A stretch of 64,000 bases of DNA. Source: Leisingera aquimarina DSM 24565 (GTDB lineage Bacteria > Pseudomonadota > Alphaproteobacteria > Rhodobacterales > Rhodobacteraceae). Shown here one piece after another: positions 1 through 64,000 of this stretch. The DNA is taken from positions 2,588,009 to 2,652,008 of the forward strand of contig NZ_KI421504.1 of assembly GCF_000473165.1 (NCBI RefSeq), written 5' to 3'. The notes beneath the pieces were generated by a model, which saw only the letters and a list, made by a program, of their open reading frames with translations, was not told the origin of the DNA and did not search any database. A program made the position numbers and the translations under genes. How positions within the stretch are numbered: position 1 is the first letter of the stretch; each line of letters opens with the position of its first letter.

Positions 1-602
1 CCGGATGCAATCTGGGTCCTGTGAACGTCAAAGACGGGCAGATCGGCGCCGTCAGCGCCTTTGTTCTCGCCGCGCTTGGCAAAGACCAGGGCACCGCCTG
101 CAGGCTTGGCAACCGCGTCCAGGTCGTTGGCCAGGCGGGTGAGGAAGTTCAAATCGCTTTCGCTGGTCTGGGCAAGATAGGCGTAAGAATGGGCCTTCAG
201 GCTGTCGCTGATGACGGCTTTCAGCCCGTGCTCCCCTGCGATTTTGCCGACAAGATCCGCAACAGTCACTTTGTGCCAGGAGCGGGTTTTCTTGGCCCGG
301 ATGCCGCCCAGCATATCAGCCGCCTTGGCCCCGATCGTCATTGTATCGGGCGCCAGCTCACCGCTGATCTCATCGACGGTGAACTGGCCGAGTTCGACCA
401 GGTCATTGGTGAAGCCGAGGGCAATTTCCAGCTTGGCGCCGGTCGCGGGCAGGGCGACGGCATAGTCGCGGTCATCCACCTGGATCTCGGCGCGGTCTGA
501 CTTGCTGCCTGCCTCATCGACCACGGTCAGGCCAATGAGCCGGTCGGCGAAATTACCGGTGACGTCGGCGCCGTCTGCGATGATCCGGAAGGCGATTTTC
601 AT
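1..602 (-). CDS. phage late control protein D (baseplate hub, gpD-like), 3' end cut by window
   Basis: Tail/baseplate hub protein of the P2 late-control D family. The reading frame starts at ATG 602 and runs off the left edge, so only the N-terminal ~200 residues are visible. Readable text includes MKIAFRIIADGADVTGNF at the start, then a family-like stretch around KVTVADLVGKIAGEHGL and SESDLNFLTRLANDLDAV, which matches the fold of gpD/VgrG-like hubs. The gene follows tail X with a 3-base gap and tail U before that, the P2 order U-X-D. The frame is open throughout the visible part. Because the upstream tail genes are broken, it is probably a relic rather than a working tail gene. Confidence 0.82.
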   Translation of the reverse strand, partial: MKIAFRIIADGADVTGNFADRLIGLTVVDEAGSKSDRAEIQVDDRDYAVALPATGAKLEIALGFTNDLVELGQFTVDEISGELAPDTMTIGAKAADMLGGIRAKKTRSWHKVTVADLVGKIAGEHGLKAVISDSLKAHSYAYLAQTSESDLNFLTRLANDLDAVAKPAGGALVFAKRGENKGADGADLPVFDVHRTQIAS

Positions 603-605
603 GGC

Positions 606-809
606 TCAGCCCCAGAGCCGCACGGGCTTGCGCACGGTTGCGGGCTGCGCAGCGGGCAAGGTGATTTCAAGGCCCTTGGGAAGAATGGGGCCAAGCTGGG
701 CAAGACCCGGATTTGCCTCATAGACCGCGACGGCCATGTCTTCGCGGCCGTAGTGGTCCTTGCAGATCTCATCCACCATGTCGCCTTCGCTGGTACGGTA
801 CGTGGTCAT
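606..809 (-). CDS. phage tail protein X (gpX-like, LysM-type)
   Basis: Short P2 gpX-type tail protein of 67 residues, with the LysM-like pattern of that family: TTYRTSEGDMVDEICKDHYG at the N-terminus and GPILPKGLEITLPA near the end. ATG 809 is preferred over GTG 812 because it overlaps the tail U stop as TGATG, typical of translationally coupled tail genes. It sits between tail U and the D gene. The length is normal for the family and no defect is visible. In P2 the protein is needed for tail completion. Here it belongs to a remnant. Confidence 0.88.
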   Translation of the reverse strand: MTTYRTSEGDMVDEICKDHYGREDMAVAVYEANPGLAQLGPILPKGLEITLPAAQPATVRKPVRLWG

Positions 810-1237
810 CACAAGCCCCCGAAGAATGAGGACAGAACACCATTGTCCTGGCCGTAGGATTTCAGGTTCATGGTGAACTCAATCTTGCGGGGGGCGCCGT
901 CCGCCAGAAAGAGGCTTTTGCGCTCTTCCACGCGGGTGATCGTCCAGCGGTCCCAGACCCAGCCCAGCCCGTCCACCATCATCATCGGCAAGCCGGTTTT
1001 GGCCTGCAGCCGCATCAGTTCAACCTGCCTTAAACCGCCCTTGAAATGGGGGTAAATCACCCCTTCAAGGGTGAGGTCTTCGGCATCCGGGCCAGTGTAC
1101 TGCAGGGCCGGGGCGCGGCCGATCCGGTCCACCTTCTGCCAGCGGTAGCCGGCGGTGCGGGAAAACTGCTGATAGGAGCCGCCGGACATTCCAAAACGGA
1201 ACACCCCCAGCGCCATCATGACCAAACCAAGCTGCAT
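809..1237 (-). CDS. phage tail protein U (gpU-like tail terminator/completion protein)
   Basis: A 142-residue P2 gpU-family protein. Typical text is the early FRFGMSGGSYQQFSRT, then GPDAEDLTLEGVIYPHF, and a C-terminal segment predicting antiparallel strands (GLGWVWDRWTITRVEER). It follows the tape-measure gene with a one-base stop/start overlap (TGATG) and overlaps tail X, so the T-U-X-D coupling of a P2-like late operon is preserved. The reading frame is complete. Its function in tail completion is known from the family. The surrounding deletion makes function here doubtful. Confidence 0.88.
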   Translation of the reverse strand: MQLGLVMMALGVFRFGMSGGSYQQFSRTAGYRWQKVDRIGRAPALQYTGPDAEDLTLEGVIYPHFKGGLRQVELMRLQAKTGLPMMMVDGLGWVWDRWTITRVEERKSLFLADGAPRKIEFTMNLKSYGQDNGVLSSFFGGL

Positions 1238-3015
1238 CAGTAATCCAATCCGTCATGCAGATCCGCGCGGCGGTCGCTGTCTCTGCGTTTGAGCTGGCGC
1301 ATGACTTCCCGTGCGATTGCCTCGCCGTCCTGGCCGGGCTGCGGATAGATATTGACGCTGACCGTGTCGCCTTGCCGGGTGATCTGCGGGGCGGGGGCCT
1401 GCGCCGCCAGAGCCGGGCGCGGGTCAATGCGCTGTGCGATCTCCGCCTTGCCGGGCAGGGCGGCTGCAGGTGCCGCCAGGGCGGTGGCCGCCATCGCCGC
1501 TTTAAGGGCACGGGCGGGCAGGATGCTGCCCGGCACCTTCGGGACAAACACCTCCGGTTCCCGCCGTTCGCCGATCAGATAGGACAGGCCTGGCAGCACA
1601 GGTCCGCCGCTGTCCCGGTTGCCCTGCACGCGCGGGGCGACAGAGCCGGACAGCGGGTGTGCCCGTGCCGCCGGAGTGGCCGGGCCACCGCCGCCGCTGG
1701 CCCAGTTCTGCAGGTCTGTCAGCCATTGCGGCTTCAAGTCCTTCAGCTTGTTGGTGATGAAGGTCACCAGCTGGTCCACAATGGACGCCATTCCGTCCCA
1801 TAGGGATTTCATGAAGGTGACGCCGGTTGCGAACAGGCTGAACTCTTTGAACTTGGCGATGATCTGATCCGGAACGCCCAGCAGCTCCATCACATAGGCG
1901 ACAAGGCCGATGGCGCCCTCTACCGCCAGGGTGAAGGGGTTGAACTCGGCCAGCAGCTTGAACACGCCCTTGATTATGCCCTCATCAAAGGCAGCGCGGA
2001 CCAGGTCCACTTTTTCGGTGATGGCCCCGGTGATCTTGTCCCAGTTGTCATAGACGGCATAGGCCAGCCCCGCGACAGATGCGATGATAAGGCCAATCGG
2101 GTTCGCCATAGCCAGGACGCCCAGGCGCACAAATCCCTTGGCCAAGAGGCTCACGCCGGACAGCAGCCATTTGATAGGGCCTTTGGCCACCCAGGCCAGC
2201 AGCTTGCCCGCGCCGATGATAGGCGTCATGGGCAGCCACCAGATGTATTTCAGGGCGGCAAACCCGGCATAGAGTGCAGCGATGGAGCCAAGCACCTGGC
2301 CGTTGATGCCTGTCCACTGGCTGAGCTTGCCGACAAAGCCGCCCAGAGCCTGACCCGCGCCGTTGCCCCAGGCCGTCCATTCATCGCGGGTTGCATCCAG
2401 CGGACCAATGAGGTTGCCGAACCAGCCCCAGAGCCGCTTCACCGCGTCCACAATCCCGTCCAGCATCGGCGCGGCCGGGCCAAGGGAGGCGCGGAACGAG
2501 GACCAGAAGCCGGTGAAGAAAGCCTGCAGGCCGGACCAGTTGTTGTAGATCCAGACGCCGCCCATCGCCACGCCTGCAATCAGCGCGCCAATGCCGGTGG
2601 CCAGGAAGGCAAAACGGATGGCAATCAGGGCGGCCCGGACCAGCTTCAGCGGGTTCAGAAGGGCCAGCAGCCCGCGCGCAAGCTGCGGCGCCAGCGCCAG
2701 AAGCCAGCTTCCGGCCCGGATGATATGCAGGAACGGCGGCAGGATGGAAAACAGCGTCCAGCGCAGGGCGATGGAGGCCAGCTTGAAGGTGAACAGCGCC
2801 AGCGCGGCTTTCATCATTCCATTGATCAATTCCGGATGCGCGGCTGACCATTCCGTAACTGCGGCAATGACTGGCATCAGGCTTTCCATCAGCTCGTTGA
2901 GCTGCGGCAGCAGGGTGGAGCCAACCACAACGGCCAGCCCTTTGGCAAACTCCAGCAGGCGCTGGCGCTGCACAAAGGTGGTTGCGGCCTGGCGGCTGTA
3001 TTTCTCTTCCATCAT
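1237..3015 (-). pseudogene. phage tail tape-measure protein, N-terminally truncated remnant
   Basis: The 592-residue open frame has the hydrophobic, Gly/Ala-rich helical character of a tape-measure protein (LARGLLALLNPLKLVRAAL, IGALIAGVAMGGVWIYNNW, YAVYDNWDKITGAITEKVD) and a C-terminal Pro/Gly region. Family members of P2-like phages are usually longer, with a coiled-coil N-terminus that is missing here. Immediately upstream, at about 3025, the sequence switches to a tail-sheath fragment in another frame, so the 5' part of this gene, the tail-tube gene and the small E/E' genes are deleted. ATG 3015/3012 is the first usable start but is probably just an internal Met of the original protein. 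Confidence 0.8.
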
Positions 3016-3021
3016 TCGTTG

Positions 3022-3210
3022 CAGAAACCGGGTCGAAGGCGGTCACGCCGGGGTCAATGATGAACAGACGCTCGGAGCCGTAATTCTGCCGGTCCAGTTT
3101 GGCGTCGGTTTCGGTGTGTTGGGGCCGTCCTGCAGAACCACGGCGCGGGTTTTCTCAGCAATCGTGATCAGGCTCGACACAACCGGGTTGCCACGCCAGG
3201 CAGGGAGTTT
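3022..3210 (-). pseudogene. phage tail sheath fragment (FI-like), frameshifted and fused to tape-measure remnant
   Basis: Read on the minus strand, the segment encodes RGNPVVSSLITIAEKTRAVV then QDGPNT. After a one-base slip near 3114 it continues in another frame as TETDAKLDRQNYGSERLFII and DPGVTAFDPVSATND. Joined, this resembles the central region of P2-type tail sheath proteins, where a helix ending in a KTRA/KLRA motif precedes a strand and a motif like WPDFLAWD. Taken without the slip, the frame stops at 3043. Only about 60 residues are recognisable. The downstream end meets the tape-measure remnant at about 3025. The family assignment is from memory of sheath sequences and has not been aligned. 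Confidence 0.6.
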
Positions 3211-3676
3211 CCGCACAGCCTCAGCCGTTAAAGGTTCTGGCAGGAAGGTCGCATTGCCGACAGCCGCGCGTGTGCCTTCGGACGCGGGGGGAGGGCTTTC
3301 AAATTCGCGCCCGGCCGGGCTGCTCACTGCGGCTGCAGCGGCGTCATTTCCCTTCAGGCAGGCAGCACAAAGGCCTGATTTTGGGCGGAGGATCGCACGG
3401 TCATGCTCCCGTTCCACAAGCCGGGCGGGTGACGGCATTGCAAAATACGCAATGTCCCAAGCAGGCTGAGGTGCTTCCAGCGCAGCCCGGCATCCCCTGA
3501 TAACAAGATACTCTTTACATCGAAATGGCCCCGGAAACCGGAGCATAACCGTGCGTTAACGATACCTTAACTTCATCGGCCTATCCATTCAGGTTTTCCT
3601 GACCTTAGGTGAACCTGTGCGGGGTCGCGGCAATTCGGCCATTGACGCGCCGCTGCGGCGGGAACAGTCTCGGCGC
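3211..3676. other. intergenic/prophage edge, no confident gene
   Basis: The minus-strand frame that contains the sheath fragment stays open up to 3546, but its upstream part (for example DIAYFAMPSPARLVEREHDR) has no recognisable family. I regard it as decayed prophage flank rather than a gene. From about 3547 the base composition drops just before glnE (a stretch around 3545-3600 rich in A/T), which is the likely place for the glnE promoter. No attachment-site repeat could be recognised, because only one prophage end lies in the window. Confidence 0.4.
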
Positions 3677-6481
3677 ATGACCACAGCCCTGAATATCTCC
3701 CGCATTCCCCGTCCTTTTGATCCCGGCCTCGGCGCCGAGGCGCGCAGCCTGGTGCCGGAACTGTCTGGCGCGTTTGCGGAACTGGTGGCAGGCGCCTGCG
3801 GCTCCAGCCCGTATCTCAAGGAGCTGACCGCGCGCGAGGCCGGCTGGCTTCCGCAGGCGCTGCAAGATCCTGACGCCGCGCTGGCGGCGGTCTTTGCGGA
3901 CTGCCGGGTGCTGGAAGGCAGCGGGTTGAAACCGGGCCTGCGCCAGGCCAAACGGCGGCTGGCGCTGCTGACCGCGCTTTGCGACCTCAGCGGCGGCTGG
4001 AGCCTGGAACAGGTGACCGGAGCGCTGACGGATTTCGGGGCGCTTTGTGCGGATGTGGCCATCAAGGCGGAAATCGCCACGCTGGTCCGCCGCAAGAAAC
4101 TGCCGGGCCTGACTGAGGATGATGTGGAATCTGCAGGCGGGCTTTCCATTCTGGCGATGGGCAAGATGGGCGCGCATGAGCTGAACTACAGCTCCGATAT
4201 CGACCTGATTTGCCTGTTCGATGAAACCCGGTTCGACCCGGATGACTTCTTTGAGGCGCGCCAGGGCATGGTGCGCGCAACCAAGAACATGTGCGCCGCC
4301 CTCAGCGACCGCACCGGTGACGGCTATGTGTTCCGCACCGACCTGCGGCTGCGCCCGGACCCGGCGGTCACTCCGGTCTGCCTGGCGATGGAAGCGGCAG
4401 AGCGCTACTACGAAAGCCTGGGCCGCACCTGGGAGCGCGCCGCCTATATCAAGGCGCGCCCCTGTGCCGGCGACATCGCGGCGGGGGAGCGGTTCCTGAA
4501 CACCCTGCGCCCCTTTGTCTGGCGGCGGCACCTGGACTTTGCTGCCATCCAAGACGCCCATGACATCCGCCTGCGCATCCGCGAGAGCAAGGGCACCGGC
4601 GGCGCCCTGCATGTGCCCGGCCACGACATGAAGCTGGGCCGCGGCGGCATTCGCGAGATCGAGTTCTTCACTCAGACTCGCCAGCTGATCGCCGGCGGGC
4701 GCGACGAGAGCCTGCGCCTGCGCGGCACCGTAGAAGGGCTGGCGGCACTTGCGGACAAGGGCTGGGTGCCTCTGGACACCGCTGAAACCCTCTCGGCCCA
4801 CTACCGCGCCCACCGCGAGGTCGAGCACCGCATCCAGATGGTGCATGACGCCCAGACCCACCAGATGCCCAAGTCCGAGGACGGCATTGCCCGGATCGCC
4901 TGCCTGATGGACCGCAATCCGTTGGACCTCGCGGCGGAAATCAGGGACCGGCTGACCGAGGTGCATGAGCTGACAGAGGGGTTCTTTTCTCCCGGCGGTA
5001 AGCCCGCCGCAGACGCGGTACCCGAGGGCACCGCCGAGCTGGATGGTGCCATTATCGCCCGATGGCCGACCTATCCGGCGCTGCGCTCCTCCCGTGGGGC
5101 GCGGATATTCGAACGGCTGAAGCCGGAGTTGCTGTTGCGCGTCGCCAAGACCGCCAAACCGGCCGAAACCCTGGTGGCGCTGGACGGTTTCCTGGCCGGG
5201 CTGCCGGCTGGGGTGCAGCTGTTCTCGCTGTTCGGCGCCAATCCGCAGCTGATCGATCTGCTGGTGGATATCGCCGGCACCTCGCGCGGGCTTGCCAGTT
5301 TCCTGTCCCGCAATTCCGGGGTGTTTGACGCGGTGATCGGCGGCTCCTTCTTTGATCCCTGGCCGGGGGCGGACCTGCTGCGGGCGGAACTGCAAACCCG
5401 GCTGGCACAGGAACGCGATTACGAGGCCCGGCTGGATGCCACCCGCCGCTGGTGCAAGGAATGGCACTTCCGCATCGGCGTGCACCACCTGCGCGGGCTG
5501 ATCGACGGTCATCAGGCCGGTGTCCAATACGCTGAATTGGCCGAGGTTGTGATTGCCGGCATCGCACCGGAGGTGGTGGCGCAGTTTTCCCGCAAGCACG
5601 GCCCCCCGCCGGGGCGCGGCGCGGCAGTTCTGGCAATGGGATCGTTGGGGGCGGGCCAGATCAACTCCCAGTCCGACCTTGATATGATCGTGATCTACGA
5701 TCCGGGCGATGCGGACATGTCCGAGGGCAAGCGCCCGCTGGCCACACGGCCCTATTTCGCCAGGTTGACACAGGCCTTTGTCACCGCGCTGTCGGCCCCG
5801 ATGGCCCAGGGCAAACTTTATGAAGTCGACATGCGCCTGCGGCCTTCGGGTAACCAGGGGCCGGTGGCGGTCAGCCTGACCGGTTTTACCAATTACCAGC
5901 AGAACGAGGCCTGGGTGTGGGAGCATCTGGCGCTGACCCGGGCCCGCACGGTGGCGGGCGACGCCGGCCTGACGGCGGAAATCGAGACCTTCCGCACCGC
6001 TTTCCTGGCAAAGCCGCGGGACTTGGCAAAGGTGCTGCAGGAGGTGTCCGAAATGCGCGTGCGGCTGGCCGCCGCTAAGACGCCGTCGGGCCTTTGGGAT
6101 GCCAAAAACGGCGCCGGACGGATGATGGATATCGAGCTGATGTCACAGGCCGGGGCGCTCACCTCCGATTCGGTGGCGCGTGATGTGGCCTCCGGCCTGC
6201 AGGGCGCTGTCGCTGCCGGATGGCTGAATGACGCGGATGCAGAATACCTGACCGCCAGTTACCGGCTATTCTGGTCGGTGCAAAGTGCCGCGCGGCTGCT
6301 TTCCGGCAAGGCCATCGCGGCGGAGACGGTCGGGGAGGGCGGTGCGCAGTTCCTCTGCCGCTCCACCGGATACGCCCGGCTGGATGCGCTGGAGCAGGAG
6401 CTGCAGACCCGTTACGCACGCTGTGCGGCGCTGATTGCAGAGGCCTTGGAAAGGGGACAGGCGGATGAAGGGCAGCACTGA
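3677..6481 (+). CDS. glnE: bifunctional glutamine synthetase adenylyltransferase/deadenylyltransferase
   Basis: GlnE attaches and removes AMP on glutamine synthetase in response to PII, setting nitrogen assimilation. The protein of 934 residues has the two tandem nucleotidyltransferase domains of the family: the first with GKMGAHELNYSSDIDLI near residue 160, the second with GSLGAGQINSQSDLDMI near residue 653, each carrying the D-x-D metal pair. A regulatory linker lies between them. ATG 3677 (MTTALNISRIPRPFDPG) is preferred to the upstream ATG 3617, whose extra 20 residues (basic, Arg-rich) do not look like the family. The length is normal. The next ORF overlaps its 3' end by 17 bases. Confidence 0.96.
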   Translation: MTTALNISRIPRPFDPGLGAEARSLVPELSGAFAELVAGACGSSPYLKELTAREAGWLPQALQDPDAALAAVFADCRVLEGSGLKPGLRQAKRRLALLTALCDLSGGWSLEQVTGALTDFGALCADVAIKAEIATLVRRKKLPGLTEDDVESAGGLSILAMGKMGAHELNYSSDIDLICLFDETRFDPDDFFEARQGMVRATKNMCAALSDRTGDGYVFRTDLRLRPDPAVTPVCLAMEAAERYYESLGRTWERAAYIKARPCAGDIAAGERFLNTLRPFVWRRHLDFAAIQDAHDIRLRIRESKGTGGALHVPGHDMKLGRGGIREIEFFTQTRQLIAGGRDESLRLRGTVEGLAALADKGWVPLDTAETLSAHYRAHREVEHRIQMVHDAQTHQMPKSEDGIARIACLMDRNPLDLAAEIRDRLTEVHELTEGFFSPGGKPAADAVPEGTAELDGAIIARWPTYPALRSSRGARIFERLKPELLLRVAKTAKPAETLVALDGFLAGLPAGVQLFSLFGANPQLIDLLVDIAGTSRGLASFLSRNSGVFDAVIGGSFFDPWPGADLLRAELQTRLAQERDYEARLDATRRWCKEWHFRIGVHHLRGLIDGHQAGVQYAELAEVVIAGIAPEVVAQFSRKHGPPPGRGAAVLAMGSLGAGQINSQSDLDMIVIYDPGDADMSEGKRPLATRPYFARLTQAFVTALSAPMAQGKLYEVDMRLRPSGNQGPVAVSLTGFTNYQQNEAWVWEHLALTRARTVAGDAGLTAEIETFRTAFLAKPRDLAKVLQEVSEMRVRLAAAKTPSGLWDAKNGAGRMMDIELMSQAGALTSDSVARDVASGLQGAVAAGWLNDADAEYLTASYRLFWSVQSAARLLSGKAIAAETVGEGGAQFLCRSTGYARLDALEQELQTRYARCAALIAEALERGQADEGQH

Positions 6482-6734
6482 ACAGGACCCGCGCGGTCTG
6501 ATCTACGAATCCTACCGGATCGACGGCATCACGGACGCGCAATGCCGCAGCATTTTCTTTGACTGGGCATTGGGCATGGATGCGGCCCGCGACAGCCGGG
6601 AAGACATCGGCGCGCTGCTGGTCATGTACGGCAATGCCAATCCGGACCACCCGATGACTGCAGTGCTGCGCGACGGGCTGGAAGGCAGCGCCACACCGCG
6701 CCGCCGCGGCGGCTGGCGCTCGCGCGAGCGGTGA
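6465..6734 (+). CDS. conserved small hypothetical protein coupled to glnE
   Basis: An 89-residue protein (MKGSTEQDPRGLIYESYRI...) beginning inside the last codons of glnE, with AAGGGGACAG as ribosome-binding site. It has no membrane segment or signal peptide. The N-terminal half predicts helices and contains DALGMD-like text (DWALGMDAARDSRED); the last 20 residues are Arg-rich. I recognise it only as a short family that travels with glnE in Rhodobacterales. The overlap implies co-translation with glnE, but no function can be assigned. Confidence 0.75.
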   Translation: MKGSTEQDPRGLIYESYRIDGITDAQCRSIFFDWALGMDAARDSREDIGALLVMYGNANPDHPMTAVLRDGLEGSATPRRRGGWRSRER

Positions 6735-6907
6735 GGACAGCATCTGTGCGGGCCGGGGCAATAGTTACCCGGCCATAAACATTCGTTAATTTTTCGCTAA
6801 ATTGGACTTAATTTGTCCCAATTCTGCCCTGATTGACCCTCATCCTGCTCTTGAACCCGCCTGCTGGTCCCTGATCCGGCGGCTTGAAAACGGTAAGGAG
6901 CAGAGTC

Positions 6908-7576
6908 ATGAACATCTTCCGCAGCCTCGCATTCGTCTCCCTTGGGCTGATGGTTTCCGCCTGCGCCTCGGTGGACGTGCCATCGCGCAACTTGCCGTTC
7001 GAGCCGGTGCCCGACGCGGCGGTGAACGTGCCCGACGGTTATGAATCCTTGCCGCAGGTGGATCCGGTGCCGGCCCTGCGGGTCAGCAGCGTCACCGTCG
7101 ATGTGCCGCGCAGCCTCACCGTTTCCGAGGCCAACAGTTATCTGCCCAAGGGCGATATTGTCTGGCGCGAGGATCCTTACGGCGACCGCCACGCCCAGGT
7201 GCAAAAAATCGTGCAGCGCGCCATCGAGGCGGGCAGCACTGGCATGGGCGGCGCGATCGAGGCCGACTTGCATATCGAGTTGCAGCGTTTCCACGCCCTG
7301 ACCCAAAAGGCCCGCTACACCACCGGCGGCATTCACGCGATCACCTTCAAGATGCGCCTCACCGATCCGGCCACCGGCGCCCTGCTGCGCCCGGAAAAAA
7401 CGGTTGATGCCGACCTCAAGGCCTTTGGCGGCGCCCGCGCCCTGGAAGCCATGTCGCGCGGCCAGACCCAGAAAGTGCGCATCACCGGCCATCTGGCAAA
7501 TGTGGTCCGCCAGGAGCTGACCAAACCCGGCAGCTACCAGAACCCGCGTCTGGGACTGCTGCAGGCCCTGCAGTAA
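6908..7576 (+). CDS. conserved lipoprotein of unknown function (possibly DUF6778)
   Basis: A 222-residue exported lipoprotein. The N-terminus MNIFRSLAFVSLGLMVSAC is a lipoprotein signal with the lipid-attached Cys at residue 19. The mature part begins ASVDVPSRNLPFEPVPDAAV and ends in a region resembling outer-membrane-associated domains (ITFKMRLTDPATGALL). ATG 6908 has AAGGAG eight bases upstream, better than ATG 6884. A leader with an AT-rich box around 6776-6815 could hold its promoter, and a strong terminator follows, so it is probably monocistronic. The DUF name is from memory and unverified. The role is unknown. Confidence 0.85.
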   Translation: MNIFRSLAFVSLGLMVSACASVDVPSRNLPFEPVPDAAVNVPDGYESLPQVDPVPALRVSSVTVDVPRSLTVSEANSYLPKGDIVWREDPYGDRHAQVQKIVQRAIEAGSTGMGGAIEADLHIELQRFHALTQKARYTTGGIHAITFKMRLTDPATGALLRPEKTVDADLKAFGGARALEAMSRGQTQKVRITGHLANVVRQELTKPGSYQNPRLGLLQALQ

Positions 7577-7606
7577 AGCCAGCCCGCTGCGGCGACGTTC
7601 TGCGGG

Positions 7607-7628
7607 AAGGGGCCATGCGGCCCCTTTT
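7607..7628 (+). terminator. rho-independent terminator after the lipoprotein gene
   Basis: An eight-base perfect stem (AAGGGGCC / GGCCCCTT) with a four-base loop runs into TTTT, 30 bases after the lipoprotein stop. It separates this gene from the methyltransferase gene downstream. Confidence 0.85.
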
Positions 7629-7659
7629 CCTGTTCCGGGCTTAAGGCTATGAGGACCCC

Positions 7660-8874
7660 ATGACAGCCTCCTCAGATGCGCTTCAGCGCCCCCGCGTGAA
7701 AATGAAACCCAAATCCAACGCCCGCGCCATCCGGCACGGGTTTCCTTGGGTTTATGCCAATGAACTGGTCACCGACCGCCGCACCCGCAAGCTGGCGCCC
7801 GGCACCCTCGCGGTGCTGGAAGACGAGGCGCAGCGCCCGCTGGGGCTGGCTGCGGTCAATCCGGAAAGCAAGATCATCGCCCGGATGCTTGACCGCGACC
7901 CGGAGGCGGTGATTGATCAGGCCTGGTTCGCCGCCCGCCTGTCCCGAGCGCTGGACATGCGCGAACGCTTGTATGACGCGCCCTTCTACCGGCTGGTGCA
8001 TGCCGAATCCGACGGGCTGCCCGGCGTGGTCATCGACCGTTTCGGCACCGCCTGCGTGGTTCAGCCCAACGCCGCCTGGGCCGAGGCGCATCTGGACGCG
8101 CTCACCGCCGCCCTGGCAGAGGTGACCGGCACAGAGGTGATCTTGAAAAACGCCGCCGGCCGCACCCGCGCGCTGGAAGGTCTCGACGATGTGAACCAGA
8201 CCCTGCTGGGCGAAACCCCCGCCGCACCTGTGCCGGTGCAAATGAACGGCGCCACCTATATGGCCGACCTGACTGGCGGCCAGAAAACCGGGCTTTTCTT
8301 CGATCAGCGTGAAAACCATGCCTTCGCCGCCCGCCTCACCGGGCCGGGCGCCAAGGTGCTGGATGTGTTCTCCCATGTGGGCGGCTTCGGCCTGGCGATG
8401 CTTGCAGGCGGGGCAGGGCACGCCACCTGCGTTGACGGCTCTGCCGCCGCCTTGGAACTCGCCGTCCAAGGCGCCGCAGCCGATGGCCATAACGACCGGT
8501 TCGCCGCCCGCCAGGGCGATGCCTTCGAGGTGCTGGCCGCCCTTGGCGAAGAGGGCGAAAGCTTCGACGTCGTTATTTGCGACCCGCCCGCCTTTGCGCC
8601 CTCGAAACAGGCGCTGGAGGCGGGTCTGCGCGCCTATGAACGCATTGCTAAACTGGCGGCACCGCTGGTCAAACCCGGCGGTTATCTCGGCCTGTGCTCC
8701 TGCTCGCACGCGGCGGATCTCGCGAAATTCCGCAACGCCTCGGCCCGCGGTATCGGCAGATCCGGCCGCCGCAGCACGCTGATCCACACCGGGTATGCCG
8801 GCCCTGACCACCCGCAGCTGCCGCAGCTGGCCGAAAGCGGTTACCTTAAGGCCGTGTTCTTCCGGCTGGACTGA
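7660..8874 (+). CDS. class I SAM-dependent rRNA cytosine-C5 methyltransferase, RlmI-like
   Basis: A 404-residue protein with the architecture of RlmI/YccW enzymes, which methylate 23S rRNA cytosine. It has an N-terminal PUA-like RNA-binding region (NARAIRHGFPWVYANEL), an EEHEAD-type middle domain (FYRLVHAESDGLPGVVIDRF), and a C-terminal Rossmann methyltransferase domain. That domain carries the SAM loop VLDVFSHVGGFGLAML and the motif IV CDPPAFAPS near residue 307. The tail contains SCSHAAD, the usual catalytic Cys region of this family. It is followed by the PIN gene with a gap of six bases, so the two are likely co-transcribed. The exact target base cannot be read from sequence. Confidence 0.88.
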   Translation: MTASSDALQRPRVKMKPKSNARAIRHGFPWVYANELVTDRRTRKLAPGTLAVLEDEAQRPLGLAAVNPESKIIARMLDRDPEAVIDQAWFAARLSRALDMRERLYDAPFYRLVHAESDGLPGVVIDRFGTACVVQPNAAWAEAHLDALTAALAEVTGTEVILKNAAGRTRALEGLDDVNQTLLGETPAAPVPVQMNGATYMADLTGGQKTGLFFDQRENHAFAARLTGPGAKVLDVFSHVGGFGLAMLAGGAGHATCVDGSAAALELAVQGAAADGHNDRFAARQGDAFEVLAALGEEGESFDVVICDPPAFAPSKQALEAGLRAYERIAKLAAPLVKPGGYLGLCSCSHAADLAKFRNASARGIGRSGRRSTLIHTGYAGPDHPQLPQLAESGYLKAVFFRLD

Positions 8875-8880
8875 CACGGG

Positions 8881-9429
8881 ATGAAGCTGCTCCTGGACAC
8901 TTGCGTGCTTTACCCGACCGTGATGCGGGAAATGCTGCTGGGCGCGGCCAGGCTGGGGCATTTCACCCCGCTCTGGTCGGCCCGCATCCTGGGCGAATGG
9001 GAACGCGCAGCGCTGAAGCTCGGGGTTGAAGGCGCCGCGCAGGCCAAGGCCGAGATCACCCTGATCCGCGCCAATTGGCCCAAGGCCGAAGTGCCCGCAT
9101 CACCGGGTGTTGAATCCCGCCTGTGGCTGCCCGACAGCGCCGACATCCATGTTATGGCTGCCGCCATCACCGGCCACGCCGACGCTATTGTCACCCTCAA
9201 CAACAAGGACTTCCCCCGCCACACCCTGGCAGAGGAAGGCCTGGAGCGTCTCGGAGCGGACGAACTCCTCTACCGGTTCTGGCTGCAGGATAACTCCGGT
9301 ATGGAGGCCCTCGGCGCCCAGGTGCTGGCCGAGGCCAATCGCCTCTCCGGCGGCAGCTGGGAGATCCGCCCGTTGCTGAAGAAAGCCCGCCTGCCGCGGC
9401 TTGCCAAGGCCTTGTCTTCTTCTTTGTGA
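8881..9429 (+). CDS. PIN-domain protein (RSP_2648-type putative ribonuclease)
   Basis: A 182-residue PIN-fold protein. It begins with the nuclease core MKLLLDTCVLYPTVMRE (first catalytic Asp at residue 6) and carries further acidic residues around the DSADIHVMAAAI and TLNNKDFP segments, which complete a Mg-binding PIN active site. No antitoxin-like ORF is adjacent: the upstream neighbour is an rRNA methyltransferase and the downstream side is an insertion sequence. It is therefore more likely a housekeeping-type PIN RNase than half of a toxin-antitoxin pair. RSP_2648 is the family name I recall from Rhodobacter. No direct evidence on substrate. Confidence 0.85.
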   Translation: MKLLLDTCVLYPTVMREMLLGAARLGHFTPLWSARILGEWERAALKLGVEGAAQAKAEITLIRANWPKAEVPASPGVESRLWLPDSADIHVMAAAITGHADAIVTLNNKDFPRHTLAEEGLERLGADELLYRFWLQDNSGMEALGAQVLAEANRLSGGSWEIRPLLKKARLPRLAKALSSSL

Positions 9430-9431
9430 AA

Positions 9432-9447
9432 ATACTCCGGGGAGTAT
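9432..9447. terminator. short palindrome after the PIN gene
   Basis: ATACTCC GG GGAGTAT is a perfect seven-base inverted repeat just after the PIN stop, with no T-run. A weak terminator or RNA-end stabiliser. Confidence 0.4.
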
Positions 9448-9491
9448 GAGGGGCAGTGGACCGGCCCGAAAATTTTTTGACTGGGGCGCGC

Positions 9492-9512
9492 GGCGTTGTT
9501 GCACAAATCGAG
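9492..9512. repeat. left terminal inverted repeat of the IS element
   Basis: Twenty-one bases matching the inverse of 10565-10585 except for one position. Confidence 0.85.
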
Positions 9513-9545
9513 CCCCGAGTGCATTTTCCCTTCCCCCGGACGGAT

Positions 9546-10522
9546 TTACTCCATGGCCACTGTGATGGGTATGCCAAGGGCGGTGTAGCCGTTCAGCACG
9601 GCGATACGAACCTGCAAGCCTGCGACCTGGCGGTCGAAGTCGCGAGCCATGAGGGACTGGCCGAGCAGCTTGATGCAGTTCATCTTTGCCTCGACACGGC
9701 TCCGGCGGTGATAGCCGCTCCATCGCCGCCAGAGGGCGCGGCCCAGGTATTTCGAAGCTCGCAGACTTTCGTTGCGGGCAGCGGCACCGGGGCTCGTCTG
9801 TTTCCAGGGTCTGGCATTCTTGCGAGGCGGGATGACGGCAACGGCGTTTCGAGCAGCGATCACCTCGTGGCACTTCCGGGTGTCACAGGCCCCGTCAGCG
9901 GTCACGGAACCAATCGGTTCTTCAGCCGGGATCTGGTCCAGGAGATCAGGCTGGATGGCTGCATCGCCGATGTTGCTGCCAGTAACTTCGACGGCCCGGA
10001 CTTCCAGCGTTTCCTCGTCGATGCCAATGTGTATCTTGCGCCAGATGCGCCGCTTGGGACCACCGTGCTTGCGGGTATTCCACTCGCCTTCCCCCTTGGC
10101 CTTGATACCGGTGCTGTCCACTGCCCGGCAGGGTATTGCACAGCAATGCCCGAAAAGGGGATCAGCAGGTTCAGCGGGCCTGCGCCGCCACGGTACGGGA
10201 TAGCCACCTTCAGTTTCCGCTGGCAGCGACACAGGATACTGAAGTCCGGCACGGCCCAGTCCAGTCCAGACCGGCCAGCCTCAGAAGGCTCTGTACGAAC
10301 CCGGTCGTCTGCCTCAGCGGCATGCCGAACAGAACTTTCAGGGTCAGACAGGTTTGGATCGCGGCGTCGCTGAATTGGCAGCGGCGACCGCGCTTGCCAG
10401 TCGGCGGCGGCGTCCAAATCATCTCCGGATCAAACCAGATCGACAAGTTTTCGCGCTGCTTCAGACTTTTATTGTACGACGACCAGTTCGTGGTCTTGTA
10501 TCTCGTGGGGGCAACTGCTCAT
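9546..10522 (-). pseudogene. IS5/IS903-type transposase, frameshifted
   Basis: The DDE transposase is spread over at least three frames. YKTTNWSSYNKSLKQRENLS through LTLKVLFGMPLRQ to GLDW lies upstream of about 10255. VPDFSILCRCQRKL and IPYRGGAGPLNLLI follow in a second frame. DSTGIKAKGEGEWNTRKHGG through VTADGACDTRKCHE and ALWRRWSGYHRRSRVE to the end lies in a third. The start ATG near 10522 is also out of frame with the rest. A ~41-base insertion sits at about 10119-10159, exactly between LLI and the first catalytic DSTG. The last ~190 residues are intact and contain the second Asp (TADGACDTRK) and the third acidic residue (RRSRVEAKM), but no full enzyme can be made. Confidence 0.9.
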
Positions 10523-10564
10523 GCCTCCCAGCTATCATACAGGGTTCACGCAGTGAATCCCCCA

Positions 10565-10585
10565 CTCGATTTGTGCAACAAGGCC
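10565..10585. repeat. right terminal inverted repeat of the IS element
   Basis: Inverse partner of 9492-9512, with one mismatch. Confidence 0.85.
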
Positions 10586-10743
10586 CCTCGTCGCCCGAAG
10601 TGCAGGATTGAGCGCCAAATCTGGTTTTCCAGTAAACACAGGGCTTCCTTGGCGCACCCGCAGGCCTCGTTCAAATCTACCCCGTGCTCACCATTCCAAT
10701 TAATTCCGATCCCCCCAGCAGGCCCCTGATGCCTTCAGCCGTC

Positions 10744-11430
10744 TTATCCCTTGGCCCATTTCGCTTCCAGCCGCTCCAGCGCAGCGATGCGTTCTTCGGT
10801 CTTGGGGTGGCTCATCAGCCAGGCCGGCGCCATGCCCGCACGGGCCTGGGTCAGCTCCTCCAACTTGGTGAACAGGCTTTTCTGCGGCGCCAACCCGATC
10901 CCCGCCTTGGTCAGCAAGGCGGCGGCATATTCATCCGCCTCATACTCATCGCCGCGCGACAGCCGCGCTGCGATCAGACCGGTCAGCACCCCGGCAATCC
11001 ACGGACCGATAAAGGGGATGTAGCGGCCGAGAATCATCATCAGCGCTGTGCGCAGGGCGTTCTGGCCGGAGAAATCGATCATCCGCTTCTTCGCATGCCC
11101 CAGCGCCACATGGCCCAGCTCGTGGGCAATCACCGATGCCATCTCCTCGGCGCTGACTTCGCCGCTCTGATACTTGCGGTAGAACCCGCGGGTGATGAAA
11201 ATCCGCCCGTCCGGGGCTGCCAGCCCGTTGACCGGATCGACCTCATAGATATGCACCGGGATGCGGGCCACATTCAGCGCCGCCGCCAGCCGGTCGGTCA
11301 GCCCTTTCAGCCGCGCGTCTGCCAGTTCGGTCGAACGCTGGTCCAGCTCACGGTGGGTGCGCCAGATCGAAATCCGGTACATCACAAGGCCATAGGCGAC
11401 GGCCAGCAGAATGGGCAATAGGCGCAGCAT
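10744..11430 (-). CDS. M48-family membrane zinc metalloprotease
   Basis: A 228-residue peptidase M48 protein with an N-terminal membrane anchor (LRLLPILLAVAYGLVMY) and the zinc motif HELGH at residues 103-107. The third ligand is Glu162 within SRGDEYEAD. A hydrophobic stretch follows the active site (IPFIGPWIAGVLTGLIAARL). This arrangement resembles HtpX/Ste24-like quality-control peptidases acting on membrane proteins. The C-terminal region LMSHPKTEERIAALERLE is the usual family end. It lies on the minus strand just downstream of the HD-GYP gene and shortly before the dead insertion sequence. The substrate is not known. Confidence 0.92.
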   Translation of the reverse strand: MLRLLPILLAVAYGLVMYRISIWRTHRELDQRSTELADARLKGLTDRLAAALNVARIPVHIYEVDPVNGLAAPDGRIFITRGFYRKYQSGEVSAEEMASVIAHELGHVALGHAKKRMIDFSGQNALRTALMMILGRYIPFIGPWIAGVLTGLIAARLSRGDEYEADEYAAALLTKAGIGLAPQKSLFTKLEELTQARAGMAPAWLMSHPKTEERIAALERLEAKWAKG

Positions 11431-11461
11431 GCTTCAGATATGGGGGCTGACCCTGTCAGGC

Positions 11462-12904
11462 TCAAGCGGTTTCTGCAGGATCCGTTGCCACCCATCCGCT
11501 GTCCTGCAGCAGCCTCTCCTGGCCCGAGGGCCAGCCGCTGGCAGTAACCGCATCCTGCAGCGCGGCATAGCAGTCCGGATCAATTCCAGATCCCGACAGC
11601 TTGTCCATGATTGCATAGGTCTCATCCAGCGGCAGTGCTGCGCGATAGGGGCGGTCTGCGGTCAGCGCGTCAAAGATATCGGCCACCGCCAAAATCCGCA
11701 TCTCTTGGCTCAGCTGCCCGGCGTCCAGACCGAATGGGTACCCTTTGCCATCCAGCCGCTCGTGATGGGCAGCGCTCACATCCGCCAGCTCGCGGAAAGC
11801 GAAAATCCGGCTCAGCACCTGATGGCCCAGCACTGGATGCTGTTTCATCCTGGCAGTTTCCGCCTCGGTCATCTTGCCCGGCTTGTCGAGAATGGCGTTC
11901 GGGATCCCCAGCTTGCCAATGTCGTGCAGCAGCGCCCCCCGCACCATCCAGCGCCGTCGCGCCGGGGTATAGCCCAGCTGATCGCAGATCATTGCGGTAT
12001 AGCGCGCAACCCGCCGGGAATGGCCGTGGGTAAAGGGACTCTTGGCGTCGATCACCAATGAGAACGCTTCGCTGATTTTATCCAGGTAATCCTCATCCAC
12101 CGGGTGAATGTGCCGGGCCTGCGGGGTGGCAAGCACTTCTGCTTCCAGCCCGGGATCCCGCAGGTCCGGCAAAAAGCGCGGACGGCGGATCACCGAGGTG
12201 AAGACCGGCACCAGCTCCGGATCGAACCATGTGCCCGCGCGCCGCTCCAGCTCAGCTGCGGCGCCCTCAATCCCCCGCTCGGCGGCAAAGACATCTACCA
12301 CCTGCGCCATCAGCGCAATCCGCGAAAACAGCGGGATTGAATCGCCTGTCAGGCCCTTCGGCAGGCCGCCGCCATCCCAATGCTCATCCAGGCAGGCGAT
12401 GCCCTCGGCCACAGCTTCGGAAAACCGCATCTGCCGGGCAATTGCCGCGCCCCGGTTGCAGCGGGTGTCGATCAGCTCTGCGGCAATGCCGCTGGTCTTT
12501 GCCAGCACCTGTTTCAGGGTCTTCAGCCGGGTCCAGACCGCGGCGCCGCCCGCAGTGTTGCGCCATAGAAAGCCCAGCCCCTGGCGCAGGCCGTTCACCG
12601 TTTTGAAATTGCGCTTAAAGGAGAGGTCGTCGGTCTTGTACAGCTGGCAGATGCGGGCGGCATTGGAACTGCAGCCCAGATCCTTCATCAGCAAAGTGAA
12701 ATAGAGGTCGGAGCGCGCCTGCGGCGCCATCCCCAGCTCTGCTGCCACCTGCATGCCGATCCAGCAGCAGCGCAGGCAATGCCCCTTGGGCTGGCCTTCG
12801 GTCATGTCCAGTGCATGGCTGAGCGCGCCAAGAAGCTCCCCTAGCTGCAAGGTTTCCTGGGGTGCGCCAGGGGTATGGTGCGAGTTCGGATCTAAGATGG
12901 TCAT
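11462..12904 (-). CDS. tandem HD-GYP-type protein, putative cyclic-di-GMP phosphodiesterase
   Basis: A 480-residue cytoplasmic protein with two HD-GYP-like modules. The N-terminal one is degenerate: it keeps DEHWDGGGLPKGL but lacks a clear HD pair. The C-terminal one is intact, with HDIGKLGIPNAILDKPGKM near residue 327 and HHERLDGKGYPFGL further on, the signature of cyclic-di-GMP phosphodiesterases. No receiver or membrane domain is present. ATG 12904 has an AGAAGG ribosome-binding site; the longer ATG 12937 would add MGLPHLSRRRP. The start and its ribosome-binding site lie within the 3' arm of a large hairpin (see separate entry). It lies downstream of minE on the same strand. Confidence 0.88.
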   Translation of the reverse strand: MTILDPNSHHTPGAPQETLQLGELLGALSHALDMTEGQPKGHCLRCCWIGMQVAAELGMAPQARSDLYFTLLMKDLGCSSNAARICQLYKTDDLSFKRNFKTVNGLRQGLGFLWRNTAGGAAVWTRLKTLKQVLAKTSGIAAELIDTRCNRGAAIARQMRFSEAVAEGIACLDEHWDGGGLPKGLTGDSIPLFSRIALMAQVVDVFAAERGIEGAAAELERRAGTWFDPELVPVFTSVIRRPRFLPDLRDPGLEAEVLATPQARHIHPVDEDYLDKISEAFSLVIDAKSPFTHGHSRRVARYTAMICDQLGYTPARRRWMVRGALLHDIGKLGIPNAILDKPGKMTEAETARMKQHPVLGHQVLSRIFAFRELADVSAAHHERLDGKGYPFGLDAGQLSQEMRILAVADIFDALTADRPYRAALPLDETYAIMDKLSGSGIDPDCYAALQDAVTASGWPSGQERLLQDSGWVATDPAETA

Positions 12905-12938
12905 GGGCCTTCTGCGCGAAAGATGCGGAAGGCCCATG
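12902..12938 (-). promoter_or_regulatory. hairpin covering the start codon of the HD-GYP gene
   Basis: CATGGGCCTTC at 12902-12912 pairs perfectly with GAAGGCCCATG at 12928-12938, an 11-base stem with a 15-base loop. On the minus strand the 3' arm contains the AGAAGG ribosome-binding site and the ATG of the HD-GYP gene. The stem could therefore mask translation, or end min-operon transcripts. No T-run follows. Confidence 0.55.
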
Positions 12939-13045
12939 ACACCACGGGCAGGCTTAACCTGCCCTTACCCCGGCGCGGGCGGGTCGGGGAAACTGCGCCG
13001 GAATTTAGTAAAACCGCCGGAACATGTGCCGCGCCGGAGCGCGGA

Positions 13046-13309
13046 TCAGTTCATGCCCAGCTTGCCGGGAAACTCGATGTTGATCTCCAGGCTCGACAGC
13101 TCATCGCCGCGTTCCATGCGGATGTCGATCGCCTCGTCGCCGATCTGCATATGGCGGCGGATCACTTCCAGGATCTCGCGTTGCAATTGCGGCAGGCAAT
13201 CGGGGCGGGCGCCGCCGCTGCCGCTGCGCTCATGCGCCAGCAGGATCTGCAGCCGTTCCTTTGCAGTGCTGGCCGAGGCTTTGCGGGGGCGGAGGGAGAA
13301 ACCGAACAT
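13046..13309 (-). CDS. minE: cell division topological specificity factor MinE
   Basis: An 87-residue MinE. It drives pole-to-pole oscillation of MinD and frees mid-cell from MinC inhibition. The N-terminal MFGFSLRPRKASASTAKERL carries the amphipathic membrane-targeting segment and the MinD-contact helix (KERLQILLAHERS). The C-terminal part forms the dimerisation domain (LQREILEVIRRHMQIGDEAI). ATG 13309 begins with the family-typical MFGF and follows the minD stop by four bases, so the upstream ATG 13381 is rejected. Third gene of the minCDE operon on the minus strand. Confidence 0.95.
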   Translation of the reverse strand: MFGFSLRPRKASASTAKERLQILLAHERSGSGGARPDCLPQLQREILEVIRRHMQIGDEAIDIRMERGDELSSLEINIEFPGKLGMN

Positions 13310-13313
13310 CCCG

Positions 13314-14162
13314 TTACACCGCCCGTCCGAACAGCCGCTGCAGCAGGCCCGGGCGCCGGTCCGCGGCAATCCGCATTTCAATCTGCTCTCCGATCAGCCG
13401 ACCCACCGCGTCCTCATAGGCGGTGGCCGCCGCGGAAGGGTCATCCAGCACCACCGGCACGCCGAGATTGGAGGCCCGCAGCACAGCCTTGCTTTCAGGG
13501 ATGATCCCCAAGAGCGGCTCTGCCAGAACCTCCAGCACATCCTCCACCTTCATCATTTCACCGTTGCTGATGCGTGACTTGTCGTGACGGGTAATCAGCA
13601 CATGCGCCTTGACCGGCTCCGCACCGGCCTTGCCCGCCCGGTCGGTGATGCTGTTCAACAGGCCCAGCACCCGGTCGCTGTCGCGCACCGAGGACACTTC
13701 GGGGTTTGTCACCACAATCGCCTCATCGGCAAAATGCATTGCCATCTGGGCGCCGCGCTCAATGCCCGCAGGGCTGTCGCAGATGATATAGTCGAACTCC
13801 TGACGCAGCTCTTCCAGCACCTTCTGGACGCCATCCTTGGTAAGCGCATCCTTGTCGCGGGTCTGCGAGGTGGGCAGCACCGACAGCGTCTCCAGCCGCC
13901 GGTCGCGGATCAACGCCTGCTTCAGCTTGGCGTCGCCCTGAATGACGTTGATGAAGTCGAACACCACCCGGCGCTCGCAGCCCATGATCATGTCCAGGTT
14001 GCGCAATCCGACGTCGAAATCGATCACCACCGTTTTGTGGCCGCGCCGCGCCAGCTCGGCGCCGACGGCAGCGGATGTGGTGGTCTTGCCAACGCCGCCC
14101 TTGCCCGAGGTGACCACAATCACCTTGCCCAGCGGCTCTTCCAGTTTCAGGTCCTTGCTCAT
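13314..14162 (-). CDS. minD: septum site-determining ATPase MinD
   Basis: A 282-residue ParA/MinD ATPase that binds the membrane in its ATP form and recruits MinC. The deviant Walker A is GKGGVGKTT (Lys21 to Thr28); DFDVGLRNLDM is the Walker A' region; CDSPAGIERGAQ is Walker B. The C-terminal amphipathic membrane helix is visible as RRPGLLQRLFGRAV. ATG 14162 (MSKDLKLEEPLGKVIVVTS) is preferred because of a purine-rich AAGGCGGAACG site just upstream. It follows minC with a gap of about 25 bases. Confidence 0.96.
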   Translation of the reverse strand: MSKDLKLEEPLGKVIVVTSGKGGVGKTTTSAAVGAELARRGHKTVVIDFDVGLRNLDMIMGCERRVVFDFINVIQGDAKLKQALIRDRRLETLSVLPTSQTRDKDALTKDGVQKVLEELRQEFDYIICDSPAGIERGAQMAMHFADEAIVVTNPEVSSVRDSDRVLGLLNSITDRAGKAGAEPVKAHVLITRHDKSRISNGEMMKVEDVLEVLAEPLLGIIPESKAVLRASNLGVPVVLDDPSAAATAYEDAVGRLIGEQIEMRIAADRRPGLLQRLFGRAV

Positions 14163-14187
14163 CGTTCCGCCTTCCTTATCCCTGCGC

Positions 14188-14952
14188 TCATCCCAGGGTC
14201 TCCACACAGAGCCGCCCGTCTTGCAGAAACACCTGCACCGGATGGTTCAACAGCTCCGGCTCCAAATTCTCACTTGTTCTGTACAGCCCGGCGACAGCCA
14301 GCAGTTCGGCGTCCAGGCTGTGGCAAAAGATCCGCGCATCCTCGTCGCCTTCGGCACCTGCCATGGCGCGGCCCCGCAGGCGGCCATAAACATGGATGCT
14401 GCCGCGCGCAATCAGCTCAGCGCCGGAACTGACCGGCCCGACCACCACCAGATCGCCGCCTTCGGCCACCACGGTCTGGCCGGACCGCACCGGCCGGGTG
14501 ATCAGCCGGTTCTGCGGCGGACGCAATTTCTTGGGCAGTTCCCGCCGGGTACCGGGCCGCGCCGGGCCGTCGGTGTTCAGCGGCGCATCCTTGCCGCTGG
14601 CGATGGTGATCAGCCCGGCGTCCTCGGCGGCGGCGGTCTGCAAGGGCGAAGCATTCTGCACCCCGAACACCGCCAGGCCGCGGCTGCGCAGGCAGTCGGT
14701 CAGCGCCTGCAATTCTGCCGGGCGGGTCAGCCCGGGCGCCTGGGCCAGATCCAGGATCAGCGGCGCGCCGTCAAAGAAATGCGGACTCCAGCGCAGCTGC
14801 GCGTCCAAGGCGGCGTAAAATGCCTGATCCAGCGGCCCGTCTTCCGGGCGCAGCGCCACGGCGGTGAAATACCGGCCGCGGATCTGAAACGGCTTTATAG
14901 CTGCGGCGGGGGGGGCGCCACGGGGAGGGATATTTTGATGCGGCACGCTCAC
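14188..14952 (-). CDS. minC: septum site-determining protein MinC
   Basis: The FtsZ antagonist delivered by MinD. The N-terminal FtsZ-inhibitory domain begins at FQIRGRYFTAVALRPEDGPL, and a linker rich in Pro/Arg follows. The C-terminal right-handed beta-helix carries GGDLVVVGPVSSGAELIA and GSIHVYGRLRGRAMAG, the MinD-binding face of the family. I chose GTG 14952 (VSVPHQNIPPRG) because AGGAG lies eight bases upstream. ATG 15006 would add 18 residues (KNKRQNKAAIPEQEPR) without a good ribosome site. First gene of minCDE. The region upstream (14953-15481) must contain the promoter. Confidence 0.9.
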   Translation of the reverse strand: MSVPHQNIPPRGAPPAAAIKPFQIRGRYFTAVALRPEDGPLDQAFYAALDAQLRWSPHFFDGAPLILDLAQAPGLTRPAELQALTDCLRSRGLAVFGVQNASPLQTAAAEDAGLITIASGKDAPLNTDGPARPGTRRELPKKLRPPQNRLITRPVRSGQTVVAEGGDLVVVGPVSSGAELIARGSIHVYGRLRGRAMAGAEGDEDARIFCHSLDAELLAVAGLYRTSENLEPELLNHPVQVFLQDGRLCVETLG

Positions 14953-15481
14953 GCGAGGCTCCTGCTCGGGGATTGCGGCCTTGTTTTGCCGCTTGTTCTT
15001 TTGCATATGGATAGCGGCTGCGGGATGGGCCGTTCAACTGGCCCGGAATCGCTTCGGCGGAGTTGCGCCGGATGCTGTTTCCGGCGGCGGAATTTCGCGG
15101 GAAGACTGCCTGTGGTTGCGAAAAAAGAGATTGCCGCGCCAGCAGGCAGGGCTTGGTTCGCAGGTCAATGCGTGACTGAATGCGTGTTCTTCGGGGTGCG
15201 AAGCTGCACGTAGGCAATCGTTGCCGCAGCTTGATCCGGAAACACCACGGTCCGAAACATGCGGCTGTTGCAGCAAACTGGCGGAACCGGCTGCCCTCCG
15301 GGCGCAAAGACAACGCTGCAAGCAGTATCCGGCCATCGCAGAGCAGGCCTTGGGGCAGGGGCCGGAACCGCGGCGGAATTGCCGATGGCATCCCCTGGCG
15401 GGGCATGATTTGAATGCACCGGGGTCCGGAGCCCGGACTGCTCGGTGATATTGGTTTGGCGGATTGAATTGGAGAATTGCG
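14953..15481. other. intergenic, minC upstream region, no gene seen
   Basis: About 530 bases between minC (minus) and a small membrane protein (plus), so a divergent promoter region. Several short frames are open by chance, none with a ribosome site or recognisable text. No strong hairpin or known operator was recognised. Confidence 0.5.
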
Positions 15482-15850
15482 ATGCAGTGGACTATTCTTG
15501 CAGCGTCAGCGCTGGCGGCGCTGTGGATGGCTGTTCATGCCTTCATCGGCGGCCGAGAATGCGCGGCGCCGCTGGCACAGGACCGGCAGCTGCCGGATGT
15601 GGTGCGCGAAACCACCCTGTTCTGCTGGCACCTGGTGACCGGATACCTGGGCCTGATGGCGCTATTTCTGTTCCTCGGCGCCCGCGGCTCGGTTGAGATG
15701 GCACTTGCGGGAACCGTCATGGCTGCGGTCACTGCAGGGATTGGCATTGTGATGCCGCCGCTGCGCCGCGCGGGCTATGGCCTTTTGCCGCAGGGCTGGC
15801 TTTTTGTGCCGGTTGCCGCATTGGGCAGCTGGGGGCTTTGGGGCGTCTAG
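15482..15850 (+). CDS. small four-helix membrane protein of unknown function
   Basis: A 122-residue protein with hydrophobic segments at about residues 3-20 (TILAASALAALWMAVHAF), 45-65 (LVTGYLGLMALFLFLGA), 70-88 (LAGTVMAAVTAGIGIVM) and 100-120 (GWLFVPVAALGSWGLWG). This fits an inner-membrane protein with about four helices. ATG 15482 has GGAG nine bases upstream. The N-terminal GGRECAAPL and short loops suggest a compact integral protein, and no catalytic motif is visible. It ends next to a dispersed repeat copy and faces the VWA gene in convergent orientation. Confidence 0.72.
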   Translation: MQWTILAASALAALWMAVHAFIGGRECAAPLAQDRQLPDVVRETTLFCWHLVTGYLGLMALFLFLGARGSVEMALAGTVMAAVTAGIGIVMPPLRRAGYGLLPQGWLFVPVAALGSWGLWGV

Positions 15851-15925
15851 AGGCGCGGCTCCCGCCCGCCTGGCCTGCATTGAAAATGCCTGCCTGCCGG
15901 TTGGGGCCGGCGCGCATCCTGCCAT
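15849..15925. repeat. dispersed intergenic repeat, copy A
   Basis: Carries the consensus start GCGCGGCTCCCGCCCG and a downstream inverted segment (CCTGCATTGAAAATGCCTG), shared with copies at 21724, 48040, 50172 and 56884. It lies at a convergent gene end (membrane protein and VWA protein). Confidence 0.6.
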
Positions 15926-16035
15926 GGCAGGATGCCATGCCCAAGTCTGACAAGGGGGCTGGCGCCAGCCGGCACACCTGCAGGCGCGGGAGAACTGCTG
16001 TTCTCCAACGCTGCCCCGGTTTTCAGTTGAAAGGT

Positions 16036-17220
16036 CTAGCGCGACAGCTCCCGCATGCCGCGCTCCAGGCCGTCCAGCGTCATCGGCACCATCCGGTCTT
16101 CAAAGATCTCCCGGACCATGCCGATGGAGTGAGTGTAATGCCAATACTTCTCCGGCACAGGGTTGATCCAGAGGTTCGAGACCCACTGCTCCCGCGCGCG
16201 CTGCAGCCAGACCTGGCCCGCTTCCTCGTTCCAATGCTCATTGGCGCCACCTGCATAGGCGATCTCATAGGGCGACATCGAGGCGTCGCCCACAAAAATG
16301 CATTTGTAGTCCGGCCCGTAGGTGCGCAGCACTTCATGGGTCGGGGTCTTCTCGCCCCAGCGCCGCCGGTTGTCGCGCCACACGCCTTCATACAGGCAAT
16401 TGTGGAAGTAATAATATTCCAGATGCTTGAACTCGGTCCGCGCGGCTGAGAACAGCTCTTCCACCACCTTGATATGCGGATCCATCGAGCCGCCGACGTC
16501 CAGGAACAGCAAGACCTTCACCGCATTGTGCCGCTCGGGACGGGTTTTCACGTCCAGATAGCCATGCTCGGCGGTGGAGCGGATGGTGTGATCCAGGTCC
16601 AGCTCCTCATGGGCGCCCTGGCGCACCCAGCGGCGCAGCCGTTTCAGCGCCACTTTGATGTTGCGGGTGCCCAGCTCGACATCGCCATCCAGGTTCTTGA
16701 ACTCGCGCTTGTCCCAGACCTTGACCGCACTCTGGTGGCGGCTTTCCTTTTGGCCGATGCGCACGCCCTCAGGATTATAGCCATAAGCGCCAAAGGGCGA
16801 GGTGCCCGCGGTGCCGATCCATTTGCTGCCGCCCTGATGGCGGCCCTGCTGCTCCTTCAGCCGCTCCTGCAGCGTCTCCATCAGCTTCTCAAAGCCGCCA
16901 AGCGCTTCGATTTCGGCTTTCTCCTCTGCGCTCAGATGCTTTTCCGCCATCTTGCGCAGCCAGTCTTCGGGGATATCGACGGCCTCCATCACGGCTTCCG
17001 CCGAAATGGCCTCCAGGCCTTTGAATGTGGCAGCAAAGGCGCGGTCGAATTTGTCGATGTTGCGCTCGTCCTTAACCATCGCCGCACGGGCAAGGAAGTA
17101 GAAGGCCTCGATATCGTAGGTCGCCAGCCCCGCCTTCATGCCCTCAAGAAAGGTCAGGTATTCGCGCAAAGACACCGGAATCGCCGCCTTGCGCAGGTTT
17201 TCAAAGAAGGGCTGGAACAT
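16036..17220 (-). CDS. VWA-domain protein, CoxE-like partner of a MoxR ATPase
   Basis: A 394-residue protein of the von Willebrand A/CoxE type. The metal-ion-dependent adhesion motif appears as LFLDVGGSMDPHIKV (D-x-G-x-S form) around residue 237, followed by the usual fold strands (KCIFVGDASMSPYEI). The N-terminal half is a helical domain (FENLRKAAIPVSLREYLTFL) typical of CoxE-like proteins. No signal peptide is seen. It lies in the same-strand cluster as a MoxR ATPase (19001-19840), a DUF2927 lipoprotein and a 55-aa membrane protein. MoxR-VWA pairs act as chaperones that load metals or assemble large complexes. The target here is unknown. Confidence 0.87.
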   Translation of the reverse strand: MFQPFFENLRKAAIPVSLREYLTFLEGMKAGLATYDIEAFYFLARAAMVKDERNIDKFDRAFAATFKGLEAISAEAVMEAVDIPEDWLRKMAEKHLSAEEKAEIEALGGFEKLMETLQERLKEQQGRHQGGSKWIGTAGTSPFGAYGYNPEGVRIGQKESRHQSAVKVWDKREFKNLDGDVELGTRNIKVALKRLRRWVRQGAHEELDLDHTIRSTAEHGYLDVKTRPERHNAVKVLLFLDVGGSMDPHIKVVEELFSAARTEFKHLEYYYFHNCLYEGVWRDNRRRWGEKTPTHEVLRTYGPDYKCIFVGDASMSPYEIAYAGGANEHWNEEAGQVWLQRAREQWVSNLWINPVPEKYWHYTHSIGMVREIFEDRMVPMTLDGLERGMRELSR

Positions 17221-17241
17221 AGCAGGGCCTTTGCTGAGCAG

Positions 17242-17409
17242 TTACGCCAGCACCCGGTGGGTCAGGATGGTTGCCAGCAGGCCAAGCATACCAAATACGA
17301 TGGCATAGACAGCCCCGTATTGCAGCATGTCCAGGGTATTGCCGCCACGTTTGCGGGCCTTCATCGCGCCAATCAGGGCGCCCAGCAGCAAGCCGGCAAT
17401 TACGATCAT
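17242..17409 (-). CDS. 55-residue small membrane protein
   Basis: A short ORF: MIVIAGLLLGALIGAMKARK then RGGNTLDMLQYGAVYAIVFG and MLGLLATILTHRVLA. It predicts two transmembrane helices separated by a basic, positive-inside loop (KARKRGG). It sits between the DUF2927 lipoprotein and the VWA gene with short spacers and on the same strand, so it is probably part of that cluster. I recall a similar short protein in other Rhodobacterales genomes but do not recognise a function. Confidence 0.7.
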   Translation of the reverse strand: MIVIAGLLLGALIGAMKARKRGGNTLDMLQYGAVYAIVFGMLGLLATILTHRVLA

Positions 17410-17442
17410 GGTCTTATCCGTCTGTTGTCTCGTGTTGCAGGA

Positions 17443-18879
17443 TCAAGGGGCCGAGGGGCGCAGCGCGGCAATCTCTTCCAGCCGGGCCTCGACCACCCAA
17501 TCCGGGCCAAACCCGTAACGTGCCCATCCCAGGCTGTCCAGCCTGACCCGGCGCGCCTCCACCATGCGGCCCTGCAGCTCCAGGGCTTCGGCCTGCAGCA
17601 TCAGCAGGGTCGACAGAAGGGCTGCGTTCTCATGCTGTGCTGCAGCGGCCACTGCGGGTGTCAGACGCGCCAGTGCGGCGCCCGCGTTGCCCGCGGCAAT
17701 CTCATAGGCTGCCAGCTGCACCGCCAGCTTAGCCTGGTGCATGCGGGTGCCGGGTTGGTTCTGCAGGTAGGTCTGCGCGGTCAGGAAATGCTGCAATGCC
17801 AGCTCGGGTTCGCGGACATGCAGCATCCGGCCCAATGTGTAATGGCTGAGGCCCCGGCGGTGGTCCTGCCAGCCCAGATCGCGGGCGATTGCCGCGGCCT
17901 TGTTGGCAGCACGCAGCCTGTCCCGCAGCGAGGATTGCGGCCCCAAGGCCTGCTCATAGGCTGCAACCCAGGCCCGCGGGGTTTCCGGCAGCCACTGTGC
18001 CGCGGTGCGCACTCCGCGCGGGTTCAGCCGCGCCAGCACCGCAGGCAGCCGCGCGGCCACCTCGGCCCGGCTCATGCCGGTGCGCAGCTCAGGCGCGTAT
18101 GTTGCGCGCAGGATCAGCATGTCGAACCCGGTCAGCACCGCGTGGATATTGTCGTCATTGAAAATCGAATCCGGCAGCCGGTAGAGATCATTCAGCGGCC
18201 CGACTGCCTGCGCCAGCTCCTCGTGCAGGCAATCGCGGACTTCCTGCGGACTGACGTCATTGGGGATGAACACCGCCAGCTTCTCGCGGCTGCGCAGCAG
18301 CGACCAATTGGTGCGCGGGCTGCGCCGGTTGCGGCGGTATTCACGCAGCGACGAGACATTGGGCACCACGAAACAGGCGGCCTTGGGCAAGGCCCGCCGG
18401 ATCTCGGCGCGGGAAACCGACTGGATGGTTATATTGGCTTCGCCGCTGGACACCCGGCGGACCGGGACCCCAGCCTCGGTCTGCAGCCGGGCCAGCAGCG
18501 CGCTCAGATCGCGGTTGAAACCCGGTGCGGGCGTGCCGGTCACCCGCAGGGTGATCGGAGTCTCGAACCGGGTGAACTGGGGCAGGCTGCTGCCGCCTTC
18601 CAGCCGGAAATGCAGATCCAGAAAATCCCGCGCAATATCGGCGTTGGAGCGCTGCGGCGGCTGCGGGCGGCTGGCGGTGAATACCTTGACAGGCGGCAGC
18701 GCAACCGGTGCGGCTGCGGCGCGGGTCGGCGCTGTGACCTGCCTGTCGGAAGCGGAACAGGCGGCCAGCGCAGCCACTGCAAGCCCGGCTGCCGCCCCCC
18801 GAAGCACGCGCAAGCCGGCAGGCCTGCGGGGCGGGTGTTGGACAGAGATGTGTGAAACCGGGGCAGCGTCAGCGGGCAC
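17443..18879 (-). CDS. DUF2927 lipoprotein with TPR-like C-terminus
   Basis: A 478-residue exported lipoprotein. A long N-terminus (VLRGAAAGLAVAALAAC) provides the lipobox LAAC with lipid-attached Cys at residue 41. The central DUF2927 region contains VSSLREYRRNRRSPRTNWSL, CLHEELAQAVGPLND with a HEE metal-peptidase-like motif, and SIFNDDNIHAVLT. The C-terminal ~150 residues are alanine/leucine-rich helical repeats resembling TPRs. GTG 18879 has TAGGAG nine bases upstream. It lies between the MoxR and VWA genes in the same cluster. The HEE motif suggests gluzincin-like chemistry but this is not proven. Confidence 0.85.
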   Translation of the reverse strand: MPADAAPVSHISVQHPPRRPAGLRVLRGAAAGLAVAALAACSASDRQVTAPTRAAAAPVALPPVKVFTASRPQPPQRSNADIARDFLDLHFRLEGGSSLPQFTRFETPITLRVTGTPAPGFNRDLSALLARLQTEAGVPVRRVSSGEANITIQSVSRAEIRRALPKAACFVVPNVSSLREYRRNRRSPRTNWSLLRSREKLAVFIPNDVSPQEVRDCLHEELAQAVGPLNDLYRLPDSIFNDDNIHAVLTGFDMLILRATYAPELRTGMSRAEVAARLPAVLARLNPRGVRTAAQWLPETPRAWVAAYEQALGPQSSLRDRLRAANKAAAIARDLGWQDHRRGLSHYTLGRMLHVREPELALQHFLTAQTYLQNQPGTRMHQAKLAVQLAAYEIAAGNAGAALARLTPAVAAAAQHENAALLSTLLMLQAEALELQGRMVEARRVRLDSLGWARYGFGPDWVVEARLEEIAALRPSAP

Positions 18880-19000
18880 TCGGGGCGTCTCCTATCAGCC
18901 CGGGCTGTGCTGCCCGGCTCTGTTTCCTCTGATAGGGGAATGCGGCAGCAATTTGAAGCGAAACAGGCAGGCGCCGGGAAAAGCGCCTGCCGCTGTTCTG
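18880..19000. other. short intergenic between MoxR and DUF2927 genes
   Basis: A GC-rich spacer of 121 bases on the transcribed side of the MoxR gene. The sequence around 18898-18930 could form a hairpin. Nothing else is visible. Confidence 0.4.
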
Positions 19001-19840
19001 TCAGCGCCGCCCGCGTGCCATAAAGGCCAGCCGTTCGAACAGATGCACATCCTGCTCATTCTTCAACAGCGCCCCATGCAGTTTGGGCAGGGCATCGGCG
19101 CCGTCACGGGCGATGTCCTCAGGCGACAGATCCTCGGCCAGCAGCAGTTTCAGCCAGTCGATCACCTCGGAGGTCGACGGCTTTTTCTTCAAGCCCTGCG
19201 TCTCGCGGATTTCGTAGAACTGGGTCAGCGCGGCGGTCAGCAGGCTGTCTTTGATGCCGGGATGATGCACCTCGACGATCTTCTTCATCGTCTCCGCATC
19301 GGGAAAGCGGATGTAGTGGAAAAAACAGCGCCGCAGAAAGGCGTCGGGCAGTTCTTTTTCATTGTTGGAAGTGATGATCATGATCGGGCGGTGCCGCGCC
19401 TTGACCGTCTCGCCGGTCTCGTAGACGTGGAACTCCATCTTGTCGAGTTCCTGCAAGAGGTCGTTGGGGAATTCGATATCGGCTTTGTCGATCTCATCGA
19501 TCAGCAGCACGACTTTTTCGCCGGCTTCAAAGGCTTCCCACAGCTTGCCCTTTTTGATGTAGTTCTTCACATCATTCACACGCGCGTCGCCCAGCTGGCT
19601 GTCGCGCAGGCGGCTGACGGCATCATATTCATACAGGCCCTGCTGGGCGCGGGTGGTGGACTTCACGTTCCACTCGATCATCCGCAGCCCCAAGGCCCCG
19701 GCCACCTGCTTGGCCAGCTCGGTTTTGCCGGTGCCTGGCTCACCCTTGACCAGCAACGGACGCTCCAGCGTCACCGCCGCATTGACCGCAACTTTCAAGT
19801 CATCTGTTGCGACATATTCTTTAGTGCCCTGAAATTGCAT
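19001..19840 (-). CDS. MoxR-type AAA+ ATPase
   Basis: A 279-residue MoxR AAA+ ATPase. The P-loop is KGEPGTGKTELAKQ; Walker B is VLLIDEIDKADIEF; sensor 1 is IITSNNEKELPDAF; the arginine-finger region is FLRRCFF. ATG 19840 (MQFQGTKEYVATDDLK) has AGGAAAG just upstream; the longer start at 19903 adds a basic extension without a good site. It is the first gene of a minus-strand cluster whose last gene is a VWA/CoxE-like protein. This is the classic MoxR-VWA chaperone pair that assembles or metallates large enzymes. The cluster has no obvious enzyme gene, so the client protein is unknown. Confidence 0.93.
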   Translation of the reverse strand: MQFQGTKEYVATDDLKVAVNAAVTLERPLLVKGEPGTGKTELAKQVAGALGLRMIEWNVKSTTRAQQGLYEYDAVSRLRDSQLGDARVNDVKNYIKKGKLWEAFEAGEKVVLLIDEIDKADIEFPNDLLQELDKMEFHVYETGETVKARHRPIMIITSNNEKELPDAFLRRCFFHYIRFPDAETMKKIVEVHHPGIKDSLLTAALTQFYEIRETQGLKKKPSTSEVIDWLKLLLAEDLSPEDIARDGADALPKLHGALLKNEQDVHLFERLAFMARGRR

Positions 19841-20026
19841 ATCTTTCCTGTTCCAGTCATGATCGGTGCCGCGGCGCCAAGTTGTTATCACGGTTTTAAC
19901 CAAACGGCGCCACTATTGTGTAGTGACATTCCCTTCCGATGGGGATAAACGCTGCGGCAGAGGGGGAGCCAAAATGTTCAGGTGCAAATTATGACCAGCA
20001 TTATGGGCCAGACCGAAGGAGCCGAA

Positions 20027-20449
20027 ATGAAGCAAGAAGTGTTTCTGCCGGACGACTATCGACCGGCTGAAGATGAGCCGTTCATGAACGACCGGCAGCT
20101 TGAGTATTTCCGACGCAAACTATTGGAATGGAAACAGGATCTGCTGTCCGACAGCCGCGATACCATCGAAGGGCTGCAGGACAATACCCGCAACATCCCG
20201 GATGTTGCCGACCGCGCCAGCGAAGAGACCGACCGCGCGCTGGAACTGCGCACCCGCGACCGCCAGCGCAAGCTGGTCGCCAAGATCGACTCGGCCCTGC
20301 GCCGCATCGACGAAGGCGAATACGGCTACTGCGAAGTGACCGGCGATCCGATCTCGCTGAAACGCCTGGACGCCCGTCCGATCGCAACCATGAGCCTTGA
20401 GGCCCAGGAACGCCACGAGCGCCGCGAAAAAGTCCACCGCGACGATTGA
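20027..20449 (+). CDS. dksA: RNA polymerase-binding transcription factor DksA (single-Cys alphaproteobacterial type)
   Basis: A 140-residue DksA homologue that enters the RNA polymerase secondary channel and, with ppGpp, reprograms transcription. The coiled coil is DRQLEYFRRKLLEWKQDLL to RTRDRQRKLVAKIDSALRRI, with acidic tip residues in NIPDVADRASEETDRA. The globular domain keeps YCEVTGDPISLKRLDARPIA, but only one of the four usual zinc cysteines is present, as in the Rhodobacter sphaeroides protein RSP2654, which I recall as functional. ATG 20027 has AAGGAG eight bases upstream; the ATGs further upstream are rejected. It ends at a good terminator. Confidence 0.94.
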   Translation: MKQEVFLPDDYRPAEDEPFMNDRQLEYFRRKLLEWKQDLLSDSRDTIEGLQDNTRNIPDVADRASEETDRALELRTRDRQRKLVAKIDSALRRIDEGEYGYCEVTGDPISLKRLDARPIATMSLEAQERHERREKVHRDD

Positions 20450-20485
20450 CCGCCAGCTTTGGCAGCAAAAACGCGCGAATTCATG

Positions 20486-20516
20486 ACGCCGGGGCCTTTT
20501 GCTCCGGCGTTTTTTG
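20486..20516 (+). terminator. rho-independent terminator of dksA
   Basis: ACGCCGG / CCGGCGT with an 11-base loop (the stem extends by more G-C pairs) followed by TTTTTTG. Starts about 36 bases after the dksA stop. Confidence 0.88.
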
Positions 20517-20552
20517 TTTCATTGGGGGCAGGCGGAGAATCTGCAGGAACCC

Positions 20553-21719
20553 ATGGAACTCAAAGGCCTGAAAATAACCGTCATCGGCGCCGGGATCGGC
20601 GGCTTGACCGCAGCACTGGCGCTGCGCCGTTTTGGCGCATCCGTGACCGTGCTGGAGCAGGCCGAGGCGATCTCCGAGGTGGGTGCGGGTCTGCAGATCA
20701 CCCCCAACGGCGTGGCTGTTCTAAAGGCGCTGGGGCTGGCTGATGATCTGGCCTGGTGCTCGCAACGCGCCCGCGCCGTGGTGCTGCGCGGCCACCGGCG
20801 CGGCGATCAGGTGCTGCGGCTGGATCTTGATGAATATGCCGCGGGATTGCGCTATTACTTCGTGCACCGCTCCGATCTGGTCGGCATTCTGGCCGGTGCC
20901 GCCCGCCGCGAAGGCGTGCAGGTGCGGTTGCTGCAACGGGCGGACCGGGTCGAACCCGGACCGCAGCCCGTCGTCCACCTCAGCAACGGCGCGCAATGCG
21001 GCGGTGATCTGGTGGTGGGTGCTGATGGGCTGCACTCGAAAACCCGCGTGGCGCTGAATGGCGCGCGCACGCCTTTCTTCACCGGCCAGGTGGCCTGGCG
21101 CGCCACGGTGCCCAACCATCTGAACCTGCCCGCCGAGGCGCAGGTGTTCATGGGGCCGGGACGGCATCTGGTGGCTTATCCGTTGCGCGACGGCAGCCTG
21201 ATGAATCTGGTTGCGGTGCAAGAACGCCGCGCCTGGGCCGACGAAGGCTGGCATTTCAAGGACGATCCCGCCAACCTGCGTACCGCCTTTTCCAGCTTCG
21301 GCGGTAACGCCGCGGCGCTGCTGGAGGCGGTGGAGGACGTATTGCTGTGGGGCCTGTTCCGCCACCCGGTGGCGGCCAGCTGGCACGGCGAAAACACTGC
21401 GATCCTTGGCGATGCGGCACATCCGACGCTGCCGTTCATGGCGCAGGGCGCCAATCTGGCGCTGGAGGATGCCTGGGTGCTGGCCCGCTCCCTGCAGGAG
21501 GCGCGGGATATGGCGCGCGGCTTGGCCCAGTATCAGTCCCGCCGCCGCGAACGGGCAGAGAAAGTTGTGCAGGCCGCCGGCAGAAACGCTTGGAAGTACC
21601 ACTTGCGCGCGCCGCTCAGCTGGCCGGCGCATCAGGTGCTGAAGCTGGGCGGCCGCTTTGCGCCGGACAGGATGGTCAGCCAGTTCGACTGGATCTACCG
21701 CCACGACGTCACTGCCTGA
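20553..21719 (+). CDS. FAD-dependent aromatic monooxygenase (salicylate-hydroxylase-like)
   Basis: A 388-residue flavoprotein of the class A monooxygenase family. The N-terminal dinucleotide motif is ITVIGAGIGGLTAALALRRF. The middle part has the typical binding segment GADGLHSKTR, and the second FAD motif near the C-terminus is ILGDAAHPTLPFMAQGANLA with the GD-x-AH core. It probably hydroxylates an aromatic acid using NADH and oxygen. The substrate cannot be named because no aromatic-degradation neighbour is present. ATG 20553 with GCAGGAACCC upstream is preferred to the longer start inside the dksA terminator. A dispersed repeat follows. Confidence 0.88.
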   Translation: MELKGLKITVIGAGIGGLTAALALRRFGASVTVLEQAEAISEVGAGLQITPNGVAVLKALGLADDLAWCSQRARAVVLRGHRRGDQVLRLDLDEYAAGLRYYFVHRSDLVGILAGAARREGVQVRLLQRADRVEPGPQPVVHLSNGAQCGGDLVVGADGLHSKTRVALNGARTPFFTGQVAWRATVPNHLNLPAEAQVFMGPGRHLVAYPLRDGSLMNLVAVQERRAWADEGWHFKDDPANLRTAFSSFGGNAAALLEAVEDVLLWGLFRHPVAASWHGENTAILGDAAHPTLPFMAQGANLALEDAWVLARSLQEARDMARGLAQYQSRRRERAEKVVQAAGRNAWKYHLRAPLSWPAHQVLKLGGRFAPDRMVSQFDWIYRHDVTA

Positions 21720-21723
21720 GACA

Positions 21724-21815
21724 GCGGCGGCGTGCGGCTCCCGCCCGTCGCAGGCGCATTGAAAAGCGCCGCTCCCGTTGGGCCGGGCGCCGCGCTGGCG
21801 CGCGGCGCGGGTGGA
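21724..21815. repeat. dispersed intergenic repeat, copy B
   Basis: Contains GGCTCCCGCCCG then CGCAGGCGCATTGAAAAGCG and GGGCCGGGCGCC, matching the common start seen in copies A, D and E. It separates the convergent FAD monooxygenase and xth genes. Confidence 0.6.
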
Positions 21816-21816
21816 G

Positions 21817-22623
21817 TTAGACATCCAGCTCGACCCAAACCGGGACGTGGTCCGAGGGTTTCTCGCGCCCGCGTACCTCCTTGTCGATCCGGCAGTCCCG
21901 CAGCAAGTCGGCGGCCTGCGGGGTCAGCAGGAAATGGTCGATACGGATGCCGTCGTCGCGGTTCCAGGCGCCGGCCTGATAATCCCAGAAGGAATAATGC
22001 CCTGGCTCCGGGTGCCGTGCCCTGAACGCCTCGGTAAACCCGAGGTTGACGATCCGCTGAAACGCCGCGCGGCTTTCCGGCCGGTGCAGCGCGTCTTCCA
22101 GCCAGGCCTCGGGCCGTTTGGCGTCTTCGGCCTGCGGGATGATGTTGTAATCGCCCGCCATCAGGGCGGGCATCTCCTCCGCCAGCAATGCTTCGGCGCG
22201 CGCCTTCAGCCGTTCCATCCAGGCAAGTTTATAGGCATATTTGCCGCCCGCCACCGGGCTGCCGTCCGCCTCCAGCTCCACCGGGTTGCCATTGGGAAGG
22301 TAAAGGCCGCAGATGCGGATCGCCTGCTTGCCGACCACCGTCGCCTCGATCCAGCGCGCTTGTTCATCGCTGTCATCGCCGGGCAGGCCGCGGCGTACAT
22401 CCTCCAGCGGCAGCTTTGACAGGATCGCCACGCCGTTAAAGCTTTTTTGGCCGTGGGTTTCGACATTATAGCCGCGCTCCTCGAAGATTTCGCGCGGAAA
22501 CGCCTCATCCACCGATTTGATTTCCTGCAGCACCGCCACGTCAGGCTGGGCCTCATCCAGCCAGTCCGGCAGCGCCTGGGCCCGTGCCTTGATGCCATTG
22601 ATATTGAATGTGGCGATTTTCAT
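21817..22623 (-). CDS. xth: exodeoxyribonuclease III (AP endonuclease)
   Basis: A 268-residue ExoIII/AP-endonuclease of base-excision repair. Recognisable motifs are KIATFNINGIKARAQALPDW at the start (Asn metal region), VLQEIKSVDEAFP (Glu), GKYAYKLAWMERLKA, MAGDYNIIPQAEDAK (Asp-Asn), YSFWDYQAGAWNRDDGIRID and SDHVPVWVEL at the end (His). All the catalytic blocks of the endonuclease/exonuclease/phosphatase fold are present. Normal length. It is convergent with the upstream FAD monooxygenase, with copy B of the dispersed repeat between. Confidence 0.95.
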   Translation of the reverse strand: MKIATFNINGIKARAQALPDWLDEAQPDVAVLQEIKSVDEAFPREIFEERGYNVETHGQKSFNGVAILSKLPLEDVRRGLPGDDSDEQARWIEATVVGKQAIRICGLYLPNGNPVELEADGSPVAGGKYAYKLAWMERLKARAEALLAEEMPALMAGDYNIIPQAEDAKRPEAWLEDALHRPESRAAFQRIVNLGFTEAFRARHPEPGHYSFWDYQAGAWNRDDGIRIDHFLLTPQAADLLRDCRIDKEVRGREKPSDHVPVWVELDV

Positions 22624-22983
22624 GGCTTGTCTCCGGGGCAGATTGCTTTATTCGAGGCCGATCTATCGCTGAATCAGCGTCGCGGGGCAAGCCCGAAGCG
22701 CGATTCGCGAATCACTGACAGCGCGGCGAATCATGGCCGTTTTGCACAAGTGAAAAATACCCCTCAGGTTGAGTTTCTTTATTTTGCAATAATATACGTG
22801 TGAATAACGCGGTGAATAAGCTGTGGATGAATTGAAATAATTGAAATTGCGCAAAAAATAGCGAGTTGAAGTTAATGTAATCCGCACTAGAAAATACAAT
22901 GTGAAATTGCATTTTCTATTTGCGCTGCGCGGCGCCCGTGCCAGCGTTGAGGAGCCTTTTGTCCTTAACGAATGGGGTTCCAA
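22624..22983. other. AT-rich intergenic leader of the FSSGS-repeat gene
   Basis: About 360 bases between xth (minus) and the repeat gene (plus). From about 22735 to 22920 the stretch is visibly A/T-rich against a GC-rich background, with several TGAA/TTGAA words. A hairpin at 22889-22917 lies within it. A possible promoter (TTGAAG at about 22866, TAGAAA at about 22888) lies upstream of the repeat ORF. The xth promoter must be in the same space. Confidence 0.5.
22889..22917. promoter_or_regulatory. hairpin in the AT-rich leader
   Basis: AGAAAATACAAT pairs with ATTGCATTTTCT (one mismatch) around a five-base loop. No T-run downstream. Could be an operator or an mRNA 5' structure for the FSSGS gene. 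Confidence 0.4.
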
Positions 22984-23589
22984 ATGACTGCTCAGCACAA
23001 AATCCAGACCGTCCACGCAATCCGTAAAACCACAGGCGCCAGCTTGTTCGAGGGCGGCGGGGCAGAGTTGTTCTCCTCTGGTTCAACGCCTGAATGTTCC
23101 GCGGATCTGACCGCGGGTGAAGGAGTTTCGCTATATTCTTCCGGGTCCATGCCGCAGGCCGCGCATCGCTGGGCTGGCGGCGAAACCGGATTGTTCTCCA
23201 GCGGCTCAGCGCCGGTGGCCTCCATCGAAACCGCAGCCGGCGACCTGGTAGAGATGTATTCTTCCGGCTCCGCTCCGGTTGCACAAAGCGATGCCGCCGC
23301 AGGTGATCTGGTGCAACTGTTTTCCTCGGGCTCAGCCCCTGCGGAGCAATCAGAGGTTGCGTCTGGCGAGTTGACAGAGATGTTCTCCTCCGGTTCGGCC
23401 CCCGCTGCGCAGGCCGAAACCGGTGCCGGCGATCTGACAGAGTTGTTCTCTTCCGGCTCAGCCCCGGCCGCCACGGCCAAGACGGGCGCGGGCGAGGGGA
23501 CGCACTTGTTCTCCTCCGGTTCTGCCCCTGCAACCGCGGCGCGGACCAGCGCGGGCGATGCCACCCGGCTGTTCTCCTCGGGCAGTTGA
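22984..23589 (+). CDS. FSSGS-repeat protein, candidate multi-core precursor peptide
   Basis: A 201-residue protein. After a ~28-residue N-terminal region (MTAQHKIQTVHAIRKTTGAS) it consists of nine copies of (L/M)(F/Y)SSGS, eight of them followed by x-P. The copies are separated by a 21-residue period (one 20), with spacers such as VAQSDAAAGDLVQ. The protein ends exactly at the ninth FSSGS. Only one Cys is present (ECS after the first copy). No signal peptide or membrane helix is seen. ATG 22984 is preferred because GGGG sits just upstream; ATG 22972 lacks a site. The next genes are an unknown 353-aa protein and an EamA exporter. No function recognised. Confidence 0.85.
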   Translation: MTAQHKIQTVHAIRKTTGASLFEGGGAELFSSGSTPECSADLTAGEGVSLYSSGSMPQAAHRWAGGETGLFSSGSAPVASIETAAGDLVEMYSSGSAPVAQSDAAAGDLVQLFSSGSAPAEQSEVASGELTEMFSSGSAPAAQAETGAGDLTELFSSGSAPAATAKTGAGEGTHLFSSGSAPATAARTSAGDATRLFSSGS

Positions 23590-23596
23590 TCCGGAC

Positions 23597-23620
23597 GGGG
23601 CCGGCCTCCTTCCCGGCCCC
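23597..23620 (+). promoter_or_regulatory. inter-gene hairpin between the FSSGS gene and the 353-aa gene
   Basis: GGGGCCGG pairs with CCGGCCCC around an eight-base loop, seven bases after the repeat-gene stop and without a T-run. Such a stem can stabilise or partly terminate a precursor mRNA so that the first gene is made in excess. Confidence 0.5.
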
Positions 23621-23686
23621 TGACCTTGGGCGGCCCTGCAACCGGGGTCGCCGATATCGCGCCGCATCTGTCTGAACGAGGTTTCC

Positions 23687-24748
23687 ATGGCCCAGATCAT
23701 CCCGTTTTTCTCTCCTGCCGCCCGCCAGTCCCGGGCCTGTGCGCAAGAGGCGCTGATTGCCGGTTTCGCAACGCACCGGCGCAGCCAGGAGGACGTGTTC
23801 TGGCTCAAGGAGAACGCCGAGCTGCTGAATATTCTGGAGTGCACCGGGGCGGATGTTGCCGCTGACGCCCTGCAGCCCTTGCAGCAATTTTACGATGGTG
23901 CGGCGCGTCATATCAGTTTTTTCCGGCAGTATTACCGTTTTATCCTGTCGATTTGCCTGGACCTTGAGGATCTGGGTCTGCCGGGGCAGACCGGGGCGCA
24001 ACTGGCAGGCTGGGTGTCAAAGCAGGGGCTGGCTCAGGCCGAACTGTCCGATTTGCAGCGTGCCGAAGCCCGGCGGCTGCTGGCGCGCCGCGGGATAGAT
24101 CTGATTGATGACGGGCTGGACGACCGGCTGCGCGGCTTCATTTCCAATCCGCAGACCTTTGCCATTCCCAACAAGAAGGCAGCTTATGAGCTGACTCATA
24201 TCGTTTTCTATCTCTCTGAATACGGCCGCCGCGACCCGGACCTGCCGGAGGCGGCGCTCACCAGCCTGGAATTTGCCGGTCTGGTGGCCTTTTTGGATCA
24301 GAATGCAGACCTGCTGGCAGAGATCTGCATTGCGCTGCGATTTGCGGGCCAACAGCCGCCTGCTGCCTGGGAGGCGTGGCTTGACCGGCGGGTTTCTGCC
24401 TATATGCTCGCTAAAGGAGAATTTTATGGACATCAGGATGCGTATCACGAGTATTTTGTGGTCAACTGGCTGATGTTGATGTCCGGGCGTTCGGCTTTCC
24501 GGCAGGCAGTCCCGCTAGGCGGGCTGCATGTGTCGGCACAGCAGGGAGGGAGCATTTTGAGAAGCCTGTCTGAAGCCGTTTTCGACGCCGGGATGGCGCG
24601 GACCAGCTGGAGTGCGGTGAAAACACGCGCTGAGGCGGTTCTGAGCGAGGAGGAGAACGGGCTGCTCACCGCGGCAGAGCGCAGCTGTGCCAGGTTTGCC
24701 GGATTTTTCGAAGGGTTTGCCCGGGCGGGCAGCGCGGGGGCCGCGTGA
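23687..24748 (+). CDS. unknown protein, partner of the FSSGS repeat gene
   Basis: A 353-residue soluble protein that begins AQIIPFFSPAARQSRACAQE. Its N-terminal half has FWLKENAELLNILECTGADV, then a helical stretch FDGAARHISFFRQYYRF. The middle contains KKAAYELTHIVFYLSEYGRR with a His in a conserved-looking helix, and the C-terminal part has ALRFAGQQPPAAWEAWLDRR and YMLAKGEFYGHQDAYHEYFV with several His/Tyr. I recall a Rhodobacterales DUF of this type (DUF6902) but cannot confirm it. ATG 23687 has GAGG upstream. It overlaps the EamA start by one base (TGATG), so it is co-translated with the exporter. The two His-rich segments could bind metal. Confidence 0.8.
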   Translation: MAQIIPFFSPAARQSRACAQEALIAGFATHRRSQEDVFWLKENAELLNILECTGADVAADALQPLQQFYDGAARHISFFRQYYRFILSICLDLEDLGLPGQTGAQLAGWVSKQGLAQAELSDLQRAEARRLLARRGIDLIDDGLDDRLRGFISNPQTFAIPNKKAAYELTHIVFYLSEYGRRDPDLPEAALTSLEFAGLVAFLDQNADLLAEICIALRFAGQQPPAAWEAWLDRRVSAYMLAKGEFYGHQDAYHEYFVVNWLMLMSGRSAFRQAVPLGGLHVSAQQGGSILRSLSEAVFDAGMARTSWSAVKTRAEAVLSEEENGLLTAAERSCARFAGFFEGFARAGSAGAA

Positions 24749-25665
24749 TGGTCTGCACGCGCAATCAGGCCTTGGGCGGTGCATTGCTGGTGGTGGCCTA
24801 TACCGGCCTGATTGCCTCAGCTGACGGGATCACCAAATTGCTGGCGGGGCAGTATGCCGCGGCGCAGCTTTATGCGCTGTCCGGCGCCATGGTGGTGGGG
24901 TTCTGCCTGCTGGCGGACCGGCTGCCGGCGCAGCGCGGCGGTTTCCGCACCCGCTGCCCGCGGGCGATGGCGCTCAGGTCAGTGGCGACGCTGATCGCTG
25001 CGGTCTGTTTCTTCTATGCCTTCCGGCTGCTGCCCTTTGCCGAGGTTTTTGTGTTTATCGGCCTGATGCCGCTGCTGGCGGGTGCCATGTCCGGAGCAGT
25101 ATTGAAAGAGCCTGTGCGCCCTGCGGCCTGGATTGCGCTGGCGGCGGGATTTTGCGGCGTGCTGTTCCTGCTGCCGCATGGCAACGAGGACGCCCATGCG
25201 TCCTGGGGCCACTTCGTGGCCTTCGGCGCAGTGGTCGCTGGTACATTTTCCATGACGATGGCACGGTTTATCGGCCGGTATGAAAGCAATGCGCTGGCGC
25301 AGGTGTTCTATCCCAACCTGACGCTCTGCGGTGCAATGCTGTTGGCGCTGCCGTTTGTATGGGTGCCGATGCCGCTTGCTGATGTGGGGTGGGCTGCGGC
25401 CTATGCCTTTTTGCTGTTCGGCGCCCGCTGGCTGCTGGTGGTGGCGTTGCGGCTCATGGCCTCTTATGCGGTGACGCCGCTGATGAACCTGCAATTCATC
25501 TGGATGGCGGTTATCGGTTCAGTCTTTTTTGGGGAGTTTCCGCCGGCCTCCACCTATATCGGCGGCGCCATCGTGATTGCGTCCGGTCTGTATTTGGTCT
25601 GGGACCAGTTTGCACCTGCGATGCCGCGCCTGCGCAGTGCCGGGCGGCTGCAGACCGATCCGTGA
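24748..25665 (+). CDS. EamA/DMT-family membrane transporter
   Basis: A 305-residue integral membrane protein with about ten hydrophobic segments in two homologous halves of the EamA/DMT fold. The first half contains LGGALLVVAYTGLIASADG and LIAAVCFFYAFRLLPFAEVF; the second ends TYIGGAIVIASGLYLVWDQF. ATG 24748 overlaps the stop of the unknown 353-aa gene (TGATG), so the three genes 22984-25665 look like one unit. EamA proteins commonly export small metabolites or nucleotide sugars. In this setting export of a product of the FSSGS locus is plausible but unproven. A terminator pair follows. Confidence 0.9.
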   Translation: MVCTRNQALGGALLVVAYTGLIASADGITKLLAGQYAAAQLYALSGAMVVGFCLLADRLPAQRGGFRTRCPRAMALRSVATLIAAVCFFYAFRLLPFAEVFVFIGLMPLLAGAMSGAVLKEPVRPAAWIALAAGFCGVLFLLPHGNEDAHASWGHFVAFGAVVAGTFSMTMARFIGRYESNALAQVFYPNLTLCGAMLLALPFVWVPMPLADVGWAAAYAFLLFGARWLLVVALRLMASYAVTPLMNLQFIWMAVIGSVFFGEFPPASTYIGGAIVIASGLYLVWDQFAPAMPRLRSAGRLQTDP

Positions 25666-25728
25666 AGCCTGATCCCTGAATTGCGGCGCGCCATAAGGGG
25701 CGCCGGAATTATGCGATAATTGCGGCTT

Positions 25729-25771
25729 GGAAAACACGCGTTTTCCAGATCGTTTCCCGCGTCGGGAAACG
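25729..25771. terminator. tandem palindromes, bidirectional terminator (EamA/erpA)
   Basis: GGAAAAC ACGC GTTTTCC (25729-25746) and CGTTTCCC GCGTC GGGAAACG (25751-25771), two perfect stems five bases apart in a convergent gene gap. Confidence 0.75.
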
Positions 25772-25788
25772 AAAAGCCAAGGAGTGTA

Positions 25789-26112
25789 TCACATCGAAAA
25801 TGAGGTGCCGCAGCCGCAGCTGGAGATGGCATTGGGGTTCTCGATGGTGAACCGCGCGCCGATCAGCTCTTCGGTGAAATCGATCACGGCATTTTCCAGG
25901 AACGGCAGCGAGACCTCGTCCACCACAACCCTTTCGCCCTGGCCTTCAAGCACCAGATCGTCCGTTTTGGGCGCATCGAGCGCGATCTCATATTGAAAGC
26001 CCGAGCAGCCGCCGCCTTCGACCGCGACGCGCAGAGCCTGGCCCTGATCCGCGGCGCCGATTTCGGCCAGCCGGGCAAAGGCGCGGTCGGTGACTTTCGG
26101 GGGCAGGTTCAT
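25789..26112 (-). CDS. erpA: iron-sulfur cluster insertion protein ErpA
   Basis: A 107-residue A-type Fe-S carrier that delivers clusters to apo-enzymes. The three conserved cysteines are present: GGGCSGFQYEI (first Cys, residue 36) and the C-terminal SSCGCGTSF pair (C99 and C101). The family text is normal from VTDRAFARLAEIGAADQGQA onward, with ELIGARFTIENPNA before the end. It is divergent from dgt with about 90 bases between the starts, so promoters for both lie there. ErpA rather than IscA is favoured by the N-terminal VTDRA and the short C-terminus. Confidence 0.9.
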   Translation of the reverse strand: MNLPPKVTDRAFARLAEIGAADQGQALRVAVEGGGCSGFQYEIALDAPKTDDLVLEGQGERVVVDEVSLPFLENAVIDFTEELIGARFTIENPNAISSCGCGTSFSM

Positions 26113-26201
26113 GCGGTCTCTCCAATGCCGTGTTGCAGCTCAAGGCATTATATATGAAGGTGCAATTCAGGCGGCAAGATTTGCTGGAGAAAAGATTTAA
26201 G

Positions 26202-27353
26202 ATGCATGCGCCTTATGCCACGTCACCGGACCGCAGCCGCGGCCGGCAGGTGACCGAGGAGGAAAGCTCCTTTCGCTCTCCCTATCAGCGCGACCGTGAC
26301 CGCATTATCCACGCCAGTGCTTTCCGGCGGCTGAAGCACAAGACCCAGGTGTTTGTCGAACACGAGGGCGACAATTACCGCACCCGGCTCACCCATTCGA
26401 TCGAGGTGGGGCAGGTGGGCCGGACGATTGCCGGCGCGCTGGGGCTGAACCAGGAGCTGACCGAGGCGGTGGCGCTGGCGCATGATCTGGGCCACACGCC
26501 GTTCGGCCACACCGGAGAGGATGCGCTGCATGCGCTGATGGCGCCCTATGGCGGCTTTGACCATAACGCCCAGGCGATCCGCATCGTGACTTGTCTGGAG
26601 CGTCACTACGCCGAATTCGACGGCTTGAACCTCACCTGGGAAACCCTTGAGGCGATTGCAAAACATAATGGCCCAGTGGTGGGGGAGCTGCCCTGGGCAC
26701 TGGCGGAATGCAATGCTGCGATGGATTTGGAGCTGCACACCCACGCAAGCGCCGAGGCGCAGGTGGCGGCGCTGGCGGATGACATCGCCTACAACAACCA
26801 CGATCTGCATGATGCGCTGCGGGCGGGTCTGTTCGGCGACGATGATCTGGCCCGGCTGCCGCTGCTGGACAAGGCGTATGGCGCGGTGGACCGGCTGTAT
26901 CCGGGCCTTGATCCCAACCGCCGGCGGCATGAGGCGCTGCGGCGCTTCTTCGGTGTCATGGTTGGCGATGTGATCGGCACCGCGCGGGCGCTGCTGGCGG
27001 ACTCAGGGGTAAAAACAGTCGAGGAGGTACGGGCGCTGGATTATCCGGTGGTGCAGTTTTCGCCGGGCCTCTGGGCCGGGCTGAAGGACATTCGCGCCTT
27101 CCTGTTCACCCGCATGTACCGCGCCCCGTCGGTGATGGAAAAGCGCGCCAAGGTCGCCAAGGTGGTGGAGGCGCTGTTTCCCTACTTCCTGGACAATCCG
27201 CAGGACATGCCGGAGCGCTGGCACGCAGATATTGCCGGTGCGGCGGACCGCACCGCGCTGGCGCGGATCGTGTCGGATTATATCGCCGGCATGACAGACC
27301 GCTTCGCCCTGCAGCAGCATGAGCGGCTGATCGGGGTGAAGGTCGAGGTCTGA
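26202..27353 (+). CDS. dgt: deoxyguanosinetriphosphate triphosphohydrolase-like protein
   Basis: A 383-residue HD-domain dNTP triphosphohydrolase. Key text is RSPYQRDRDRIIHASAFRRL, then HEGDNYRTRLTHSIEVGQVG and ALAHDLGHTPFGHTGEDAL, with the HD metal pair, then DDIAYNNHDLHDALRA as the third metal Asp region. Such enzymes degrade dGTP and other dNTPs to control pools. ATG 26202 (MHAPYATSPDRSRG) matches the family start; the upstream ATGs 26130 and 26154 add basic residues that do not. Single gene. The following 400 bases appear empty. Confidence 0.93.
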   Translation: MHAPYATSPDRSRGRQVTEEESSFRSPYQRDRDRIIHASAFRRLKHKTQVFVEHEGDNYRTRLTHSIEVGQVGRTIAGALGLNQELTEAVALAHDLGHTPFGHTGEDALHALMAPYGGFDHNAQAIRIVTCLERHYAEFDGLNLTWETLEAIAKHNGPVVGELPWALAECNAAMDLELHTHASAEAQVAALADDIAYNNHDLHDALRAGLFGDDDLARLPLLDKAYGAVDRLYPGLDPNRRRHEALRRFFGVMVGDVIGTARALLADSGVKTVEEVRALDYPVVQFSPGLWAGLKDIRAFLFTRMYRAPSVMEKRAKVAKVVEALFPYFLDNPQDMPERWHADIAGAADRTALARIVSDYIAGMTDRFALQQHERLIGVKVEV

Positions 27354-27762
27354 GGGCTTCGCCTTGTGTTGCTTGCGGTCTGTGTTGTCTGCTGCGGTCC
27401 TTTCCTGTGTGCCGTTACTGTGGGCCGTGAAACGGGCAGGGTAGAGATGGCGCCGCCACGACAGGCAGGAGGCCAGGGCCGGAACGCCAGCGCGCCCCGG
27501 GTCCGGTCAAAAGCTTCATCAGTCAGACGCCCCTGCACCTTTTGCGGAGGTGGTCTTGGGGGTCCTGGTCTCCTGTGTGCGCGGGGTGCCAGACCCGCGC
27601 GATGTGCTGCAGGTGGGTGACTGTCGCATAGTCGGGTTACGGCCGCGCAAGCAGGGCGTGCGGTGAGACGGGCTTTGGCGCAACGCCGTGTGGCGGCTTG
27701 TTCTGCTGTAAGTGTTCCTGTAATGTTCTCTTCAAAATACATGATAGGAGAGGATTGCCGGA
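27354..27762. other. intergenic, no gene seen
   Basis: About 410 bases after dgt. The open frames here, on both strands, are short and lack ribosome sites or recognisable text. A slightly C/T-rich strand near 27370-27420 and a short A/T-rich stretch at about 27720-27760 (likely the promoter of the GFA gene) are all that stands out. Confidence 0.5.
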
Positions 27763-28155
27763 ATGATTGAGGGAAGCTGCTGCTGCGGCGCGGTAAAGTT
27801 TGAGCTGCTGGCGCAGCCGACGCTGATGGGCACATGCCATTGCTCCCGTTGTCGCAAGGCCGGCGCTAGCACCATTGTGTTTGTGAAGAAGGAAGACCTG
27901 CGCTGGATTGCCGGCAGGGACGAGGTGGTGCTGTACCAGCCCGCGCCGCCCTATAAATACGGCCGCTGTTTCTGCCGGATCTGCGGCAGCTCGCTGGGGG
28001 AGATATTGTCGGAGGACGCCAGTTTTCCGATCGCCGCAAATGCACTGGACGGGGCGCTGGAGGTGACGAACAGTTTCCACGAGTTCGTGGGAGAGAAACC
28101 GGGCTGGTATGAGATCTGCGGCGGAGCAAAGCAGTCGGAGGGGCATCCGGCATAA
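27763..28155 (+). CDS. GFA-family (CENP-V/GFA) protein
   Basis: A 130-residue member of the glutathione-dependent formaldehyde-activating enzyme fold. Cysteines typical of the family appear in GSCCCGAVKFEL at the start, CHCSRCRKAGAS in the middle and CRICGSSLGEI near the centre, arranged in zinc pairs. GFA enzymes condense formaldehyde with glutathione, but many family members have other or unknown roles, and no formaldehyde-pathway gene is nearby. ATG 27763 has AGGAGAGG about nine bases upstream. It stands alone. Confidence 0.87.
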   Translation: MIEGSCCCGAVKFELLAQPTLMGTCHCSRCRKAGASTIVFVKKEDLRWIAGRDEVVLYQPAPPYKYGRCFCRICGSSLGEILSEDASFPIAANALDGALEVTNSFHEFVGEKPGWYEICGGAKQSEGHPA

Positions 28156-28386
28156 GTGCGGCGAGTCTTTTGACCGGGCTGCTTGCGGCCGGGTCTGCGC
28201 CGGATCTCTCCAACAGGAAGGCGCGTTTGCACCGGCCTGAGGCAGGGCGCGGACCTGCTGTTGTCTTTTGGAGCCTGGAAATCCTGAGCCAGATTCCTGA
28301 ATTGGCCGTAAGCCGTGCTATGATCTGGCCCTATGATGCCGCGGGTCATCAGCGCTATCCGCGGGAGGAACAGCAAGGGGAAAGCC
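28156..28386. other. intergenic before the YciI pair
   Basis: A 231-base gap. The plus frame that spans it is open only by chance (it continues into the second YciI gene). Nothing specific was recognised. Confidence 0.4.
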
Positions 28387-28686
28387 ATGGCACGCTGGAC
28401 CGTCACATTCATGGACAAACCCGAAATGGACCGGGTGCGCGGCGACAAGAAGCGGCGCGAGGCGCATATCGCCTTTGTGCGGTCGCGGCCCGAACTGCAG
28501 ATCGGCGGCGCACTGGCGATGCGGCCGATGCAGGACTTTCCCGGCGCGATCTGGAATGTAGAGGCCGAGACCCGCCAGGATGTCGAGCGGCTGATCCTGC
28601 AGGATCCTTATTACGTGGCCAGCTTGCGCACTTACAAGATTACCGAATGGGGCACTGCCTCTGCCATTCAGGGAATGCTGTCATGA
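28387..28686 (+). CDS. YciI-family protein, first of a coupled pair
   Basis: A 99-residue YciI-like alpha/beta (ferredoxin-like) protein. It begins MARWTVTFMDKPEMDRVRGD with a basic stretch, and has KRREAHIAFVRSRPELQIGG and ETRQDVERLILQDPYYVASL, the typical dimer fold with a conserved His in AHIAF. ATG 28387 has AAGGGG ten bases upstream, better than ATG 28333. Its stop overlaps the start of the next gene (ATGA), which encodes a second YciI-type protein. YciI proteins are small enzymes or regulators of unknown reaction. Confidence 0.85.
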   Translation: MARWTVTFMDKPEMDRVRGDKKRREAHIAFVRSRPELQIGGALAMRPMQDFPGAIWNVEAETRQDVERLILQDPYYVASLRTYKITEWGTASAIQGMLS

Positions 28687-29021
28687 CTGCACCTCAGGAG
28701 CTCCGCCAATCCGCGCCCGCGCTGACCCGCTGGGCGGTGCTGTTCCGCGATGCGCCTGCAATGATGGACATCCGCGCCAACAAGGCCCGGCGGGATGCCC
28801 ATGTAGCCTATGTCGAGGATCACCCTGAGCTGCGCCTCGGCGGCGGACTGAAACCGGACGCGGACGGCGACTTCTGCGGCGCCTTGTGGATTGTCGAGGC
28901 TGAGGACCGGATCGAGGTGGAGCATCTGATCCATGGCGATCCGTTTTACGTGCCTGCCTTCCGCTCTTACGAGATATTCACCTGGGGCAAGATTCTGGAA
29001 GACCGCAACGCGGTACTGTGA
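28683..29021 (+). CDS. YciI-family protein, second of a coupled pair
   Basis: A 112-residue paralogue of the previous gene: RWAVLFRDAPAMMDIRANKA, then RRDAHVAYVEDHPELRLGGG and DPFYVPAFRSYEIFTWGKIL. The fold matches the first copy (AHVAY aligns with AHIAF). ATG 28683 overlaps the previous stop as ATGA, and the longer in-frame ORF that begins at 28170 is rejected because most of it overlaps the first YciI gene in another frame. The two proteins probably form a heterodimer or act in one step. Confidence 0.85.
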   Translation: MTAPQELRQSAPALTRWAVLFRDAPAMMDIRANKARRDAHVAYVEDHPELRLGGGLKPDADGDFCGALWIVEAEDRIEVEHLIHGDPFYVPAFRSYEIFTWGKILEDRNAVL

Positions 29022-29056
29022 GGCAGGGCTGTGAAGCGCGCGCCGCGGCAACGGCG

Positions 29057-29103
29057 CAATTTTCTTGAGAAAGAAAATTGGCCGGAAAATTGGAATTTTC
29101 CGG
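29057..29103. terminator. tandem perfect palindromes after the YciI pair
   Basis: CAATTTTCTT GAGA AAGAAAATTG (29057-29080) and CCGGAAAATT GG AATTTTCCGG (29082-29103), each a perfect ten-base stem one base apart. A likely terminator that precedes argS. Confidence 0.75.
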
Positions 29104-29199
29104 TACGGCCCGACTGAGCCCTCGGGCTGCCCCTGCAATGCTGTTGACCCTGCCTTTGGCCCCCGGTATCCGCATCTGTGAACATATGGGACGCCAGAT

Positions 29200-30945
29200 A
29201 TGAACCTCTTTACCGATATCCGCTCGCTTGTGATTGACAGCCTGACCGCCATGACCGGCGAAGGCGCGCTGCCCGAGGGGCTTGATTTTGCCAATGTGGC
29301 GGTGGAGCCGCCGCGTGATGCTGCCCATGGCGACATGGCGACCAATGCGGCGATGGTGCTGGCCAAGCCCGCCAAGATGAAGCCGCGCGACATTGCCGAG
29401 GCGCTGGCGGCCAGGCTGGCGGCGGATGAGCGGGTGAATTCGGCTGAAGTCGCAGGCCCCGGCTTTTTGAACCTGCGCCTTGCGCCCGGCGTCTGGCAGG
29501 GGGTTCTGAAATCGGTCCTGGACGCAGGCAAGGATTTTGGCCGCTCCGACATGGGCGCGGGCAAGCGGGTGAATGTGGAATATGTCTCTGCCAACCCGAC
29601 CGGCCCCTTGCATGTCGGCCATACCCGCGGCGCGGTGTTCGGCGATGCGCTGGCGGCGCTGCTGGCCTATGCCGGCTACGACGTGACCCGCGAGTATTAC
29701 ATCAACGACGGCGGCGGCCAGGTCGACGTGCTGGCGCGGTCTGTCTACCTGCGCTACCTGGAAGCGCACGGGCAGGAAGTGGCCTTTGCCGACGGCACCT
29801 ATCCTGGCGACTATCTGGTCCCCGTCGGGCAAGCGCTGAAGGAAAAAGTGGGCGATGCCTATGTCGGCAAGGGCGAAGACGTCTGGCTGGCCGATGTGCG
29901 CGCGTTCTCCACCGATGCGATGATGGCGCTGATCCGCGAGGATCTGGCCCAGCTTGGCATCGAAATGGATGTCTTCTATTCGGAAAAATCCCTCTATGGC
30001 ACCGGCAAGATCGAGGCGGCGCTGGAAGCGCTGGAGTCCAAGGGGCTGATCTATCAGGGCGTGCTGGAGCCGCCGAAAGGCAAGAAGCCCGACGATTGGG
30101 AGCCGCGCGAGCAGACCCTGTTCAAATCCACCGACCACGGCGACGATGTCGACCGGGCAGTGAAGAAATCCGACGGCTCTTGGACCTATTTTGCCCCCGA
30201 TATCGCCTATCACTTTGACAAGGTCGAGCGCGGCTTTGATGAGCTGATCGACATCTTCGGCGCTGACCACGGCGGTTACGTCAAACGGATGAAGGCGGCG
30301 GTTTCGGCGTTGTCCGACGGCCGGGTGCCGCTGGATATCAAGCTGTGCCAGCTGGTGAAACTGTTCAAGGACGGCCAAGAATTCAAGATGTCCAAGCGGG
30401 CAGGGACCTTTGTTACTCTGCGCGATGTGGTGGATGCGGTGGGTGCGGACGTGACCCGCTTCATGCTGCTGACCCGCAAGAACGACCAGGGCTTCGACTT
30501 TGACCTCGACAAGGCGCTGGAGCAGTCCAAGGACAACCCGGTGTTCTATGTGCAATATGCCAACGCGCGGATCTGTTCGACCCTGCGCAAGGCCGCGGAG
30601 CAGAATATTGCTGCCGATGAGGCCACCCTGAGCGCCGCGGACCTGAGCCTGATTGCCGACCCGGCGCAGCTGGCAGTGGTCAAGAAGCTGGCCGAATGGC
30701 CGCGCCAGGTGGAAATCGCCGCCCGCACCAATGAACCGCACCGAGTGGCCTTCTACCTCTATGACCTCGCCTCCGAACTGCACGGGCTGTACCATCTGGG
30801 TAAATCGAATGATGGTTTACGATTTGTTAACGAGAGCAGCCAATCGGCAACACATGCGAATTTGGCGCTGGCCCGGGCCGTTTCCGTTGTCATTTCCGCA
30901 GGTCTTGGTATTCTTGGCGTGAAACCGGCAGAAGAGATGCGATAA
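29200..30945 (+). CDS. argS: arginyl-tRNA synthetase
   Basis: A 581-residue class I synthetase that charges tRNA-Arg. The HIGH-type motif appears as [15 protein letters not shown] near residue 140, after SANPTGPL. The KMSKS equivalent is [14 protein letters not shown] near residue 395. The N-terminal Arg-specific additional domain is recognisable ([20 protein letters not shown]), as is the DALR anticodon-binding domain near the C-terminus ([20 protein letters not shown]). Normal length. It is the first gene of the conserved Rhodobacterales run argS-SPOR-nagZ-scpA-scpB. Confidence 0.97.
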
Positions 30946-31062
30946 CCAAAGGGGCGCTAGCCCTTGCGGACATAAATCGCGCAGTCCGCCGGACTGAGGC
31001 AGTTCAAGAGACCCAGAGGCAGCGCAGCACATGCGCTGCCAAACCGGGCAGTGAGGCGGAAA

Positions 31063-32247
31063 ATGGCGTATTTTGCGCAGGCGGGCCAAGGCCGCGCCTA
31101 TACACAGGGCAGTGGTCACGAACAGGACGCTGCCCCGGACAGCACATACTCACAGCAGTATTCCGGCCAGCAATATGCCGGTCAGCACTATTCCGGGCCA
31201 GGGGCCGAACCGAATTACGGATATGAAGACCCTGCCTATGGCTATCAGCCCGAAGGGCAGGGCCATGGCCCCCAGGACTATGCCGTTTTTGCTGCTCCCG
31301 CCGGGCTGCGGGCGCGATTCTCGAAATCGCTGAGCATTCTGGGGGCGGTTGCGTCGATTGCGCTGGTCGTCGGGGTGGGTTTTTGGGGCTACAAGCTGGT
31401 GATGCGGGATGTCAGCGGCGTACCGGTGGTGCGCGCAGCCGAAGGCCCGATGCGCGAACAGCCTGCGCTGCCGGGCGGCTCGCAGGCGGATCACCAGGGG
31501 CTGGCTGTCAATGCGGTTGCCGCCAGCGGCAGCGCCGAAGCCCCTGCCGACCGGCTGACACTGGCGCCCGCCGCTATTGAGCTGACCGAAGATGACAAGC
31601 CGCTGCCTGAGCTGGCCGCCGAGGCCGCGCCGGCGGCTGTTGTGCCTGCAGCCCCGGCAGAACCCGGCGTTCCTGCAGCGCCCGGCGTCAGCGAAGAGGC
31701 TGTGGCCTCTTTCCAGAACGGCGATATCGACGCGCTGGTTGCCGAACTGGCGCGTGAGGCCGAGCCGCTTTCTGCCGCTGTGCCCGCGTCGGCGCAGGCC
31801 CCTGCTATCGTGCAGCCGGAACCGCTGCAGCCGGCGCTGGCCGCCGCCGCGCCGTCCCCCGCAATTCTGAATGCGCCGGGCGTCAAGGTCTCGCTGCGGC
31901 CATCGGCCCGGCCCGCACGGTTCAGCCCGGCTCCGGCCGCAGCCGCACCGGCAGCTGGTGCGGCACCCGTTGATGTGGATCCGGCAACCCTTGCCGCAGG
32001 CACCCGGCTGGCGCAGCTTGGCGCTTATGAAAGCCCGGAGGTGGCGCGCGCCGAATGGGATCGTATCCACACCCGGTTCTCGGACTATCTTGAAGGCAAG
32101 CAGCGGGTGATCCAGCGCGCCGAAAGCGGCGGCCGGACCTTCTACCGCCTGCGGGCGATGGGCTTTGCCGGCTTGTCGGACGCCCGCCGGTTCTGCTCGG
32201 CGCTGGTGGCTGGCAATGCCGATTGCATTCCGGTAACCACACGGTAA
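31063..32247 (+). CDS. SPOR-domain membrane protein
   Basis: A 394-residue protein with a flexible N-terminus rich in Gln, Tyr, Ser and Gly (QQYSGQQYAGQHYSG), one transmembrane helix near residue 95-115 (SILGAVASIALVVGVGFWGY), then a long Ala/Pro/Glu linker. The C-terminal SPOR domain (GTRLAQLGAYESPEVARAEW to FAGLSDARRFCSALVAGNAD) binds denuded peptidoglycan. Proteins of this type locate to the division site. ATG 31063 has GAGGCGGAAA upstream. It lies between argS and nagZ, so links cell division to wall recycling. Confidence 0.9.
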   Translation: MAYFAQAGQGRAYTQGSGHEQDAAPDSTYSQQYSGQQYAGQHYSGPGAEPNYGYEDPAYGYQPEGQGHGPQDYAVFAAPAGLRARFSKSLSILGAVASIALVVGVGFWGYKLVMRDVSGVPVVRAAEGPMREQPALPGGSQADHQGLAVNAVAASGSAEAPADRLTLAPAAIELTEDDKPLPELAAEAAPAAVVPAAPAEPGVPAAPGVSEEAVASFQNGDIDALVAELAREAEPLSAAVPASAQAPAIVQPEPLQPALAAAAPSPAILNAPGVKVSLRPSARPARFSPAPAAAAPAAGAAPVDVDPATLAAGTRLAQLGAYESPEVARAEWDRIHTRFSDYLEGKQRVIQRAESGGRTFYRLRAMGFAGLSDARRFCSALVAGNADCIPVTTR

Positions 32248-32374
32248 CAGCAACGGCTGCAGACTTAATCCCGCCCGGCTGCGAGGCCGGGCAGTGCCTG
32301 TCCCGCCTCCCCCAACGGCCCGGGTGCAGCCCTTTTCGTCCAGATTGGGGGACCGCGAACACCAGGGGGTAAGC

Positions 32375-33379
32375 ATGACCTACGGAGCCACGATCCTTGA
32401 CGCCGAAGGTCTGCGGCTGACTGCCGATGAAAAGGCGTTCTTCCGCGATGCTGACCCGTTTGGCTTCATCCTGTTTGCCCGCAATCTGGACAATGGAGAA
32501 CAGATCCAGGCGCTGTGCGATGACTTCCGCGAGGCGGTGGGCCGCAACGCGCCGATCACCATCGATCAGGAGGGCGGCCGGGTGCAGCGGCTGCGCAAAC
32601 CCCTGGCGCGCAACTGGCATCCGCCGCTGGAGCATGTGCAGCTGGCAGGCGAGGATGCAGTCCGGGCGATGTACCTGCGCTACCGTCTGATTGCCCATGA
32701 GCTGTATACGCTGGGCATCGACAGCAACTGCGCGCCGATTGCCGATGTCGCCTGCGCCGAAACCCATGAGTTCCTGAAAAACCGCTGCTATGGCACCAGC
32801 GCCGATACTGTCACCAGGATTGCCCGCGCCGTGGCCACAGCCCATCTGGACGGCGGCGTTCTGCCTGTGTTGAAACATATTCCCGGCCATGGCCGTGCCG
32901 CCGCCGACAGCCATCTGGACCTGCCGCATGTGGCAAGCCACCCGGACGCGCTGGAACAGATCGATTTCGCGGCCTTTACGGCGCTGAATGATCTGCCGCT
33001 TGGGATGACCGCGCATCTGGTCTATGACGCCTATGACGACCGCCCTGCCACAACGTCACCGGTGATGATGAGTCTGATCCGTGAACGCATCGGTTTTGAC
33101 GGGCTGATCATGACCGACGATATCTCGATGAAGGCTCTGCAGGGTTCGCTGACCGGCAACGCCCGCGCCTCGATTGAGGCGGGCTGCGATGTCGTGCTTT
33201 TGTGCAATGCCTCGCTGGAGGAACGGATTGCGGTGGCTGAGGCCGCGGGCCCCATGACAGCGGCGGCGCAGACCCGCGCAGACGCCGTTATAGCAGCCCG
33301 CCGCGCGCCTGCTGCCCTTGACATTCTGAGCGCTGAAAGAGAACTTGCCGCCCTCATGGGCGGGCAGGTGTATGGCTGA
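32375..33379 (+). CDS. nagZ: beta-N-acetylhexosaminidase NagZ
   Basis: A 334-residue cytosolic GH3 glycosidase that cuts GlcNAc from muropeptides. Recognisable blocks: GFILFARNLDNGEQIQALCD, ITIDQEGGRVQRLRKPL, the KHIPGHGRAAADSHLDLP catalytic loop with His/Asp, and the nucleophile segment GLIMTDDISMKAL. ATG 32375 (MTYGATILDAEGL) is preferred to the upstream 32294, whose extra 27 residues are Pro-rich. It is followed by scpA with an eight-base overlap. It works in the same recycling path as AnmK (51964), although the genes are separate. Confidence 0.95.
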   Translation: MTYGATILDAEGLRLTADEKAFFRDADPFGFILFARNLDNGEQIQALCDDFREAVGRNAPITIDQEGGRVQRLRKPLARNWHPPLEHVQLAGEDAVRAMYLRYRLIAHELYTLGIDSNCAPIADVACAETHEFLKNRCYGTSADTVTRIARAVATAHLDGGVLPVLKHIPGHGRAAADSHLDLPHVASHPDALEQIDFAAFTALNDLPLGMTAHLVYDAYDDRPATTSPVMMSLIRERIGFDGLIMTDDISMKALQGSLTGNARASIEAGCDVVLLCNASLEERIAVAEAAGPMTAAAQTRADAVIAARRAPAALDILSAERELAALMGGQVYG

Positions 33380-34166
33380 GCAGACACTTTTTTCAGAAGC
33401 AGACACGACAGTGGAGGAACGGCTGGCAGCCGAGGCCTTGATCGTGGATGTGGACGGGTTCGAAGGCCCGCTCGACTTGCTGTTGACCCTGTCGCGCACC
33501 CAGAAAGTGGACCTGCGCAAGATCTCGGTGCTGGATCTGGCAAAGCAGTATCTGACCTTTGTGAACAAGGCCAAGGAACTACGCATTGAACTGGCCGCCG
33601 ACTATCTGGTGATGGCCGCATGGCTGGCGTTCCTGAAATCCCGCCTGCTGCTGCCGCCGGACCCGGAGGAAGAGGGGCCGTCGGGCGAGGAGCTGGCGGC
33701 GCATCTGGCGTTCCAGCTTGAACGGCTGCAGGCGATGCGCGACGCCTCCGCCCGGCTGCTGGCCCGGGACCGGCTGGGCCGCGATTTCTTTTCCCGCGGC
33801 GAGGAAGAGAGCGTCGCCCGGATCAAGACTGTGACCTATACGGCCAACCTGCTGGATCTGATGCAGGCCTATGCCCGCATCCGCACCAAGGAAGATTTCC
33901 GCCCCTTTGTGATGGACCGGGATTCGGTCTTCACGATGGAAGAAGCGCTGGACCGGATGCGCCACCTGCTGGGTTTTACCGGCGATTGGACTGATCTGAT
34001 CAGCTATCTGCCGGACGGCTGGCACAGCGATCCGGTCAAGCGCCGCTCGGCCACGGCTTCCACCTTTGCCGCTTCGTTGCAGCTGGTGAAGGAAGGCAAG
34101 GCCGAACTGCGCCAGAGTGAATCATTTGCGCCGATCCAACTGCGCAGCCTGAACGAGGATACCTGA
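33372..34166 (+). CDS. scpA: segregation and condensation protein A
   Basis: A 264-residue kleisin that bridges the heads of the SMC chromosome-condensing complex. The N-terminal kleisin region is VDGFEGPLDLLLTLSRTQKV; this is followed by ISVLDLAKQYLTFVNKAKEL and WLAFLKSRLLLPPDPEEEG, and the C-terminal winged-helix part is SFAPIQLRSLNEDT-like. ATG 33372 overlaps nagZ, and its stop overlaps the scpB start as TGATG, so nagZ-scpA-scpB are translationally coupled. Confidence 0.95.
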   Translation: MAEQTLFSEADTTVEERLAAEALIVDVDGFEGPLDLLLTLSRTQKVDLRKISVLDLAKQYLTFVNKAKELRIELAADYLVMAAWLAFLKSRLLLPPDPEEEGPSGEELAAHLAFQLERLQAMRDASARLLARDRLGRDFFSRGEEESVARIKTVTYTANLLDLMQAYARIRTKEDFRPFVMDRDSVFTMEEALDRMRHLLGFTGDWTDLISYLPDGWHSDPVKRRSATASTFAASLQLVKEGKAELRQSESFAPIQLRSLNEDT

Positions 34167-34843
34167 TGGAAGACCAGCTTATGGACAGCCACGGCGCTCC
34201 CATCCGCGAAGAGAGCGACACGCTGTTCGATGCGCCGCCGATGGCGGAGCAGGAACGGATGGTGGAGGCGGTGCTGTTTGCCAGCACCGAGCCTGTCACG
34301 CTGCGCGACCTGGAAGGGCGGATGCCGCATGGCTGCAACCCGCGCGAAGCTGTGGAGCATCTGCGCAAGCGTTACGAGGGCCGCGGCGTGCGGGTGGTGC
34401 GTCTGGGCGATGCCTGGGCGATCCGAACTGCACCTGATCTGGGTTTCCTGATGCAAAAGGAAACAACCGAGCTGCGCAAGCTGAGCCGCGCCGCGATCGA
34501 AACCCTTGCCATCGTCGCCTATCATCAGCCGGTGACCCGCACCGAGATCGAGGAGATCCGCGGCGTGTCGGTCTCACGAGGCACCATCGACCAGTTGATG
34601 GAGATGGACTGGATCCGCCTGGGCCGCCGCCGGATGACGCCGGGCCGGCCCGTGACCTTTGTGGTGACTCCGGTCTTCCTGGATCACTTCGGTTTGGAAA
34701 GTGCCCGCGATCTGCCGGGGTTGAAAGAGTTGCGTGCCGCGGGCCTGCTGGAGAACCGCCCGCCGCCCGGCGCCTTGCCTATGGGGCAGGGGGGCGACGG
34801 CGACGAAGAGCCGGAAGAACAGGCAGAACTGTTCGAGGAGTGA
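34166..34843 (+). CDS. scpB: segregation and condensation protein B
   Basis: A 225-residue partner of ScpA. The family pattern is EQERMVEAVLFASTEPVTLR, LGDAWAIRTAPDLGFLMQKE, and LSRAAIETLAIVAYHQPVTR followed by EIEEIRGVSVSRGTIDQLME and LGRRRMTPGRPVTFVVTPVF, two winged-helix domains in tandem. An acidic tail (GDGDEEPEEQAELFEE) ends the protein. It overlaps scpA (TGATG). A terminator-like stem follows at 34890. Confidence 0.95.
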   Translation: MEDQLMDSHGAPIREESDTLFDAPPMAEQERMVEAVLFASTEPVTLRDLEGRMPHGCNPREAVEHLRKRYEGRGVRVVRLGDAWAIRTAPDLGFLMQKETTELRKLSRAAIETLAIVAYHQPVTRTEIEEIRGVSVSRGTIDQLMEMDWIRLGRRRMTPGRPVTFVVTPVFLDHFGLESARDLPGLKELRAAGLLENRPPPGALPMGQGGDGDEEPEEQAELFEE

Positions 34844-34889
34844 CGCCTTGGGACACGGTTTACGTAATCGTGTCTGCCAAGGTCATTCT

Positions 34890-34910
34890 CCGGGGTGTTC
34901 TGCGCCCCGG
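34890..34910 (+). terminator. terminator-like stem after scpB
   Basis: CCGGGG TGTTCTGCG CCCCGG followed by AATTGTCTTAATTT. A six-base GC stem with a moderate T/A tail; likely ends the argS-scpB run. Confidence 0.55.
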
Positions 34911-34964
34911 AATTGTCTTAATTTGAGGTTAAGATAGCGGGCAGGGCAGAAAAGGGCTGACGCC

Positions 34965-35180
34965 ATGAATATCAACTGGATCATCAACATGGTGCTGCGC
35001 CGGCTGGTGGGGCGCGCCGTCAACGCCGGTGTGAATGCAGGCATCAACGCGGTTGCCAAACGCAGCAAGCGGCAAGGTCCCAATCACCGACAAGGCCTGG
35101 ATCAGGGCACCCAGCCTCCTCTGCAGCAGACCGGGCGCTCGCGTATTCCCTCGGTCAAGCCGGGGCGCCGTCAGGGCTGA
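34965..35180 (+). CDS. 71-residue conserved small protein
   Basis: A basic protein: MNINWIINMVLRRLVGRAVN then AGVNAGINAVAKRSKRQGPN. It has a short amphipathic/hydrophobic N-terminus that could associate with membranes, and a basic C-terminus. ATG 34965 has a purine-rich upstream stretch (AGAAAAGGGC). I recall a similar short ORF after scpB in other Rhodobacteraceae, sometimes before tat genes, but have no function. It overlaps the 3' end of the MFS gene on the other strand by 26 bases. Confidence 0.65.
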   Translation: MNINWIINMVLRRLVGRAVNAGVNAGINAVAKRSKRQGPNHRQGLDQGTQPPLQQTGRSRIPSVKPGRRQG

Positions 35181-36306
35181 GCCTCTTGCGCTTCAAGCCC
35201 AAGGCCTCCAGCGCCGCGAAGGCCGATAGCAGGGCGGAGACGGTTAAGCAGCCCGCCAGTCCCCAGCCAGCATAGGCCGCGGCACCGGAAAAGGGAGCTG
35301 CGAAGACGCAAATGTAAGTCACGGTGCTGAACAACCCCATGATGGCGCCGCGCTGCTGCGGGTCCAGCTGTGTCACCCGCGCCACCACCAGGTTCAGCGC
35401 CAGATGCTGGCAGATCCCCCACAGTGCTGCGAGGCCCAACAGCAGCAGATAGCTGTCTGCCCAGATCATCATCAGCAGATAGCTGGCAGTGACGCCCAGA
35501 AACACCGGCGGTGTTGCCCGCGCCAGCCCCAATCGGTCCAGCAGCGGATCAATCAGCACCGCCAGACCAAAACCGATGCCATAGAATAGCGGCAGCAGGC
35601 CGGCCTGAGTGGTACTGTGCCCCAGCACTTGCGTGATATGGGCGCCGGTGAAGAAGTAACTGCTGTAAAATCCCAGCATCAGCAGCGCCGTCGCCAAGAG
35701 ACCGCGTGTGATCCCAGGCACTCGCAGCGCTGTCAGCGGCGAGGTTGTCTGGCCGCTGGGGCTGCCCGCACCGCGTAAGTGCGCCGCCGCAACCCACAGC
35801 AGCAGCGCCACGCCCGCCAGCGCGCCGTAGACGGCGCGCCAGCCCACCAGATCGGTGGCCCAGGCGCTGACGCTGACGCCCAGCACCATCGACACCGTCC
35901 AGCCAGCCAGCACATAACCCAGAACTCGCGCCTCACGACCCTTGGGGGCAATCACCATCGCCAGCGTGTAGATCGAGGGCAGGGCAGCTCCTGCTGCCAG
36001 CCCGCAGACCGTCTGTGCTGCCATCAACATCCAGACATCCGGCGCTGCAGCACTGGCGGCCAGACCTGCAGCCAGCAGCAAGAGCGCCGCGCGCAGCAGC
36101 CGTCCGGCGCCGATGCGGTCTGCCAATGGCGCCAGCAGCAGGGCTGCGGCGGCCACCCCCAGCCCATAGGCGCTGGCGGCGCGCATGACTTCTGCCGTGT
36201 TGGCATTCAAGGTGTCACTGACGGCTGTCACCACCGGCGACAGCAGCAAGGAGTTTGCGCCAATCACGCCAATTGCGCTCATCAGGATCAGAATCGGGGT
36301 TTGCAT
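35155..36306 (-). CDS. MFS transporter
   Basis: A 383-residue major facilitator protein with about 12 helices. The family motif is in APLADRIGAGRLLRA (loop 2-3), and further text is PKGREARVLGYVLAGWTVSM. No cytoplasmic domain is added. The gene is divergent from an Lrp-type regulator with only 71 bases between the starts, the usual layout for a regulator and its exporter. The substrate is unknown; Lrp-linked MFS pumps often export amino acids or drugs. Confidence 0.9.
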   Translation of the reverse strand: MQTPILILMSAIGVIGANSLLLSPVVTAVSDTLNANTAEVMRAASAYGLGVAAAALLLAPLADRIGAGRLLRAALLLLAAGLAASAAAPDVWMLMAAQTVCGLAAGAALPSIYTLAMVIAPKGREARVLGYVLAGWTVSMVLGVSVSAWATDLVGWRAVYGALAGVALLLWVAAAHLRGAGSPSGQTTSPLTALRVPGITRGLLATALLMLGFYSSYFFTGAHITQVLGHSTTQAGLLPLFYGIGFGLAVLIDPLLDRLGLARATPPVFLGVTASYLLMMIWADSYLLLLGLAALWGICQHLALNLVVARVTQLDPQQRGAIMGLFSTVTYICVFAAPFSGAAAYAGWGLAGCLTVSALLSAFAALEALGLKRKRLSPDGAPA

Positions 36307-36377
36307 GAGTTTACCTTGAAGTATGTTCAGGTATATTTGCTATGTGCTGAATTTGGTTCTGTGAAGGGTGAACAGAT
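36307..36377. promoter_or_regulatory. shared promoter/operator region, MFS and Lrp genes
   Basis: A 71-base divergent region. It holds a TTCAG / CTGAA inverted pair separated by 16 bases (about 36328-36353) and A/T-rich centres (GTATATTTGCTATGTG). Likely the Lrp binding site. The assignment is by position only. Confidence 0.45.
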
Positions 36378-36908
36378 ATGGCGGCAGAAAAAACAGATGG
36401 GGTTCGGAAAAGCACCGAGCCGGGCCGGGTTCTGGATGCTTTGGACCGAAGAATATTAGGCGCGCTGAGCGTCGATGCAACGCTGTCTTATGCCGCCATT
36501 GGCCAGGAGGTCGGCCTGTCGGCGCCTGCGGTGCATGAGCGGGTCAAGCGGCTGCGGGCCTCTGGCGCCATCAAGGCCACCATAGCGCGGCTGGATGGCG
36601 CTGCAGTGAGTAAGCCGCTGCTGGCCTTTATCCATGTGGACACCGAAGGCTGGGGCGTGACCACCGACCTGCTGGCGCTGCAAGAAATGCCGGAACTGGA
36701 GGAAATCCACAGTGCCGCGGGCGACGCAAACCTGATCCTAAAGGTGCGGGTGGCCTCGCCCAAGGCGCTGGAAGGCTTGCTGGCGCGGGTTTATGAGGTC
36801 GAATGCGTCCGCGGCACCCGCACCCATATGGTGCTGTCGACGCATCTGGACCGTCCCGTGCAGGCGGGCACGACAGAGAAACTGGCAGAGGGCAGGCCGG
36901 TAAAGTGA
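36378..36908 (+). CDS. Lrp/AsnC-family transcriptional regulator
   Basis: A 176-residue regulator with an N-terminal winged helix (LDRRILGALSVDATLSYAAI then GQEVGLSAPAVHERVKRLRA) and a C-terminal RAM ligand-binding domain (DLLALQEMPELEEIHSAAGD, ANLILKVRVASPKALEGLLA). It begins with a charged ~20-residue extension. It is divergent from the MFS transporter, which it probably controls in response to an amino acid. A dual-direction terminator follows at 36927. Confidence 0.9.
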   Translation: MAAEKTDGVRKSTEPGRVLDALDRRILGALSVDATLSYAAIGQEVGLSAPAVHERVKRLRASGAIKATIARLDGAAVSKPLLAFIHVDTEGWGVTTDLLALQEMPELEEIHSAAGDANLILKVRVASPKALEGLLARVYEVECVRGTRTHMVLSTHLDRPVQAGTTEKLAEGRPVK

Positions 36909-36926
36909 CCGGTTAGAAAATGATGA

Positions 36927-36964
36927 GGGCAGCGCCCTCCCGTCGGGAGGGCCGGGCGCTGCCC
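36927..36964. terminator. bidirectional terminator, lrp/dcd convergent gap
   Basis: GGGCAGCGC at 36927-36935 pairs with GCGCTGCCC at 36956-36964; an inner stem CCTCCC / GGGAGG surrounds a CGTC loop. One long structured hairpin between convergent genes. Confidence 0.75.
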
Positions 36965-36989
36965 GGCGTTGCCGCCAGACGGAACGTGT

Positions 36990-38069
36990 TCAGGCTGGCG
37001 TCCTGAAGTGCTTGGACAGCTTCAGGCCCTGGCCTTGGTAGTTGGAGGCAATGCCGGCGCCGTAAAGCTGCTCGGGCACCTCCGCCATCTTCTCATAGAC
37101 CAGACGTCCCACCACCTGGCCGTGCTCCAGCACGAATGGCGCCTCGTGGCAGCGTACCTCCAGCACCCCGCGCGAGCCGGTGCCGCCAGCGGCGTCATGG
37201 CCGAAACCGGGATCGAAGAAGCCCGCGTAATGCACCCGGAATTCGCCGACCATGGCCAGATAGGGCGCCATCTCGGCGGCAAAGGCAGGCGGGATATGCA
37301 CCGCCTCGCGGCTCACCAGAATGTAGAAGGCACCGGGATCCAGAATAATGCGGCCGTCCTTGGTGCGCACTTCCTCCCAGTATTCCTGCGGGTCGTATTC
37401 GCCGATCCGGTCCAGGTCGATCACACCGGTATGCGGCTTGGCGCGGTAACCGACCAGATCACTGCCGGGCAGTTTCAGGTCAACTGAGAAGCCCAGGCCA
37501 TCCTCGATCACCGCGTCGCCATCGACCAGCGGCGAGCCTGCGTGCAGCATCTTCAACTCGGCGTCTGACAGAACGGCCTGGCCGGTGCGGAAACGGATCT
37601 GGTTGAGCCGCATGCCGGGGCGCACCAGCACTGAGAACGACCGCGGGCAGATCTCGGCATAAAGCGGGCCAGTGTAGCCGGGTTTGATGCGGTCGAATTC
37701 CTCGCCGCCGTCGGTGATGGTGCGGGTCAGAAGATCCAGCCGCCCGGTGGAGCTTTTGGCGTTGGCCACGGCAGACACATCGCCGGGCAGCGCCAGGCTT
37801 TCCATCAAGGGCACCACATAGACGCAGCCCTTTTCCAGCACCGCACCGCCGTCCAGGGTGATGCGGTGCATCTCGAATTCACTCAGCCGGTCGGAAACGC
37901 TGCGGCCCTGACCGGCCAGGAAAGACGCGCGCACCCTATAGGCCACGTTGCCCAGACGCAGATCGAGGCTTGCAGGCTGCACCTGGCCTTCGACCAGTGG
38001 GGTGCTGACGGCGATCTCGCCGCGATCCAGCATCTTTTCAATGGTTTGGCTGGGCAAAACGCCTGTCAT
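36990..38069 (-). CDS. dcd: 2'-deoxycytidine 5'-triphosphate deaminase
   Basis: A 359-residue double-length dCTP deaminase of the alphaproteobacterial type. The N-terminal half begins LPSQTIEKMLDRGEIAVSTP, with LDLRLGNVAYRVRASFLAGQ and the metal/catalytic block VSAVANAKSSTGRLDLLTRT. The second half repeats the trimeric dUTPase-like fold (GFFDPGFGHDAAGGTGSRGV, LVYEKMAEVPEQLYGAGIAS). The enzyme makes dUTP for thymidylate synthesis. ATG 38069 (MTGVLPSQT) is preferred; the upstream 38147 reads into the terminator region. The neighbour on the right is tRNA-Pro. Confidence 0.9.
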   Translation of the reverse strand: MTGVLPSQTIEKMLDRGEIAVSTPLVEGQVQPASLDLRLGNVAYRVRASFLAGQGRSVSDRLSEFEMHRITLDGGAVLEKGCVYVVPLMESLALPGDVSAVANAKSSTGRLDLLTRTITDGGEEFDRIKPGYTGPLYAEICPRSFSVLVRPGMRLNQIRFRTGQAVLSDAELKMLHAGSPLVDGDAVIEDGLGFSVDLKLPGSDLVGYRAKPHTGVIDLDRIGEYDPQEYWEEVRTKDGRIILDPGAFYILVSREAVHIPPAFAAEMAPYLAMVGEFRVHYAGFFDPGFGHDAAGGTGSRGVLEVRCHEAPFVLEHGQVVGRLVYEKMAEVPEQLYGAGIASNYQGQGLKLSKHFRTPA

Positions 38070-38158
38070 TCTCTGTCCCTCCGCGTGCCGGTTTTGCGGC
38101 GATGCTGGCCGAATTGGCCCGTCTGCGCAATCGCCAAAGCCCTGCACAGGATACGAAA

Positions 38159-38186
38159 ACGCCCGGGTGCGCGAACACCCGGGCGT
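38159..38186 (-). terminator. strong terminator downstream of tRNA-Pro
   Basis: ACGCCCGGGTG CGCGAA CACCCGGGCGT, an 11-base perfect GC stem flanked by T and A runs on both sides, so it can act in both directions. It lies right after the tRNA 3' end on the minus strand. Confidence 0.85.
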
Positions 38187-38194
38187 TTTTCATA

Positions 38195-38271
38195 TGGTCG
38201 GGCTAGCAGGACTCGAACCTGCGACCTTCCGTCCCCCAGACGGACGCGCTACCAGGCTGCGCCATAGCCCG
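38195..38271 (-). tRNA. tRNA-Pro (anticodon GGG)
   Basis: Seventy-seven bases on the minus strand, including an encoded CCA end. The acceptor stem CGGGCTA/TAGCCCG pairs fully. The T arm reads GGTTCGAATCC. The anticodon stem TCCGT/ACGGA carries the loop CTGGGGG, so the anticodon is GGG (reads CCC). No intron or mismatch was seen. It is followed by a strong terminator. Confidence 0.93.
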
Positions 38272-38446
38272 TTGAGGAGCCTTCTAACCGTTTTGGCGGC
38301 AGGGGCAAGAGGGGGCAGCAATATTTTTTGTGCCGCCGCAAAGAAAGTCAGCAGGATAAAGCAGTTGCAGCGCAGGCCAGCTGCGGCAGCCGTTTTCCCG
38401 GCGCAGGAAAAGGTGCCGGACTTCGCGCCGGAGTCCGGGTCCCGGT
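38272..38446. other. intergenic between tRNA-Pro and the MerR gene
   Basis: A 175-base gap on the minus strand: tRNA promoter region and the end of the merR gene. No additional gene or strong hairpin was recognised. Confidence 0.4.
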
Positions 38447-40477
38447 TCAGTGCCTGCTAGCAGTAAAGGCCCGCAGTTCTTCCGCGCAGGCGGCAATTTC
38501 AACCAACGCATGCGGCGGCAGGCTGCGGATTGCGGCGAGATGCGCCAGAACACCCGGCCGCGGCACCGGAAGCTGGGCTGGCGGTTGGACCGGCGCGCCG
38601 GGCGCCGCGGTTTCCGTTGCAACGTCTTGCGTTGCCGGCGGTTCGGTTGCTGCCGGGCTGTCCTGGGCCACTTCGGCCGCAGGGTCAAAGCCGGAAGAAA
38701 ACTCCAGGGCATCCACTTGCCGGGCAGCCTCGTCCAGATCATGCGGCGGGAAAGACATCGCGGGATCCGCTTCTGAAGCAGGCGCGGCGGCGGCCTCGGG
38801 CGGGGCTAAGCTGAAGTCCAGCGGCTCTTCCGGCTGCAGGCCTGCGGCGGCCACCAGCGTGTCCTCGGCCGGCTCCGGATCCGCTGGCGGGGCGTCCGCC
38901 GCGAAAGCTGCTGGTTCTTCTGCGGGCGCCGGTGTCTGGCTGGGAACGGAGTCTTCCGCCGGGACCGGCTGTTCTGCCGGTGCGGCCTCGGCCGCCAATT
39001 CGAACCCGGCTTCGGGTGCTTGTTCTGCAACCAGCTCTGTGGCTTGTTCCGGTTCCGCCTGTGTGAGGGCCGGTGCGGCCGGCTCTGCTGCGGGAACAGG
39101 GGCGGGGGCATTAGGAGGGGCCGGTTCCGCCGCTGCGGCTGGTTTGTCCAGCGGTGCGGTGGACGGATCAGAGGCAGGCTCTGCTATCGGCGCCGGCGCG
39201 GTGTCCGGTTCTTCCGGGACTGCGGGCCGTTCCGAAACGGGTTCCGGATTCGCAGCCGAATCGGGTTCCCAGGTGAATTCTTGCGGCTCTTTGACCGTCG
39301 CTTCGGGGGGCAGACCCGGCACAGCGGTTGGGATATCCGTGGGGGCGGGCTGCGCCTCTTTGGTCTCTGGCGCTGCGGTGCCCGGATCAAGTGCCGCGGC
39401 TTCGCTTGCGGGTGGTGCCGCCTCTTGCACCGCGGGCGGCTGCTCCAGAGGCAGGTCCGGGCCCCCGGTTGCCGGCTGGCCCCCGACCGGGTCGGAGGCT
39501 GCTGGGAGGTCTGCGGAGTCCGGACCGGCTTGCGGCGGATCCGCTGCGGCAGGATCTTCTGCAAGGCTGTCCATCACTGGCGCGGCCGGCTCCGCTTCTG
39601 CGTCAGTGGCGGAAATCTCATCCGCTGCAGCAGGCGCGGCGTCTTCAATCGCCGGCGTGGCGGCGCGGAGGTCCTGTACGGGAGCTTCCGGTGCCGGGGC
39701 AGCGTCGGCGGGCTGATCCACTGAGGGCTCTTCCCTATACGCATCGGCTGAGGCATCCTCAGCAGCGTGCAGATCCAGCGATGCAGCAGAGTCAGGCGCC
39801 TCAATATCGGGCAAAGCTGCAGAGGTCTCGGGCGCGGGGGGCTCCTGGGCCAGGTTCGCGCCCAGGTCTGCGGGGGCATCTGCCACGGGGGATTCGCCAG
39901 GGCCGGGCTCTGGCTGTTCTGTGCCGTCCTCTGCACCGCTGTCAGCGGCGGGTGGCTCCTGGTCCGTCTGAATTTGCGGCTTGGGGGCGGAAACGGGTCC
40001 GGATGCCGGGCCGCTGTCCGGCTGTGCGCCGGTTTCAACTGTGGCTGCATCAGCTGTCGACACGGGCGGGAAGCCGACCACATTGCTGCTCTCAGCAGGA
40101 TCCTGCGCGGCTGCATCGGGACTCAATTCCAGCGAGCTTTGCCAATCATCGCCAAGCTTGTCGGCTGGCGGCACGGTTTCGGGGCGCTCTTCGGCGGAGC
40201 CGTCAAGCGAATGGGAAAAGCCGGACACATGCGCCGCGCCATGCTCGCGCAGCAGCGCCTGCACCTCTTTGATCGGCAGCCCGTCGTCATGCAGCAGTTT
40301 CTTGATGCCGCCCAAGAGCAGCATATCCGCAGGCCGGTAATAGCGCCGCCCGCCGGCGCGCTTTACAGGTTTGACCTGGGTGAACTTGCTCTCCCAGAAG
40401 CGCAGGACATGGGCCTGCACGCCCAGCCACACCGCAACTTCGCTAATGGTGCGGAACGCGTCCGGTGATTTCGACAT
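38447..40477 (-). CDS. MerR-family regulator with a very long acidic Pro/Ala-rich tail
   Basis: A 676-residue protein. The MerR winged helix lies in the first ~80 residues: [20 protein letters not shown], then [20 protein letters not shown] and [20 protein letters not shown]. After a short linker, residues ~100-640 are a low-complexity region rich in Ala, Pro, Glu and Asp with no fold seen. A short conserved-looking end follows ([20 protein letters not shown] then [13 protein letters not shown]). MerR regulators of this cluster usually have a much shorter tail. It lies just after ihfA in the rpmF-plsX-fabH-ihfA run, where such a gene is normal. No metal-binding Cys. Confidence 0.85.
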
Positions 40478-40492
40478 GGCCTATTGGTCCCG

Positions 40493-40795
40493 TTATTTAC
40501 GGTTGCCGTCTGCCACGCGGTCTTTCATCAGGTGGGAGGGCCGGAAGGTCAGCACGCGGCGCGGCTGAATCGGCACTTCTTCGCCAGTTTTCGGGTTGCG
40601 CCCGACCCTGGCTGATTTGTCCCGCACGCTGAATGTGCCGAACGAGGAGATCTTCACCTGTTCACCGCGCACCAGGGCATCCGACATGTATTGCAGCATG
40701 CTTTCCACCAGCTGCGCGCTTTCATTGCGCGACAGGCCAACTTCCCGGAAAACTGCTTCACTCAAATCCATTCGTGTAAGTGTTTTTTCGCCCAT
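40493..40795 (-). CDS. ihfA: integration host factor subunit alpha
   Basis: A 100-residue HU/IHF-type DNA-bending protein. Family text: [20 protein letters not shown], then [20 protein letters not shown] and [20 protein letters not shown], including the beta arm with the family Pro (IQPRRV). ATG 40795 begins as in the family; the upstream ATG 40822 is rejected. It lies between fabH and the merR gene on the minus strand, the order seen in many Alphaproteobacteria. IHF with its beta partner bends DNA for recombination and promoter control. Confidence 0.95.
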
Positions 40796-40896
40796 ACCAT
40801 TCCCCGTTGTTTGCCAAAGCATAGGGCGCGGGGAATTTCCCTGTCAATATCAATGAATTGCGCCGGGTGTTTCGGGCGGAAATTAAGATTGCGGGG

Positions 40897-41868
40897 TTAC
40901 CAGCGCACCACAACAGCACCCCAAGCGAGGCCGCCGCCGATGGCTTCGGTCACGATCAGATTGCCTTCTTTGATCTGGCCGCGCTCTTTGCCGACAGACA
41001 GGGCAAGCGGAATTGAGGCGGCTGAGGTGTTGCCGTGATCCTGCACAGTTACCACCACGTTGTCCATGCTGAGGCCCATTTTCTTGGCGGTGCCCTGGAT
41101 GATGCGGATATTGGCCTGATGCGGCACGATCCAGTCCACATCCGAGGCCGCAAGCCCGGCCTTGTCCAGCGCCGTGTTCGCGGTGGAGGCGAGTTTTTCC
41201 ACCGCGTGGCGGAACACCTGGTTGCCCTGCATGCGCAGATGGCCGGTCGACTGGGTGGAGACCCCGCCGTCCACATACAAGAGATCCTTGTACCGCCCGT
41301 CCGAATTGAGGTCGGTCGACAGGATGCCGCGGTCCTTGTTGGTGCCGGCCAGCTCCTGGCCTTCCAGCAGCAAAGCACCTGCGCCATCACCGAACAGCAC
41401 ACAGGTGCCGCGGTCGGTCCAATCCATGATCCGGCTGAATGTCTCGGCGCCGATGACCAGCACCCGTTCTGCCTGGCCCGAGGCAATCAGCGCATTGGCG
41501 TTGCTGAGCGCATAGACAAACCCGGCGCAGACGGCCTGGACGTCAAAGGCAAAGCCTTTTGTCATGCCCAGCTTGGACTGCACCATTGTGGCAGCAGAGG
41601 GAAAGGTCAGGTCGGCGGTCGAGGTTGCCACGATGATGGCGTCCACATCATCTGCCGTCAGCCCTGCATCCGCCAAAGCGCGTGTTGCTGCCTTGGCGGC
41701 CATATCCGATGTGGTTTCCCCTTCGGCGGCGAAATGGCGGCGTTCGATGCCAGACCGGCTGCGGATCCATTCATCCGTGGTATCCAGCGTGGCTTCGAAT
41801 TCCGCGTTTTTAACCACCCGTTCGGGGAGATAGTGTCCTGTGCCAACAACTACCGCGCGTCGCGTCAT
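40897..41868 (-). CDS. fabH: 3-oxoacyl-ACP synthase III (KASIII)
   Basis: A 323-residue condensing enzyme that starts fatty-acid synthesis from acetyl-CoA and malonyl-ACP. The catalytic triad is visible: Cys114 in DVQAVCAGFVYAL, His250 in WIVPHQANIRII, Asn280 in QDHGNTSAASIPLA. The end GGGLAWGAVVVRW is family-typical. It is downstream of plsX on the same strand, 17 bases away, and upstream of ihfA. No defect is seen. Confidence 0.97.
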   Translation of the reverse strand: MTRRAVVVGTGHYLPERVVKNAEFEATLDTTDEWIRSRSGIERRHFAAEGETTSDMAAKAATRALADAGLTADDVDAIIVATSTADLTFPSAATMVQSKLGMTKGFAFDVQAVCAGFVYALSNANALIASGQAERVLVIGAETFSRIMDWTDRGTCVLFGDGAGALLLEGQELAGTNKDRGILSTDLNSDGRYKDLLYVDGGVSTQSTGHLRMQGNQVFRHAVEKLASTANTALDKAGLAASDVDWIVPHQANIRIIQGTAKKMGLSMDNVVVTVQDHGNTSAASIPLALSVGKERGQIKEGNLIVTEAIGGGLAWGAVVVRW

Positions 41869-41885
41869 TCGATTGCCTGCCTATT

Positions 41886-42998
41886 TTAATCTTTTTCGGT
41901 GGCCGCCCGCGTCTCGCGGGGGGCAGTATCATCTTGGGTATGCGCACCGGCAGATGCAACCCGCGCAGCCAGTTTTTCGGCGAATCCATGCTGTGCCAGC
42001 CGGAACGCCAGCTTTACCGCAGCGGACACCCCCATGGCATCAGCGCCGCCGTGGGATTTGACCACAGTGCCGTTAAGCCCCAGGAACACGCCGCCGTTGA
42101 CCCGCCGCGGGTCCATCCGTTTTGACAGCCGTTTCAACGAGGTCATCGCCAGAACAGCGGCAATTTTTGACAGGAAGGAGAATTCAAACGCCTCCCGCAA
42201 TGCCGTGCGCATCACCCGCGCTGTGCCTTCGCCGGTCTTGATCGCCACATTGCCGGTAAAGCCGTCGGTGACAATCACATCAGCGGTGTTGCCGGGGATA
42301 TCGCTGCCTTCGACAAAGCCCACAAACTCATAGCTCGATTGCGCCGCATTGTCCGCAATCAGCGCATGGGCCTCTTTCAGCACGGCACTGCCCTTGTGCT
42401 CTTCGGTGCCCACGTTCAGCAAGCCCACCCGCGGGCGGGCAATGTCCATGGAATTGCGCACGTAGGAGGTGCCCATCAGCGCGTATTGCAGCAGGTCCTC
42501 GGCGTCCGCTTTGACGTCGGCGCCGACATCCAGCATCACGTTGAAGCCCTGCGGGTTCAGCGACGGCCACAGAATGGCGATGGCGGGCCGGTTGACGCCG
42601 GGCAGCCTGCGCAGGCGCAGCATCGACAGCGCCATCAGCGCGCCGGTATTGCCGCAGGATACAGCTCCTGCGGCCTCGCCGTTCTTGACTGCATCCAGCG
42701 CCGACCACATCGAGGTGCCCTTGCCGTTGCGCATCACCTGGGAGGGTTTGTCTTCCATGGTGACAACGTCGCGGGTGTCGCGGATCTCAACGCGGCCCTT
42801 GAGGGTGCGCTTTTTGGCGACCAGCGGTTTCAGCTGTTCGGCGGGGCCGTGCAGGATGAACCCGATATCCGGGTTCTTTTCTGCCGACATGGCAATGCCG
42901 GCCACCACAACAGCGGGGCCGGCGTCTCCGCCCATGGCGTCAACAGAAATGGTGATGCGGCCGGCTTCTGCCTGATTTTGATCGGGTTTACCCGTCAT
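41886..42998 (-). CDS. plsX: phosphate acyltransferase PlsX
   Basis: A 370-residue enzyme that makes acyl-phosphate from acyl-ACP for phospholipid synthesis. Family blocks: ITISVDAMGGDAGPAVVVAG at the start, DTRDVVTMEDKPSQVMRNGK, VSCGNTGALMALSMLRLRRL, and VIVTDGFTGNVAIKTGEGTA. A C-terminal extension (SAGAHTQDDTAPRETRAATE) is longer than usual. Located between rpmF and fabH, the standard arrangement. Confidence 0.96.
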   Translation of the reverse strand: MTGKPDQNQAEAGRITISVDAMGGDAGPAVVVAGIAMSAEKNPDIGFILHGPAEQLKPLVAKKRTLKGRVEIRDTRDVVTMEDKPSQVMRNGKGTSMWSALDAVKNGEAAGAVSCGNTGALMALSMLRLRRLPGVNRPAIAILWPSLNPQGFNVMLDVGADVKADAEDLLQYALMGTSYVRNSMDIARPRVGLLNVGTEEHKGSAVLKEAHALIADNAAQSSYEFVGFVEGSDIPGNTADVIVTDGFTGNVAIKTGEGTARVMRTALREAFEFSFLSKIAAVLAMTSLKRLSKRMDPRRVNGGVFLGLNGTVVKSHGGADAMGVSAAVKLAFRLAQHGFAEKLAARVASAGAHTQDDTAPRETRAATEKD

Positions 42999-43034
42999 GC
43001 GAAAGCCTGCCTGGCATCAGATCCTGTCCGTGGC

Positions 43035-43241
43035 TTATGCCGCGTCTTCGTCGATCTCGATCTCGTCAGCCGCTGCGACGATTTCCTTGTCGTCGTAATG
43101 GCCGCAGGAGGGGCATACGTGGTGCGGGCGCTTCAGCTCGCCGCAGTTGCCGCATTCGTTCGGGTTTGCAGCAACCAGTGCATCGTGCGCGCGGCGGTTG
43201 TTGCGGCGCGATTTGGATACTTTATTCTGTTGGACGGCCAT
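43035..43241 (-). CDS. rpmF: 50S ribosomal protein L32
   Basis: A 68-residue L32: [20 protein letters not shown] then the zinc ribbon [20 protein letters not shown] with both CxxC pairs, and an acidic tail ([10 protein letters not shown]) longer than in most bacteria. It lies just upstream of plsX, 36 bases before its start, a conserved order in bacteria. Confidence 0.97.
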
Positions 43242-43437
43242 GTCTCAACCTTTGTCTGTTTGGGCCTTGGGGCCATCCCCGCGGCGCGATTGCGTTCTGT
43301 TCGATCAGTCTGACGTGCGTTTAGGCGCCTGCCCAAGCATTGTCCAACCAAAAATTCCGATGAGCGCGCGAAAATACTGCGAATCTCCGGCGGCGCAAGG
43401 TGTTTTTTAGGGCAGCACCGCCGCCGGTTCCAGATGC

Positions 43438-43459
43438 AATTTCCGCAAGAGCGGAAATT
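43438..43459. terminator. hairpin between DUF177 and rpmF genes
   Basis: AATTTCCGC AAGA GCGGAAATT, a nine-base perfect stem six bases after the DUF177 stop (minus strand). No clear T-run: may attenuate transcription into rpmF, or be an mRNA 3' end. Confidence 0.5.
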
Positions 43460-43464
43460 CCGGC

Positions 43465-44001
43465 TTAGTCTTCGTCTTTCAACAGCCCGCGCAGCGCGCC
43501 AAGACCGGCAAACGGGCGGGCGTCCTCGTCACGCATCGGTTCGGCACCCGGCTTGGTGTAGACCGCTTCGCCCAGTTCGGCACCGTCTTTGCGCGGGTAG
43601 ACGGGGATATGCAGCGCCAGCGCCTCGGCCATCACGGCGCCCGGATCGATATGGCTGCCAAGTGCCTCGGTGCTGTCATCCTCGGGCATTTCCGCCTCGT
43701 CTTCTTCCGGGACCTCCATGCGGGAGAGGTAAGTGATGCTGACTTTTTCCTCGATCCGTGTGGTCACCGGCTCCAGTGTCACCACACAGTCCTGCACCAC
43801 AGTGGCGCCCAAAGATCCGGTCAGCTGCCAGTCGCGTTTGCCAAGCGCCTTGATCTCGCCGGTAAAGCGGGTTTTGCGCAGGGCGTTCACTCCCAGCTCG
43901 GCTGCCAGTGCGGCCAGATCTGCTTTATCCGGGACAATTTCAAAGGCGGTCGGGGTGTTTTGCGGCAGATCCGCCACCCGCAGTGCGGTGCTCTCAGACA
44001 T
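43465..44001 (-). CDS. DUF177/YceD-family protein
   Basis: A 178-residue YceD-type protein, always found upstream of rpmF. Text: LRVADLPQNTPTAFEIVPDK, FTGEIKALGKRDWQLTGSLG, DCVVTLEPVTTRIEEKVSIT, and a C-terminal region ARPFAGLGALRGLLKDED. YceD has been linked to 23S rRNA maturation in other bacteria. It is the first gene of the rpmF-plsX-fabH-ihfA-merR transcription unit, with a ~220-base spacer before rpmF. Confidence 0.9.
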   Translation of the reverse strand: MSESTALRVADLPQNTPTAFEIVPDKADLAALAAELGVNALRKTRFTGEIKALGKRDWQLTGSLGATVVQDCVVTLEPVTTRIEEKVSITYLSRMEVPEEDEAEMPEDDSTEALGSHIDPGAVMAEALALHIPVYPRKDGAELGEAVYTKPGAEPMRDEDARPFAGLGALRGLLKDED

Positions 44002-44102
44002 AATCGGGGACTTTCGTTTCTTGAACCGGAAGCGGTCATTAGGTAATCGGGTTCAAAGACGTATTCAAGCCGCGCATTGCGGCATAAGGCCGGGGGGCAG
44101 TC

Positions 44103-44576
44103 ATGGTTGCTAAGGCATTACACTTCAAGTCGGTTCTGCGCGGAGCGGTTTTTGCTGCGGCGGGGCTGGCACTGGCGGCCTGTTCGTCGATTTACCGCAA
44201 GCACGGGTATGTGCCGACACCGGACCAGTTGGCCGAAGTGGTTCCGGGGATCGACACACGGGATTCGGTGGCCGAAAGCGTCGGCATCCCGTCTTCAACC
44301 GGCGTGCTGAACGACAGCGGCTATTATTACGTGGCGACCCGGTTCCGCCACTACGGCGCCGCAGCCCCGAAACCGGTGGCACGCGATCTGGTCGCGATCA
44401 GCTTTGACACCGCCGGGGTAGTGCAGGGGATTGAACGGTTCAGCCTGGAAGACGGCAAGGTGGTGCCGCTGGAACGCCGGGTGACCAGCTCCAGCGTGCA
44501 GGACAACACGTTCCTGCGCCAGCTCTTGGGCAGCCTGGGCAACTTCGGCCCCGATCAGTTCCTGCAGGACCAATAA
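44103..44576 (+). CDS. bamE: outer-membrane protein assembly factor BamE (SmpA/OmlA)
   Basis: A 157-residue lipoprotein with signal VLRGAVFAAAGLALAAC (lipid Cys at residue 27) and the SmpA/OmlA domain: VPTPDQLAEVVPGIDTRDSV, SVGIPSSTGVLNDSGYYYVA and DLVAISFDTAGVVQGIERFS. BamE is an accessory part of the machine that inserts beta-barrel proteins. It is divergent from DUF177 across a ~100-base gap and followed by the OlsB-like gene. Confidence 0.92.
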   Translation: MVAKALHFKSVLRGAVFAAAGLALAACSSIYRKHGYVPTPDQLAEVVPGIDTRDSVAESVGIPSSTGVLNDSGYYYVATRFRHYGAAAPKPVARDLVAISFDTAGVVQGIERFSLEDGKVVPLERRVTSSSVQDNTFLRQLLGSLGNFGPDQFLQDQ

Positions 44577-44661
44577 GGCTGGGGGCTGCCGGTCCAGCGG
44601 GCTTCACCGGGCTGTCACTGCGCTTATGTTGAGGGCTGAGCCGGAGAGGGGGGAGGCCGCG

Positions 44662-45405
44662 ATGGCAGCGGAGCCGGACGTGCTTTTGCACAAGGGATGT
44701 TACCGCGCCCGCCTGGCGGCGGGGCTGGCGGATGTGGCGGCGGCGCAGGCACTGCGCACAGAGTGCTTTCGCACCGGCGGCACCGATTGCGACGCTTATG
44801 ATGCGGCCTGCGTGCATGTGCTGGTGGAGGAGGCGCAGACCGGTTTTCTGGTCTGCTGTTTCCGGCTGCTGGCGCTGAGGGACGGCGCGGAGCTGGGCCG
44901 CAGCTATTCGGCGCAGTTTTATGATCTGCCTGGCTTGCAAGAGTTCCAGGGCCGGATGGCGGAGCTGGGCAGGTTCTGCATCCACCCCGATTGGCACGAT
45001 CCGGATATCCTGCGCGTTGCCTGGGGGGCGGTAACTGTTTTTGTTGATGCAAACGCTATTCAGATGCTGTTTGGCTGCACGTCTTTTGCCGGCACTGCCA
45101 CGGCAGAATACCTTGACGCTTTTGCATTGCTTAAACACCGGCATCTGGCGCCGCCTTGCTGGCGCCCGCAGGTGAAGGCGCCGGAGGTGTTCCGCTTTGC
45201 TGCGCGGCTGCGGAGGAAGCCGGATGCGAAAAAGGCGCTGCTGCACATGCCGCCGTTGCTGCGCAGCTATCTGCTGATGGGCGGCTGGGTCAGCGATCAT
45301 GCGGTGGCCGATGCCCGTATGAACACGCTGCATGTGTTCACCGGGCTGGAGATCGGGGCCATTCCTGCTGCCCGCAAGCGGCTGCTCAGGGCGGTTGCCG
45401 GGTGA
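44662..45405 (+). CDS. OlsB-like GNAT acyltransferase (ornithine lipid synthesis)
   Basis: A 247-residue GNAT-type protein of the hemolysin/OlsB group. Text: GCYRARLAAGLADVAAAQAL, RTECFRTGGTDCDAYDAACV, then YSAQFYDLPGLQEFQGRMAE and LGRFCIHPDWHDPDILRVAW, followed by FGCTSFAGTATAEYLDAFAL. OlsB transfers a 3-hydroxyacyl group from ACP to ornithine in the first step of ornithine lipid synthesis, widespread in this group. ATG 44662 has GGGGGAGG upstream. The usual partner olsA is not next to it: the next gene is an ABC-F ATPase. Confidence 0.85.
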   Translation: MAAEPDVLLHKGCYRARLAAGLADVAAAQALRTECFRTGGTDCDAYDAACVHVLVEEAQTGFLVCCFRLLALRDGAELGRSYSAQFYDLPGLQEFQGRMAELGRFCIHPDWHDPDILRVAWGAVTVFVDANAIQMLFGCTSFAGTATAEYLDAFALLKHRHLAPPCWRPQVKAPEVFRFAARLRRKPDAKKALLHMPPLLRSYLLMGGWVSDHAVADARMNTLHVFTGLEIGAIPAARKRLLRAVAG

Positions 45406-45474
45406 ATTTGAGTATTTTTGAAAAGATGAAGAAGCAGCGTTGACGCGATTCTGCCGCCGGGGTAGCTGGCTGGC

Positions 45475-47283
45475 ATGGCACGTATTCCTCTTTTGCAGAT
45501 GTCCGGCATTTTCCTCACGTTTGGGGGCGATCCGGTTTTTTCCGATCTCGATCTGGTGGTCCAGCCAGGCGACCGCGTTGCCCTGGTGGGCCGCAACGGG
45601 TCGGGAAAATCCACCCTGATGAAGGTGATGGCAGGGATTGTTGAAGCGGATAAGGGCGCGATCGTGGTGCCGCCGGGCAAATCCGTCGGCTACATGGAAC
45701 AGGATCCGCAGATGACGGGCTTTGCGACGCTGGGCGATTTTGCCGCCAGCGCGCTGGACCCCGGCGAGATGTACAAGGTGGAGCGCGCGGGCGAAGGGTT
45801 GAAATTCGACCCGGCGCGGCCCGTTGAAACCGCATCGGGCGGCGAACGGCGCCGTGCGGCGCTGGCCAAGCTGATGGCCGAGGCGCCGGACCTGATGCTG
45901 CTGGACGAGCCGACCAACCACCTGGATATCGAGGCGATCACCTGGCTGGAGAACGAGCTGAAGGCCACCCGGGCGGCCTTTGTGCTGATCTCGCACGACC
46001 GGGCGTTCCTGCGGGCGCTGACAAAGGCGACGCTGTGGGTGGACCGCGGCGAAGTGCGCCGTCAGGAAAAGGGGTTTGAGCATTTTGAGGCTTGGCGCGA
46101 CAAGTTGTGGGACGAGGAAGACCAGCAGCGCCACAAGCTGAACCGGCTGATCAAATCGGAAAGCCGCTGGGCGGTGGAGGGGATTTCCGCCCGCCGCAAG
46201 CGCAACATGGGCCGGGTGCGGGCGCTGCAGGATCTGAAATCCGAACGCAGCAGCCAGATCAAGCGCCAGGGGGCGGCAGAGATGGCGCTGGATGCGGGGC
46301 CGAAATCGGGCCGCAAGGTGATCGAGGCCGAGGGCCTTGGCAAGGCGTTTGGCGGCAAAGAGATCGTCAGGGATTTTTCGCTGAAGGTGCAGCGCGGCGA
46401 CCGGGTGGCTTTTGTCGGTCCCAATGGGGCAGGCAAGACCACGCTGCTGAAGATGCTGCTGGGGTTGGAAGAGCCGGATTTCGGTTCGGTGAAGCAGGGC
46501 ACCAATCTGGAACTTGCGCTGTTCGATCAGACCCGCGATCAGCTGGATGGCAATGCGACCCTGTGGGAGAATCTGACTGCCGATCCCTTGCTGGGAATTT
46601 CCGGCAAGGCGGATCAGGTGATGGTGCGCGGCCAGCCGAAACATGTGGTGGGCTATCTGAAGGAATTCTTGTTCGACGAACGCCAGGCACGCGCTCCTGT
46701 ACGGTCGCTCTCAGGCGGCGAAAAGGCGCGGCTGCTGCTGGCACGGCTGATGGCGCGGTCCTCGAACCTGCTGGTTCTGGATGAACCGACCAACGACCTG
46801 GACGTGGAGACGCTGGACCTGCTGCAGGAGCTCTTGGACAACTACGACGGCACCGTGCTGCTGGTCAGCCACGACCGGGATTTCCTGGACCGGGTGGCGA
46901 CCACCACAATTGCTATGGAGGGCAATGGCCAGGCCACCGCCTATGCCGGCGGCTGGAGCGATTACCTGGCGCAGCGCGGTCCGCTGGAGGCGGCTGACCG
47001 GCCTGAGAAGGTGAAGCCTTCGAAGCCTAAGCCCAAGCAGGAAAGCCAGCCCAAGGACGGCCTCAGCTTCAAGGAAAAACACCGGCTGGAGGCGTTGCCG
47101 GGCGAGATTGAGCGGCTGGAAGCGGAGATCGCCAAGCTGCAGGAGCTGATGGCGGATCCGCAGCTGTTCAGCCGCGAGCCGGTCAAATTCAAGAAGGCGA
47201 CCGAGGCGCTGGTCGAGCGGCAGGAGAAACTGGCCGCGGCCGAGGAAGAATGGCTGCTGCTGGAGGAAAAGGCCGAAGGCTGA
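45475..47283 (+). CDS. ABC-F ATPase, Uup-like
   Basis: A 602-residue cytosolic ABC-F protein with two ATPase domains. Domain 1: Walker A GRNGSGKSTLMK, signature ASGGERRRAALAKL, Walker B LDEPTNHLDIE. Domain 2: Walker A GPNGAGKTTLLK, signature LSGGEKARLLLAR, Walker B LDEPTNDLDVE. The C-terminal ~80 residues form a coiled coil (LEALPGEIERLEAEIAKLQE), which is the Uup mark. ABC-F proteins act on stalled ribosomes; Uup is linked to DNA/ribosome maintenance. ATG 45475 is preceded by a modest site. Convergent with the O-acetyltransferase; a palindrome lies between. Confidence 0.92.
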   Translation: MARIPLLQMSGIFLTFGGDPVFSDLDLVVQPGDRVALVGRNGSGKSTLMKVMAGIVEADKGAIVVPPGKSVGYMEQDPQMTGFATLGDFAASALDPGEMYKVERAGEGLKFDPARPVETASGGERRRAALAKLMAEAPDLMLLDEPTNHLDIEAITWLENELKATRAAFVLISHDRAFLRALTKATLWVDRGEVRRQEKGFEHFEAWRDKLWDEEDQQRHKLNRLIKSESRWAVEGISARRKRNMGRVRALQDLKSERSSQIKRQGAAEMALDAGPKSGRKVIEAEGLGKAFGGKEIVRDFSLKVQRGDRVAFVGPNGAGKTTLLKMLLGLEEPDFGSVKQGTNLELALFDQTRDQLDGNATLWENLTADPLLGISGKADQVMVRGQPKHVVGYLKEFLFDERQARAPVRSLSGGEKARLLLARLMARSSNLLVLDEPTNDLDVETLDLLQELLDNYDGTVLLVSHDRDFLDRVATTTIAMEGNGQATAYAGGWSDYLAQRGPLEAADRPEKVKPSKPKPKQESQPKDGLSFKEKHRLEALPGEIERLEAEIAKLQELMADPQLFSREPVKFKKATEALVERQEKLAAAEEEWLLLEEKAEG

Positions 47284-47313
47284 GGCGGTTGTTCCGGTTA
47301 GGACAGCAAGGCT

Positions 47314-47345
47314 GACCAAATGTTTCGCGCGCGAAACATTTGGTC
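47314..47345. terminator. 32-base perfect palindrome after the ABC-F gene
   Basis: GACCAAATGTTTCGCG followed directly by its exact inverse, with no loop bases. It lies between convergent genes and can form a bidirectional terminator or a protein-binding site. Confidence 0.6.
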
Positions 47346-47428
47346 AAAGATGTTGCCGTAAAATTTTGGAATTTATCAGGAAATTTGAATTGCAGGTTAA
47401 GGTGGCGGCCGCTGCCTTGAACTTTTGA

Positions 47429-47983
47429 TTACTTGCGCCGAGGACGCGCGGGATTGCCGGTTACGGTTTCACCAGCCGCGACGTCCCTGGTCACAACCGC
47501 GCCGGCTCCGACGATGGCGCCATCACCGATGGTAACTCCCGGCAAAAGGATCGCGCCGCCGCCGATCCAGACGTCGGTACCCAGGGTGACGGGGCGGGCG
47601 ATCTCCAGCCCCTGGGCGCGCAACGCCCTGTCCATGTGGTGCTGGGCGCAGTAGATCTGCACATTCGGCCCCAGCATGGTGCCGTCGCCGATAGTGACGG
47701 CTGCGGTGTCCAGAATGGTGCAGCCGGCGTTCAAATAGACGTTGTGGCCGAGGGTGATGTTGATGCCATAAGCGCAATGAAACGGCGCTTCGATCAGGCA
47801 GTTTGCGCCGTGGCCGGCAAAGAGTTTTGCCAGGGCCGGGCTGAACTGGGCGGCGGGATCGAGCGGTGCGGTGTTGTGCTGATGCACCGCGGTGCGGGCC
47901 TGATACCGCAACGCCCCCAGTTCGCTGTCCTGGCAACAGTACCAGTCGCCAGCCAGCATTTTCTGCCGTTCGGTTTTGCTCAT
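47429..47983 (-). CDS. sugar O-acetyltransferase (maltose/galactoside acetyltransferase type)
   Basis: A 184-residue left-handed beta-helix acetyltransferase. The N-terminal ERQKMLAGDWYCCQDSELGA is the sugar-acetyltransferase start. The hexapeptide repeats run through FHCAYGINITLGHNVYLNAG and DTAAVTIGDGTMLGPNVQIY to WIGGGAILLPGVTIGDGAIV, with the catalytic His in YCAQHHMD. ATG 47983 has GGAGGCC upstream; the longer ATG 48016 is rejected. The substrate cannot be named. Confidence 0.9.
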   Translation of the reverse strand: MSKTERQKMLAGDWYCCQDSELGALRYQARTAVHQHNTAPLDPAAQFSPALAKLFAGHGANCLIEAPFHCAYGINITLGHNVYLNAGCTILDTAAVTIGDGTMLGPNVQIYCAQHHMDRALRAQGLEIARPVTLGTDVWIGGGAILLPGVTIGDGAIVGAGAVVTRDVAAGETVTGNPARPRRK

Positions 47984-48039
47984 CGGGGCCTCCGTGAGAG
48001 AGTGAATGGCTGGCACGGGGGATTGTCAATGACCGGGGG

Positions 48040-48175
48040 AATCTCCCGCGCCCGCAGGTGCCTTGGCTGCGCCAACGCGCCTTTGTGCGGCCTTGGGCCG
48101 CGCGTTGCTGCGCAACGCTGAAAGTTTTTGCTGAGAAGCGCTTCAGGAGCAGGTTTGCCCTGAAGACGCCATTTC
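48040..48175. repeat. dispersed intergenic repeat, copy C
   Basis: Starts CTCCCGCGCCCGCAGG and includes GGTTTGCCCTGAAGACGCC at its end, matching copy D (50172) at both ends. Lies between two minus-strand genes. Confidence 0.6.
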
Positions 48176-48207
48176 GAGTGTGTGACCGGCAAGCAGCGGC
48201 AGGCGGT

Positions 48208-48963
48208 TCAGCGCATCCGCAAGGCGCCATCGATGCGGATAACCTCGCCGTTGAGGTAGCCCATCTCGACGATGAAGCCTGCCAGACGTCCGTATTCGCC
48301 CGGGTCGCCCAGGCGGGCGGGGTTCGGCACGTCTGCCGCCAGCTGCTGCTGCACCTCTTCCGGCAGGCCGGCCAGCATAGGCGTCATGAAGATGCCGGGG
48401 GCGATGGTCATCACCCGGATGCCCGAGGACGCCAGATCGCGCGCCATCGGCAGGCACATGCCGGCCACGCCGCCCTTGGAAGCGGCATAGGCGGCCTGGC
48501 CCTTTTGGCCGTCAAAGGCCGCGATGGAGGCGGTGTTGATGATCACCCCGCGGGCGCCGTCTGCGTCGGGGGTGTTCTTGGCGATTTCCACTGCAGCGAG
48601 GCGGGCGACGTTGAAAGTGCCGACCAGGTTGATGTCGATGGTGCGCTTGTAGGCATCGAGCGGATGGGCGCCGTCCTTGCCGACGGTCTTGGCGCCAATG
48701 GCGATGCCGGCGCAATTCACGCAGGCCGTGATCTTGCCCATCTTTTCCACCGCATGGGCGATTGCAGCATTGACGGACTCTTCGCTGGTGACATCGGTTT
48801 GGGCAAAATGCCCGCCGATTTCCTGCGCGACCGAGGCGCCGCGGTCGGCGTCGCGGTCCAGGATGGTGACCTGGGCGCCTTGTTCGGCAAAGTAGCGGGC
48901 AGTGGCCTCGCCCAGGCCCGAGGCGGCGCCGGTGACAATGGCAGCGGTGTCTGCAAGTTTCAT
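48208..48963 (-). CDS. SDR-family dehydrogenase, 3-hydroxyacyl-CoA type
   Basis: A 251-residue short-chain dehydrogenase. The cofactor motif is [20 protein letters not shown]; the catalytic Ser is in [20 protein letters not shown] and the YxxxK is YAASKGG. The text resembles type II 3-hydroxyacyl-CoA dehydrogenases (HSD17B10-like; IKGF-type end [10 protein letters not shown]). Such enzymes oxidise 3-hydroxyacyl-CoA in fatty-acid or amino-acid breakdown. A TetR-type palindrome lies 24-37 bases upstream. No other beta-oxidation gene is next to it. Confidence 0.92.
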
Positions 48964-48986
48964 GAGCGGGGCTCCTCCCGGTTATC

Positions 48987-49000
48987 TGAACATTCGTTCA
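48987..49000 (-). promoter_or_regulatory. TetR-type operator palindrome upstream of the SDR gene
   Basis: TGAAC ATTC GTTCA, a perfect five-base inverted repeat with a four-base centre, about 30 bases upstream of the SDR start. It matches the GAAC-N4-GTTC style of TetR/FadR-type regulators of fatty-acid genes. Confidence 0.5.
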
Positions 49001-49052
49001 TATAATGGAGGCGGCCTGCATCTGTCCAGCGGGACGGGACGTCGCGGGGCGG

Positions 49053-49979
49053 TCAGGCGCCCATCTGCCGCCGGTCCAGCAGTGTCAGGGGGCGTAAAAG
49101 ACGGCCCAAAGGCGGCCAAAGGCCCCAGGTTCCACCCAGGCGGTGCGCCTTGGCGCCGGTGCCGAGTTTGAATCGGGCAAGCCCAGGCGCGCGCCCGGTA
49201 TCGATTAAGCCAAAGTCGAGGCGGCAGATGCCCTTGGCGGCAAGCCAGCATGCGGCCTCCCACAGCAACAGGGGATGGGCGCTGAGCTGTTTGCCGCGCG
49301 CGGTGGTATGCGCGATGTGATAGGTGGCGCTGCTGCCATGGGTGAGGATCAGGATGGCGGCGACCGGGTCCTTGCCCTCGAACGCCTGGAACAGCTTGGC
49401 CTTGCCTTTGTTTTCGCGCGCATAGGCGAGGGTGAGGGGGAGGGGCCAGCTGCGGTAGCCGCGGGCGGTTTGCTGTTTGGCGTCGGCCGCAAACAGCCAG
49501 TGGCGCGGGTCGTGCGGCAAGTTCTGCCGGGTGAGGCGCAGGCCCTGGGATTTGCCGTGGTTCAGACGGTTGCGCCATTTCTGGTGCAGGGCTGTCCGGC
49601 GCTGTTCGGGGTCGCCGGTCAGATCCCAAAGCGCCGCATGCGCCGGGGTGACAAGCGGCACCGCACCAAGGCGGGCGAGCTGCGGCGCGGGTGTTTCCGG
49701 CGACAGGATCAGCGGGGTGCGGCCCAGCCCGCGCGCGCGCAAGGCTGCCATCAGGGGCGCGGTGTTTCTCAAATCCGCCCGGTTCACCATCGCCAGGCGC
49801 AGCCCGCCAGGCAGGCGGCGATGCAAAACCAGCAGGTTCTGTGCGTCTTCCAGCATCAGCGGGTCCTGCCCGCAGGCCATCAGCGCGCGGGCAAACTCCG
49901 GCGATTGCTGGAGGGCGCGGGGCTGGGGGCGGCTGGTGGCCGCTGCGGGGATATCGGGATCGGGGGCACTGTCGAACAT
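49053..49979 (-). CDS. GNAT-type acyltransferase, FemAB-like
   Basis: A 308-residue protein of the FemAB-like GNAT type. ATG 49979 (MFDSAPDPDIPAAATSRP) is the first convincing start; the frame is open to 50297 but the extra residues are low-quality. Text: MLEDAQNLLVLHRRLPGGLR, WRNRLNHGKSQGLRLTRQNL, then FQAFEGKDPVAAILILTHGS and ICRLDFGLIDTGRAPGLARF. FemAB-like proteins add amino acids or acyl groups to envelope material. Divergent from a 45-aa membrane protein. Confidence 0.82.
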   Translation of the reverse strand: MFDSAPDPDIPAAATSRPQPRALQQSPEFARALMACGQDPLMLEDAQNLLVLHRRLPGGLRLAMVNRADLRNTAPLMAALRARGLGRTPLILSPETPAPQLARLGAVPLVTPAHAALWDLTGDPEQRRTALHQKWRNRLNHGKSQGLRLTRQNLPHDPRHWLFAADAKQQTARGYRSWPLPLTLAYARENKGKAKLFQAFEGKDPVAAILILTHGSSATYHIAHTTARGKQLSAHPLLLWEAACWLAAKGICRLDFGLIDTGRAPGLARFKLGTGAKAHRLGGTWGLWPPLGRLLRPLTLLDRRQMGA

Positions 49980-50025
49980 GAGGCCATTAACGCGGTGGAA
50001 ACCTAAATCATGGTTAACTTCCGGC

Positions 50026-50163
50026 ATGAAGCAAACAAAACAGATCATGGGGCAGGCGGCAGCTGCCCCGCGGATGACCAAGGCAGCGGCGCTGCTGATT
50101 GCCATCGGGCTGTCGGTGCCGGTGTTTCTGGTGCTGACGCTGGTTGAAAAGGTGCTGTTATAG
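50026..50163 (+). CDS. 45-residue single-span membrane protein
   Basis: A short ORF: KQTKQIMGQAAAAPRMTKAA followed by a transmembrane segment ALLIAIGLSVPVFLVLTLVE and KVLL. ATG 50026 lies 46 bases from the start of the GNAT gene in divergent orientation, with a TTCCGGC site upstream (weak). I recall a similar tiny protein elsewhere in the Roseobacter group. No function known. Confidence 0.6.
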   Translation: MKQTKQIMGQAAAAPRMTKAAALLIAIGLSVPVFLVLTLVEKVLL

Positions 50164-50171
50164 AGGCTGCC

Positions 50172-50320
50172 GGGAGGGCTCCCGCGCCCGCAGGCGCATT
50201 GGCTCGCCAATACGCCTTTGTGCGGCCCTGGGCGTGGCGCCGCGTTGCAGCGCAAGGAAGTTGGCTGAGAGGCGCTTAAGGGCAGGTTTGCCCTCAAGGC
50301 GCCTGTTTGAGTTTACCCTG
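50172..50320. repeat. dispersed intergenic repeat, copy D (longest)
   Basis: Begins GGAGGGCTCCCGCGCCCGCA; the last part forms a long inverted repeat, GGCGCTTAAGGGC AGGTTT GCCCTCAAGGCGCC. Shares its start with copies A, B, C and E, and its end with C and E. Confidence 0.65.
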
Positions 50321-50514
50321 GCCATCCCCGCCTCAAGGATAAACCGTGCTGCGCACGGCGGCTGCGCCGTCCTTGACCCGGCGCTGGCCTGTTCCGGCGT
50401 GTGCCTTGAAGGAAGCGCGACCGCGCCGCGCGGCTGCGCGGCGCCATGCCCAACCATGAAGGCCCATCTATGATGGGGCTGGAATGGGCGGGAGGGCTTG
50501 CTGCAAATAGAAAA

Positions 50515-50532
50515 GGGAGCGCGGCGGCTCCC
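50515..50532 (-). terminator. rho-independent terminator of tyrS
   Basis: GGGAGC GCGGCG GCTCCC stem with AAAA just upstream on the plus strand, so TTTT follows on the minus strand. About 33 bases after the tyrS stop. Confidence 0.8.
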
Positions 50533-50565
50533 CTGTATTGTGTCATTCCGGCCTGTTCAGCCTGC

Positions 50566-51822
50566 TCAGCCGTCCAGCCGGACCAGGGCGTGGCGCTTCT
50601 TGCCCGCGCTCAGCTTGATCGGCGAGGACAGCGCACCTGCGTCGATCATCAGGCCCGCATCAGTCAGCGGCTGGTCGTCGATCTTGGCGCCGTTCTCGGA
50701 AATCAGGCGCTTGGCGTCCTTGCCGGATTTGGCGAGACCGGATTTCACGATCAGCTGCACAATGGAAATGCCGTCGCCCAGATCCTCTGAGGACAGCGAC
50801 AGGGTGGGGAGGTCGTCACCGATGCCGCCTTTCTCGAACACTTCGCGGGCGGTTGCTTCTGCTGCCGCTGCAGCCTCGGCGCCGTGGCAAAGGGTGGTGA
50901 CCTCATTGGCCAGGATCACCTTTGCAGCGTTGACCTCGGACCCTGCCAGCGCGCCGAGGCGCTCGCACTCCTCCACTGGAAGTTCGGTGTAGAGTTTCAG
51001 GAACCGGCCCACGTCGGCGTCGGTAGTGTTGCGCCAGAACTGCCAGAACTCATAAGGGGAACGCATCTCGGGGTTGAGCCAGACCGCGCCGTCCTGCGAC
51101 TTGCCCATCTTCTTGCCGTCCGAAGTGGTCAGCAGCGGCGAGGTGAGGCCATAGACCTCATGGTCGATGGTGCGGCGGGTGAGGTCGATACCGTTGACGA
51201 TATTGCCCCATTGATCCGAGCCGCCCATCTGCAGGATGCAGCCGTAGCGGTTGTTCAGCTCCATGAAGTCATAGGCCTGCAGGATCATGTAGTTGAATTC
51301 GAGGAAGCTGAGCGACTGCTCGCGGTCAAGGCGTGATTTGACGCTTTCGAATGCCAGCATCCGGTTCACCGAGAAATGGCGGCCGATGTCGCGCAGGAAT
51401 TCCAGGTAGTTCAAGCTGTCCAGCCATTCAGCGTTGTTCAGCATCAACGCCTTGTTCGGCGCGTCGCTGTCATAGTCGATGTAGGCGGAGAACACCTTCT
51501 TGATGCCCGCGATATTGTCGTCGATCTGCGCCTCGGTCAGCAGCGGGCGTTCATCGGCGCGGAAGGAGGGGTCGCCCACCTTGGTGGTGCCGCCACCCAT
51601 CAGGGTGATCGGCTGATGGCCGGTTTTCTGGAACCAGCGCAGCATCATGATCTGGATGAGCGAGCCGACGTGCAGCGATTTCGCTGTTGCGTCAAAGCCG
51701 ATATAGGCCGGGCGCACACCTTGCAGCAGAGCCTCGTCCAGGCCCTGATAATCGGTGCAGTCCGCGAGGAACCCGCGTTCCATCATGACTGCGACGAAAT
51801 CCGATTTCGGTGTGTAGGTCAT
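50566..51822 (-). CDS. tyrS: tyrosyl-tRNA synthetase
   Basis: A 418-residue class I synthetase. The HIGH-type motif is in [16 protein letters not shown], and the KMSKS-type motif is [22 protein letters not shown]-like text at the start ([20 protein letters not shown]) and a C-terminal S4 RNA-binding domain ([20 protein letters not shown]) complete the family architecture. ATG 51822 ([17 protein letters not shown]) is preferred to the longer 51852. Ends at a clear terminator. Divergent from anmK. Confidence 0.97.
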
Positions 51823-51963
51823 AACATGCCTCGGTCTATGATTTTGCACCATGCCCTATAAATCGCATTGGCGCCGGTTGGAACCTGTTTTCCCGGCAAA
51901 ATATGCGCTGTAGTATTGTTGGCAACGGGCGGGACGGTCCGGATCCTTGGAAGGGGCAGGGCC

Positions 51964-53073
51964 ATGAGCAAGGCCATAGCAAAAACGGGTGCGGTCAGAG
52001 CACTGGGCGCGATGAGCGGCACCTCGCTGGACGGGGTGGATGCGGCGGTGGTGGTGAGCGACGGCGCGCGCATTCACGAATTTGGCGAGAGCAGCTACCG
52101 CGAATACTCGGCGGAGGAACGCAGCATACTGCGCGCCGGCCTGGGCAAATGGACCGGGGTGGAGGTGGACGCCGCGGCAGAGGTCTGCGACGCGGCCCAT
52201 GCGGCGGCGCTGGCGGAGTTCGGGGATGTGGAGATCATCGGTTTTCACGGTCAGACCCTGGCCCATGCGCCGCGGCGGCAAGGCACCCTGCAGGTGGGCG
52301 ACGGCGCGGCCCTGGCCGAACGGTTGGGCAAGCCGGTGGTCTGGGATTTCCGCTCGGATGATGTGTCGATGGGCGGCGAGGGCGCACCGCTGGCGCCGTT
52401 CTTTCACTTTGCCTGTGCAAAATACATCGGCGCCGAAAGGCCGCTGTGCTTTCTGAACCTCGGCGGGGTCGGCAACCTCACCTATGTGGACCCGCGGTTT
52501 GAGCGGCCTGAGGAGCCCGGCGCGCTGCTGGCCTTCGACACTGGTCCGGCTAATGCGCCGGTCAATGATCTGGTGCAGGAGCGGCTGGGCATCCCTTGGG
52601 ATGCGGATGGCAAGGTGGCGCGCTCCGGCACTGTGGAAGCCGGTGCGCTGGAGCTGTTTCTGGCAGAGCCATACTTTGCAAGAATGCCGCCTAAATCACT
52701 GGACCGGAATGATTTTGCCGAGATGGTGGGGCTGGTGAAGGAGTTGAGCGATGCCGACGCGGCAGCGACCTTAATCGCCATGTGTGCGGCCAGCGTGGCG
52801 CAAGGGATGGAGCATTGCCCGGAGCCGCCAGAAGCGGTTCTGGTCACAGGCGGCGGGCGGCATAATCCGGTGCTGATGGAGATGCTGCGGGTGTCGCTCG
52901 ATTGTGCGGTGAAGCCGGTTGAGGACGCAGGCCTGGACGGCGACATGCTGGAGGCGCAGGCCTTTGCGCATCTAGCGGTGCGGGTTGCACGCGGGATGGC
53001 GACATCGGCACCCGGCACCACCGGTGTGCGGGCTTGCGTCGGCGGCGGTGTGGTTAGCGTTCCGGGGGCGTGA
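51964..53073 (+). CDS. anmK: anhydro-N-acetylmuramic acid kinase
   Basis: A 369-residue sugar kinase that phosphorylates anhydroMurNAc in peptidoglycan recycling. The start [19 protein letters not shown] is the family signature. Further blocks: [60 protein letters not shown] and [23 protein letters not shown] 51964 with GGAAGGGGCAGG upstream is preferred to 51868, whose extension lies in the promoter region. It belongs to the same pathway as nagZ. Confidence 0.95.
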
Positions 53074-53089
53074 GATGGAGACTTGGGGG

Positions 53090-53135
53090 ACAAGAAACTT
53101 GGAAGTTTCTTGTCAAATTTCTTTGAAGAAATTTG
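53090..53135. terminator. tandem perfect palindromes after anmK
   Basis: ACAAGAAACTT GG AAGTTTCTTGT (53090-53113) and CAAATTTCTT TG AAGAAATTTG (53114-53135), two exact stems with two-base loops, directly adjacent, in a convergent gap. Confidence 0.75.
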
Positions 53136-53154
53136 TGCGGCCTTTGTCGACCGG

Positions 53155-54057
53155 TCAGCGGGAGATCTGCCGGAGATAATCTGCTGAGAAATCCCGATAC
53201 CCATCCGAAGTCGACTTCAGATGCGCCTGCGTGATCTCATGGAACACGGGCAGCTGGTGGAAGGGCACATTCGGAAAGGAATGATGCTCGGCATGATAGG
53301 GCATGTTCCAGGCCAGAAAACGCACCAGACGGTTGGTGAAGGTGGTGCGGGAGTTTTCCAGCATGTTGGCAACAGGCGGACAGAGCCCGTGTTCTGCCAA
53401 GAGATAGGCGCGCAGGAACGGCTGGCCGATCAGCAGCGGCACAAGCCACAGCCACAAAACCAGCGGTGACGCCAGCAGGCTCAGCAGCGCGGCGGCGTAG
53501 ACCGCCAGCAGCACCCGCGCCTCCAGCCGCATGTGCGCGTGACGGCGTTCCGGCAGGTACGGGGCATCAATGGTGCCAAAGGCGTTGCGCCAGAGGGTCC
53601 CCGCCATGCCGCGCCAATAGCCCCAGCCGCTGAGGTATTTGAACCATTGCGGAACGGTCTCCGGGCGCGGCCCGTGTTCCAACTCGGGGTCGCTTTCGGG
53701 GTCATTGGTGAACTTGTGATGCGCCAGGTGGAAGTAGCGGAACCAGATAAAAGGCAGCGCCATGGCCAGGGCGCAGACATGGCCTGCGGCCTCGTTCAGC
53801 CACTTGCTGCGGAAAGGGGTCTGGTGGGTGCATTCGTGGCTGAGGGTAAACAGGAAAACCAACAGCACCCCCTGAGGCAGCATCAAGAACGGCCAGAAGG
53901 GCACTTGCAGCGCAATGCCTGTGGTGCATACAGCCATTGCGGCAAGGTACAGCGCAAGGTGCTGCAGCCCCGCAGCATCGGAACGGGTGGTCAGAGACGC
54001 TTTGGTCTCCGGTGGCAGCGACTTGATAAGGGCGGTGTGATCCATATGCGCAGACAT
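53155..54057 (-). CDS. membrane fatty acid desaturase
   Basis: A 300-residue integral membrane di-iron desaturase with the three histidine boxes of the family: HECTH, HLAHH and HAEHH (FTLSHECTHQTPFRSK; RYFHLAHHKFTNDPESD; NMPYHAEHHSFPN). Two pairs of hydrophobic helices flank them. The exact substrate is unknown; similar proteins act on membrane fatty acids or related lipids. ATG 54057 (MSAHMDHT) or 54045 are possible; the longer 54093 adds a basic tail. Confidence 0.9.
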   Translation of the reverse strand: MSAHMDHTALIKSLPPETKASLTTRSDAAGLQHLALYLAAMAVCTTGIALQVPFWPFLMLPQGVLLVFLFTLSHECTHQTPFRSKWLNEAAGHVCALAMALPFIWFRYFHLAHHKFTNDPESDPELEHGPRPETVPQWFKYLSGWGYWRGMAGTLWRNAFGTIDAPYLPERRHAHMRLEARVLLAVYAAALLSLLASPLVLWLWLVPLLIGQPFLRAYLLAEHGLCPPVANMLENSRTTFTNRLVRFLAWNMPYHAEHHSFPNVPFHQLPVFHEITQAHLKSTSDGYRDFSADYLRQISR

Positions 54058-54102
54058 ATGGACAGTCTTGTCCAGTCTTTTGATTCGCCGCAAGAGGCGG
54101 GA

Positions 54103-54522
54103 TCAACCACGCGGGATGTCAAAGCCAGGCGCAGCGAGTTCAAATCCTTCGAACTGAAAGCCGGGCGATACAGTGCAGCTCACCAATGTGTAGTCCCCGG
54201 TTGTGCGGGCGGCCTGCCAGTGACCTTCGGGCACGATCTGCTGCGGCGCGCCTTTGATCAGATCAGGGGTCAGCAAGTGGTCCTGCGCCGGGCCTTCCGC
54301 TGTTTCCGCCATCGACAGCACCAGCGGCGCACCGGCATGGAAAAGCCAAATCTCAGACGCATCGACCCGGTGCCAATGGCTGTTCTCGCCGCCCTTTAAA
54401 AGGAAGTAAATACAGGTGCCTGCGGGCCGGCCTTCATTCTCCGCCCGCCAGGTTTCCCGGTACCAGCCGCCCTCCGGGTGCTGCTGCAGGCCCAGGTGCT
54501 GGATGATCTGATCGGCGGTCAT
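54103..54522 (-). CDS. DUF985 cupin protein
   Basis: A 139-residue cupin. Family text: [40 protein letters not shown] with the metal-binding [18 protein letters not shown], then [20 protein letters not shown] and [17 protein letters not shown] 54522 has AGGGAG ten bases upstream; the longer minus frame that reaches 55395 is only a shadow of selO. It is divergent from selO, with 72 bases between starts, so both promoters share this gap. Reaction unknown. Confidence 0.88.
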
Positions 54523-54594
54523 TGCGGCAAACTCCCTGTGGTTCTTGGCCTCTTTGGCGCTGGTAAATCTGTATCCGGCGCATATGTTTGGGCC

Positions 54595-56013
54595 ATGACA
54601 CTCACGATCCCCTTCGACAATACATATGCTGCCCTGCCTGGGCAGTTCTACTCCAAACTGGTGCCGCAATCGGTGAAGGCGCCCAGGCTGATTGCCTTCA
54701 ACGAGGATCTGGCCCGGGTGATGGGCATAAGCCCGGGCGACGCGGCGGAGATGGCGGAGGTCTTCGGCGGCAACCTGGTGCCGGAGGGAGCTGATCCTCT
54801 GGCGCAGATCTACGCCGGGCACCAGTTCGGAACCTATAATCCGCAGCTTGGCGACGGGAGGGCGATCCTGTTGGGTGAGACTGTCGGAACGGACGGCAAA
54901 CGGCGCGACATCCAGCTGAAGGGCTCGGGCCGCACGCCGTATTCCCGCGGCGGCGATGGCCGTGCCTGGCTGGGGTCGGTGCTGCGCGAATATGTGGTCA
55001 GCGAGGCGATGCATGCGCTTGGCATCCCCACCACCCGCGCATTGGCGGCGGTGGAGACCGGCGAGACCGTCTGGCGCGAAGGGGCTCTGCCCGGTGCGGT
55101 GCTGACACGGGTGGCCTCCAGCCATCTGCGGGTGGGGACGTTTCAGATCTTCGCGGCGCGCGGCGACAAACACAGCCTGCGGCAGCTGACGGGCTGCGCG
55201 ATTGGTCGCCATTACCCGGAAGCGGATGGTGCCATGGGGCTGCTGCGTGCGGTGCGCGATGCGCAGGCCAAGCTGATTGCGGCCTGGATGGGCGTGGGAT
55301 TTATCCATGGTGTGATGAACACCGACAATTCCGCAATCTCGGGCGAGACAATCGACTATGGCCCTTGCGCCTTCATGGATGTCTACCACCCGCATACGGT
55401 GTTTTCCTCGATCGACCGGGGGCGGCGCTATGCCTATGCCAATCAGCCTTCAATAGCGGTTTGGAACCTGGCACAGCTGGCGACCGCGCTGATCCAGCAG
55501 CTGGACGACCCGCAGGCAGGCGTCGAGGAGGCGACCGAAATCGTGCATTCGATGCCGCAATTGACCGAAGAGGCTTGGCTGACCCGGTTCCGAGCCAAGC
55601 TGGGGATCACTACGACGCAGGAAAATGACCTGGAGCTGGTCACTGGCCTGTTGGAGCGGATGGCGGAAAACCAGAGCGATTTCACCAACAGTTTCCGCGC
55701 GCTGGCTAAGGGCACGGCACGGGATCAGTTCACCGATCCGGCGGCTTTTGATACCTGGGCCGAAGGCTGGCAGGCGCGGCTGGCGGAGGAGCCGGACCCG
55801 CAGGCCGTGATGCGGGCTGCCAACCCGGCCTTCATCCCGCGCAACCACCGCATCGAAGAGATGATTGCCGCCGCCGTGGCAGGTGACTTTGCGCTGTTTC
55901 ACCGGCTGAATACGGTTCTGACCAACCCTTTTGCGGACCAGCCGGAACACACGGATCTGCAACGCCCGCCCGCACCGGAAGAAGTGGTGCAGGCGACCTT
56001 CTGCGGGACCTGA
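54595..56013 (+). CDS. selO: protein adenylyltransferase SelO (YdiU/UPF0061)
   Basis: A 472-residue pseudokinase that AMPylates proteins during oxidative stress. Family text: [80 protein letters not shown], and [20 protein letters not shown], the catalytic core. The family's usual C-terminal Cys is present in ATFCGT. ATG 54595 begins the usual start; the 54478 ORF start overlaps the cupin promoter region. It is divergent from the cupin gene. Confidence 0.95.
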
Positions 56014-56168
56014 TCCGCTTCTTTCTGATTTCAAAAACCTCCAGGGGTGAATTGAGCCGCAGGCTCAAGAGGGGGCGGGCAGCCCCCCCCGGCCACGCCT
56101 GCGGCGGGATGACAGTTGTGTTTCAGATGCGTCCTGCGCCAAACTCAGGACAGGCCTGGAGAGACCGG

Positions 56169-56873
56169 ATGCTCAATCGACCGCCGCAGGACACGCTGCG
56201 GGTTGCCACCTATAATATCCAGAAATGCATCGGCCTGGACCTGCGCCGCCGTCCTGAACGCACATTGCAGGTAATGGCAGGGCTGGGCGCGGATATCGTG
56301 GTGCTGCAGGAGGCCGACAAGCGCCTGCCGCCACGGCCTGCAGCGCTGCCGCATTTCCTTGTTGAGGAAACAGGATGGCTGGCGGCGGATCTGGGCGGGG
56401 CAGGGTCGCTTGGCTGGCACGGCAATGCGGTGCTTTTCAAAGATGGGGTGAAGCTTCTGGACAAGGGACATATCCCGCTGCCTGGGCTGGAGCCGCGAGG
56501 CGCGGTCTGGGTGCTGCTTGAAACGGCGCTGGGTCCGGTGCGGGTGATCGGGGCTCATCTTGGGCTGACCGGGCGGGCGCGGCGTGAACAGATGCATGCC
56601 CTGGCCCGTGCAGCACAACGCGAGGACAGTGCGGTGGTGCTGGCGGGGGATTTCAATGAGTGGTCGCGGGGGACTGTGCTGCAGCATATCGCCCCGGGGC
56701 TGACGTTTCTGCCGCCCAAGGCGAGTTTTCCTGCTCTGCGGCCTTTGGGAGCGCTGGACCGGATTGCACATTGCCGGCGATTGAAGGCGCTGGCGCATGG
56801 GGTGCATGGGGCGCGGCCGGCGCATATAGCGTCGGACCATTTGCCGGTCTGGGCGGATTTGCGGGTCGTGTGA
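56169..56873 (+). CDS. endonuclease/exonuclease/phosphatase-family protein
   Basis: A 234-residue EEP-fold protein. Metal-site text: VATYNIQKCIGLDLRRRPER (Asn), IVVLQEADKRLPPRPAALPH (Glu), HGNAVLFKDGV, VVLAGDFNEWSRGTVLQ (Asp/Asn), and IASDHLPVWADLRV (final His). The fold could act on nucleic acid or on a phosphate ester; nothing points to one. ATG 56169 (MLNRPPQDTLRVA) is preferred; 56052 and 56127 add low-quality residues. A dispersed repeat follows. Confidence 0.85.
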   Translation: MLNRPPQDTLRVATYNIQKCIGLDLRRRPERTLQVMAGLGADIVVLQEADKRLPPRPAALPHFLVEETGWLAADLGGAGSLGWHGNAVLFKDGVKLLDKGHIPLPGLEPRGAVWVLLETALGPVRVIGAHLGLTGRARREQMHALARAAQREDSAVVLAGDFNEWSRGTVLQHIAPGLTFLPPKASFPALRPLGALDRIAHCRRLKALAHGVHGARPAHIASDHLPVWADLRVV

Positions 56874-56883
56874 TGCGGCGGCG

Positions 56884-57085
56884 GGGGCGTGGCTCCCGCG
56901 CCTTACCGGATGAATTGCTTTGGGCAATTCTCTGTCTGGCTTGGGCCGGGCGCTGCTGCGCAGCGCGGGGGAGCTCCGCCCGTTCGAAACGGAAACTGTC
57001 GCCCGGACAGCTTCCGAAACGTTACTCACTGCTGAGAGGCGCCTAAGGGCGGGTTGTCCTTAAGCGCCGGTTTGCGTGTTTACTG
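56884..57085. repeat. dispersed intergenic repeat, copy E
   Basis: Starts GGGCGTGGCTCCCGCGCC and ends with the GGCGCCTAAGGGC-type inverted part seen in copies C and D. About 200 bases, in the convergent gap between EEP and the DEAD-box gene. Confidence 0.6.
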
Positions 57086-57150
57086 GGCTGTTCCGCACTA
57101 AGGGTGAACAGCGCTGACGCCGTCCTTGGTCCAGGCAAGCACGGGCAGGA

Positions 57151-58467
57151 TTAGCGCGCGCGCTGTTTCTGGCCGCCGCGCTGGCCGCCGCCGGCGCTTG
57201 CACCTTGGGGTTTGCCACCGCCACCGCCACCGCCGCGGCGGCGCTGGCCGCCGGGTTTGCCGCCGCCGAAGCCGCCGCCGCGGCGTCCGCCGGGACGGCC
57301 GCCGGGCTTGCCAGCCGCCGCGGGATCCGGCAGCGCTTCCCAGGCGCGGCCCGAAGCGACGGGGATGGTGATTTTCATCACTTTTTGGATCGCCTTCAGT
57401 TCGTCCATTTCATCGGGTGAGCAGAACGCGATGGCGGCGCCGTCCTTGCCCGCGCGCGCGGTGCGGCCGATGCGGTGCACATAAGCGTCCGGCACATTGG
57501 GCAGTTCGTAGTTGTAGACGTGTTTTACGTCAGGGATATCCAGGCCGCGGGCGGCCACATCGGTGGCGACCAGAACCTTGATGTCGCCCGATTTGAAAGC
57601 GGCAAGGGCGCGCTCGCGCTGGCCCTGGGATTTGTTGCCGTGGATGGCCGCGGCGGCAAAGCCTGCTTTGTCCAGCACCTTCATCAGCTTTTCCATACCG
57701 TGTTTGGTGCGGCCGAAGACCAGTGCGCGCTCGTCTTTATGGTCGGCCAGCAGCTCTTTCAGCAGGCTCAGCTTTTCCGCCTTGGCGATGAAATGCACCG
57801 ACTGGGTGACCTTATCGGCGGCCTTGCCCGGAGGCGAAACCTCGATCCGGACCGGGCTTTGCAGGTAGGAGTTGGCGATCTCGTTCATCTGCTTGGGCAT
57901 GGTGGCCGAGAACAGCATGGTCTGACGTTCGGTCGGCAGCAGGGCTGCGATCTTGCGCAGGGTGTGGATGAAGCCGAGGTCCAGCATCTGGTCGGCTTCG
58001 TCCAGCACCAGGAAGTCGCAGGAACCCAGATCCAGCGCGCCGCGGTCCAGGATGTCGATCAGACGGCCCGGGGTGGCGACCAGGATGTCGGTGCCCTTGG
58101 CAATGCGGGAGATCTGCGGGTTGATGGAGACGCCGCCGACCACCAGGCCGACTTTCATCGGGGTGTTTTCGGTGAGGCCTTTCAGGGTAGCTGCGATCTG
58201 GTTGGCCAGCTCGCGGGTCGGCGCCAGCACCAGGCCGCGCACGGTGTTGGCAGCGGGCTTGCGGCCGTATTGCATCATCTGTGCAATCAGCGGCACGCCA
58301 AATGCGGCGGTCTTCCCGGTGCCGGTTTGCGCCAGACCCAGCACGTCCTGGCCGTTGAGCGCATGCGGGATGGCGCGGGCCTGGATCGGGGTGGGGTCAT
58401 TGAGGCCCAGGTCGTGGAGCCGGGCGAGGAGCTTTTCAGGAAGCCCCATGGTCGAAAATTCAGTCAC
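57151..58467 (-). CDS. DEAD-box ATP-dependent RNA helicase, Gly/Arg-rich tail
   Basis: A 438-residue DEAD-box helicase. Motifs: Q motif DPTPIQARAIPHAL, I AQTGTGKTAAFG, Ia PTRELANQ, II VLDEADQML, III FSATMP, V VLVATDVAARGLDIP, VI HRIGRTARAG. The C-terminal ~60 residues are a Gly/Arg-rich RNA-binding tail (GGRRGGGFGGGKPGGQRRRG). GTG 58467 (VTEFSTMGLPEKLL) has AAAGGACG just upstream and is preferred to GTG 58482. Likely acts in ribosome assembly or cold-related RNA handling. Confidence 0.93.
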   Translation of the reverse strand: MTEFSTMGLPEKLLARLHDLGLNDPTPIQARAIPHALNGQDVLGLAQTGTGKTAAFGVPLIAQMMQYGRKPAANTVRGLVLAPTRELANQIAATLKGLTENTPMKVGLVVGGVSINPQISRIAKGTDILVATPGRLIDILDRGALDLGSCDFLVLDEADQMLDLGFIHTLRKIAALLPTERQTMLFSATMPKQMNEIANSYLQSPVRIEVSPPGKAADKVTQSVHFIAKAEKLSLLKELLADHKDERALVFGRTKHGMEKLMKVLDKAGFAAAAIHGNKSQGQRERALAAFKSGDIKVLVATDVAARGLDIPDVKHVYNYELPNVPDAYVHRIGRTARAGKDGAAIAFCSPDEMDELKAIQKVMKITIPVASGRAWEALPDPAAAGKPGGRPGGRRGGGFGGGKPGGQRRRGGGGGGGKPQGASAGGGQRGGQKQRAR

Positions 58468-58816
58468 GTATCGTCCTTTCACAGCCCTGCGTCAGCACGG
58501 GCCGGGTCCGCTGAGAACAGCGGTTTCTTGCGGGGCAGGGACCTCGGGCGCGCGCTGGCCGGATGCCAGGCCGCTGGCCTCTGCAATCCCCACGCGTGAT
58601 TTTGGGAATGGCGGCATATCACTTGACCTCCGGCGTCTGGTTGCGCGTATGCGCCGCGGCCGGTCTTGGTCTCTGCTCACGCGGCAGGGAGGGATGCCTG
58701 GGTGCCAAATGACTGTGGATAAGCCGGTTGTCAACCATTGATGCCGGCGAAAAGCCTGTTTTCGGCGCAGACTGCATCCGCTAAAGAGGAAGACCAGAAA
58801 ACCGCGAGGACCATCG
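58468..58816. other. intergenic between helicase and fur/mur, divergent promoters
   Basis: About 350 bases. It holds the promoters of the helicase gene (minus) and the Fur-type gene (plus). A CGAAAA GCCTG TTTTCG inverted repeat lies ~55 bases before the Fur start (58747-58763), and a DnaA-box-like TGTGGATAA is at 58714. No additional gene was seen. Confidence 0.5.
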
Positions 58817-59230
58817 ATGCCAAAGCCGATTATCGCCCGTTGCGAAGCCAAGGGGCTGCGTATGACCGGCCAGCGCCGGGTGATTGCCCAGGTGCTGCAG
58901 GACAGCGGTGATCACCCGGATGTCGAAGAGTTGTATGCCCGCGCCAGCGCGAAGGATGCGGCGATCTCCATCGCCACCGTCTACCGCACGGTGAAACTGT
59001 TCGAGGAGGCAGGCATACTGGAACGGCTGGAGTTCGGCGACGGGCGTGCGCGTTACGAGGATGCTGAAAGGGATCACCACGACCATCTGATCGACATGAA
59101 CACCGGTGAGGTGATTGAGTTCTGCGACCCGGAGATCGAGGAGCTGCAGGAACGGATCGCCCGCAAGCTGGGCTATGAACTGCGCGGCCATAAGCTGGAG
59201 CTGTACGGGGTGCCGCGCAAGGCGGAGTGA
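58817..59230 (+). CDS. Fur/Mur-family metal regulator
   Basis: A 137-residue Fur-family repressor. DNA-binding half: LRMTGQRRVIAQVLQDSGDH then AISIATVYRTVKLFEEAGIL. Metal/dimer half: RDHHDHLIDMNTGEVIEFCD, with the HHDHLID motif, and EIEELQERIARKLGYELRGH. In Alphaproteobacteria this family is often Mur (manganese) rather than Fur (iron), and the sequence alone does not decide. ATG 58817 has AGGACC upstream. It is followed by three tandem palindromes. Confidence 0.93.
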   Translation: MPKPIIARCEAKGLRMTGQRRVIAQVLQDSGDHPDVEELYARASAKDAAISIATVYRTVKLFEEAGILERLEFGDGRARYEDAERDHHDHLIDMNTGEVIEFCDPEIEELQERIARKLGYELRGHKLELYGVPRKAE

Positions 59231-59248
59231 ACCGCCGGTTTGCGTACG

Positions 59249-59317
59249 GCCGTTTTCCTGCGGGGAAAACGGCTAGGAAAACACGTGTTTTTCTGGCGGG
59301 AATTTTCGCAAAATTCC
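59249..59317. terminator. three tandem palindromes after fur/mur
   Basis: GCCGTTTTCC TGCGG GGAAAACGGC (59249-59273), AAAACACGTGTTTT (59278-59291) and GGAATTTT CGC AAAATTCC (59299-59317). Perfect stems in a row, likely terminator plus 3'-end structure. Confidence 0.7.
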
Positions 59318-59484
59318 GGCTGCACCTGCGATTGGAGCAATACATTACATCACGGGAATTGATATGCATGCTCACGTCTTGTCATGAAACCGGGTCGGAA
59401 ACGGAGTTGCCCGCGCCAGGGCACTGATGTTTTTTGCCCGGATGGCCCGGCGTGCCGCCGGACCGTAATACGGGACGCGCGCTT

Positions 59485-60378
59485 ATGAACAACCTGCATG
59501 GCATTTTGCTGGTCATTGCCTCGATGGCCTTTTTCACCCTTGAAGACATGTTCATCAAGCGCCTGTCGGGCACCTTGCCGGTGGGGCAGATCCTGATTTT
59601 CCTGGGCCTGGGCAGCGGGCTGGTCTTTGCGGTGATGGCCAAGTTGCAGGGGCACAGGCTGCTTGCGGCGCGCGCCTGGCGGAAGAAGCCGGTGATGCGG
59701 GCTGCGTCCGAGGCGGTATCAGCCATGGGGTTTGCCTCGGCTTTGGCGCTGGTGGATATCTCGACTGTGGCCGCGGTGTTTCAGGCAACGCCCTTGGTGA
59801 TCACCATGGGCGCGGCGCTGTTTCTGAAAGAGGATGTTGGCTGGCGCCGCTGGCTGGCGATCTGTCTGGGCTTTGCCGGGGTGCTGCTGATTATCCGGCC
59901 CGGACTGGACGGGTTTGAACCGGCGGCGCTGCTGGTGGTGGTGGCAGTGCTGGGGGTCGCGGCCCGCGATCTGATGACCCGCACAATGGATGCCGGAGTG
60001 CCTTCTACCGTGCTGAGCTTTCAAGCGTTCATGGCGGTCATCCCGGCGGGGGTATTGCTGCTGATCTTCACGCCGGGCGACGCGCAGGCACTGGAGGGCG
60101 GCGAGTGGATGATGATGGCCGGGGGTGTGCTGTTCGGGGTGCTGGGCTATTACGGTATCGTGACGGCGATGCGGGTTGGCGATGCTTCGGCGGTGACGCC
60201 GTTCCGCTATACACGGCTGCTGTTTTCGATCCTTGCAGGCGTCATTGTCTTCGGTGAGCGTCCTGATACCCTGACCCTGGCAGGGTCGGCGCTTATTATC
60301 GCTTCCGGTCTTTATACCTTTGTCCGGGAGCAGCGGCTGGCCCGGCGGGCGTGGCGCGCAGCGGCTGCTGCGGCCTGA
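59485..60378 (+). CDS. EamA/DMT-family membrane transporter (second copy)
   Basis: A 297-residue EamA protein with ten hydrophobic segments. Text: LHGILLVIASMAFFTLEDMF, GQILIFLGLGSGLVFAVMAK, then FASALALVDISTVAAVFQAT and RWLAICLGFAGVLLIIRPGL. It is homologous to the transporter at 24748 in general fold only. ATG 59485 is chosen; the longer 59434 adds a Pro/Gly-rich tail. It follows the fur/mur gene, but the palindromes between suggest a separate transcript. Confidence 0.9.
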   Translation: MNNLHGILLVIASMAFFTLEDMFIKRLSGTLPVGQILIFLGLGSGLVFAVMAKLQGHRLLAARAWRKKPVMRAASEAVSAMGFASALALVDISTVAAVFQATPLVITMGAALFLKEDVGWRRWLAICLGFAGVLLIIRPGLDGFEPAALLVVVAVLGVAARDLMTRTMDAGVPSTVLSFQAFMAVIPAGVLLLIFTPGDAQALEGGEWMMMAGGVLFGVLGYYGIVTAMRVGDASAVTPFRYTRLLFSILAGVIVFGERPDTLTLAGSALIIASGLYTFVREQRLARRAWRAAAAAA

Positions 60379-60436
60379 GGTCTTAGGCCGCAGGCGCTGC
60401 GCGCAATCGTTCAATCCTGTTGGCGCAAACAAGGCA

Positions 60437-60451
60437 ATGTTAGCCCTAAAT
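60437..60451. promoter_or_regulatory. CceR/LacI-like operator, upstream of eno (site 1)
   Basis: ATGTTAGCCCTAAAT, an imperfect palindrome that fits the TGTTAGCGCTAACA type recalled for the LacI-family carbon regulator CceR of Rhodobacter. Confidence 0.45.
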
Positions 60452-60466
60452 CGCCGCTTTCATGCG

Positions 60467-60480
60467 TGTTAGCGATAACG
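60467..60480. promoter_or_regulatory. CceR/LacI-like operator, upstream of eno (site 2)
   Basis: TGTTAGCGATAACG, a closer match to the same palindrome, 29 bases after site 1. In Rhodobacter CceR controls central carbon genes, including glycolytic and gluconeogenic enzymes. Confidence 0.55.
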
Positions 60481-60514
60481 AGCCCGGTTTACATTTCCGC
60501 CGCGGCTGGTATGA

Positions 60515-61840
<1,326 letters not shown>

Positions 61841-61892
61841 TCGCAGCCGCTTGACCATTGCACTGTGTCCCGGCAAGGCTGGGGCACAGCAG

Positions 61893-61924
61893 CCCCCGGC
61901 TCCGGAAAGGGCCGGGGGTTTTCT
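61893..61924 (+). terminator. rho-independent terminator of eno
   Basis: CCCCCGGC ... GCCGGGGG around a ten-base loop followed by TTTTCTTT. About 50 bases after the eno stop. Confidence 0.88.
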
Positions 61925-61946
61925 TTAAGGACGTTCGGGTCGCCTT

Positions 61947-62261
61947 ATGAAAACACTTTCCTTTGCTGCGCCGGCCGTCGCTGCCGCAGCTTCAGCCTCT
62001 GCAGCTCCTGGCGCCGAAGAAACCTGCAAGGCACTTGCCGCCCGGATGCAGGGAGACGGGCCTGGAATGAATCTGTGCACCTGCACCTACAAGCTGGCCG
62101 ATGACATCTTGGATGAAGACATCAAAACGCTGCTGTTCCTTTCCTGGACAGACGGCATCCACCGCCAGGCCGAAGCTGATGCCCTGACCCCCCGCGGACG
62201 GGCCAGCAAACAGGTCAAGAATCTGGAGCGGGCGGTCAGAAAGAAATGTTCGCCGTTTTGA
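61947..62261 (+). CDS. small exported or periplasmic protein, unknown
   Basis: A 104-residue protein. The N-terminus FAAPAVAAAASASAAPGAEE looks like a signal region with cleavage near ASA-AP. The mature part has four Cys: EETCKALAARMQ, then NLCTCTYKLADDI and the final KKCSPF, which could form two disulfides. A middle helix (DEDIKTLLFLSWTDGIHRQA) follows. ATG 61947 lies after the eno terminator; AAGGACG is upstream but far. Function unknown. Confidence 0.65.
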   Translation: MKTLSFAAPAVAAAASASAAPGAEETCKALAARMQGDGPGMNLCTCTYKLADDILDEDIKTLLFLSWTDGIHRQAEADALTPRGRASKQVKNLERAVRKKCSPF

Positions 62262-62293
62262 CATCCTTTGGGATAAGGCAGGGTTGCCAATTC

Positions 62294-62324
62294 TTCCCTG
62301 TCATGGGCAGTTTTTGACAGGGAA
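62294..62324. promoter_or_regulatory. hairpin between two small exported-protein genes
   Basis: TTCCCTGTCA pairs with TGACAGGGAA around an 11-base loop that ends in TTTT. A perfect ten-base stem; terminator or operator. Confidence 0.5.
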
Positions 62325-62423
62325 CGCCTTCCGCAAGGTCATGGACGGGCGTTGACCTGCATCAATTCCCGGCCGTGCCGGAGCAGGCATTCTGCAGCTG
62401 AACTTTCAAAGCAGGAGCTTGTC

Positions 62424-62588
62424 ATGACACCCGCGCGTTTTATCGTCCTTTCACTTGTATCCCTGCAGCTGCTGCTTGCAGCCTGTACCGCACCCGATAC
62501 CTATCCTATCAGTGGCGAAGAATGCGGGCCGTCGGACCCGGTTCAGGATCTTGATGCCAGCGATTGCCTGACACCGCTTGTCTCCTGA
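62424..62588 (+). CDS. 54-residue lipoprotein (first of a pair)
   Basis: A tiny lipoprotein. Signal LSLVSLQLLLAAC with lipid Cys at residue 21, then a short mature part of about 33 residues: TAPDTYPISGEECGPSDPVQ then DLDASDCLTPLVS. ATG 62424 has GCAGGAG about nine bases upstream. Shares the YP-x-x-G and PSDPV words with the second copy at 62826. No function known. Confidence 0.7.
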   Translation: MTPARFIVLSLVSLQLLLAACTAPDTYPISGEECGPSDPVQDLDASDCLTPLVS

Positions 62589-62825
62589 TCAGCAGATCCT
62601 GGCCTCTTTGCTTTCCTGACTGCAGCTTACCTTGCCTGCCTGAAGATGGCGGGAAACGTGCCTTTCTTTGCGTAAGTTTGCCGGGTTCCGCGAGCGCGGG
62701 TTTCTCTGACGCTGCGTGTACGGGCGGGAGCTGCTTGTGTGGCCCGGTTCACAGACGGTCCATCACGGACATGTTATCTCTGTCTTACGCGGTCCGGTTG
62801 TTACCGCGGGAGAGGAGAGACCACC

Positions 62826-62993
62826 ATGTCATATCGAGGTTTACGGAGATTGGCAGTTCTTGTGGGTCTTTCAGTACTGCTAGGGTGCAGCGGGCCGGGA
62901 TACTACCCGCTTGGCGGGGATGCCGCTGCACCGTCGGATCCGGTCAGAAGTATGAGTGCAACGGCCGGTTTCATGAACCATCCGGGAATTTAG
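62826..62993 (+). CDS. 55-residue lipoprotein (second of a pair)
   Basis: A tiny lipoprotein. Signal LAVLVGLSVLLGC with lipid Cys at residue 21, then SGPGYYPLGGDAAAPSDPVR then SMSATAGFMNHPGI. ATG 62826 has GGAGAGGAGAG upstream. It is a diverged paralogue of the gene at 62424, with YPLGG and PSDPVR conserved and the Cys of the mature part lost. Confidence 0.72.
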   Translation: MSYRGLRRLAVLVGLSVLLGCSGPGYYPLGGDAAAPSDPVRSMSATAGFMNHPGI

Positions 62994-63239
62994 GACCGGA
63001 CGGCTGGCGCCCTGGCCGGGGGCAGAGCGTCAGAACAAAGGGGTGAGCGGCGGCACACATTAGTCCGTTTCGGTGCATGAGATTCCATCACCGCGCGAAC
63101 TGGCACATTGATTTGCCTGGCTGTTTTGGATTGCCACCGTGCCCGCCGCAGCTCCTACTGCCATTTCGGCAGCGATAGAACAGGCTCTTTGGGGGGGGAG
63201 CGGGCCAAAGGGTGCGGCATGACGGCTGTGCCCTTTGGC
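62994..63239. other. intergenic, no gene seen
   Basis: About 250 bases after the second lipoprotein. A GC-rich run (GGGGGGGGAGCGGG near 63195) is notable. No ORF with a ribosome site or hairpin of note. Confidence 0.4.
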
Positions 63240-63689
63240 TTACAATGCCTTCGTCATCAGCATGTAGGTTTCGCGCGGCTTGAACCGGGTGCGCAGATAG
63301 AGCCTCTGGGCGGTCTCGTTTTCGCGATCCACCTCCAGGTGCAGGGCGCGCAATCCTGCCGTGGCCAGGGTTTTCGGCAGTTCAGTCAGCACCTCGGTGG
63401 CGATGCCGCGGCTGCGCACGGCGGGGCGGATGTACAGTTCATCCACAAAGCCGTCCATGCCGCCGAATTCCACTGACCAGCCAAAGGTAATGACAATATA
63501 GCCGATCGGCGCGCGGGTCGGGCCGATCAGGTAGACGGCGCCGTAGGGGTGGCCGTTCAACAGCGGCTCAACCCCGGCGCGGCGGTGGTCCTCGGTTGTT
63601 TCCAGACCGGATTCTGCATGGAATGCGGCAACCAGAGACAGTACCCTGTCCAGGTGTTCGGGCTTGGCGAGGTGCAGGGCGGCGCTCAT
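63240..63689 (-). CDS. GNAT-family N-acetyltransferase
   Basis: A 149-residue GNAT protein. Core text: AVYLIGPTRAPIGYIVITFG, DGFVDELYIRPAVRSRGIAT (acetyl-CoA loop with R-x-x-G-I-A), then ALHLEVDRENETAQRLYLRT and RFKPRETYMLMTKAL. ATG 63689 overlaps the stop of the nucleoside hydrolase (ATGA), so they are co-translated. The substrate is unknown. Confidence 0.92.
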   Translation of the reverse strand: MSAALHLAKPEHLDRVLSLVAAFHAESGLETTEDHRRAGVEPLLNGHPYGAVYLIGPTRAPIGYIVITFGWSVEFGGMDGFVDELYIRPAVRSRGIATEVLTELPKTLATAGLRALHLEVDRENETAQRLYLRTRFKPRETYMLMTKAL

Positions 63690-64000
63690 AGTCGGGCGAG
63701 CCTTTCGGTCAGGAGTTTAAAGAAACCGTCCGCGTCGGCATCGCCGATAAACAGGGCGTTGGGTTTGCGGTCTGTGACGCCCCACCAATCGGCGACGGTC
63801 ATTCCAAGGGTGAGGTCCGAACCGGTTTCGATCTCGACGTTCACATGGCGGCCGGAGAACAGGCCGGGCTGCAGCAGCCAGGCGATGACGCAGGGATCAT
63901 GCAGCGGGCCGCCTTCGGAGCCGTATTTTTCCACATCGAAACGTTCGAAGAAATCCAGCATGTCGGCGGTGAAGGTGCCCACGCGGGAATTCAGGGCGCG
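63686..64000 (-). CDS. nucleoside hydrolase, C-terminal part, 5' end cut by window
   Basis: The last 104 residues of an inosine-uridine-preferring nucleoside hydrolase. Text ALNSRVGTFTADMLDFFERF, then GGPLHDPCVIAWLLQPGLFS (the HDPC metal loop of the family) and VNVEIETGSDLTLGMTVADW. The frame is open to the right edge, so the start is outside. The enzyme splits nucleosides to base and ribose. It is coupled to the GNAT gene by an ATGA overlap. Confidence 0.88.
   Translation of the reverse strand, partial: RALNSRVGTFTADMLDFFERFDVEKYGSEGGPLHDPCVIAWLLQPGLFSGRHVNVEIETGSDLTLGMTVADWWGVTDRKPNALFIGDADADGFFKLLTERLARL

Follow-up and report, generated by a model that had tools for sequence, protein, structure and literature searches.

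A repeat-protein gene paired with a DUF6902 gene points to an undescribed multi-core peptide system in Rhodobacteraceae

The window analyzed here, a stretch of 64,000 nucleotides from Leisingera aquimarina DSM 24565, carries on its forward strand a gene for a precursor-like repeat protein of 201 aa (22984..23589), followed by a gene for a 353-aa DUF6902 protein (PF21843; 23687..24748) that is a candidate peptide-modifying enzyme, and by an optional third gene for an EamA-family transporter (24748..25665; PF00892, E 5.1e-12). The first-pass annotation had described the repeat and 353-aa reading frames as we find them, and had proposed a one-base overlap between the second and third genes; the EamA frame can indeed begin with an ATG at 24748 that shares one base with the stop codon before it. 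The repeat protein has the claimed 28-residue N-terminal segment ahead of the first LFSSGS, after which the array (23068..23586, forward strand) comprises nine [FY]SSGS cores and eight spacers, with the stop codon directly after the ninth core and the last core thus forming the C-terminus. The period had been given as 21 residues; the regularity stands but its strictness does not, as the motifs are spaced by either 20 or 21. An alternative in-frame ATG lies upstream at 22972, and the within-genus alignment favors the start at 22984. The repeat protein has no NCBIfam match and no Pfam match above cut-off, and its N-terminus, read by eye, shows no secretion signal. Between the two genes, the GC-rich hairpin that had been noticed earlier is present after the precursor stop (23597..23620, forward strand, as read in the sequence) and might act as a transcript stabilizer or attenuator. 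As a strong feature it was rejected, since the entire intergenic stretch folds no better than its dinucleotide shuffles (z -0.86) and the tendency across loci is modest: the 45 nt past the precursor stop lean on average to stronger folding than mononucleotide shuffles across 103 loci (mean z -0.98), with z below -1.5 in 32 of them.

The repeat gene and the DUF6902 gene form a real, conserved unit. A repeat ORF lies directly upstream and on the same strand in 117 of 119 DUF6902 loci, a set drawn from 120 fetched regions and leaving out L141 and L142, which gave no tblastn match to the DUF6902 protein of the window or a weak, short one; eight same-genus genomes were left out of the wide-flank locus set. 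In L121, no repeat gene was found beside DUF6902. The same arrangement holds for 78 of 80 named loci (80 of the 375 relatives found, partly overlapping the 119), the remaining L259 and L270 being uninformative because of a contig edge and a run of N. Of the 390 genomes sampled from the order, 107 carry a DUF6902 protein that scores above cut-off; at E <= 0.001 the number is 108, spread over 47 of 139 genera. A profile of the repeat protein matches 81 of the 390, all within the 107 with DUF6902, and none of the 283 genomes without it, in a co-occurrence statistic that is uncorrected for shared ancestry. The co-occurrence that the first-pass annotation had proposed to check is seen in both directions (117/119 forward, 81/81 reverse), and its counter-evidence, repeat homologs that lack the enzyme gene in most genomes, did not appear. 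An exonuclease III-like gene flanks the pair in the regions of 117 of the 119 loci and an erpA-like gene in 113. A mobile or viral origin was rejected on these flanks and because tblastn found no relative in viral contigs and the DUF6902 protein of the window had no match on plasmids.

The repeats exceed what chance would give. Among the 119 ORFs that precede DUF6902, 106 contain a 4-mer at least three times (one of them, L162, in the wrong frame); this level is reached by 42 of 3,657 background ORFs from these loci and by 24 of 2,300 shuffled precursors. A threshold of two copies does not discriminate, since 1,180 background ORFs (of 3,657) and 991 shuffles (of 2,300) pass it, and we therefore relied on three or more copies together with reading of the motif; nine two-copy loci were accepted as repeat genes on the motif alone, and in two cases, L121 and L162, the counter picked the wrong frame. 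Repeat number per gene ranges from 2 to 20. In 719 repeats found by a pattern search, which also gave a few spurious consensus words such as MNTMH and LFSFL, Ser or Thr accounts for 0.96 of residues at core position 3 and for 0.87 at core position 2, and the Gly at -6 from the core is followed by Asp or Glu in roughly two repeats out of three; the frequencies at position 3 and of the Gly are partly built in, because the pattern fixed the Gly and allowed only S, T, C or Q at position 3. Cleavage at AGDL-like words, put forward in the first-pass annotation, is one of the more tentative parts of its reading.

Within one gene the cores agree, with an identity of 0.98 compared with 0.50 between genes (119-locus set), and whole arrays switch between genomes among approximately 30 core types. 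Placing the 30 core labels on the DUF6902 tree requires 36 changes, a figure that is approximate because some labels were mis-extracted (e.g. L108, L117, and L174); one genus has four different cores among five genomes on this tree. Leader and core segments are under different constraint: in seven Leisingera orthologs, with core positions taken from the gene of the window, dN/dS is 0.011 for the core, which is close to invariant, 0.178 for the spacer, and 0.328 for the leader.

The 353-aa protein matches PF21843 at full length (residues 1-347, E 3.3e-144, 480.6 bits against a cut-off of 27) and, over residues 28-231, PF21836 (DUF6895; E 2.5e-24, 86.6 bits against a cut-off of 23.8); because the second score is far weaker, we filed the protein as a relative of DUF6895. 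The first-pass annotation had guessed at a Rhodobacterales DUF, and in our searches DUF6902 was above cut-off in one bacterial family only; the well-known unrelated family that the first-pass annotation had set as evidence against its reading did not appear, both Pfam matches being families of unknown function. Scans against Pfam and NCBIfam matched no known RiPP enzyme family and, as general scans rather than a dedicated finder, no RiPP recognition element or leader-binding domain. An AlphaFold2 model is nearly all helical (pLDDT 89.9, pTM 0.90). A Foldseek search with it gave no match at E <= 0.001; among weaker matches, the best by E-value were helical-repeat proteins such as Ric-8A and armadillo designs (TM ~0.2), and the best by probability were complement C4d, GH154, and transcobalamin, which we take to be alpha/alpha toroids. 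The PDB held no sequence relative of the DUF6902 profile or of a Kitasatospora DUF6895 protein.

An alignment of 26 chosen DUF6895/DUF6902 proteins has Y167, H171, G180, D208, E212, and H254 in common in all 26. The polar residues fall in three places: a Y-x-x-T-H motif (Tyr167-His171, codons at 24185..24199, forward strand as for the others; 0.99 for Tyr167 and His171 each in 117 DUF6902 rows), a D-x-x-x-E motif (Asp208-Glu212, 24308..24322; 0.99 and 1.00), and Tyr253-His254 (24443..24448; 0.97 and 1.00), in which Tyr253 is present in 25 of the 26. The shared Tyr/His/Asp/Glu/His set is a candidate catalytic site. The title of a 2026 paper names a DUF6895 protein as an epimerase of lasso peptides (Shi et al., ACS Catal.; cited in PMC13352647). 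DUF6902 is a distant relative (17-18% identity to the first DUF6895 row), and a lasso peptide is unlike the present array, so that the epimerase role may draw support from this family precedent by analogy. The DUF6895 relatives examined are from Actinomycetota, Bacillota, and Pseudomonadota, and 8 of 11 intact loci have a small precursor-like ORF directly upstream; these eight peptides were first picked by eye, and in a leave-one-out profile test each is recognized by the others. Few genomes carry DUF6895 in the orders to which genomes G889 and G957 belong (1/121 and 3/115, with the centre genomes counted). Sub-threshold DUF6895 matches were seen in G452, G471, G576, G862, and G872.

Altogether, we consider it probable, if well short of certain, that the locus makes a multi-core, RiPP-like precursor that is modified by DUF6902, possibly by epimerization. 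In our model, the locus would encode a multi-core peptide that is made ribosomally and modified after translation. The repeat protein would serve as the substrate: its short N-terminal segment would be for recognition, the nine near-identical cores behind it have five residues each, and the spacers place a Gly, in most cases with Asp or Glu next, six residues before each core. The dedicated modifying enzyme would be DUF6902, for which a helical, toroid-like fold is predicted, and we infer that it acts on the cores. The most likely reaction would be an L to D epimerization of a core residue through acid-base catalysis at the Tyr/His/Asp/Glu/His set, possibly assisted by a metal. The outcome would be a single short peptide in many copies from each array, or the modified protein might work whole. 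Epimerization, any cleavage, export through EamA, and the biological role are all putative parts of this model. The neighbors scanned in the window encode an endonuclease/exonuclease/phosphatase family protein, EamA, and an iron-sulphur biosynthesis protein, with no protease among them, though one may be encoded at another place in the genome.

The same pair of genes might carry out other chemistry under an unchanged precursor logic, with DUF6902 dehydrating, oxidizing, or crosslinking Ser/Thr/Cys or Phe, or phosphorylating or acylating the cores. Ser, Thr, and Cys are common modification targets, and the prevalence of Ser or Thr at core position 2 and, within the limits of the pattern, at position 3 fits such a role; the shared set of two His and two carboxylates would also suit metal-dependent oxidation, and DUF6902 is no more than a distant relative of DUF6895. 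However, DUF6902 has no match to an ATP-binding or SAM-binding Pfam family at E <= 1, its active-site-like residues are shared in full with DUF6895, and epimerization, named in one paper's title, is the only function that we found reported for the wider family. We therefore regard other chemistry as unlikely, though as an alternative that deserves some weight.

Alternatively, the repeat protein could be a structural beta-solenoid, for instance surface-exposed, adhesive, or ice-binding-like, in which the cores form a ladder and DUF6902 serves as chaperone, anchor, or modifier. An AlphaFold2 model of the repeat protein is solenoid-like, with strands in the repeats, and 20-21 residues correspond to approximately one solenoid coil, while the variation in repeat number is as in solenoids. 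The confidence of the model is low (pLDDT 63.6, pTM 0.64), however, and perfect repeats are prone to be modeled as solenoids by predictors of this kind. Moreover, 23 of the 119 repeat genes have just two or three copies by the 4-mer counter, which undercounts, cores 8 residues apart in some genes break the coil period, the N-terminus shows no secretion signal by eye, and closely related genomes can differ in their whole set of cores. Altogether, a structural role seems to us quite improbable.

EamA is adjacent to the pair in 70 of 119 loci, lies somewhere in the fetched region in 71, and is missing from the adjacent position in 49 (including L137 at a contig end and L132 with a broken gene); we therefore do not count it as a defining part of the system and rejected the exporter as generally essential, so that from the earlier layout of precursor, modifier, and exporter the conserved precursor/enzyme pair stands and the exporter as a component does not. 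EamA transporters usually move small molecules, and its frequent adjacency could fit a pathway in which DUF6902 and EamA produce a metabolite and carry it out of the cell, with the repeat protein as scaffold or carrier, but this is highly improbable given the 49 loci without adjacent EamA, in many of which an erpA-like gene within 200 nt after DUF6902 leaves no room for a further biosynthetic gene.

Returning to the multi-core peptide model, a search of one full-text library turned up no paper about either DUF6902 or the repeat protein, and our results suggest that a large bacterial family has an as yet undescribed system for making peptides. With DUF6902 present in more than a quarter of the genomes sampled from the order, the pair ranks as common in this abundant marine family. 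More tentatively, and leaning against it in its full form, we speculate that the pair defines a Rhodobacteraceae class in which a toroid-like enzyme flips Ser/Thr to the D form in up to twenty tandem cores, freeing short D-residue peptides, with core switching that fits a private signal or a competition factor. If epimerization is correct, DUF6902 would be a peptide epimerase that works iteratively at multiple sites, and approximately 30 cores would form its natural library; if the D-residue peptide reading is correct, the DUF6895/DUF6902 superfamily would be general peptide epimerases with their own precursor families in several phyla. The Actinomycetota and Bacillota DUF6895 loci have the same residues and gene layout, which suggests that a result could carry over to the wider superfamily. 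Strain-varied, multi-copy cores combined with a single small enzyme with a sharply defined candidate site make the chemistry testable with two genes in E. coli.

Among known systems, yeast alpha-factor type pheromone precursors hold many identical short peptides split by spacers. The precursor of the window shares this plan in a single polypeptide but is bacterial, without a secretion signal by eye, and has a dedicated candidate modifying enzyme and no known receptor. Cyanobactins derive from multi-core RiPP precursors. Microviridin precursors are also reported to carry several cores in one precursor (PMC5934393). The window locus resembles both in having several cores per polypeptide and a modifying enzyme encoded nearby, and is unlike them in that DUF6902 matched none of the known RiPP enzyme families in Pfam or NCBIfam, that cores number up to 20, and that the scanned neighbors include no protease. 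The closest relatives by sequence, the DUF6895 proteins, are alike in the six shared residues and the small upstream ORF, whereas DUF6902 is a separate Pfam family and is paired with an array of short cores, DUF6895 with one or two aromatic cores behind a different leader; the leader peptidase and asparagine-synthetase-like cyclase that mark a lasso locus are absent among the scanned neighbors of the window. Finally, MslH, the epimerase of the lasso peptide MS-271, is reported to act on the C-terminal Trp of one core, with metal-dependent acid/base catalysis named in the title of the paper (PMC10406935), and offers, by activity rather than by sequence, a precedent for the epimerization of a ribosomal peptide.

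Our results make it most likely that the window locus is an undescribed multi-core peptide system of the Rhodobacteraceae, of the RiPP kind, with a candidate modification. Its first gene (22984-23589, + strand) encodes a 201-residue repeat protein in which a 28-residue segment precedes nine [FY]SSGS motifs and the stop lies directly after the ninth, as the first-pass annotation described, except that the motifs are spaced by 20 or 21 residues rather than by a fixed 21. This protein has no NCBIfam match and nothing above a cut-off in Pfam. The second gene (23687-24748, + strand) encodes a 353-residue DUF6902 protein (PF21843, E 3.3e-144) that also exceeds the cut-off of the related family DUF6895 (PF21836, E 2.5e-24); among the matches listed, its closest named relatives are 82-87% identical (n = 11; nine from Leisingera).

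The two genes co-occur in both directions. DUF6902 is above the cut-off in 24 of 61 related genomes and the repeat protein is present in the same 24, each search giving one extra weak match, in different genomes. Across 390 genomes of the order, DUF6902 is above the cut-off in 107 (108 with one weaker match, in 47 of 139 genera), and all 81 genomes matched by the repeat-protein profile fall among the 107 (Fisher p about 3e-61, a statistic that ignores kinship); 26 DUF6902 genomes are missed by this profile, for which only FSSGS-type genes were used. At 117 of 119 loci, DUF6902 is immediately preceded by a repeat ORF on the same strand; the 119 comprise 120 fetched regions minus L141 and L142, which lack a proper DUF6902, plus the window. 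Our script called at least two copies at 116 loci, with a false call at L121 and a wrong frame at L162; on reading the frames, L162 was put back and two loci, L188 (two unlike copies) and L190, were gained. Locus L103 ends at a contig edge, and L121 (genome G176), where the exonuclease III-like gene is unusually near, is the sole locus at which DUF6902 is seen with no repeat gene upstream; its precursor may be lost or located elsewhere. In a second set of 80 named loci, kept from 375 relatives and partly from the same genomes, 78 show a repeat ORF of three copies or more; the remaining two are uninformative. The pairing noticed in the first-pass annotation is thus real and wider in scope than its reader could see, and repeat homologues lacking the enzyme, which that annotation expected in most genomes if it were wrong, were matched in none of the 283 genomes without DUF6902. 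At L132 (genome G207), the DUF6902 match is split into several fragments and the repeat-gene match contains stops, suggesting that the pair decays together.

The repeats are not a product of chance: one 4-mer is present in at least three copies in 106 of the 119 ORFs upstream of DUF6902 (L162 among these in the wrong frame), against 42 of 3,657 background ORFs of the same loci and 24 of 2,300 shuffled precursors. Because runs of N break or replace the arrays in L102, L162, L267 and L270, repeat counts for draft assemblies may be underestimates. In seven equal-length Leisingera orthologues, with core positions set on the window's gene, dN/dS is 0.011 in the core, 0.178 in the spacers and 0.328 in the N-terminal segment; since the core has changed much at synonymous sites (pS 0.58), it is the protein motif that is conserved. 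Over 111 genes and 719 repeats, found with a pattern that fixes Gly six residues ahead of the core and limits position 3 to S, T, C or Q, the core consensus is F, T/S, S/T, G/S/W and S/L/M/C/A, with Pro frequent two residues past the core. Core types vary by gene (FSSGS, FTSGS, FTSGL, FTSSL, FTTSM, FTSWS, FSTSC, FTCGL, FTSCA and others): in 105 genes that have three or more copies, the repeats agree with the consensus of their own gene at 0.98 and between genes at 0.50, four different cores occur among five genomes of one genus, and on a 102-protein DUF6902 tree 30 core labels require 36 changes (approximate, a few labels being mis-extracted). Each array therefore switches as a whole. This switching between genomes, the short arrays of some repeat genes and the 8-residue core spacing of others all make the chief structural rival, that the repeat protein is a structural solenoid, less likely, even though the low-confidence AlphaFold2 model (pLDDT 63.6) has strands in the repeats. 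The 8-residue spacings also indicate that the long spacer is not essential.

The position of the locus is conserved, with an exonuclease III-like gene in the region of 117 of the 119 loci and an erpA-like gene in 113; these are our presumed identities for flanking genes that Pfam names Exo_endo_phos and Fe-S_biosyn. The third window ORF, encoding an EamA protein (24748-25665, + strand), had been proposed as the exporter of the system, a role that does not generalize, since an EamA gene adjoins the pair at only 70 of 119 loci. At many loci without an adjoining EamA gene, at most 200 nt separate DUF6902 from the erpA-like gene after it, so the minimal system is two genes.

The best reading is that DUF6902 would be an enzyme and the repeat protein its substrate, based on two-way co-occurrence, a single gene order, selection specific to the core, and the kinship of DUF6902 to DUF6895. 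The kinship counts because a peptide epimerase is reported from DUF6895 and the family often lies behind precursor-like ORFs. In one full-text library, DUF6895 was found in a single paper, the review PMC13352647, part of which mentions the family and cites a 2026 title on a DUF6895 lasso-peptide epimerase; none there was found to mention DUF6902, PF21843 or PF21836. DUF6895 proteins other than DUF6902 occur in genomes and on plasmids. Of the 11 examined loci whose gene is intact, eight (Kitasatospora, Streptomyces sp., Pseudalkalibacillus and five further genomes) have a small precursor-like ORF directly upstream, whose leader follows the pattern LxxLxxxGIIDxxxTLxxL and precedes an aromatic core, for example GYVLAWDKYVLVV or DWTFVSPNYVYKG. 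These peptides were first chosen by eye. In a leave-one-out profile test over 2,262 ORFs, each held-out peptide took the top rank or was outranked only by the other G889 precursor, with two of the eight scoring weakly (E 0.0015 and 0.68). The three loci not counted with the eight are those of S. fungicidicus, Cupriavidus and genome G1247.

Small peptides with similar cores (GYVLAWDKYVLVV, GYVLAWERYVLVV and GYVFVWDKYVYDV) precede DUF6895 genes on two Actinomycetota plasmids (L228:7708-9737 and L230:7329-9455) and in one genome from the same phylum as the window (L314, G1325); we found no description of this precursor family. A Streptomyces fungicidicus plasmid (L231:5833-9688) carries two tandem DUF6895 genes, preceded by a 62-residue ORF and followed immediately by a serine hydrolase gene, and in G1247 (L313) DUF6895 lies within a 918-residue open frame, the upstream small ORF having an aromatic segment, KTWSFFFSDRD. 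Genome G078, of the window's own family and without a DUF6902 match, has a truncated DUF6895 (L227:8961-9608) preceded by a weak precursor-like ORF (E 0.49).

The AlphaFold2 model of DUF6902 (50 sequences; pLDDT 89.9, pTM 0.90) is nearly all helix, and Foldseek returned no match at E <= 0.001. By E-value, helical-repeat proteins rank at the top (TM about 0.2), while the highest-probability matches are complement C4d (0.97) and GH154 (0.90), both with TM about 0.4. We take these two to be alpha/alpha toroids and treat the predicted DUF6902 fold as toroid-like. Identity to the first DUF6895 row is low (17-18%), and Y167, H171, G180, D208, E212 and H254 are common to all 26 proteins in an alignment of 12 DUF6895 and 14 chosen DUF6902 sequences, Y253 being kept in 25; across 117 DUF6902 rows the six stand at 0.99-1.00. 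These six residues could serve as metal ligands or in acid-base catalysis. Because this whole candidate site is common to DUF6902 and DUF6895, the family with the reported lasso-peptide epimerase, we favour epimerisation as the putative chemistry of DUF6902, despite the low identity.
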